23,712 bases of DNA from a virus: IMG/VR virus record IMGVR_UViG_3300032278_002022, positions 1 through 23,712 of that record. The stretch is one strand, 5' to 3'. Positions 1 to 23,712 of the stretch are shown piece after piece; the first letter of the stretch is position 1, and the number at the start of each line of letters is the position of its first letter. The notes beneath the pieces are model-generated. The model was not told the DNA's origin, did no database searches, and saw nothing but the letters and a program-made list of their open reading frames with translations. The position numbers were made by a program, and so were the translations under genes.

Positions 1-33
1 GTAGGAAGAAAAAGATAGGAAAGTAAAGACAAA

Positions 34-174
34 GTGGCTTATAAAATCAAGAGATTGATTTGTAAATTGAGAATGTGGTACGCAGAAATAAGAGGGCACA
101 AGGGTATGAGATGGAATTACGAACCGAGTGAGCACTATATGGGCAGACACAAACACGATGACAAAGATAGATAA
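34..174 (+). CDS. Small basic conserved-looking phage protein (46 aa)
   Basis: An open frame runs from a GTG at 34 to a TAA at 172-174. It encodes a short, strongly basic peptide with a Lys/Arg-rich helix (KIKRLICKLRMWYAEIRGHK) followed by a WNYEPSEHYMG segment and a His/Asp/Lys-rich tail. The composition is protein-like, not random A+T-rich translation, with many Trp, Tyr, His and Met residues. An AGGA lies about 12 bases before the GTG; a TTG at 55 or an ATG at 73 are alternative starts. Its end overlaps the ATG of the bL12 gene at 158 by 17 bases, which suggests coupled translation. Function is unknown; nucleic-acid binding is only a guess from its charge. The 33 bases before it hold only the possible tail of an upstream gene. 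Confidence 0.45.
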   Translation: MAYKIKRLICKLRMWYAEIRGHKGMRWNYEPSEHYMGRHKHDDKDR

Positions 175-526
175 TTTAATAGAAGAACTTTGTAAACTTA
201 CAGTAATAGAAGCAGGCGAGCTTTCTAAAAGACTGGAAGGAGCGTGGGGATTAGACCTTAATGCTTACTTAGGTGCATCAGCACCAGCACCGGTAGAAGA
301 GAATGAAGAATCGGCTTTGTTTAAAGTAATGTTAACAGGATTTTCTGAAGGATCCAAAATTCCTATGATTAAAGCAGTTAGACCTATATTAGATTTAGGA
401 TTGCTAGAAGCTAAAAACTTTGTAGAAGACTTACCAAACGCAGTTAAAGAAGATTTAGATAAAGAAGAAGCAGAAAAACTTAAAAAAGTTTTAGAAGAAG
501 CCGGCGGAACTGTCGAATTAAAATAA
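158..526 (+). CDS. rplL: Ribosomal protein bL12 (L7/L12), virus-encoded
   Basis: A 122-residue protein with the complete bL12 architecture. The N-terminal dimerisation helices (about 1-36, IDNLIEELCKLTVIEAGELS) anchor to uL10, a short Ala/Pro hinge (39-52) follows, and the C-terminal domain (53-122) recruits translation GTPases. The factor-binding face is kept: KIPMIKAVR (67-75) and LGLLEAK (80-86) match the E. coli segments KVAVIKAVR and LGLKEAK, retaining the Lys, Ile and Arg contacts, and the end VELK matches many bacterial L12s. The GTG at 128 would add ten residues foreign to the family, so I chose the ATG at 158, which overlaps the preceding small ORF. It probably joins host ribosomes in the stalk during infection. 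bL12 is among the ribosomal proteins reported in marine viruses. The hinge is shorter and more acidic than usual. Confidence 0.93.
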   Translation: MTKIDNLIEELCKLTVIEAGELSKRLEGAWGLDLNAYLGASAPAPVEENEESALFKVMLTGFSEGSKIPMIKAVRPILDLGLLEAKNFVEDLPNAVKEDLDKEEAEKLKKVLEEAGGTVELK

Positions 527-565
527 CTCACATTTAAAATAGATTACCAAAACAGAAATAAGTAC

Positions 566-594
566 TTGCGAATGCGTACTATTCGCAATATACT
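566..594 (+). promoter_or_regulatory. Promoter with embedded palindrome upstream of FTR1
   Basis: TTGCGA (566-571) and TATACT (589-594) are separated by exactly 17 bases and match sigma70 -35/-10 hexamers at 4/6 and 5/6 positions. A perfect inverted repeat, TTGCGAAT (566-573) and ATTCGCAA (581-588) with a 7-base centre, covers the -35 and the spacer. A start point seven bases after the -10 would fall on the ATG at 601, giving a leaderless mRNA, and no Shine-Dalgarno is visible before that ATG. No T-run follows, so it is not an intrinsic terminator. An operator for a host or phage repressor is the simplest reading. The half-site resembles the GCAAAT/GCGAAT-type boxes of alphaproteobacterial Fur/Mur regulators, but the spacing differs. 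Confidence 0.5.
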
Positions 595-600
595 AACATT

Positions 601-1191
601 ATGACAGGAACATTAGCACCTACATTTATTTGGTTTAGAGAAGGCCTTGAAGCATATCTAATAATACAGATGGCTTGGCTGATGGTAACCAATTATAGAC
701 AAAAAATAACAATACTAGGGTCAACAGCATTAGCACTTGTTTGTGCAACGATACTAGGATACTTTGCTCAACAATTTATTGCAAACGATTTTGAAGCAGT
801 AGAAGGGTGGACGGCATTAGCCGCCTCTGGATTATTGTTTTGGACAGCATGGTTTTGTCATGGAGCAGTACAACATACAAAAATTATTCAAGCTAATTTA
901 AAAAGTAACGGACCGATACTAGCATTAGCATTAATTGTATTTCTTACAGTGTTTAGAGAAGGTGCAGAGATTGTAGCATTTCTTACAGCATTAATCTATG
1001 CAGGTACATCTGTAATGAGTATTGGATTAGGTGCTGTATTTGGGTTGGGTGCGTTGTTTATAGTTGGTATGTTAGCATCAAAACAAATCAAAAAAATTCC
1101 AATTGCTAAAATATTTAGAGCTAGTCGTTGGATATTCACTACACTAGCAATTTACTTTTTATATTACGGTATTCACGAGTTGTTGGAATAA
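601..1191 (+). CDS. FTR1/EfeU-type iron permease, shortened
   Basis: A 196-residue integral membrane protein with about six hydrophobic helices (roughly 5-29, 36-60, 68-90, 104-134, 137-158, 174-193). It carries the two signature motifs of the FTR1/EfeU high-affinity iron transporters: REGLE at 13-17 in helix 1 and REGAE at 119-123 in helix 4. In FTR1 these Glu residues coordinate iron along the permeation path. An acidic FEAVEGW segment (64-70) before helix 3 corresponds to the EFPQKEQELFEG region of EfeU. EfeU is about 276 residues with seven helices, so this version lacks the last helix and C-terminal tail. No EfeO/EfeB partner is nearby, so it may work with host partners or alone. It sits behind a palindromic promoter and after bL12, and looks like an auxiliary metabolic gene for iron supply in iron-poor ocean. 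Confidence 0.85.
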   Translation: MTGTLAPTFIWFREGLEAYLIIQMAWLMVTNYRQKITILGSTALALVCATILGYFAQQFIANDFEAVEGWTALAASGLLFWTAWFCHGAVQHTKIIQANLKSNGPILALALIVFLTVFREGAEIVAFLTALIYAGTSVMSIGLGAVFGLGALFIVGMLASKQIKKIPIAKIFRASRWIFTTLAIYFLYYGIHELLE

Positions 1192-1195
1192 AATC

Positions 1196-2467
1196 TTAAC
1201 TTAAAGTATTAGCAGATTCGTTTAAGTCAATTGCTTCAGCAATTAAATCTCTATCTCGTTGATTTAAGTTATTCAATAATAATTCACTTTGATTATAGAT
1301 AGTATTATTAGAAGTAGTAATACCTAATTGCTCACAACATTTTTTTATAATTGTTTCTGTATCATAAAAATCAAAATCTTTTGTATCAATTCTATTATCT
1401 TTTATAGCTTTTTGAGCCACTAAATCAAGCTCTACAAAATCTGTAACATCTGGTAATCCTTGTTGTCTCAGTATTCTATCAATTATAGATGCTTTATCTG
1501 AATCAGTACCTGTGTTGTACATAGGATTCAGATAAGCAGAATTTTTTACGTAATCATTAAAATAGGCTTGCCAATTTGCGTTTTGTGATACACGAGACAT
1601 AAGTTTTCTTAATTCACTATCCTCTGCTAGTGATGTATAACTTATAAATTCAGTAAGAGAAAGTGTATATGCTCTGATGCCTGACAAGTTAGCAGTTTCT
1701 AAATTAACTTGAGTATTAATTGCATCTCTATCAGTAATCATTTGTGTTCTTTTTGTTAGGTAAGGTTCAGAAGCTAGTTGGTTGTGTAAGTTGGTTATGT
1801 TACCTGCTAGTTGAGATCCATATGTGTTCAGTGTTTGTTGAAAGTCTGTTGAGTCTGCTACCACTGATGCTAAAAAGGTTATCAACTGGGTGTTTGAATA
1901 TCTTACGGCGGCCGTGGCAGTTGCCAAACTACTGGTTGTTCTTGCCCTTGCGTCCAAAAATGAAAGTGTATCTTTCAAACTTGTAAAAACAGGTTTAGAA
2001 CTATCTTCTGTTTCTAAAAATTTATTGTTAATTGTACCTAGATGATCATTTACATCTCTATTTTTTTCTCCTGCTGTAACATTATATAAATTTGGAATCA
2101 AAGTTTGTATGCTTTGAACTGTTTGTAATATTTCTAAAAATGATGCAGTATCTTCAACATCTGGATCGTCACGATGAACTATTGTACCATCTAGTATTGT
2201 GTTGGTGTGTCTAACTAGGTCATTAAGATATCTACCTACGTTTAGATAAGATTGATTATTAATAGTATCTTTTAAATCGTTTTTTTGTGATGCAGTTAAT
2301 ACAGTATTATTTTCAATGGCTGTGTCTACGTCAATAGAAGATTTAATCCAAGAATAACCATCGTCCTTATCAACACTTTTAATATCATTAATTGCATTTT
2401 CTAGAGCCTGATTTGAAAAGTTTGGATCTGCATTAACCAGCGATGTTAAACCTTTATTAACTGCCAT
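1196..2467 (-). CDS. Putative structural/tail-associated protein downstream of PAAR
   Basis: A 423-residue soluble protein without a signal peptide or membrane segment. It is mostly predicted alpha-helical, rich in Asn, Asp and Thr, and has two adjacent Cys (KKCCEQLG) near the C-terminus. I do not recognise a domain. Its ATG overlaps the stop codon of the PAAR gene in a TAATG arrangement, so the two are translationally coupled and probably made in matched amounts. This favours a role at the tail tip or baseplate, or as a cargo carried by the PAAR tip. On the other side it meets the FTR1 gene convergently with only four bases between the stop codons. A structural role is inferred from position; confidence that it is a real gene is high. 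Confidence 0.8.
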   Translation of the reverse strand: MAVNKGLTSLVNADPNFSNQALENAINDIKSVDKDDGYSWIKSSIDVDTAIENNTVLTASQKNDLKDTINNQSYLNVGRYLNDLVRHTNTILDGTIVHRDDPDVEDTASFLEILQTVQSIQTLIPNLYNVTAGEKNRDVNDHLGTINNKFLETEDSSKPVFTSLKDTLSFLDARARTTSSLATATAAVRYSNTQLITFLASVVADSTDFQQTLNTYGSQLAGNITNLHNQLASEPYLTKRTQMITDRDAINTQVNLETANLSGIRAYTLSLTEFISYTSLAEDSELRKLMSRVSQNANWQAYFNDYVKNSAYLNPMYNTGTDSDKASIIDRILRQQGLPDVTDFVELDLVAQKAIKDNRIDTKDFDFYDTETIIKKCCEQLGITTSNNTIYNQSELLLNNLNQRDRDLIAEAIDLNESANTLS

Positions 2468-2844
2468 TATGTACTACCCATATCGTATATAGATTCTTCT
2501 CTTGCTATACTTGTACTTGATGAACCATACAAACTCGTTGAACTAGGACCGCCACCATTTGCAAATACATTTGGTGAGCCTTGAGCAACTGCTGTGCAGG
2601 TTGGGTCTCCTACTCTACCAATTGATATACCTTCAGCAAATACATTTGGTGATCCACTTTTTAATGGTACTTGGTGAAAACAACAACATTTTGGACAAGG
2701 ACAAGGTTTTAAGTGTAGAGTGTTCAAATGTCCTACACCACTCATTTGTTTTCCGTTGGCATATACTGATCCAAAATGTCCTTTTCTCTTAGGCATTGAA
2801 CAGTGTACTATTTCTCTATCTCCGACTCTTGCTACTGCTGGCAT
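2467..2844 (-). CDS. PAAR-domain tail spike tip protein
   Basis: A 125-residue protein with the PAAR pattern: repeated turns with GSPNVFAEG (64-72), IGRVGD (75-80) and GSPNVFANG (89-97), and an N-terminal PAVARVGD. PAAR proteins, such as T4 gp5.4, form the metal-stabilised conical tip of the central tail spike that pierces the outer membrane. A dense Cys cluster, PCPCPKCCC (47-55), with nearby His (H14, H23, H39, H44, H57) could bind the tip metal. The C-terminus is a Ser/Gly/Thr-rich tail (98-125). A perfect TATAAATA lies eight bases before the ATG, so it is probably expressed late. It begins a two-gene unit with the coupled 423-residue protein. The family call is strong; the metal ligands are inferred. 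Confidence 0.9.
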   Translation of the reverse strand: MPAVARVGDREIVHCSMPKRKGHFGSVYANGKQMSGVGHLNTLHLKPCPCPKCCCFHQVPLKSGSPNVFAEGISIGRVGDPTCTAVAQGSPNVFANGGGPSSTSLYGSSSTSIAREESIYDMGST

Positions 2845-2852
2845 AATGTTAT

Positions 2853-2860
2853 TATTTATA
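2853..2860 (-). promoter_or_regulatory. T4-type late promoter TATAAATA
   Basis: An exact match to the T4 late -10 consensus on the minus strand, eight bases before the ATG of the PAAR gene. Initiation would give a leader of only a few bases. Confidence 0.65.
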
Positions 2861-2880
2861 GTAGTAGAAAACGGCTAATA

Positions 2881-3981
2881 TTATAACTTAAATTTGCTGA
2901 ATTGATCCTTTTCAACGTCTTGTTTGATACCACCTACAATATAACTTTCAACCTCTGTTTCTTGTGGTGCTACTTGCATACCTTTAGAACTTAACCAGTG
3001 TGTAGTCCAAGGTAATGGATTTTGATTTGCTGGAATATCATATAATGGATCAAAGCCTAATGATCTTAGTCTTTTGTTTGCAATCCATTCTACATAGTTA
3101 GATAGTAATCGTTCATTAAGTCCGATTATTGAGCCATCTTTAAAAAGATAATTACACCATGCTTTTTCTTCTTCAACACATTTTTTCCACATTTTAATTA
3201 CTTCATCTTTGCATTCTTTTATAAGTGGTTTCATTTCTTTGTCATCACCATTCATCCAATTTTTAATAACGTGTGTTGTAATTGCTAGATGTTGTGATTC
3301 ATCACGTGCAATTAATGATAATATTTTAGCAGATCCTTCCATAAGTTTAAGTTCACCAAATGCAAAGGTACAAGCAAATGAAACATAGAATCTTAATCCT
3401 TCAAGCATATTAACATTTGCCATTGCTAGATATAATTTTTTCTTTAATACTCTTGTTGAGCCTTTTCCATTAACGTCCCAATTCTTTGCGTATTCAATAA
3501 AGTCATCATAATATTTTGTAACTGATGTTGCTCTTTTTATTATTTCTTTGTCATCAATAATTTTATCAAGTACATCACTAGGATTAGCATAAACATTTTT
3601 CATAATGTGCGTATATGCTCTTGAGTGTATAGTTTCAAAAAAGTCCCAAGTAACAATACAACTTTCTAATTCTGGTAACGAACAGTATGGTAAAAATGCA
3701 ATTACTGGACCTCGTCCTTGTACACTATCTAATAGTGTTTGGTATTTTAAGTTAGATGTAAAAATGTGTTTTTGTTCTTGACGAAACTGTGCGTAGTCTG
3801 ATCTATCTTTTTGTAGTGATACTTCCTCAGGTCTCCAAAAGTATCCTAATTGTGTTTGTGTTAGTTTATCAAATGTAGGATATTTAAAAGTGTCAAATCT
3901 TTGTACATTTTGATCATCACCGAAGAACATAGGTTGTTTAGTAAAGTCTATATTAGACTGATTAAAAATAGTCTTACTCAT
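2881..3981 (-). CDS. nrdB: Ribonucleotide reductase class Ia, beta subunit
   Basis: A 366-residue radical-generating subunit that builds the di-iron tyrosyl radical needed by NrdA to make deoxynucleotides. The metal ligands and radical site align with E. coli NrdB: D85 (LLDSVQ), E116 and H119 (FETIHSRAY), the radical tyrosine Y123, E194 (LEGLRFYVSFA), and E228 and H231 (ARDESQH). The C-terminal peptide DQFSKFKL resembles the NrdB tail that docks on NrdA. Length is normal. It follows nrdA by 20 bases, and an ATTAAATA motif lies eight bases before its ATG inside that gap, so it may also be transcribed late on its own. It provides dNTPs for phage replication in a nutrient-poor host. Confidence 0.97.
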   Translation of the reverse strand: MSKTIFNQSNIDFTKQPMFFGDDQNVQRFDTFKYPTFDKLTQTQLGYFWRPEEVSLQKDRSDYAQFRQEQKHIFTSNLKYQTLLDSVQGRGPVIAFLPYCSLPELESCIVTWDFFETIHSRAYTHIMKNVYANPSDVLDKIIDDKEIIKRATSVTKYYDDFIEYAKNWDVNGKGSTRVLKKKLYLAMANVNMLEGLRFYVSFACTFAFGELKLMEGSAKILSLIARDESQHLAITTHVIKNWMNGDDKEMKPLIKECKDEVIKMWKKCVEEEKAWCNYLFKDGSIIGLNERLLSNYVEWIANKRLRSLGFDPLYDIPANQNPLPWTTHWLSSKGMQVAPQETEVESYIVGGIKQDVEKDQFSKFKL

Positions 3982-3989
3982 TATAGTTG

Positions 3990-3997
3990 TATTTAAT
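3990..3997 (-). promoter_or_regulatory. Late-promoter-like ATTAAATA before nrdB
   Basis: It matches TATAAATA at 6 of 8 positions and lies eight bases before the nrdB ATG, in the 20-base gap after nrdA. The same octamer in similar spacing precedes the genes starting at 18300 and 20395. Confidence 0.4.
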
Positions 3998-4001
3998 TAT
4001 A

Positions 4002-6395
4002 TTATATTGTGCAGGCATCACAGTCATCTTCATTATTAACACTAGCAGTAACTTCTACACTAGTATTAACTTTAGCATGACCGTTAACGATTTGTCTATC
4101 TGATAATTGTAATTCTACGTCTTCACCATCGTCGTTGTCAATGGTAGCACTTAATCCTGCCGGTTGTACTTCTTCTTCCTCTCCTTTAAAATCATATGTA
4201 TTTTGATAGTATGAGGTTTTCCAACCATATTTGTATGCGTTAAGCATATCTTGAGCCATTATTGATAAAGGTACTTCGTTGTTTTCGTAATGTGTTGGAT
4301 TGTATGACCAGTTACCACTAATTGCTTGATCAAAATATTTTTGCATTATTGCTACAATATTCATATATCCTTCATTGCTAGTCATATCCCATAGTAAAGT
4401 ATAATCATTTTTAAGTTTAGGATAGCCTGGTGCAATTTGTTTTAGTGGACCTTTTTTAGATTTTTTAATTGATAGTAATGCTCTTGGTGGTTCAATGCCG
4501 TTAGTTTCGTTACTAACTACGGAAGAACTTTCACTTGGCATTTGAGAAGATAGTGTGGAATTTCTTAATCCATATTTTACAATATCTTTTCTTAAACTTT
4601 CCCACGCCATTCTTTGTTTGTGTGGTATAATTTTGTCTACTTCTTTTTTATAATGATCAAGTGGTAATAATCCATCTGCATATTTTGTTCTGTCAAATGC
4701 AGTACACTTACCTTTTTCTTTTGCAATATCACAACTTGTTCTTAACAAGTAATATTGAAATGTTTCAGAAAGTCTATCAACTAATTCCCAAGCCTTTGGA
4801 TCAGAATATTTTACTCCATTTTTTGCTAGATAGTGTGCCATACCTATATACCCAATACCTAGAGAACGTCTTGCTTTAGTGCTTACTTCTGCCGCTTTAA
4901 CTGGGTACCTTTGATAGTCAATAATTTGATCTAATGCTCTTACAGATATATCACATAAGTTTTGTAATTCACTTACATCATTTAAGGTTCCAACATTAAT
5001 TGCAGAAAGAATACATAAAGCAATTTCTCCTTTGTCATCATCTATATGTTGTATAGGTGTTGTCGGTAATGTAATTTCTTGACATAAGTTTGACATTGAT
5101 ACCTTATCTTTAAAAGAAGAGTGAGTATTACAGTGATCAATATTCATAATATAAATTCTACCTGTCTCTGCTCTTTCTTTTAATAAATCAAAAAATAAGT
5201 CCTGTGCTTTAACTAATTTTTTAGGAACAGATTTATCTTCCTCATATTTTTCGTATAAATCATCAAAGTCTTCTGTACCAAATGCATCATATAATCCTGG
5301 TGCATTATTCGGAGATATTAAACTTATTTCTTCATCATTAATAAATCTTTCATAAAATAATTTTGAAAGTTGGATTGAATAATCCATTCTTCTAACTCTG
5401 TTGTCTTCTGTACCTTTGTTATTTTTTAATACTAGTATGTCTTCTATTTCTGGATGCCATATTGGAAAGTGGACAGTTGCGTTACCTCCACGTACTCCGT
5501 TTTGTGTGCAACATCTTACAGTTGATTCGAATTTTTTTAGAAAAGGAATTACCCCTGTGTGTTGAACTTCACCACCTCTTATTTTAGAATTAATTCCTCT
5601 AATACGTCCTGCATTAATTCCTATTCCTGCTCGTCTGGCAACGTACAAACCAATTGCCATATCACCTGAGAATATAGAGGGGAGTGTGTCATCAATGTCG
5701 ACTAAGACACAACTTGCGAATTGTCTAATAGGTGTTCGTACACCAGACATAACAGGAGTTGGAATGTTAATTTTGTGTAAAGAGATTGCATCGTAATATT
5801 TTTTAACGTAGGATAGTCTTGTTTTTTCAGGATAGTCAGCAAATAATGTGGCGGCTATCATCATATACATATCTTGTGGAGTTTCATATAGTTCTCCTGA
5901 ACTTCTGTCCTGTACAAGATATTTGTCACAGACTTGTCTTAATCCTGCGTAAGTAAATTTTAAATCTCTTTCTCTTCTTATCCATGAATTAAATTTTTTA
6001 CATTCTGTTTTAGAATATTTTTCTGTTATTTCTTTATCATAGACACCAAGTTTACAATTTCGTTCAATTAATTTAGATAATGGCATATATTCGTATTGAC
6101 CATGTGCTTCTTTTCTTACATCATATAAAAGTAATCTTGCCGCGGCATATTGGTAATTTGGAGTTTCGAGAGTTATTAAATCATTTGCTGAACGTACTAA
6201 AACATTTTGAATATCTTTTGTAGTCATGCCGTCATAAAATTGTATGTTGGCATTCATTTCTATTTGTGATGCCGAGACACCAGGAAGATTTTCACAAGCT
6301 TCTTCAACTACGAAATGAATTTTATTAATATCTAGAGATTCTTTTCTGCCATCACGTTTAGTGATTGAAATGTTCATTGTGCTGGCAGTTGTCAT
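4002..6395 (-). CDS. nrdA: Ribonucleotide reductase class Ia, alpha subunit
   Basis: The catalytic subunit that reduces ribonucleoside diphosphates. An N-terminal ATP-cone (ITKRDGRKESLDINKIH to the LLLYDVRKEAHG region) is the allosteric activity site. The active-site cysteines are seen in FASCVLVDID (C225 of E. coli) and IALCILSAINVG (C462). The thiyl site is SNLCQEITLPT, matching N437, C439 and E441. The radical-transfer tyrosine pair is SYYQNTYD. The C-terminal thiol pair is present but reads CDACTI, a C-x2-C, where E. coli has C-x4-C. The frame opens at 6464, but homology begins at MNISITKRDG, and 6464-6396 encodes a Lys-rich run overlapping promoter-like DNA; I prefer the ATG at 6395 (797 residues). 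It is transcribed with nrdB. Confidence 0.96.
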   Translation of the reverse strand: MTTASTMNISITKRDGRKESLDINKIHFVVEEACENLPGVSASQIEMNANIQFYDGMTTKDIQNVLVRSANDLITLETPNYQYAAARLLLYDVRKEAHGQYEYMPLSKLIERNCKLGVYDKEITEKYSKTECKKFNSWIRRERDLKFTYAGLRQVCDKYLVQDRSSGELYETPQDMYMMIAATLFADYPEKTRLSYVKKYYDAISLHKINIPTPVMSGVRTPIRQFASCVLVDIDDTLPSIFSGDMAIGLYVARRAGIGINAGRIRGINSKIRGGEVQHTGVIPFLKKFESTVRCCTQNGVRGGNATVHFPIWHPEIEDILVLKNNKGTEDNRVRRMDYSIQLSKLFYERFINDEEISLISPNNAPGLYDAFGTEDFDDLYEKYEEDKSVPKKLVKAQDLFFDLLKERAETGRIYIMNIDHCNTHSSFKDKVSMSNLCQEITLPTTPIQHIDDDKGEIALCILSAINVGTLNDVSELQNLCDISVRALDQIIDYQRYPVKAAEVSTKARRSLGIGYIGMAHYLAKNGVKYSDPKAWELVDRLSETFQYYLLRTSCDIAKEKGKCTAFDRTKYADGLLPLDHYKKEVDKIIPHKQRMAWESLRKDIVKYGLRNSTLSSQMPSESSSVVSNETNGIEPPRALLSIKKSKKGPLKQIAPGYPKLKNDYTLLWDMTSNEGYMNIVAIMQKYFDQAISGNWSYNPTHYENNEVPLSIMAQDMLNAYKYGWKTSYYQNTYDFKGEEEEVQPAGLSATIDNDDGEDVELQLSDRQIVNGHAKVNTSVEVTASVNNEDDCDACTI

Positions 6396-6439
6396 TGTAT
6401 ATATTTTTTTCTCTTTTTTCTGTTTGGATTTTATATGCG

Positions 6440-6447
6440 TATTTATC
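6440..6447 (-). promoter_or_regulatory. Late-promoter-like GATAAATA upstream of nrdA
   Basis: It matches TATAAATA at 7 of 8 positions, 45 bases before the preferred nrdA ATG at 6395. Use of this site would exclude the upstream ATG at 6464. Confidence 0.35.
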
Positions 6448-6546
6448 GTATCCTGTTTTATCATGTCTAATTGTCTTTTTTCAATTTTTTTTCATCCTAC
6501 CATACGGTATAAACCATTCCATCGTTTTGTTGTTTTATATTATGCT

Positions 6547-6575
6547 ATTATAATGATAAAAACATTTTTTGTCTA
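6547..6575 (-). promoter_or_regulatory. Host-type (sigma70) promoter for nrdAB
   Basis: On the minus strand TAGACA (6575-6570) and a perfect TATAAT (6552-6547) are separated by 17 bases, the best host-like promoter seen in the window. It lies just after the stop of the 230-residue SGNH-like gene and would start mRNA near 6540, giving an A/T-rich leader of roughly 145 bases to the ATG at 6395. Early or middle expression of the reductase fits this. Confidence 0.6.
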
Positions 6576-6576
6576 C

Positions 6577-7269
6577 CTACAACTTAGGATTTAAGTAGTT
6601 GATTAAGTGCTCTTCAAAGTGTCTATATTCACGATCCTTATGATGCCATAGATAAGGGTCAACATTTTCACGTTCGTTTTCAGGTAATTTATGGTACATA
6701 AAGTTATTACCACAAAAAGAAAACAAATCAATAATATTTTTATTATTTTTTATTAAATTTATCTTTGAAAACCCTTTGTATCCTGCTAAATGTTTTGTTT
6801 CAAAGTTGTTAATCATATCACACATCAAATATTTGATTCCTTTAGCTTCAAAAAAAGATGCTAATAGTATTATGTCAGTAAACATCTTATCCCAGTATGT
6901 TCTAATGTTTGGAACACAGCCATGATAGTACGGAACTAACTTTTTAAATTTATCTTCTGGAACTAAACTTAAATCAATTTTGTCTAATCCCAGGTTTGGT
7001 TCTTCAAGTACAGGGTGCCATGTACCATCAAGCTCGTCGTCTTTCTTAGCTATTGCCATTTCCCATCTGTGAGCATATGTAATTGGAATTATTGCAAATT
7101 TTGGATTGCCATTTTGTGCTATCCATTCAACAGTAGATCGTAATGTTCTAGGAAAGCTAGTGCCATCCTTGCCAATGTTAACAGTTTTTGTACATCCTAA
7201 TTTGTTTTGAAATTCTTTACTGACATTCCATACTCTTGCAATACTGCAACCATTTATTAATAATGTCAT
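6577..7269 (-). CDS. SGNH-hydrolase-like phage protein
   Basis: A 230-residue soluble protein. The N-terminus LLINGCSIARVW (3-14) has the beta-strand plus Gly-x-Ser layout of SGNH/GDSL block I (S9 as possible nucleophile). DGTSFPRT (35-42) could be the oxyanion-hole region, and DPYLWHHKD with later His residues (204-221) near the C-terminus resembles the block V Asp/His segment. The match is weaker than in the 263-residue protein at 10741-11532, so catalytic activity is uncertain. It starts five bases after the tailspike stop codon and is probably cotranscribed with it. This position would suit a tail-associated esterase or deacetylase that trims host surface polysaccharide, but that is inference from location. 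Confidence 0.5.
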   Translation of the reverse strand: MTLLINGCSIARVWNVSKEFQNKLGCTKTVNIGKDGTSFPRTLRSTVEWIAQNGNPKFAIIPITYAHRWEMAIAKKDDELDGTWHPVLEEPNLGLDKIDLSLVPEDKFKKLVPYYHGCVPNIRTYWDKMFTDIILLASFFEAKGIKYLMCDMINNFETKHLAGYKGFSKINLIKNNKNIIDLFSFCGNNFMYHKLPENERENVDPYLWHHKDREYRHFEEHLINYLNPKL

Positions 7270-7274
7270 TCTTA

Positions 7275-8849
7275 TTATGCTATAATTGTAACCTGGTAAT
7301 CAAGTGTGGCAACAACGTCATCAGTTGTAATGTATCGTAATAATAATGTTTCGTCGCCAGCAGTAGAATCTTGGTGAGACATTTCTGCTGAAAGAGTTAC
7401 GCCAACATCTGCACCGCTTTCTGTAAATGTATCGTCATATTGTACACCGTTTGTTGATGCACTAACAACAAATTCACCTGTTCTATCTTTTGTTCCTCTT
7501 ACTATTTTATAAGTTATTTTTAAACCTTTTCCTGCTAATGCTGGATATTCGTTTATGGTGGCGGCCGACGATTGGTTGTTTGTTAAAGTTGCTTGTTTAA
7601 TTGCTTTTGTTGTTATTCCAATTCCTTGTAAGTCTGGAGCGGCATTTAAATTTGTACCGCCGTGTGCTATTCTTAAATCTGTTCTTTCAAAAAAGTCTAA
7701 TACCGAACTGCATTCATCTCTGTCATATTGTATTATAGGTACTTCACGAATTGATCCAACACCTTCAAAATTATTTGCTACCTCTAGTCCATACCAATTA
7801 CCTTGTGAAATAATATTTCTTATGTCTCCTGTAGCACCTTCAACCCAAATAGCTTGTTGTCCAATATTGCTCCAACTATTACCATTAAATTGAACATCTC
7901 TTGGACCTACTGTTAAACCATTTGCAGAACCATCAGTGTGTTCTCCAATTCTAGCACCGTAGTATCCAATTGTAAAATCACAATTAAGAAATTTTACATT
8001 TGTAACGTCGTAATCTAAATCAACTAATCTAGCAAATTTTGTAAACTGACATTGATCAAATATAATGTTAGAAGATTTGTGAGTATTTGTACTTCTAATT
8101 GTAACACCTTTTGAGTCAACCGCATCTACACCGTTCACCGCATATGTTCCTACAAATTTACAATTTCGTAGATACACGTAAGTTGCACAATCAATTGACA
8201 ATCCTGCTTTTGCTTCGCCATTATAAAAACAAATTCCTTCTATTTGAATTTGTGTAGGTGTAGTTGTAGTAATTGCTCCAAAGACATTTGTGTTGTTATC
8301 TTCTGTTACTGCCACAGGTGCGTTTCCACCTGCTTGATAAAATACAGTTTTGCCTGGACCTTCTCCTCTTAAATGTGCATAAGGTGGAATTTTAATAGAT
8401 CCTGATATGTTATAAGTTCCAGCTGGAAAAAATAAAATTCTTCTTGCTTGAACTTCTGCTTGATCTGTGTCCGAATATAATTCTTCTATTGCTAATTGTA
8501 TTGCTGTTAAGTCTGCTGTTGAACCATCTCCTACAGCACCAAAATCTTTTACAGATACATATTCATCTAATTTTGTTTGTAATGTTCTTGAAACAGTAAG
8601 ATTAGCACTTGGTGTTGCATCTCCGTCATAACCTTTATATTGATAAGTTAATGCGGTTGTAAATGCTGATGATCCAGCAGTCATAATTTCTGTATTGCCT
8701 ACTGCTGGTGCTCCATCGGCTACCGTGCCGTTTCCTATATATAATTTTTGATTGTCAACAGACCAACCTATTTCTCCAGCCGCTAATTGCGGAAGATCAG
8801 TAGCTTTTCCACGTCTGTGTTGTATTCTTGATATCTGTACTATTGGCAT
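7275..8849 (-). CDS. Tailspike/tail fibre with Mtd-like N-terminus and pectate-lyase beta-helix
   Basis: A 524-residue receptor-binding protein candidate. Residues 4-42 (QHRRGKATDLPQLAAGEIGW and LYIGNG) match the short virion-attachment module seen at the N-terminus of Mtd-like and many marine phage tail fibres. Residues 97-120 (EYVSVKDFGAVGDGSTADLT) are the classic opening of the pectate lyase superfamily 3 right-handed beta-helix, followed by FPAGTYNISGSIKIP and repeated short strands through about 370. The last 130 residues form a separate beta-rich, Thr-rich domain, possibly for trimerisation or receptor contact. CATAAATA lies eight bases before the ATG. The downstream SGNH-like protein is probably cotranscribed. 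The enzymatic specificity of the helix cannot be read from sequence. Confidence 0.85.
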   Translation of the reverse strand: MPIVQISRIQHRRGKATDLPQLAAGEIGWSVDNQKLYIGNGTVADGAPAVGNTEIMTAGSSAFTTALTYQYKGYDGDATPSANLTVSRTLQTKLDEYVSVKDFGAVGDGSTADLTAIQLAIEELYSDTDQAEVQARRILFFPAGTYNISGSIKIPPYAHLRGEGPGKTVFYQAGGNAPVAVTEDNNTNVFGAITTTTPTQIQIEGICFYNGEAKAGLSIDCATYVYLRNCKFVGTYAVNGVDAVDSKGVTIRSTNTHKSSNIIFDQCQFTKFARLVDLDYDVTNVKFLNCDFTIGYYGARIGEHTDGSANGLTVGPRDVQFNGNSWSNIGQQAIWVEGATGDIRNIISQGNWYGLEVANNFEGVGSIREVPIIQYDRDECSSVLDFFERTDLRIAHGGTNLNAAPDLQGIGITTKAIKQATLTNNQSSAATINEYPALAGKGLKITYKIVRGTKDRTGEFVVSASTNGVQYDDTFTESGADVGVTLSAEMSHQDSTAGDETLLLRYITTDDVVATLDYQVTIIA

Positions 8850-8857
8850 ATTAAGTA

Positions 8858-8865
8858 TATTTATG
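8858..8865 (-). promoter_or_regulatory. Late promoter CATAAATA before tailspike gene
   Basis: A 7 of 8 match to TATAAATA, eight bases before the ATG at 8849, overlapping the stop codon of the upstream radical SAM gene. Confidence 0.55.
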
Positions 8866-10036
8866 TCCAGGATGGATTGAACGTTTTAACAAAATTTGTG
8901 CTTCTAATTGAGTCTAGCATTTTAACATATTCTTTAAATCTATTATGTAGAGCAGGATTAAATTTATAAGTATTTGCCCATTTTTGTATTGCATTTTTTT
9001 GTTTAAATGTACATAAATTAAGCCATGTTTTGAAGTTATCTACATCTTTTTCTGATGCAGAATGTATTGTTAGATGTCCGGAGCCATCAACAGATCCAGG
9101 ATATATTTCACCTAAATTTATATTAATGTTATTGTCATTTGCAAATGCTACAACATCTTTAATAGTAAAAAGAGAGGTGTGTTGAAATATGTAATGAATG
9201 TATACCTTTATATTGTTAAATTTTTTAAGTTTCTCAAAATTTTCAGATATAGTGCTCCATTTACTACCGTTTCTCAAATAATCATTGTGTGGACCAACTC
9301 CATCGATACTTGCATCTATTGTAATATGATTAAATTTTTTTAGTGCATTTAATACTCTATCATTAATACGTGTCATATTAGTATTAAATGTAAGAATAGT
9401 TTTTGGATCCATGGCATTTAATACTTCAACTAACATTGGACTTATAAAAGGTTCACCACCTCCAAAGTTTATTCCACGAGCTTTTGATACAACATCTAAC
9501 ATTATTTCTTTATTGTGATCGTATGCATACCAGTCATGAGGAGTATTTGGATCTCCCCAAGTTTGTTCTATACCCAAGTCTTTATATTTTTTTTCATTCA
9601 TTTTATATTCAGCTAATATACTGCTACTAGCATAAGGACCACACATGATACATTTTAAATTACAATAATTACCAAGTCTTAATTCAACGTGTGAAGGATA
9701 TTCTTTATTGTTCCAATTGTTTTTTATATTTTCAAATGTACTTTGAGTTTTTTTATTTGTTACAATTCTATGATGTCCTAGGTCGGGATTGTTTTCTTTG
9801 CTTATACAATATTCACAACCAGGATCTATTTCACCATTAAGCATTTTTTTTCTTAATGGTTCTAATCCTTTCTCCCACCAGTCTTTGAACATTTTAGTAT
9901 TTTTAGCATTTAATTTGTAAGGAGCAAGTTTTGATTTATCAGTCATAAACTCACAGCAAGGAGCCAACGTGCCATCAGTATCTATTACTGCTGTTTTAAA
10001 AGGTGCACTGCAAAATTTATTTGGTTGACTAGACAT
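8861..10036 (-). CDS. Radical SAM protein with N-terminal auxiliary Cys domain
   Basis: A 391-residue enzyme. The radical SAM cluster motif CNLKCIMC (C125, C129, C132) binds the 4Fe-4S cluster and SAM; FGGGEPF (191-197) is the GGE motif that contacts SAM, and TIDASIDG is a conserved barrel strand. A separate N-terminal region holds five Cys: C9, then APCC (27-28), then GCEYC (74-77). This resembles half of a SPASM/twitch auxiliary cluster domain placed before the barrel. The frame could open at a TTG at 10042, but ATG at 10036 follows a GTTAAATA motif by six bases and starts the homologous region. It shares this layout with the gene at 12569. The substrate is unknown; SPASM/twitch relatives usually modify peptides or carbon-linked scaffolds. 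Confidence 0.88.
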   Translation of the reverse strand: MSSQPNKFCSAPFKTAVIDTDGTLAPCCEFMTDKSKLAPYKLNAKNTKMFKDWWEKGLEPLRKKMLNGEIDPGCEYCISKENNPDLGHHRIVTNKKTQSTFENIKNNWNNKEYPSHVELRLGNYCNLKCIMCGPYASSSILAEYKMNEKKYKDLGIEQTWGDPNTPHDWYAYDHNKEIMLDVVSKARGINFGGGEPFISPMLVEVLNAMDPKTILTFNTNMTRINDRVLNALKKFNHITIDASIDGVGPHNDYLRNGSKWSTISENFEKLKKFNNIKVYIHYIFQHTSLFTIKDVVAFANDNNININLGEIYPGSVDGSGHLTIHSASEKDVDNFKTWLNLCTFKQKNAIQKWANTYKFNPALHNRFKEYVKMLDSIRSTNFVKTFNPSWT

Positions 10037-10042
10037 CAACAA

Positions 10043-10050
10043 TATTTAAC
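10043..10050 (-). promoter_or_regulatory. Late-promoter-like GTTAAATA
   Basis: Six bases before the ATG at 10036, reaching the last base of the exonuclease gene; 6 of 8 match to the late consensus. Confidence 0.4.
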
Positions 10051-10754
10051 TAAAGTATTTTTTGGTAATATTCTTCTAGTTTAGTATACCACTTACCAAC
10101 CCATTGATCGTAATTGTCTATTTCAAATGTTTGATATTCGTTGTTTTGTGTGCAAATAAAAATTCTACCCGATTTAATTTGCGTATCGTATTGTTTATTG
10201 TGTGCTTCAGAATATGCAACTAATTGAAGATAATAATCTTCTACCCATTCTTTCTTTTTTAATTTTCTAGATTGTTTAAAATCCATTATAGCAGGTGCAC
10301 CTTTGTATACACCAACCAAGTCAGTTGTTCCTGCATATAATTCTGGGTAGTGTAAAGAAACTTCTGATCCCCAAACTTCACTAACATCTTTTAATCCATT
10401 ATCGATAATAACGTTAGCCATCGCGTGTGCTTTTTGATGTATAAGATTTGATCCAGGTTTTCTTTCAATACCTTTTACGTGTTTCTCTAAAGAGTTGTGC
10501 ATCACTGTTCCAATGTTTGCAGATTCTTGTGTAATTTGTTGTGCTTTTGCTTCACCTATTCTTTTTCGCCATGCGTGTAAATGTCTCATATCTTTTGTAG
10601 CAGATAGCACAGTGGTCACTGAAGGGATAGTTCTTCCGTCAGGAGTCTCGTAATGTCTATTACCATTTTTCATAGTTTTAGAAAGACTACTATAAGGATA
10701 TTTTTGTATATATGCTATGCCTTTACTTTTTAATACGTCTTCAGATATTTTCAT
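10050..10754 (-). CDS. PD-(D/E)XK exonuclease (MGME1/Cas4/RecB-like)
   Basis: A 234-residue nuclease of the PD-(D/E)XK superfamily. Visible elements in order: GTVMHNSLEKH (82-92), the N-terminal His-containing helix; a Glu at 131; AGTTDLVG (141-148) with the first catalytic Asp D145; MDFKQS (157-162), the D-x-K catalytic pair D158 and K160; and QLVAYSEA (177-184), the Q-x3-Y motif of RecB/Cas4-type enzymes. It probably degrades or processes single-stranded DNA ends during replication or recombination, as in relatives found in T4-like marine phages. No Fe-S cysteines of Cas4 are present, so it is nearer the MGME1-type exonucleases. It overlaps the upstream SGNH gene by 14 bases, and both genes begin with almost the same 19 bases. 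Confidence 0.85.
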   Translation of the reverse strand: MKISEDVLKSKGIAYIQKYPYSSLSKTMKNGNRHYETPDGRTIPSVTTVLSATKDMRHLHAWRKRIGEAKAQQITQESANIGTVMHNSLEKHVKGIERKPGSNLIHQKAHAMANVIIDNGLKDVSEVWGSEVSLHYPELYAGTTDLVGVYKGAPAIMDFKQSRKLKKKEWVEDYYLQLVAYSEAHNKQYDTQIKSGRIFICTQNNEYQTFEIDNYDQWVGKWYTKLEEYYQKIL

Positions 10755-11532
10755 TTAAAACTTTAATTATTTTTTCTGCTAATTCATTATGTGCTTTTTG
10801 ATTTACGTGTCCACCAGGACAAAAATAAGGTGCATCCATATTTTGAACCTGTGGAAAACAAATAGTTTTTGAATCTAAATCGTCGATACTTTTTACAATC
10901 ATATTGGGTACATTTTGTATACTTTTAATTTCATTAAATGTGCCATTATTAATTAACCACCAATCAATAACATTTTTATGATTTTTTATATATGATATTA
11001 ATGTTATAAAAGTATTGTACCAAGTAACTAAATTGCTGTAATCAGTGTTGTGTGAAACTTTAAATTTAAAATAGTCTGTTGCGAATTCCATATCACCATA
11101 CATTTTATTAAAATATTTTGTACCTAGGTGTGTTGCATTAATGTCTTTCCATTTACCATTTAAATATTCACACCAACGTTCTATTCCAGTAGGCTGTAAA
11201 AATATAATAATTTTTTTGTCTGTATTTTCTAATAAAGAGATAATGTTTCTTAACATTGATTGAAAACTGATTCCAGCAGTTCCATGGTTAGTTCCTCCCA
11301 TTATACCAGCATAGGATTTTTGTTTTTGTTTTATAATATGTTGGTCGTATTCTTGTCCTGTAAGTTTACTCCAAATTTTAGGATTTGTTTCAAACCAAGT
11401 TGAATTGAGTAATTCCTTGTAGTTACAATAAGCAGGATAGTTATCATAATATTGATAATCTAATAGCTCGTCACCAGCAGTGAAACTATCCCCAAAAAAA
11501 TGCATTTGGTAATCATCTTTGGATATTTTCAT
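10741..11532 (-). CDS. SGNH/GDSL hydrolase family protein
   Basis: A 263-residue protein with recognisable SGNH blocks. Block I is FFGDSFTAGDE (12-22), with nucleophile S16. A Gly/Asn segment GGTNHGTAG (79-87) could form the oxyanion hole. Block V is CPGGHVNQKAHNEL (238-251) with the catalytic His H242. Such enzymes are esterases, often acetyl-polysaccharide deacetylases. No signal peptide or transmembrane helix is seen, so it would act in the cytoplasm or as a virion part. It is the first gene of the minus-strand run, divergent from the radical SAM cassette with only 20 bases between start codons. It overlaps the exonuclease gene by 14 bases. The substrate is unknown; acting on a sugar modified by the nearby enzymes is a speculation. 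Confidence 0.75.
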   Translation of the reverse strand: MKISKDDYQMHFFGDSFTAGDELLDYQYYDNYPAYCNYKELLNSTWFETNPKIWSKLTGQEYDQHIIKQKQKSYAGIMGGTNHGTAGISFQSMLRNIISLLENTDKKIIIFLQPTGIERWCEYLNGKWKDINATHLGTKYFNKMYGDMEFATDYFKFKVSHNTDYSNLVTWYNTFITLISYIKNHKNVIDWWLINNGTFNEIKSIQNVPNMIVKSIDDLDSKTICFPQVQNMDAPYFCPGGHVNQKAHNELAEKIIKVLNENI

Positions 11533-11533
11533 A

Positions 11534-11547
11534 TGTATAATTATACA
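11534..11547. promoter_or_regulatory. Perfect 14-bp palindrome forming two overlapping TATAAT boxes
   Basis: TGTATAATTATACA lies in the 20-base space between divergent start codons (11532 minus, 11553 plus). It contains TATAAT on both strands (plus 11536-11541, minus 11545-11540). On the minus strand a TTGTAA at 11563-11568 sits 17 bases upstream as a -35, inside the first codons of the plus-strand gene. Both transcripts would be leaderless or nearly so. It could also be an operator. Confidence 0.55.
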
Positions 11548-11552
11548 ATATA

Positions 11553-12569
11553 ATGCCTTATATTACAATAGACAATCTTACGAGCATAATGGCCGAGATG
11601 TCTGATTATTGCAACGCCGCTTGTCCTATGTGTAATAGATATGATTGGAATTTAAATTTAATAAAAGAAATTACCAATACTCATCACACTACTTTAGATT
11701 TTGTTAAACAGAGGATTGGCGAAGAAGTTATATCTAAACTAGAAGGTTGGGTATGCCAAGGAACTTATGGTGATGCATTAATGAATCCTGAAACAATAGA
11801 TATATTCAAATATTTAAAAGAAGTAAATCCTAATATAAACATAGGAATGATAACAAATGGTGGAGCAAGGAGTGTAGATTTTTGGAAAACATTGGCTGAA
11901 CTTAACGTAAATGTAACGTTCAGCATCGACGGACTAGAAGACACTAATCATCTTTACAGAAGGAATGTCAAATGGGACCGTTTAATGAAAAATGTAAATG
12001 CTTTTATTAGTAATGGAGGTAATGCTATATGGAGTTTTTTAGTTTTTAAACATAATCAGAATCAGATAGAAGATGCTAAAAAGTTATCAAAAGAATTAGG
12101 GTTTAAAGATTTTGAATATGCGTTTAGTGAACGATGGCAGGATTTTAATAGTGAAGGAAAGTATAGAGATATTACATCACTTAAAGTAGATGATTATATT
12201 ATTGAAAAGCCAGAAGAACAGAGAAAAGAGTTTATTAGAACACAAGGAGAACTAACTAGGAGTAAAAATGTTTTTCAAACAGAAGATAAAAACGATTTTC
12301 ATACAAGAAAGATATCTTGCTGGGCGTGTCAACCAACTAAACGTGAAATATATCTTCGTGCAAATGGATACGTAAGTCCTTGTTGTATACTTGGCGATGT
12401 AGAAAGAAACGAGCCAAAGCAGTTAATAAAAGATTATAAAAAGATAAATCTGCACCATACAGATCTAAAAACTATTTTAGAAGGAGACTTTTTTAGAGAT
12501 ATAAGTGATGGCATAAATGGTGGAGAAAAAAGATTACAAGGGTGTTATCACGCCTGTGGAGTGAAATAA
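11553..12569 (+). CDS. Radical SAM/SPASM-like protein, cassette gene 1
   Basis: A 338-residue enzyme. The cluster motif CNAACPMC (C20, C24, C27) is near the N-terminus, so the barrel starts at once. The usual GGE position reads GTYGDALMNP (70-79), with Gly-Asp in place of Gly-Glu. TFSIDGLEDTNHLYRRN (122-138) is the conserved barrel strand and substrate loop. The C-terminus has a SPASM-like auxiliary cluster set: C256, C259, C277, C278, C331 and C335, around NGYVSPCCILGD. It is a clear paralogue of the gene at 13867. Its stop overlaps the next ATG (TAATG). SPASM enzymes mostly act on peptides or proteins, some on other scaffolds; the substrate here is unknown. Confidence 0.88.
   Translation: MPYITIDNLTSIMAEMSDYCNAACPMCNRYDWNLNLIKEITNTHHTTLDFVKQRIGEEVISKLEGWVCQGTYGDALMNPETIDIFKYLKEVNPNINIGMITNGGARSVDFWKTLAELNVNVTFSIDGLEDTNHLYRRNVKWDRLMKNVNAFISNGGNAIWSFLVFKHNQNQIEDAKKLSKELGFKDFEYAFSERWQDFNSEGKYRDITSLKVDDYIIEKPEEQRKEFIRTQGELTRSKNVFQTEDKNDFHTRKISCWACQPTKREIYLRANGYVSPCCILGDVERNEPKQLIKDYKKINLHHTDLKTILEGDFFRDISDGINGGEKRLQGCYHACGVK
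11935..11977 (+). repeat. Near-identical 43-bp tract shared with 14249-14291 (copy 1)
   Basis: It matches the second copy at 41 of 43 positions with an uninterrupted identical run of 26 bases (11943-11968). The tract encodes the EDTNHLYRRNVKWD region of the two radical SAM paralogues, which are much more divergent on either side. Confidence 0.85.
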
Positions 12570-13870
12570 TGGGTATATCAAAGCAACCGCCAAAACCATT
12601 TCCTATTAAAAAAGGATTACCATGTCAGTTGAAATGGACTCACTCGACAATATATCTTACTGATGGCCTTAGTGCAAGTTGTCATAGAGTACAAGGTGAT
12701 CCACTTGAAATGAGAAATGGTGAATTGAATTTTCATAATTTACCAGCCAAACTTGAAGCAAGACGTAAAATGTTACGTGGTGAATGGCCAGGAAGAGGTT
12801 GTGAACATTGTAAGCATATTGAAGAAGCTGGTGGAACGTCAGATAGACAAGTTCATTTACATATGGAAGGTACGACTGCTCCACCAGAGTTAGATAATGA
12901 TTTAGAAGCAGTAGATGTTACTCCAAGACAACTAGAAGTGTATTGGGGAAATACTTGTAATCAAAAATGCATATATTGTGGTGCTCATTATAGTTCACAA
13001 ATACATCAAGAAGAAAAACGTTTTGGTTATTTTAATAAAGAAGGTGTGCGATTAGATGATACAGATTTTACTTTAAATCCAAATATAGAAAGAGATACTG
13101 AAAGATTATTTGCATGGTTTGAGAATAACATACACAAACTACACAAAGTTTTTGTATTAGGAGGAGAGCCATTTTTACAAAAAGAAACATTTAGATTTAT
13201 AGAATTTTTAGAGAAAAGAGAACTACCAGATTTAACTTTATGCTTTTTTAGTAATCACAATGTAGAACATGATAGATTTAAAAGCTGGGTAGGTAGATTA
13301 GATAAAATGGTTAAAGAAGGTAGACTAGATAAACTACAGATTATTGCATCATGTGATGCTTGGGGACCAGCAGGAGAGTATGTGCGTACAGGAATAGATT
13401 TACCTTTATTACAAAAGAATTTTGAATATGTGTTAAATGAAACAGAAACATTACAAGGAATAAATTCTGCATTAACAGTGACAGCAGTACCAGGTATGCC
13501 AGAAATGGTTAAAATGATAAACAACTGGTCAAAAGTTAGACCAGTGTATTGGAGTATGATGAAAGCTAGTCAATATGAGCTAGGAGAAAGACCATACTTG
13601 TATCCTGGAATATTTGGTAGAAAAATAAATGATATAGGGCTACAAGAAGCTGTTGATTTATTTGAAGTAAACCATAATGGGGAACCAGATTCAGTTAAAG
13701 TAAATCATAAAAAGTTTATGCAGGGTAACATAATTGAGTTTGAAAATAGAGAACCAAGTTTATTAAGACAAAAACAATTTAAAATATACTTAAAAGAATT
13801 AGATCGTAGACGTGGAACAGATTACACCAAGGTTTATCCACAAATTGCAGAATGGATAAAGGAATTATGA
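12569..13870 (+). CDS. Radical SAM protein with N-terminal auxiliary Cys domain, cassette gene 2
   Basis: A 433-residue enzyme with the cluster motif CNQKCIYC (C130, C134, C137) and a canonical GGE motif, VLGGEPF (196-202). An N-terminal domain carries C19, C38, C78 and C81 (GLPCQLKW, SASCHRV, GCEHCKH), the same layout as in the 391-residue protein at 8861: a leading Cys, a Cys after a DG(T/L) turn, a basic helix and a C-x2-C. This suggests an auxiliary Fe-S domain placed before the barrel. The open frame reaches back to 12542, but the ATG at 12569 overlaps the stop of gene 1 as TAATG and begins the natural sequence. It ends by overlapping gene 3 as ATGA. Placement between two paralogues implies joint action on one pathway. 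Confidence 0.88.
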   Translation: MGISKQPPKPFPIKKGLPCQLKWTHSTIYLTDGLSASCHRVQGDPLEMRNGELNFHNLPAKLEARRKMLRGEWPGRGCEHCKHIEEAGGTSDRQVHLHMEGTTAPPELDNDLEAVDVTPRQLEVYWGNTCNQKCIYCGAHYSSQIHQEEKRFGYFNKEGVRLDDTDFTLNPNIERDTERLFAWFENNIHKLHKVFVLGGEPFLQKETFRFIEFLEKRELPDLTLCFFSNHNVEHDRFKSWVGRLDKMVKEGRLDKLQIIASCDAWGPAGEYVRTGIDLPLLQKNFEYVLNETETLQGINSALTVTAVPGMPEMVKMINNWSKVRPVYWSMMKASQYELGERPYLYPGIFGRKINDIGLQEAVDLFEVNHNGEPDSVKVNHKKFMQGNIIEFENREPSLLRQKQFKIYLKELDRRRGTDYTKVYPQIAEWIKEL

Positions 13871-14853
13871 GTTATATAACAATAGACAATTTAAATGTTA
13901 TAAATGTAGAACTTACAGATTATTGTAATGCGGCTTGTCCAATGTGTTCAAGATTTAAATGGGACGGTAGTTTATACAAAGAAAAAGTAAATTCTAATCA
14001 TACATCACTATCTTTAATTAAAGATAAAATTTCAATTAAAGTAATTAAACAATTAAAAAAATTTTATTCAGTTGGTACGTTTGGAGATCCATTAATGAAT
14101 CCAGAGTGCTTTCAAATATACGAATGGATTAAATTGAATAATGATAATTGTAAATTAGAAATGCATTCTAATGGTGGTGGAAGGAGTATAAGTTTTTGGT
14201 CAGCATTAGGATCGCTTGGCGTAGGAGTTGTGTTTGGTCTCGATGGAATAGAAGATACTAATCATCTTTACAGAAGGAATGTTAAATGGGATAAGGTAAT
14301 GGAAAATGTTAAGGCTTTTATTAGTGCCGGAGGTAAAGCATATTGGAAGTTTTTAATCTTTAAGCATAATGAACATCAAATAGAAGAAGCTAGAGAGTTG
14401 TCTAAAAAATTAGGGTTTATAGAGTTTACTCCGGAGTATTCTGATCGTTGGAAAACATCTAATTGGGTAACAGGGGAAACTATTGATGTCAAAGACTGGA
14501 ATGGTATTGAGAAGCCAGAGTCTCAAAAAGTTGATCATAGAATAAAATCAGTACGAGTGTATGAAGAAGAAAAATTTAATTTACAAAAAAAATTAGTATG
14601 TCATATGGCATCAAACAACACTTATGAAATTTATATACGTGCTAATGGTTATGTACAGCCTTGCTGTATGTTAGGAGATATAGATGTACATGAATCGAAA
14701 AGATTAATAAAAGATTTTGATTTAGTAAATCTTAATAAAACATCATTAGAAGATATATTAAATGGAGACTTCTTTAAGTCTTTAGATAACGGTATTAATA
14801 AAGGTACGCCCGAAAGACTTAAGAATTGTTTTTATGCTTGTGGAATAAATTAA
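13867..14853 (+). CDS. Radical SAM/SPASM-like protein, cassette gene 3 (paralogue of gene 1)
   Basis: A 328-residue enzyme with the cluster motif CNAACPMC (C20, C24, C27), GTFGDPLMNP in place of the GGE motif, VFGLDGIEDTNHLYRRN in the barrel, and the C-terminal Cys set (VCHMAS, NGYVQPCCMLGD, NCFYACG). One Cys of the gene 1 pair C256/C259 is missing: VCHMA has a single Cys where gene 1 has CWAC, so the auxiliary cluster may be bound differently. An ATG at 13852 is in frame, but the ATG at 13867 has AAAGGA just before it, overlaps the previous stop as ATGA, and matches the start of gene 1 (YITIDNL). Its stop codon directly abuts the stop codon of the convergent gene at 14854. Confidence 0.88.
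   Translation: MSYITIDNLNVINVELTDYCNAACPMCSRFKWDGSLYKEKVNSNHTSLSLIKDKISIKVIKQLKKFYSVGTFGDPLMNPECFQIYEWIKLNNDNCKLEMHSNGGGRSISFWSALGSLGVGVVFGLDGIEDTNHLYRRNVKWDKVMENVKAFISAGGKAYWKFLIFKHNEHQIEEARELSKKLGFIEFTPEYSDRWKTSNWVTGETIDVKDWNGIEKPESQKVDHRIKSVRVYEEEKFNLQKKLVCHMASNNTYEIYIRANGYVQPCCMLGDIDVHESKRLIKDFDLVNLNKTSLEDILNGDFFKSLDNGINKGTPERLKNCFYACGIN
14249..14291 (+). repeat. Near-identical 43-bp tract shared with 11935-11977 (copy 2)
   Basis: Second copy of the tract, with identical 26-base core at 14257-14282. The two mismatches are synonymous C/T changes. Confidence 0.85.
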
Positions 14854-15225
14854 TTATCTTCTTCTGTTCATAGCAGATTTGGCCATCTGTTTAACTTTAT
14901 CTGTAGAACCTTGATTGTCAAAATCCATTTCAGGATCTGTTTCTGCATCTTTTTCTGTTTTAATTTTAATTGTTTCTTGATCAAAATCTGCTACAACGTT
15001 TTTTAATGCATCACCACTATCGTACATCTGTTTAAACAGATCATAAGAGAATGCTGGATAACCTGTGTTAGCCATTATACCTTTTACAGCATCAAAACTT
15101 ATTTCTGTAGATTGATTTTTATCATCAGCATCGCCTTTCATATTCAATAAGGTATTGATTAATGCTGACTCTACCTCTTTGTTATTACCTTCGCTTAATT
15201 TATTTTTGAATTCTGTGAATCGCAT
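14854..15225 (-). CDS. Conserved phage protein with possible prohead-protease site
   Basis: A 123-residue acidic protein with a basic tail (KQMAKSAMNRRR). It resembles small conserved proteins of T4-like marine phages by general features; I do not know a function. The N-terminus reads MRFTEFKNKLSEGNN. LSE followed by Gly fits the (I/L)-x-E|(G/A) site cut by T4 gp21-type prohead proteases, and a short leader before such a site is typical of proteins packed in the prohead. AAGGAAG gives a good ribosome binding site ten bases before the ATG. It lies four bases after the stop of the 288-residue gene, with which it is presumably cotranscribed. The role as an internal head protein is inference. Confidence 0.72.
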   Translation of the reverse strand: MRFTEFKNKLSEGNNKEVESALINTLLNMKGDADDKNQSTEISFDAVKGIMANTGYPAFSYDLFKQMYDSGDALKNVVADFDQETIKIKTEKDAETDPEMDFDNQGSTDKVKQMAKSAMNRRR

Positions 15226-15229
15226 GGAA

Positions 15230-16096
15230 TTACTTCCTTGCTAGTTTGGAATATATTCTATTAGATTGTTCAAATACTTCTTTGGATTCTCTTTGTTCTC
15301 TACCTTCAGGATCTGTTCCACCTGCTTCAGCATCCACGGCACCAAATTCATCTGCTTCTGGACCTTCTAAGCTATCCAAATCAGCATCTGCTTCTGGTTC
15401 AGTATTCATTGTGTCGCCAGCACCCATAGTGTCTGTTGTCGTTTCTTCACCTGTAAGTACTCTTACACCGTTATCTAACTCTGTTCGAGTTGTTGAAAGT
15501 GTTGCTTCTGCCTGCTCTAGAGCAGGTTGAATTTTTTGCATGAAAGCATCTGCCTTTTCTGCTCCCATTTCATCTCTAATTCTGTCTGAAAGTTCTAATA
15601 AACTTTCTGTTTTCATTGTTGCTAAATCTTCTAAGTAACCTGTAACTTTATCCATCATATCTTTAGCCGCAAGTATTAATTCTGATTGTTCTTCTACACC
15701 TTCTTTAACATTTTCACTGTTCATAAGTTTTGCCGCCGCTTGTCTTTCGTCAGGACTTAATGCTTGTCCTTTTCCAAGTTTATCTTTAATTGGTTTTTTT
15801 GCTTTATCTATTATTGGATTAGGGTTGTCTCCTGCAGGATTTTGTACATATTCTTTAATTGCTTGGTTTAATACATCAAGCATCATTTGACTCTTTTGAT
15901 AGTCGTGGTTTCTTAGTTCTTCACCAAAATGTTCGTTTTGAGTAATATTGTGAATTTTAGTTCTAACTTTATTTGCAGTATCTTCTAACTCTTCTCTAGT
16001 AAATCTGCTTAAATCCATTGTTTGATTAAAACGAGATTCAAATTCTGATAGTAAAGACTCTGTTGTAACTGGTTTTGTTAGCTCTATGCTCTGCAT
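15230..16096 (-). CDS. Putative virion/head-associated protein, helical with acidic C-terminus
   Basis: A 288-residue, almost entirely helical protein. Residues about 1-215 are amphipathic, probably coiled-coil helices (for example ESLLELSDRIRDEMGAEKAD). Residues 218-275 are a very acidic, Gly/Glu/Asp-rich low-complexity segment, and the end is basic (IYSKLARK). This composition resembles scaffold or prohead core proteins and other head-assembly proteins of T4-like phages, but I cannot assign a name. An ACTAAATA late-like motif ends five bases before the ATG. The following gene starts four bases after its stop. An unstructured acidic tail can also serve a DNA-mimic or chaperone role. Confidence 0.75.
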   Translation of the reverse strand: MQSIELTKPVTTESLLSEFESRFNQTMDLSRFTREELEDTANKVRTKIHNITQNEHFGEELRNHDYQKSQMMLDVLNQAIKEYVQNPAGDNPNPIIDKAKKPIKDKLGKGQALSPDERQAAAKLMNSENVKEGVEEQSELILAAKDMMDKVTGYLEDLATMKTESLLELSDRIRDEMGAEKADAFMQKIQPALEQAEATLSTTRTELDNGVRVLTGEETTTDTMGAGDTMNTEPEADADLDSLEGPEADEFGAVDAEAGGTDPEGREQRESKEVFEQSNRIYSKLARK

Positions 16097-16101
16097 ATCA
16101 T

Positions 16102-16109
16102 TATTTAGT
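16102..16109 (-). promoter_or_regulatory. Late-promoter-like ACTAAATA
   Basis: It lies in the 18-base gap between two minus-strand genes, five bases before the ATG at 16096; 6 of 8 match to TATAAATA. The same octamer recurs at 19744-19751. Confidence 0.45.
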
Positions 16110-16114
16110 CGTTT

Positions 16115-16621
16115 CTACCTAAAGGTAGATTGGAATATTTGTTGTATTTTAGCTTTATATTCGTCTGCTAGGTCGTTAGCCGTTTCTAATCTTTGTCCGT
16201 ATGCCTCTTCCATAGCTTCGTTTTCTTCTTTTTTTGCTTGTTTCATCATTATTTTTGCACTGCGTATTTCAAATAGTTTAGAAGCAAAATGTAAGTCATA
16301 TTCTAATAGATTAGATGGTGGAACATTACCTTCTGCTAGATAGTGTGCAATTAAAATTGCAGTTTGTTTAAGGTTAATGTCGTCATGTAGAATAGTAGCA
16401 GTCATCATATCAGCGATAACATATATGTAACGTGTACCTGTATGTTTTTTAGGTACGATTGCTATGTTGCCTATTAAGATACCTTTTGAAAATTGTTTTG
16501 GTAAATGACGAAATGGTCGTTTAGCTTCTTCTTTATATACTAGGTCCGCAAGTTTTTCCTTGAGTCCATATGCCTCAATTTGTCTTACTAGTTCTTTGAA
16601 TGATCTATTGTTTTTTGTCAT
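16115..16621 (-). CDS. Conserved hypothetical phage protein (168 aa)
   Basis: A 168-residue basic protein without Cys-based motifs, signal peptide or membrane helix. The first half contains a beta-rich GILIGNIAIVPKKHTGTRYIYVIAD segment; the second half is a long charged helix (KLFEIRSAKIMMKQAKKEEN onward) with coiled-coil character. I do not recognise the family. It overlaps the upstream 78-residue gene by 17 bases and is followed after 18 bases by a gene with its own late-like motif, so it belongs to the same late block. Its context among head and structural candidates suggests an assembly or structural role, but this is not shown by the sequence. Confidence 0.7.
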   Translation of the reverse strand: MTKNNRSFKELVRQIEAYGLKEKLADLVYKEEAKRPFRHLPKQFSKGILIGNIAIVPKKHTGTRYIYVIADMMTATILHDDINLKQTAILIAHYLAEGNVPPSNLLEYDLHFASKLFEIRSAKIMMKQAKKEENEAMEEAYGQRLETANDLADEYKAKIQQIFQSTFR

Positions 16622-16841
16622 TTTTCACAAATCTTATACGTCTATTTAAAGCGTATTGTACGCCAATGTCAAGTTTTTTTCTAACAAATATACTCTTGTC
16701 TCCTAGTATTTTTGCTATTTGAACTTCTTCTGGTAATAAATCTATACTACGAAAAGATTCTTTATCTTTATATTTGTTGATAAAATTTATTTGCTCGTTG
16801 GTAATATAAACTTGTACACCAGGTGCTATTTTTATATACAT
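16605..16841 (-). CDS. Small conserved hypothetical phage protein (78 aa)
   Basis: A 78-residue basic protein with an N-terminal beta segment (YIKIAPGVQVYITNEQ) and a C-terminal Arg/Lys-rich tail (LNRRIRFVKNDKKQ). It has no recognisable domain. It overlaps the next gene by 17 bases and follows the 98-residue membrane protein gene by 14 bases, so translation of the three is probably linked. No Shine-Dalgarno is obvious before the ATG at 16841. The sequence looks like a genuine protein, with good hydrophobic/charged alternation and no antisense competitor, but function is unknown. Confidence 0.65.
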   Translation of the reverse strand: MYIKIAPGVQVYITNEQINFINKYKDKESFRSIDLLPEEVQIAKILGDKSIFVRKKLDIGVQYALNRRIRFVKNDKKQ

Positions 16842-16855
16842 TGTTTGTGAATAAT

Positions 16856-17152
16856 TTAATTTAATCTTATAAGAAGAACTACCATGGTTGAAAGTAGTCC
16901 TGCTATAACTGTGCCTGCCGCGGTTATAACTGTTTTAGAATGTGATTTGTGATTTTGTTTCATATCGTCGTTGATTTTACTTAGACGATGTTCAATAGCG
17001 GATAGTCTATCATGTAGTCCTTTGTATCGTTCACTACATAAGTCCACGTGTGCTTCTAAATTTGTTTTTTCTAACTCAGTTGGCATATATTTTAATTCTC
17101 GTTTTACATCGTCCAGATGTTTCTTTAGTGTTAGGTATTCTGCCTGTGTCAT
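16856..17152 (-). CDS. Coiled-coil protein with C-terminal membrane anchor (XhlA/holin-like layout)
   Basis: A 98-residue protein. Residues 1-70 form a charged helical coiled coil (LKKHLDDVKRELKY, RLSAIEHRLSKINDDM). Residues 75-95 are a single hydrophobic helix (AAGTVIAGLLSTMVVLLIRL) at the very C-terminus. This matches the general plan of XhlA-type or tail-anchored holin accessory proteins in which the coiled coil faces the cytoplasm, so a lysis function is possible. A tail or membrane-docking role is equally open. No endolysin gene lies next to it in this window, which weakens a lysis assignment. The start codon is inside a repeated sequence (17141-17188). Confidence 0.68.
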   Translation of the reverse strand: MTQAEYLTLKKHLDDVKRELKYMPTELEKTNLEAHVDLCSERYKGLHDRLSAIEHRLSKINDDMKQNHKSHSKTVITAAGTVIAGLLSTMVVLLIRLN

Positions 17153-17188
17153 GCCTTAACTGCCTATGTTTGCCTGTGTATGCCTTAA
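17141..17188. repeat. Imperfect tandem repeat over a start codon
   Basis: On the plus strand TGCCTGTGTCATGCCTTAA (17141-17159) recurs as TGCCTGTGTATGCCTTAA (17171-17188) with one base deleted, and a partial unit TGCCTATGTT sits between (17161-17170). The first unit contains the minus-strand start codon of the 98-residue gene; in the second unit the deletion removes that ATG. Confidence 0.8.
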
Positions 17189-17194
17189 TCATTA

Positions 17195-17665
17195 TTATTT
17201 ATTAATTTCTCCAGCATAAGAAAAGTACGTGTTTATTGTGTGATCATTAGTCGTTATAAATGTATTCGTAGGAAATGTAACAGTTTCTTTGCAAAATGAT
17301 AGTATAGGTACTAAATGAAAATCATCTATTAATTGTGCAGTTGGTTCTTGTATTTTGCCATATACTTCTGGTTGTTCAACAAAAAATGTAAAATGCCAAC
17401 TGTTTTGTTTACCGTCATAAACAGAACCAAATCGCATATTAGCAACGGGTTCATTAAGTTTCATAGGTGGAGTTTCCCAAGTAATGTTACCTCTTATTTG
17501 AAGCAATTGCGACATTGTATTGAAGTTAGAGTTTTGATTTCGTGCAATAGCCAAAGTGTGTTTGTCATGTATAACTTCATTTGACTCAGTTTTAAAAGGA
17601 AATTCTTTTCTTAAATTTCCATTATTAGTAATATCAACTAGAGTATGAATACGAAATTCGTACAT
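17195..17665 (-). CDS. Conserved phage protein of unknown function (156 aa)
   Basis: A 156-residue soluble protein, beta-rich, starting MYEFRIHTLVDITNNG and containing LAIARNQNSNFNTMSQLLQIRGNITWETPP, followed by an aromatic SWHFTFFVEQ strand. I associate similar short proteins with T4-like marine phages, but I know no function. Its ATG overlaps the stop codon of the sulfotransferase-like gene (TAATG), so translation is coupled. The fold may be a single beta-barrel or sandwich domain. Nothing indicates secretion. The tight coupling suggests that it works with, or is at least made in equal amount to, the 211-residue upstream protein. Confidence 0.7.
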   Translation of the reverse strand: MYEFRIHTLVDITNNGNLRKEFPFKTESNEVIHDKHTLAIARNQNSNFNTMSQLLQIRGNITWETPPMKLNEPVANMRFGSVYDGKQNSWHFTFFVEQPEVYGKIQEPTAQLIDDFHLVPILSFCKETVTFPTNTFITTNDHTINTYFSYAGEINK

Positions 17666-18300
17666 TATGTGGCCTTATTATAATACTGATAATCTTTTTC
17701 TAGATATGTATCTAATTTTTGTCTTAATTCTGGATTTCTTCTCATTTCAGTTTTTAATTCAATTTTTAATGCTTCTGCCATTTGAGTAATGTACTTAACG
17801 TGTCTCCATCTAGGTTTAACGTATGGGAAATTTCCATACATTTTTAAATTATGTTCTTTGGCAAAGTCTTGCATTTTCTCATTAAGATCCGGACCAACTT
17901 TTATAAAGTGTTCTACTTTTGTTTGTTCAATTACTTCCCAAGGTGCTAGTGTAAATCTATCAAAGTGTGGCCACCATTCCATGATTTTTTGATTTCTAAA
18001 CCATGCGTAATCTTCAAAACCAGTTGCCCATTCTATTATACCTGTCCACCATCTGTACTCTGGCTCGTGTAATAAAACAAATGCAGGTTTTTGATTTTCT
18101 TTTAATTGTTCAGTAGTCATTTTTCTCATATTACCATAATCTTTTCCTAACCAATGTAATGTTGATTTTGCCGCTGAACCACAGTTATGCAACCAACACA
18201 AATTTGATTCTGGGATATCATATACATAAGGAGTTTTATCTCTCATTTTGTTTTCAGGTGAGAGTATAATTGCTAGTGTATTTTCTATAGGTGTTGGCAT
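17665..18300 (-). CDS. Sulfotransferase-like phage protein (tentative)
   Basis: A 211-residue soluble protein. CWLHNCGSAAKSTLHWLG (35-52) has the position and shape of the PAPS-binding loop of sulfotransferases (P-K-x-G-S-T/S-x-L). FVLLHEPEYRWWTGIIEW (74-91) resembles the second motif (strand, R-D-P-x-x-R-x-x-S) that binds the 3'-phosphate, with Glu-Pro-x-x-Arg kept but the Ser changed to Thr. Trp content is high. If the assignment holds, it would sulfate a sugar or lipid; the key Lys of the loop is not in its usual place, so activity is doubtful. ATTAAATA ends five bases before the ATG, after a strong terminator, so it starts a new transcription unit. Confidence 0.45.
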   Translation of the reverse strand: MPTPIENTLAIILSPENKMRDKTPYVYDIPESNLCWLHNCGSAAKSTLHWLGKDYGNMRKMTTEQLKENQKPAFVLLHEPEYRWWTGIIEWATGFEDYAWFRNQKIMEWWPHFDRFTLAPWEVIEQTKVEHFIKVGPDLNEKMQDFAKEHNLKMYGNFPYVKPRWRHVKYITQMAEALKIELKTEMRRNPELRQKLDTYLEKDYQYYNKAT

Positions 18301-18305
18301 ATGGA

Positions 18306-18313
18306 TATTTAAT
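18306..18313 (-). promoter_or_regulatory. Late-promoter-like ATTAAATA before the 211-aa gene
   Basis: It follows the terminator at 18318-18353 and ends five bases before the ATG at 18300, which is the expected layout for a new late transcription unit. Confidence 0.5.
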
Positions 18314-18317
18314 ATTG

Positions 18318-18353
18318 AAAAAGGGCGAACCTAATTAAAGTTCCGCCCTTTTT
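18318..18353 (-). terminator. Strong intrinsic terminator
   Basis: AAAAAGGGCG (18318-18327) pairs perfectly with CGCCCTTTTT (18344-18353), and GAAC/GTTC extend the stem around an A/T-rich loop. On the minus strand the GC stem is followed by five T, as in an intrinsic terminator; the flanking A-run makes it potentially active on the plus strand too. It begins 34 bases after the stop of the gene at 18388 and ends the three-gene structural operon. Confidence 0.88.
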
Positions 18354-18387
18354 GGTAATCGCAAAAACAAATTGCTTTAGTTTATTA

Positions 18388-18792
18388 TTATACAACTGCC
18401 GTAAGTAATATACCTATGTCTGTTGCAGTAGCTACAGATGACGCAACGTTTGCCGTAACGTTACCTGCACCGTTTAATGCTCTGATGTCCGCTTGTAGCG
18501 TACCACCTGAGAGTAATGTACCTAGGCTGTCTGTTCTTACTGTGTAAGTCTTTTGTTTTCCACTGTCAACCAACGGTCCTTCTGAAAGGATGTTAATGTG
18601 CTGACTGATAACTGATCTTACTGCCTCTAAACCTGCTGTTGCAGATCCAGTTCTTAAGTCTCCAGTTTCAGACGCCATAGAGTTGACAAAGTCTACAGTA
18701 AAAGAAGATGTTGCTACACCTTCTAGTTCCATATTTGTGCCGTGAACGAAGTTTTGTCCGCCACCTGCCGCTTTCGTTTGATCGAATGCCAT
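18388..18792 (-). CDS. Small structural protein, tandem paralogue 3
   Basis: A 134-residue Gly/Ala/Thr/Ser-rich protein. It shares an overall pattern with the two upstream genes: an N-terminal AAGGGQNF stretch, an FTVDFVNSM strand, GPLVDSGKQKTYTVRTDSL in the middle and an IRALNG strand near the end, then a hydrophobic C-terminus. GAGGAG eight bases before the ATG is a strong ribosome binding site. Such compositions and expression signals fit an abundant virion protein, such as a capsid decoration or tail-sheath accessory protein. It is the last gene before the terminator. I do not recognise a named family. Function is inferred from composition, paralogy and translation signals. Confidence 0.75.
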   Translation of the reverse strand: MAFDQTKAAGGGQNFVHGTNMELEGVATSSFTVDFVNSMASETGDLRTGSATAGLEAVRSVISQHINILSEGPLVDSGKQKTYTVRTDSLGTLLSGGTLQADIRALNGAGNVTANVASSVATATDIGILLTAVV

Positions 18793-18811
18793 CTGTTATT
18801 CTCCTCTATCC

Positions 18812-19240
18812 TTATGCTACAACTGCCGCAGTTAGAATACCTAATTGCGTGTGTGTTGCAGTAGTGGCACCATTTTGACCTGTAACTGCTCTAAGAGCCG
18901 TTTGTAAAGTCGCTAATGATCCACCGCTTGTTGTTTCAGTAAACGTAAAAGATCCACCTGCACTTGCCGGAGCACCAACAAAATTGTCAGTTCCTTCAGT
19001 CATGTAAGTCTTTTGCTTGTTTGATTCTACTAAAGGTCCAGCCGCTACAATGTTACCGTATATTCTGATACAGTTTTCTGCAGTGTATTGGTCTTCGTCT
19101 TTAGCTGTTTGACCGTTCATGGCGTCAACAAAGTCAACTGTAAAGAATTCTAATTCTTTACCCATGCCGTCATATTTTGATGTTGCATTAAAAGAAGTGT
19201 TCGGTTCTCCTCCTGCAACTGATCCTGCTGTATAAGCCAT
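18812..19240 (-). CDS. Small structural protein, tandem paralogue 2
   Basis: A 142-residue protein with the same design: TAGSVAGGEPN at the start, LEFFTVDFVDAM, GPLVESNKQKTY, LQTALRAVTGQNG, and LGILTAAVVA at the C-terminus, close to the DIGILLTAVV end of the gene at 18388. A Gly/Ser/Thr-rich insertion (about 88-110) is specific to this copy. A perfect AGGAGG lies eight bases before the ATG. It lies between its two relatives with short spacers of 19 and 25 bases. No signal peptide is present. An abundant virion surface protein is the most likely role. Confidence 0.75.
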   Translation of the reverse strand: MAYTAGSVAGGEPNTSFNATSKYDGMGKELEFFTVDFVDAMNGQTAKDEDQYTAENCIRIYGNIVAAGPLVESNKQKTYMTEGTDNFVGAPASAGGSFTFTETTSGGSLATLQTALRAVTGQNGATTATHTQLGILTAAVVA

Positions 19241-19265
19241 ATTATTTTCCTCCTATAACCTATTA

Positions 19266-19679
19266 TTACGCCATTGCAGTAAGTTTACCCATATCTCTAT
19301 CAGCCGCTGTTGCAGATGATATAGTTAAAGTAATCTTAGCATTGGAGTTTAACGCTCGAATAGCCGCTTGAATTGCCGCTACTGTTGTCGTTCCACTTAA
19401 TGTGTCTAATGAGTCTCGTCTAACCATCCAAGTATGTTCGTGAGCCGCAGATATAACACCATTTCCTAAGATGTTAACGCCTTGGTTTTCGATTGCTTCT
19501 CTGATCATGTGAAGACCCGCTGTGTTAGCCGCCGCGTATGGATGAGTAACCTCAGCCGTTGCCGTAGCTAGTAAGTCAACAGTTAGAAAGTCAACCTGTA
19601 CACCTTCATGCTCTTGAGCAAGATTTGGTGATACAAAGTTTCCGTGACCGCCTGCGACTAGTGTGCCTGTGTATGCCAT
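19266..19679 (-). CDS. Small structural protein, tandem paralogue 1
   Basis: A 137-residue protein: TGTLVAGGHGNFVSP, EGVQVDFLTVDLL, INILGNG-like GVNILGNGVI, HTWMVRRDSLDTL and AIQAAIRALNSN repeat the block order of the other two. AGGAGG precedes the ATG by eight bases. This is the first gene of the three-gene operon, with an ACTAAATA late-like motif 65 bases upstream and a hairpin (19716-19734) in the leader. The leader and Shine-Dalgarno separate these genes from the leaderless-looking late genes elsewhere in the window and imply high-level translation. Probable major minor-virion or decoration protein. Confidence 0.75.
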   Translation of the reverse strand: MAYTGTLVAGGHGNFVSPNLAQEHEGVQVDFLTVDLLATATAEVTHPYAAANTAGLHMIREAIENQGVNILGNGVISAAHEHTWMVRRDSLDTLSGTTTVAAIQAAIRALNSNAKITLTISSATAADRDMGKLTAMA

Positions 19680-19715
19680 TTTTAATCCTCCTATTTTCTC
19701 TGATTATTTGGCTTT

Positions 19716-19734
19716 AGTCACCGCTCAGGTGACT
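19716..19734. promoter_or_regulatory. Hairpin in the leader of the structural operon
   Basis: AGTCACC (19716-19722) and GGTGACT (19728-19734) form a perfect 7-bp stem with a 5-base loop. On the minus strand it falls between the ACTAAATA motif and the first Shine-Dalgarno, and no T-run follows, so an mRNA-stabilising or processing element is likelier than a terminator. Confidence 0.55.
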
Positions 19735-19743
19735 GTATGTTTC

Positions 19744-19751
19744 TATTTAGT
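19744..19751 (-). promoter_or_regulatory. Late-promoter-like ACTAAATA for the structural operon
   Basis: It lies 65 bases before the ATG at 19679 and just before the leader hairpin; 6 of 8 match to TATAAATA. Confidence 0.4.
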
Positions 19752-19774
19752 GAATGATCTGGTAAATTCAGTAG

Positions 19775-20395
19775 TTATATTACTATTTTGTTCAAATTTG
19801 TCCAAATTTCGTCAGATCTAGTTCTTTTTATAAAATTATAGTTCAAACGAAGCAGAATTCTTTTTATCCTCTTACAAGTTTTTGGACGTTTCCTATCTTT
19901 CATTTCAACATTAATAACTGGATTATTTCTTTTAATAGTATTTTCTGCACCCAGAAGAACTTCAACTTCAAATCCATCTACATCAATTTTAATAAAATCT
20001 ATGTCATTTAAATTAAAACTATCTAGTGTTCGACATTTTATATTACCAGGTATATTTGTTAATGTTGTAGAATTAAATTCCTGTGATGCTGTATGTTCCT
20101 TATTAGACAATCCATATTGAAATAATTGTACGTTAGTTTCATGTATGTTTTTATTAAAGCATTCTATAAAATTAGGATTAGGTTCAAAGCAATATACTTG
20201 TTCAAACTTTTGTGCAAGTTCACGAGTCCACATACCAACATTACTGCCTATGTCTATACAGTTTCTCCAACGTTTAACATACTTTAGTGCTGTCTTTCGT
20301 TGGGTTGGTTGACTGTCTTTTTCTTCGCATTCTACTAAGGTAGGTTTGATATGCGGTCCATATAGCACCCAAAATTTATGATCTGTAGGTTCCAT
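19775..20395 (-). CDS. FkbM-family SAM-dependent methyltransferase
   Basis: A 206-residue Rossmann-fold methyltransferase. Motif I is CIDIGSNVGMWT (46-57), which binds SAM; YCFEPNPNF (68-76) is the acidic loop that binds the ribose, and DFIKIDVDGFEVEVLLGAE (133-151) is the signature region of FkbM-type enzymes that often methylate hydroxyl groups on sugars or other natural products. Its N-terminal 40 residues are short and its C-terminal third is basic. It sits between structural paralogues, with ATTAAATA ending six bases before the ATG. It may methylate a glycan on the virion or the host, or another small acceptor; the target is not visible. The FkbM call is firm. Confidence 0.88.
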   Translation of the reverse strand: MEPTDHKFWVLYGPHIKPTLVECEEKDSQPTQRKTALKYVKRWRNCIDIGSNVGMWTRELAQKFEQVYCFEPNPNFIECFNKNIHETNVQLFQYGLSNKEHTASQEFNSTTLTNIPGNIKCRTLDSFNLNDIDFIKIDVDGFEVEVLLGAENTIKRNNPVINVEMKDRKRPKTCKRIKRILLRLNYNFIKRTRSDEIWTNLNKIVI

Positions 20396-20401
20396 TAAAG
20401 T

Positions 20402-20409
20402 TATTTAAT
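20402..20409 (-). promoter_or_regulatory. Late-promoter-like ATTAAATA before the methyltransferase gene
   Basis: It ends six bases before the ATG at 20395 in the 38-base intergenic gap; same octamer as before nrdB and the 211-residue gene. Confidence 0.45.
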
Positions 20410-20433
20410 TACAAAGAATTAGTATATAATTTT

Positions 20434-20808
20434 TTAAGAGTTATCTAGTTTTAGTTCAGTAAGTGTAACGACTGAGCCTGATACGTCGACATTGTTTACG
20501 CCAACAGTAGTACCCATATCTCGTATTGCTGTTTGAAGTGTTGCGGCAGTCCATCCTGGTCGTTCCATACTAACATCCATTCTACCTGATGCCGCATCGT
20601 CGATACGTTGATAAAGTATAGTACCTCGTAATAGGAGTGTTCTAATTAAATTGTGTATTGTTTCATCATAACCTAATTCTGTACGTACATCAATTGCAGA
20701 TGCACCAACATTTTTTAGTGTAATATGAAAGAACTTTACTTCTGCACCGGCAAAGTTGTCAGTAGTTCCAATTGCATTAGTTACTTTAAAATTGTTTGGT
20801 GTTGCCAT
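20434..20808 (-). CDS. Small structural protein, divergent fourth paralogue
   Basis: A 124-residue protein that keeps the plan of the three tandem genes: an N-terminal TDNFAGAEVKFFHITLKNVG aligns with EFFTVDFVDAM, IHNLIRTLLLRGTILYQ with the INIL region, and LQTAIRDMGTTVG with LQTALRAVTGQ. The central KQKTY/VRxDSL segment is missing, so it is diverged. AATAAATA ends seven bases before the ATG and there is no Shine-Dalgarno, unlike its relatives. A virion structural role is likely by paralogy. Confidence 0.68.
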   Translation of the reverse strand: MATPNNFKVTNAIGTTDNFAGAEVKFFHITLKNVGASAIDVRTELGYDETIHNLIRTLLLRGTILYQRIDDAASGRMDVSMERPGWTAATLQTAIRDMGTTVGVNNVDVSGSVVTLTELKLDNS

Positions 20809-20815
20809 ATACCAT

Positions 20816-20823
20816 TATTTATT
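20816..20823 (-). promoter_or_regulatory. Late promoter AATAAATA
   Basis: A 7 of 8 match to TATAAATA, seven bases before the ATG at 20808 and inside the short gap after the upstream gene. Confidence 0.5.
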
Positions 20824-20830
20824 TTGGTTG

Positions 20831-21691
20831 TTAAATTGATCTTCTAATTTTTGTTCTTGCTCGGTCATGAATTGTCTGCAATAGTTTTACAAATGTATAA
20901 CCACCTTTTGTTATATCGTCAATCATTGTAATAACAGGTGCATAAGCGGCCATTATTGGAGCCGGAACTGCTCTACCTTGTTTAACCATATCAGCGGCAA
21001 CTTTTGCTCGTCTTACGTTTGATGCTCCAACTAGTAATCTGTATCCAGACATCTCATCCGGTGTTAACTCTTTTCCTGGTACTGTTCGTTCAGCATCTAC
21101 TACATTATCTAATTCTAATCTTTGTTTGTCAGCAAATATTTGTGCTTGTCTTTGTAAGTCAGTGCCAGACAGTTTGGCTTTTAATGCTTGTATTAATCTT
21201 GTTGCTGTTATTTGTTTTCTTTTTGCGCCTAGCTTTGGATAATCACTAATTGCTCTTCTTAAATTTTTATAATCTAAATTACCAATACCTAATGCTGATT
21301 CTAATTGTGTTAAGAATTCATAATCGTTTTTAAGATTTCTAAGGTATCTTCGTATTGCTAATACTGGTACATTCTGCCTTTGTCTTAAAGCCATTGCCGC
21401 ATTTTTGTTTGCTAGTTTTTGAACAACTTCAGGATCTCCTGCCACTATTGCTAACATATTATGAAGGTCATTTGCTGTGCCTCTTACTTTAGTAAACCCA
21501 CCATATGCTAGAGTAGTGTTAGCATATGACTTGGCAAATCCTGCTGTTTGTGAGAAGTTTTTTAACAGTGATAGTGTAAGAAAACTAAGATATATACGTT
21601 CTGTTATTTCTTGAAATGTATATCGTTGCAGGTCGCTTTGGCGTCTTACGATTCTTGCTTCAGATACATACTGTAAAAAGGGTGTTAACAT
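20831..21691 (-). CDS. Putative head/structure-associated phage protein (286 aa)
   Basis: A basic, helical protein with many Arg and Lys, ending RARTKIRRSI. It has no domain I recognise. The open frame reaches to 21715, but TATAAATA at 21697-21704 would start mRNA near 21691, exactly at the ATG of MLTPFLQYVSEARIV, so I prefer this start. An ATG at 21697 lies within the promoter motif. The N-terminus has VSE followed by Ala, close to the (I/L)-x-E|(A/G) prohead-protease site. The protein could be packed in the head and trimmed. It is divergent from the glycosyltransferase-like gene, with 18 bases between starts. Confidence 0.7.
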   Translation of the reverse strand: MLTPFLQYVSEARIVRRQSDLQRYTFQEITERIYLSFLTLSLLKNFSQTAGFAKSYANTTLAYGGFTKVRGTANDLHNMLAIVAGDPEVVQKLANKNAAMALRQRQNVPVLAIRRYLRNLKNDYEFLTQLESALGIGNLDYKNLRRAISDYPKLGAKRKQITATRLIQALKAKLSGTDLQRQAQIFADKQRLELDNVVDAERTVPGKELTPDEMSGYRLLVGASNVRRAKVAADMVKQGRAVPAPIMAAYAPVITMIDDITKGGYTFVKLLQTIHDRARTKIRRSI

Positions 21692-21696
21692 ACTCA

Positions 21697-21704
21697 TATT
21701 TATA
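21697..21704 (-). promoter_or_regulatory. T4-type late promoter TATAAATA
   Basis: Exact consensus octamer on the minus strand in the divergent 21691/21710 interval. It ends five bases before the ATG at 21691 and overlaps the ATG at 21697, so it decides the start of the minus-strand gene. Confidence 0.65.
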
Positions 21705-21709
21705 GGTAT

Positions 21710-22771
21710 ATGCAACGTAATTTTTTCTTAACGGATACAATGAAAACTGGTAATCATCAGACGTTTGAGCGGTTTTTAGATACCCATTCATTGCCAGATC
21801 AAAAAATAGATTATACTGGAGAATATTATACTCTACACAATTATGATTTAGATTCATATGATAGGAAATTTGCTTTAATTGATAGACGAATAGATAATGT
21901 TAGATTATTCAATAATGTAGAATATGAAAAAGAATTGTTAACAAGAATTAATTTATTACATAGTCAAGGATTTAAATTTATAATGGCATCTCCTTGGGAA
22001 TCGCATGAAAATATTCAGTCTGGCAAGGTATATCCAAACAATATAGGAGAAGTAGAATCTTTTAATTGGACAGGAGGAACAAGCTGGTTCTGGTTTTATA
22101 TGTACTATAAACATTTGAATAATAAATTTAAATCTACCCATGATCATTTTGGAAGTTATTGGTATAAAAAACATGATTTTTTATATTTGAATAAGCAACC
22201 AAGAGACCACAGAGTTATATTATATAATAAATTATTAAAAGAAAATGTATTATCAAATAGTATATACACTAATTGGCCAACTAGAAAGCTACCACCTGAG
22301 TATGAACTACCGTGGGCACAGAATTATCCACAATATGGTCTAGATCAAGACATTTATGAACAACCATATGTTGATACAGTTTGCTCAATAGTTTCTGAAA
22401 CTAATGATAATGATACAGATGTATTCATGACTGAAAAAATATGGAAACCTATTATTGCTCAACAAGTATTTGTAGTTCATGGAAATCATTTATATCTACA
22501 AAAATTAAGAGAGATGGGTTTTAAAACGTTTGGTTCTTATTTTGATGAGTCATATGATTTAGAACATGATAGAGATAAAAAAATAGATGCTATTGTTTCT
22601 TTGTGTAAAGATTTAAGAACAAAAGATTGGCAAGATATATATCGTCAGACAATTGTATTGAGACAACATAATTATGATACACTTTTTAATAAAGAAAAGT
22701 TAAGTGTGGAAGTTAATAAAACTTTAATTAGTTTTTTGGAATTTTTTGATAACGGACAAGTTTCTTCTTGA
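21710..22771 (+). CDS. Glycosyltransferase-like protein (GT10-like C-terminal motif)
   Basis: A 353-residue soluble protein. The middle holds DFLYLNKQPRDHRVILYNKL (156-175), a strand-loop segment with an Asn-x-x-x-R/H pattern common in phage-encoded glycosyltransferases. The C-terminal domain has SIVSETN (226-232) followed by DVFMTEKIWKPI (237-248), which resembles the donor-nucleotide site of GT10 (alpha-1,3-fucosyltransferase-type) enzymes (x-TEK-x-W-x-x), then GFKTF and DESYD (279-283). It may act on a host or virion glycan. No Shine-Dalgarno is clear; an ATG at 21740 (MKTGNHQTF) is an alternative start. The 3' end overlaps the convergent gene by 48 bases. It is alone on its strand. Confidence 0.65.
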   Translation: MQRNFFLTDTMKTGNHQTFERFLDTHSLPDQKIDYTGEYYTLHNYDLDSYDRKFALIDRRIDNVRLFNNVEYEKELLTRINLLHSQGFKFIMASPWESHENIQSGKVYPNNIGEVESFNWTGGTSWFWFYMYYKHLNNKFKSTHDHFGSYWYKKHDFLYLNKQPRDHRVILYNKLLKENVLSNSIYTNWPTRKLPPEYELPWAQNYPQYGLDQDIYEQPYVDTVCSIVSETNDNDTDVFMTEKIWKPIIAQQVFVVHGNHLYLQKLREMGFKTFGSYFDESYDLEHDRDKKIDAIVSLCKDLRTKDWQDIYRQTIVLRQHNYDTLFNKEKLSVEVNKTLISFLEFFDNGQVSS

Positions 22772-23712
22772 GAACCCTAATCGATCGACAAGTTTAACAG
22801 CATTACCAGTCTTATCAACAGCAACAAATCCTTCTGGATCAGTAACTTCTAATCCGCTATCTGTTTGGGCAAAGGAACCTATTGCCATTGCTTGATTCAT
22901 TTTTTTAAGTACAAAACCTTTTAGTAATTGAACTGACTTATAAAATATTAGCATCGCTTGTAGTGGTCGTTTAATTCTTGCCATGAATGCAGGCATTTGT
23001 TTCATTTTGTCTTGTCTTAATGTCAAAGCCTTTTGTGCTTTTAATCCTGCAATTTGTTGTTGCATTCTATCTGCGTAAAACTTTTTAAATCCTTGTAAGA
23101 ATTGATTTACGTTAGTTGGCAGTTGTCCTTGTTTAACCATTGCATTAATATACAATTGGAAGTAACCAACAAAGTCATTGTTTTGTCCTAATAAGTCTGA
23201 AAGATTACGTGGTACATTATTAAGTAGTCCTTCTAATTTTTCAATACCACCCATAAATTTTTGTGTTTCTTCTGCTGTAAATTTAGCAGAGCCTGACACA
23301 TCTTTGTATGTTGCATTGTCAAAAAATACATCGGGTAATTTTGAAAATGATTCAGTGTCTGCTCCTGCGGCCGCTGTCATGTCAGCAAATACTTCGCCAT
23401 TGTATGTTGTATGAAATATAATTCCTACTTTAGCAGTATCTATTTGTCTACCAATATCAGAATCTTCTGGTACTGCGTATGTAATTGTGTTAGGTTTAAA
23501 TGTTAAATGTGGAACATTATTAAAGTTCTTTCTTACAATGTCATCATCAGTAAACAGTAAGTCTCCTTGTACTACTCCTTGAATATTTAATTTTCGTAAA
23601 TGTACAAGACATTTTAATAGTTTTTGTCCTAAATCTTCTGTTCCATGATTGTTTGCTATATCTTTTTTAGTGTAGTTTACTTTGGCATTTTGAGCAAATA
23701 CTGATTTAGTAC
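22724..23712 (-). CDS. Conserved T4-like phage protein, 5' end beyond the window
   Basis: The frame stays open from the stop at 22724-22726 to the window edge, so the in-frame ATG at 23380 is internal. About 328 residues are visible. The N-terminal part includes SVFAQNAKVNYTKKDIANNH, then VVQGDLLFTDDD and NTITYAVPEDSD; the C-terminal part is basic and helical. I associate this pattern with a large conserved protein of T4-like cyanophages and pelagiphages of unknown function. VQGDLLF may be a strand with an acidic metal or nucleotide ligand, but the N-terminal region that would show a nucleotidyltransferase motif is outside the window. Its 3' end overlaps the glycosyltransferase-like gene by 48 bases. 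Confidence 0.75.
   Translation of the reverse strand, partial: TKSVFAQNAKVNYTKKDIANNHGTEDLGQKLLKCLVHLRKLNIQGVVQGDLLFTDDDIVRKNFNNVPHLTFKPNTITYAVPEDSDIGRQIDTAKVGIIFHTTYNGEVFADMTAAAGADTESFSKLPDVFFDNATYKDVSGSAKFTAEETQKFMGGIEKLEGLLNNVPRNLSDLLGQNNDFVGYFQLYINAMVKQGQLPTNVNQFLQGFKKFYADRMQQQIAGLKAQKALTLRQDKMKQMPAFMARIKRPLQAMLIFYKSVQLLKGFVLKKMNQAMAIGSFAQTDSGLEVTDPEGFVAVDKTGNAVKLVDRLGFSRRNLSVIKKFQKTN

Follow-up and report, generated by a model that had tools for sequence, protein, structure and literature searches.

A fibre-region slot dedicated to exchangeable radical SAM enzymes in a marine T4-like phage lineage, with a possible role in glycan tailoring

Why would a phage carry three radical SAM (rSAM) genes that overlap one another and run against the genes around them? 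We addressed this question for the window, the 23,712-nucleotide stretch of viral DNA analysed here (IMG/VR record IMGVR_UViG_3300032278_002022), where a preliminary description had read three such genes at 11553-14853 in the order paralogue, non-paralogue, paralogue, a fourth rSAM gene at 8861 and no precursor peptide. All of this was borne out. The trio occupies the plus strand between minus-strand genes: RS1 (11553..12569, 338 aa) is an A-type rSAM with the motif CNAACPMC and a C-terminal twitch/SPASM-like domain, RS2 (12569..13870, 433 aa from the ATG at 12569) has an N-terminal twitch domain, and RS3 (13867..14853, 328 aa from the ATG at 13867) is an A-type paralogue of RS1. RS1 and RS2 overlap at TAATG (...GAAATAATGGGT...) and RS2 and RS3 at ATGA (...GGAATTATGAGT...). 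RS4 (8861..10042, minus strand), also of the N-twitch type, lies between a fibre gene and an exonuclease gene. By Pfam, the rSAM domain PF04055 scored above cut-off in the whole trio and the C-terminal SPASM domain PF13186 in RS1 and RS3 but not RS2, and the set of catalytic cysteines is full in each. The trio goes beyond chance, since all four rSAM domains detected in the virus record fall in this region and dN/dS against the nearest relatives is 0.07 (RS1), 0.08 (RS2) and 0.14 (RS3). We conclude that RS1, RS2 and RS3 are under purifying selection, with their function kept.

RS1 and RS3 share 50% identity in our alignment of the A-type family (A1) and score 50.5 and 37 bits with PF04055 and 24.1 and 34.6 bits with PF13186, respectively. 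RS1 groups with A genes located upstream of RS2, and those located downstream, RS3 among them, form a separate clade; RS1 and RS3 are old paralogues, each specific to its position. Three relatives (L193, L230 and L179) have RS1 eroded to its first codons, leaving the stop-terminated remnants MPYITTDNLTHGMR, MSYITTINLTSIMACGVN and MSYFTTDYITNEHLL, respectively, while RS2 and the downstream rSAM genes are kept. The invariant C-terminal cysteines of the A1 family (C245, C266, C321 and C325, with C267 nearly so) form a twitch-like set; the seven-cysteine SPASM arrangement with two auxiliary clusters was not found in this family. RS1 and RS3 do combine an rSAM core with a C-terminal SPASM domain as peptide maturases do, and RS2 does not. 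The AlphaFold2 model of RS3 (pLDDT 86) found its best PDB fold match in BlsE (7vob), whose substrate is a sugar nucleoside. The model resembles BlsE, SkfB (6efn), SuiB and anSME in its predicted rSAM barrel followed by a C-terminal auxiliary-cluster domain, although identity to these enzymes is 11-17% and the RS3 family keeps four C-terminal cysteines where SPASM has seven.

RS2 and RS4 belong to another family, scoring 213 and 238 bits with NF033640 (N_Twi_rSAM, NCBIfam; cut-off 170); they are its only members here, since RS1 (59 bits) and RS3 (64 bits) fall below the cut-off. Both match the model over nearly their full length, with N-terminal twitch cysteines, CxxxCxxC and GGEP. In RS2 these are C19, C38, C78 and C81, the rSAM motif CNQKCIYC and GGEP, and in the alignment of this family (A2) C19, G33xxxxC38, C78xxC81 and then C130xxxC134xxC137 are invariant or nearly so. 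The N-terminus of A2 matches the twitch domain of BtrN (E = 5e-4). Fold searches with RS2 matched the core only, with TM scores of up to 0.35-0.39 on the query. RS2 represents a tight family of 40 viral loci (62-100% identity), adjoins the same backbone gene in 39 of them and is the only rSAM of its slot in 13; the single relocated copy (L188) again has fibre-like genes upstream. RS2 is thus defined by these loci as the resident core enzyme of the slot. The place of RS4 is a second site of B-type rSAMs, one of which is also found there in L002, L178, L221 and L222, and RS4 itself diverges fast (51% identity, dN/dS 0.45).

The preliminary description had cast these proteins as phage-encoded modification enzymes and had named consistent assignment to a known cofactor or tRNA modification family as a point against this. 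No NCBIfam equivalog cut-off was reached: MoaA, QueE, NirJ, ThiH and the other cofactor/tRNA equivalogs all scored far below threshold (MoaA, 13-25 bits vs. 284).

To the left, the slot is bordered in relatives, judging by synteny, by a PD-(D/E)XK-type exonuclease gene (10050..10754, minus strand; phrog_298, E = 1.6e-51). On the right, at all occupied and empty sites, it is bordered by the gene for a 123-aa backbone protein (p123; 14854..15225, minus strand), whose stop abuts the rSAM stop. We surveyed the slot using the adjacent gene for a 288-aa virion structural protein (15230..16096, minus strand; phrog_14154, E = 2.4e-12) as an unbiased bait. Among the 57 contigs recovered, the slot held rSAM genes in 44, was empty in 11 and held something else in two. 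Deduplication of all loci gave 64 distinct sites (37 with rSAM genes only, 17 with rSAM and other genes, eight empty and two with other content); because rSAM baits skew this set, we used the 57 contigs for occupancy. Phages with an empty slot retain the fibre, exonuclease and p123 genes. We saw the exact A-RS2-A order in no record other than the window and the near-identical L001/L165; the trio therefore represents one of the states that a variable locus takes, rather than a conserved cassette of three genes. Its reading as a unit was not upheld: the genes come and go one at a time, RS2 often standing as the only rSAM, and we rejected one obligate complex on the single losses seen. The preliminary description had also named absence of co-occurrence as a point against itself; the precise trio is indeed not repeated elsewhere, yet its two rSAM types are found together widely, across other phages and in Bdellovibrionota. 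A precursor peptide was not found next to the trio, where the genes overlap, or in RS2-only slots, where the slot (1296-1367 bp) is about as long as the gene (~1.3 kb) and leaves no room for one. We conclude that the locus is a dedicated exchange slot for rSAM enzymes in the fibre region of this T4-like marine phage, a placement judged from the neighbouring genes, with the trio as its present filling.

The genes around the slot offer some clues to a substrate. The tail fibre/spike gene (7275..8849, minus strand) encodes an Mtd_N domain (PF18454, E = 1.7e-10) and a pectate-lyase-like beta-helix (PF12708, E = 5e-14), and is followed by a second SGNH-like gene (6577..7269, minus strand) with a weak DUF6071 match (PF19547, E = 0.023). 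Among the partners proposed earlier for this window, the FkbM-family methyltransferase was confirmed (19775..20395, minus strand; PF05050, E = 4e-16; TIGR01444, 85.5 bits, over cut-off). The glycosyltransferase-like gene found weak support as a GT10-like, possible glycosyltransferase (21710..22771, plus strand), a lineage core gene by synteny with a PF00852 match (E = 0.008) in one of nine family members, and Pfam and NCBIfam gave no sulfotransferase. Within this lineage, a small sample, the rSAM content of the slot was not associated with the presence of FkbM or SGNH genes nearby (all p > 0.2), nor significantly with small structural genes. Partnership with SGNH and glycosyltransferase-like genes did appear in other phages: SGNH genes are enriched beside such rSAMs (25/135 vs. 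5/189 genes, OR 8.4, p = 2e-6), and pairs of glycogenin-like glycosyltransferases adjoin BBBA rSAM operons (PDB profile, E = 1e-5). One phage contig with 18 rSAMs has nucleotide-sugar enzymes nearby: it carries UDP-glucose/GDP-mannose dehydrogenase, NAD epimerase, carbamoyltransferase and glycosyltransferase-like genes, with fibre-type genes adjoining. In Campylobacter phage CP220, the five-rSAM cluster has two nucleotide-diphospho-sugar transferase folds as well as an amidinotransferase. Profile-profile comparison showed the two glycosyltransferase-like partner families to be unrelated. The 'SYDEPNAD' partner family (A4) matched GT2 weakly and nothing in the PDB, and was therefore not leaned on.

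Taken with the RS3-BlsE likeness and a published pelagimyophage island (PMC7029224), these SGNH, glycosyltransferase, 18-rSAM and CP220 neighbourhoods lead us to favor, with a probability of roughly 0.4, an exchange slot with RS2 as the core and RS1 and RS3 as accessories, whose enzymes tailor a sugar or glycan that plays a part in host recognition. RS1 and RS3 would be separate accessory enzymes, each with one predicted auxiliary Fe-S site, and the trio would be translationally coupled, with a divergent promoter-like box driving its expression. As is general for the family, each enzyme would use the [4Fe-4S] cluster at its CxxxCxxC motif to cleave SAM and then take a hydrogen from an unactivated carbon, while the twitch cluster would position the substrate or oxidise it. 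The chemistry would most likely be dehydrogenation, epimerisation, deoxygenation or other tailoring of a sugar, nucleotide-sugar or glycan, and the target either the polysaccharide of the host envelope while infection proceeds or a glycan of the virion; enzyme swaps at one slot would permit quick change of the modification. Likeness to sugar-tailoring rSAMs of the BlsE, BtrN, DesII and AprD4 type consists of predicted fold similarity and neighbours only, and the lack of a direct sugar-pathway gene inside the slot borders counts against a glycan, as does slot content that varies independently of FkbM, SGNH and the small structural genes in this lineage. A broader version, in which RS2 and interchangeable partners perform phage-specific radical modification of a surface or virion glycan in counter-recognition, on an outline shared with phage operons of up to 18 rSAM domains and the pairs in predatory bacteria, is somewhat less likely.

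It is also conceivable, if somewhat unlikely, that the rSAMs install a post-translational change (cross-link, epimerisation or hydroxylation-like) on a protein of the virion, the simplest candidates being the adjacent tail fibre and other structural proteins encoded in the backbone. SPASM/twitch rSAMs act mostly on peptides or proteins, and the RS3 fold resembles SkfB, SuiB, CteB, anSME and EpeE, the modelled matches to SkfB, SuiB and anSME being almost equal to that to BlsE. The slot adjoins the Mtd_N fibre and structural genes, as relocated RS2 adjoins fibre-like ones, and an aspartyl/asparaginyl hydroxylase family accompanies rSAMs in L012, L033, L048 and L077. The peptide-maturase likeness, the core-only matches of RS2 and a fibre neighbourhood that fits protein modification equally well all count against the glycan reading. 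On the other hand, the fibre (dN/dS 0.36, 68% identity) evolves much faster than RS2 (0.08-0.14) and persists where the slot is empty. The canonical seven-cysteine SPASM and a precursor are lacking, and Pfam showed no PqqD-like RRE beyond the rSAM/SPASM domains, although RRE domains can escape Pfam.

A small-molecule substrate (nucleotide analogue, cofactor or host metabolite), for example in viperin-like antiviral defence or superinfection exclusion, seems improbable. The best fold match of RS2 is viperin (E = 6e-6) and RS4 gave the best match to pVip models (E = 1e-6), and slot rSAMs do occur with neither another rSAM nor a peptide partner. However, these matches cover only the rSAM core, defence-system models likewise gave only partial viperin-core matches, viperin NF038283 scored 14-23 bits against a cut-off of 180, and auxiliary-cluster domains and sugar-gene neighbours are untypical of viperins. 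A neutral landing place, where rSAMs of little common purpose pile up by local homologous recombination, would suit the RS1 remnants, strand changes, empty sites and fast divergence of RS4, but is very improbable given purifying selection on RS1-RS3, the position-specific lineages and the conservation of both RS2 and its location.

Multi-rSAM phage clusters were reported in 2010, 2017 and 2020 with no function given (PMC2853527, PMC5332604, PMC7029224). One of the closest is the pelagimyophage host-recognition island of glycosyltransferases and rSAM cassettes (PMC7029224), likewise from T4-like marine phages, in the fibre region and with rSAM cassettes differing between near relatives. It lies between VrlC and gp14. 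The window, placed in the fibre region by its neighbours, shows a fibre, a weak GT10-like gene and variable rSAMs; the slot, families, core gene and remnants described here are not part of that report. The five-rSAM interchangeable modules of CP220/CPt10 (PMC2853527) also combine tandem exchangeable rSAMs with sugar-transferase-like genes, but carry an amidinotransferase, belong to another phage lineage and do not match our two rSAM types one-to-one. TARA_ERS488813_N000010 (PMC5332604) resembles the window in having many rSAM genes (12) in one marine T4-like genome, described as an Fe-S protein load only. Among phage isolates, the window had no DNA-level relatives, RS2 no protein relatives and one backbone structural gene of the lineage no match; RS3 is 24% identical to a protein of CP220 and RS4 23-25% to Vibrio phage proteins, and a backbone protein of the lineage is 37-39% identical to those of HTVC008M and cyanophages.

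The slot offers a natural experiment in close relatives, being empty, holding RS2 alone, RS2 with one or two partners, or other rSAMs; it names RS2 as the enzyme that is kept and narrows the substrate search, as a precursor peptide does not travel along. A glycan substrate would mean a new route for phages to change recognition. A virion protein substrate would mean a virion modified by radical chemistry, and we know of no example of this.

The promoter-like box lies in the 20 bp (11533..11552) separating RS1 from its divergent neighbour, an SGNH/GDSL-like gene (10741..11532, minus strand) with a GDSF motif and a weak PF13472 match (E = 0.023). A late T4-type promoter (TATAAATA) was rejected, as its occurrence in the window was not above chance. 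Isolated ATAATTATA was also no more frequent in the window than expected by chance, so it is informative only by its conserved place across loci. Sigma-70-like matches occur on both strands of the 20 bp, although matches of this kind are no commoner than in shuffled sequence. The palindromic box TATAATTATA was present at 24 of 33 divergent slot junctions, compared to 82 of 18,041 background 90-nt pieces, and probably represents two overlapping -10 elements, one for RS1 and one for the SGNH gene.

The three open reading frames of the radical SAM (rSAM) trio, with the overlaps and orientation reported in the preliminary description, were confirmed in the window sequence: RS1 (11553-12569), RS2 (12569-13870) and RS3 (13867-14853), all on the plus strand. 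RS1 (338 aa) and RS3 (328 aa) are paralogues with 50% identity, and in each of them a radical SAM core and, at the C-terminus, a SPASM-like domain exceed Pfam cut-offs; we call this kind A-type. RS2 (433 aa) and the product of a fourth gene, RS4 (8861-10042, minus strand), passed the curated cut-off of NF033640 (radical SAM, N-terminal twitch domain) and are termed B-type. Alignment (32 proteins) revealed as invariant A-type cysteines a CxxxCxxC triad plus C245, C266, C321 and C325, the C-terminal set being predicted to hold one auxiliary cluster vs. two in a full SPASM domain, and GD(P/A)xM in place of the usual GGE motif. B-type proteins (alignment, 32 proteins) share C19, C38, C78 and C81, then C130xxxC134xxC137 and GGEP, and the window proteins hold every one of these A-type and B-type residues. 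Values of dN/dS indicated purifying selection on RS1 (0.07), RS2 (0.08) and RS3 (0.14), similar to the flanking exonuclease gene (0.09), with far weaker constraint on the tail fibre gene (7275-8849, minus strand; 0.36).

The trio is one state of a modular site, a slot between the exonuclease gene (10050-10754, minus strand) and a 123-aa backbone gene (14854-15225, minus strand). A search with RS2 returned 40 viral loci (62-100% identity, full length), and in 39 of them (sole exception, L188) the 123-aa gene adjoins RS2, which lies on the strand opposite to the backbone. Between exonuclease and 123-aa gene, RS2 was the sole rSAM gene in 13 of the 40, was joined by an A-type gene in 19 and by a B-type gene only in six; two were unclassable. 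To remove the bias of an rSAM bait, we repeated the survey with the 288-aa virion structural gene beyond the right border (15230-16096, minus strand). Among 57 contigs with both borders, the slot held at least one rSAM gene in 44, was empty in 11 and held something else in two, fractions that are approximate because the contigs are partly non-independent and the window was picked for its rSAM genes. Fillings that recurred in this set were B-A on the minus strand (nine), RS2 only (five), B only (five) and A-B-RS2 (three). Some B genes at the slot are accompanied by a glutathione-peroxidase-family gene (PF00255, E 4e-15, in L167:8628-9047), and also in L241, L245, L254, L264 and others; the 126-aa versions resemble it by look.

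In a tree of A-type slot genes, RS1 fell within a well-supported group located upstream of RS2, and RS3 fell within another located downstream, minus-strand slot genes forming a third. RS1 and RS3 are thus old, position-specific paralogues that the window unites with RS2, rather than products of a recent duplication. RS1 has also been lost alone: it has shrunk to MPYITTDNLTHGMR* in L193 (1149-1193), to MSYITTINLTSIMACGVN* in L230 (minus strand), its first codons fused in frame to the last four, and to a 15-codon stub in L179 (4208-4255), all with downstream rSAM genes retained. Conversely, L234, L255 and L257 carry an A-type gene without RS2. Both losses rule out an obligate three-part enzyme. 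The remnants are products of near-complete deletions, and in L193 and L230 a leader of 14-18 codons has kept its overlap or direct contact with the gene that follows.

At 24 of 33 distinct junctions of plus-strand slots, the short divergent space contains a box of palindromic sequence, (T)ATAATTATA, vs. 0.45% of background 90-nt pieces. The box would yield TATAAT on either strand, and we infer that it may represent overlapping divergent -10 elements; promoter-like matches as such were no more frequent than in shuffled sequence. Empty slots have TTGxxx-TATAxT upstream of the exonuclease gene instead. RS2-only slots measure 1296-1367 bp, close to the length of the ~1.3-kb gene, so no precursor peptide travels with RS2; none had been seen in the window either.

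Beyond the slot, an A-type query found 166 viral relatives, and across 80 loci genes of the two types were repeatedly adjacent, e.g., in BBBA operons. Of 57 bacterial loci with a strong A-type gene, 23, mostly in Bdellovibrionota, had a B-type gene within three genes of it. A Bdellovibrionota module recurs (L094, L096, L098, L109, L112, L118), comprising A-type, B-type, a third rSAM type (xxIPFDxIxxVGQxSLL...SCSYCWPY), a DGDN-motif protein and a methyltransferase-like protein. The extreme cases were two phage contigs (L048/L012; records G001, G002), each of which encodes 18 radical SAM domains, nearly all in one overlapping operon, and including a 735-aa double-rSAM fusion (L283:6906-9113). 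These contigs share a MAG (MED657) with L225, a contig of the window's phage lineage, and a contig of the operon carries a TctA-family tricarboxylate transporter (PF01970) and a TctC-like gene (L284:5983-8456).

AlphaFold2 gave a good model of RS3 (pLDDT 86) and a fair one of RS2 (83). The top match of RS3 was BlsE (TM 0.59), with SkfB, SuiB, CteB, anSME and EpeE close behind; RS2 matched through its radical SAM core only, with viperin, BlsE and SkfB first. As modeled, the fold by itself does not separate sugar from peptide substrates. Gene neighbourhoods across phages speak more for sugar chemistry. Viral rSAM operons adjoin glycosyltransferases of glycogenin type (profile match to PDB glycogenins, E 1e-5) and a DGDN-motif family whose link to GT2 is weak. 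An 18-domain contig also holds UDP-glucose/GDP-mannose dehydrogenase, NAD epimerase, carbamoyltransferase and fibre-type genes, and Campylobacter phage CP220 has an amidinotransferase and two nucleotide-diphospho-sugar transferase folds besides five radical SAM genes. SGNH genes made up 25 of 135 size-fitting genes within two genes of an rSAM gene vs. five of 189 farther away (OR 8.4, p 2e-6), a motif-based count over partly redundant loci. The window's own SGNH (10741-11532, minus strand) and GT10-like (21710-22771, plus strand) genes match Pfam weakly.

We tentatively place a glycan or nucleotide-sugar first as substrate (probability roughly 0.4); within the window's phage lineage, no neighbour co-varies with slot content. 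Modification of a virion protein comes second and is less likely. RS2 evolves slowly beside the fast-evolving fibre, which speaks against the fibre as target, and the missing precursor peptide speaks against a RiPP. A small molecule is an unlikely third, and rSAM genes without a common purpose seem improbable.

Clusters of five radical SAM genes, described as interchangeable, were reported for CP220 and CPt10 in 2010 (PMC2853527), and a T4-like environmental genome with 12 such genes in 2017 (PMC5332604). Cassettes of such genes have also been published, together with glycosyltransferases, from the host-recognition cluster of pelagimyophages (PMC7029224). As far as the literature was searched, the dedicated slot with empty sites, RS2 as core gene, the position-specific partners, the RS1 remnants, the junction box and the A-B pairing common to phages and bacteria are new. 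All comparisons used genome fragments with genes called mechanically as the longest open frame; metagenome contigs may be mis-assembled, yet the key arrangements recur in many. The window, a 23.7-kb IMG/VR virus fragment, derives from a T4-like marine phage, since one of its backbone proteins shares 37-39% identity with proteins of T4-like cyanophages, Pelagibacter phage HTVC008M and Methylophilales phage Melnitz. It also encodes ribosomal protein bL12 (128-526; PF00542, E 1e-24) and an FTR1-family iron permease (601-1191; PF03239, E 8e-10), which may bear on the demand of Fe-S enzymes for iron. Four short paralogue-like proteins (18388-20808; 124-142 aa) with a common FFTVDF-like motif, perhaps virion decoration proteins, differ in number among relatives.
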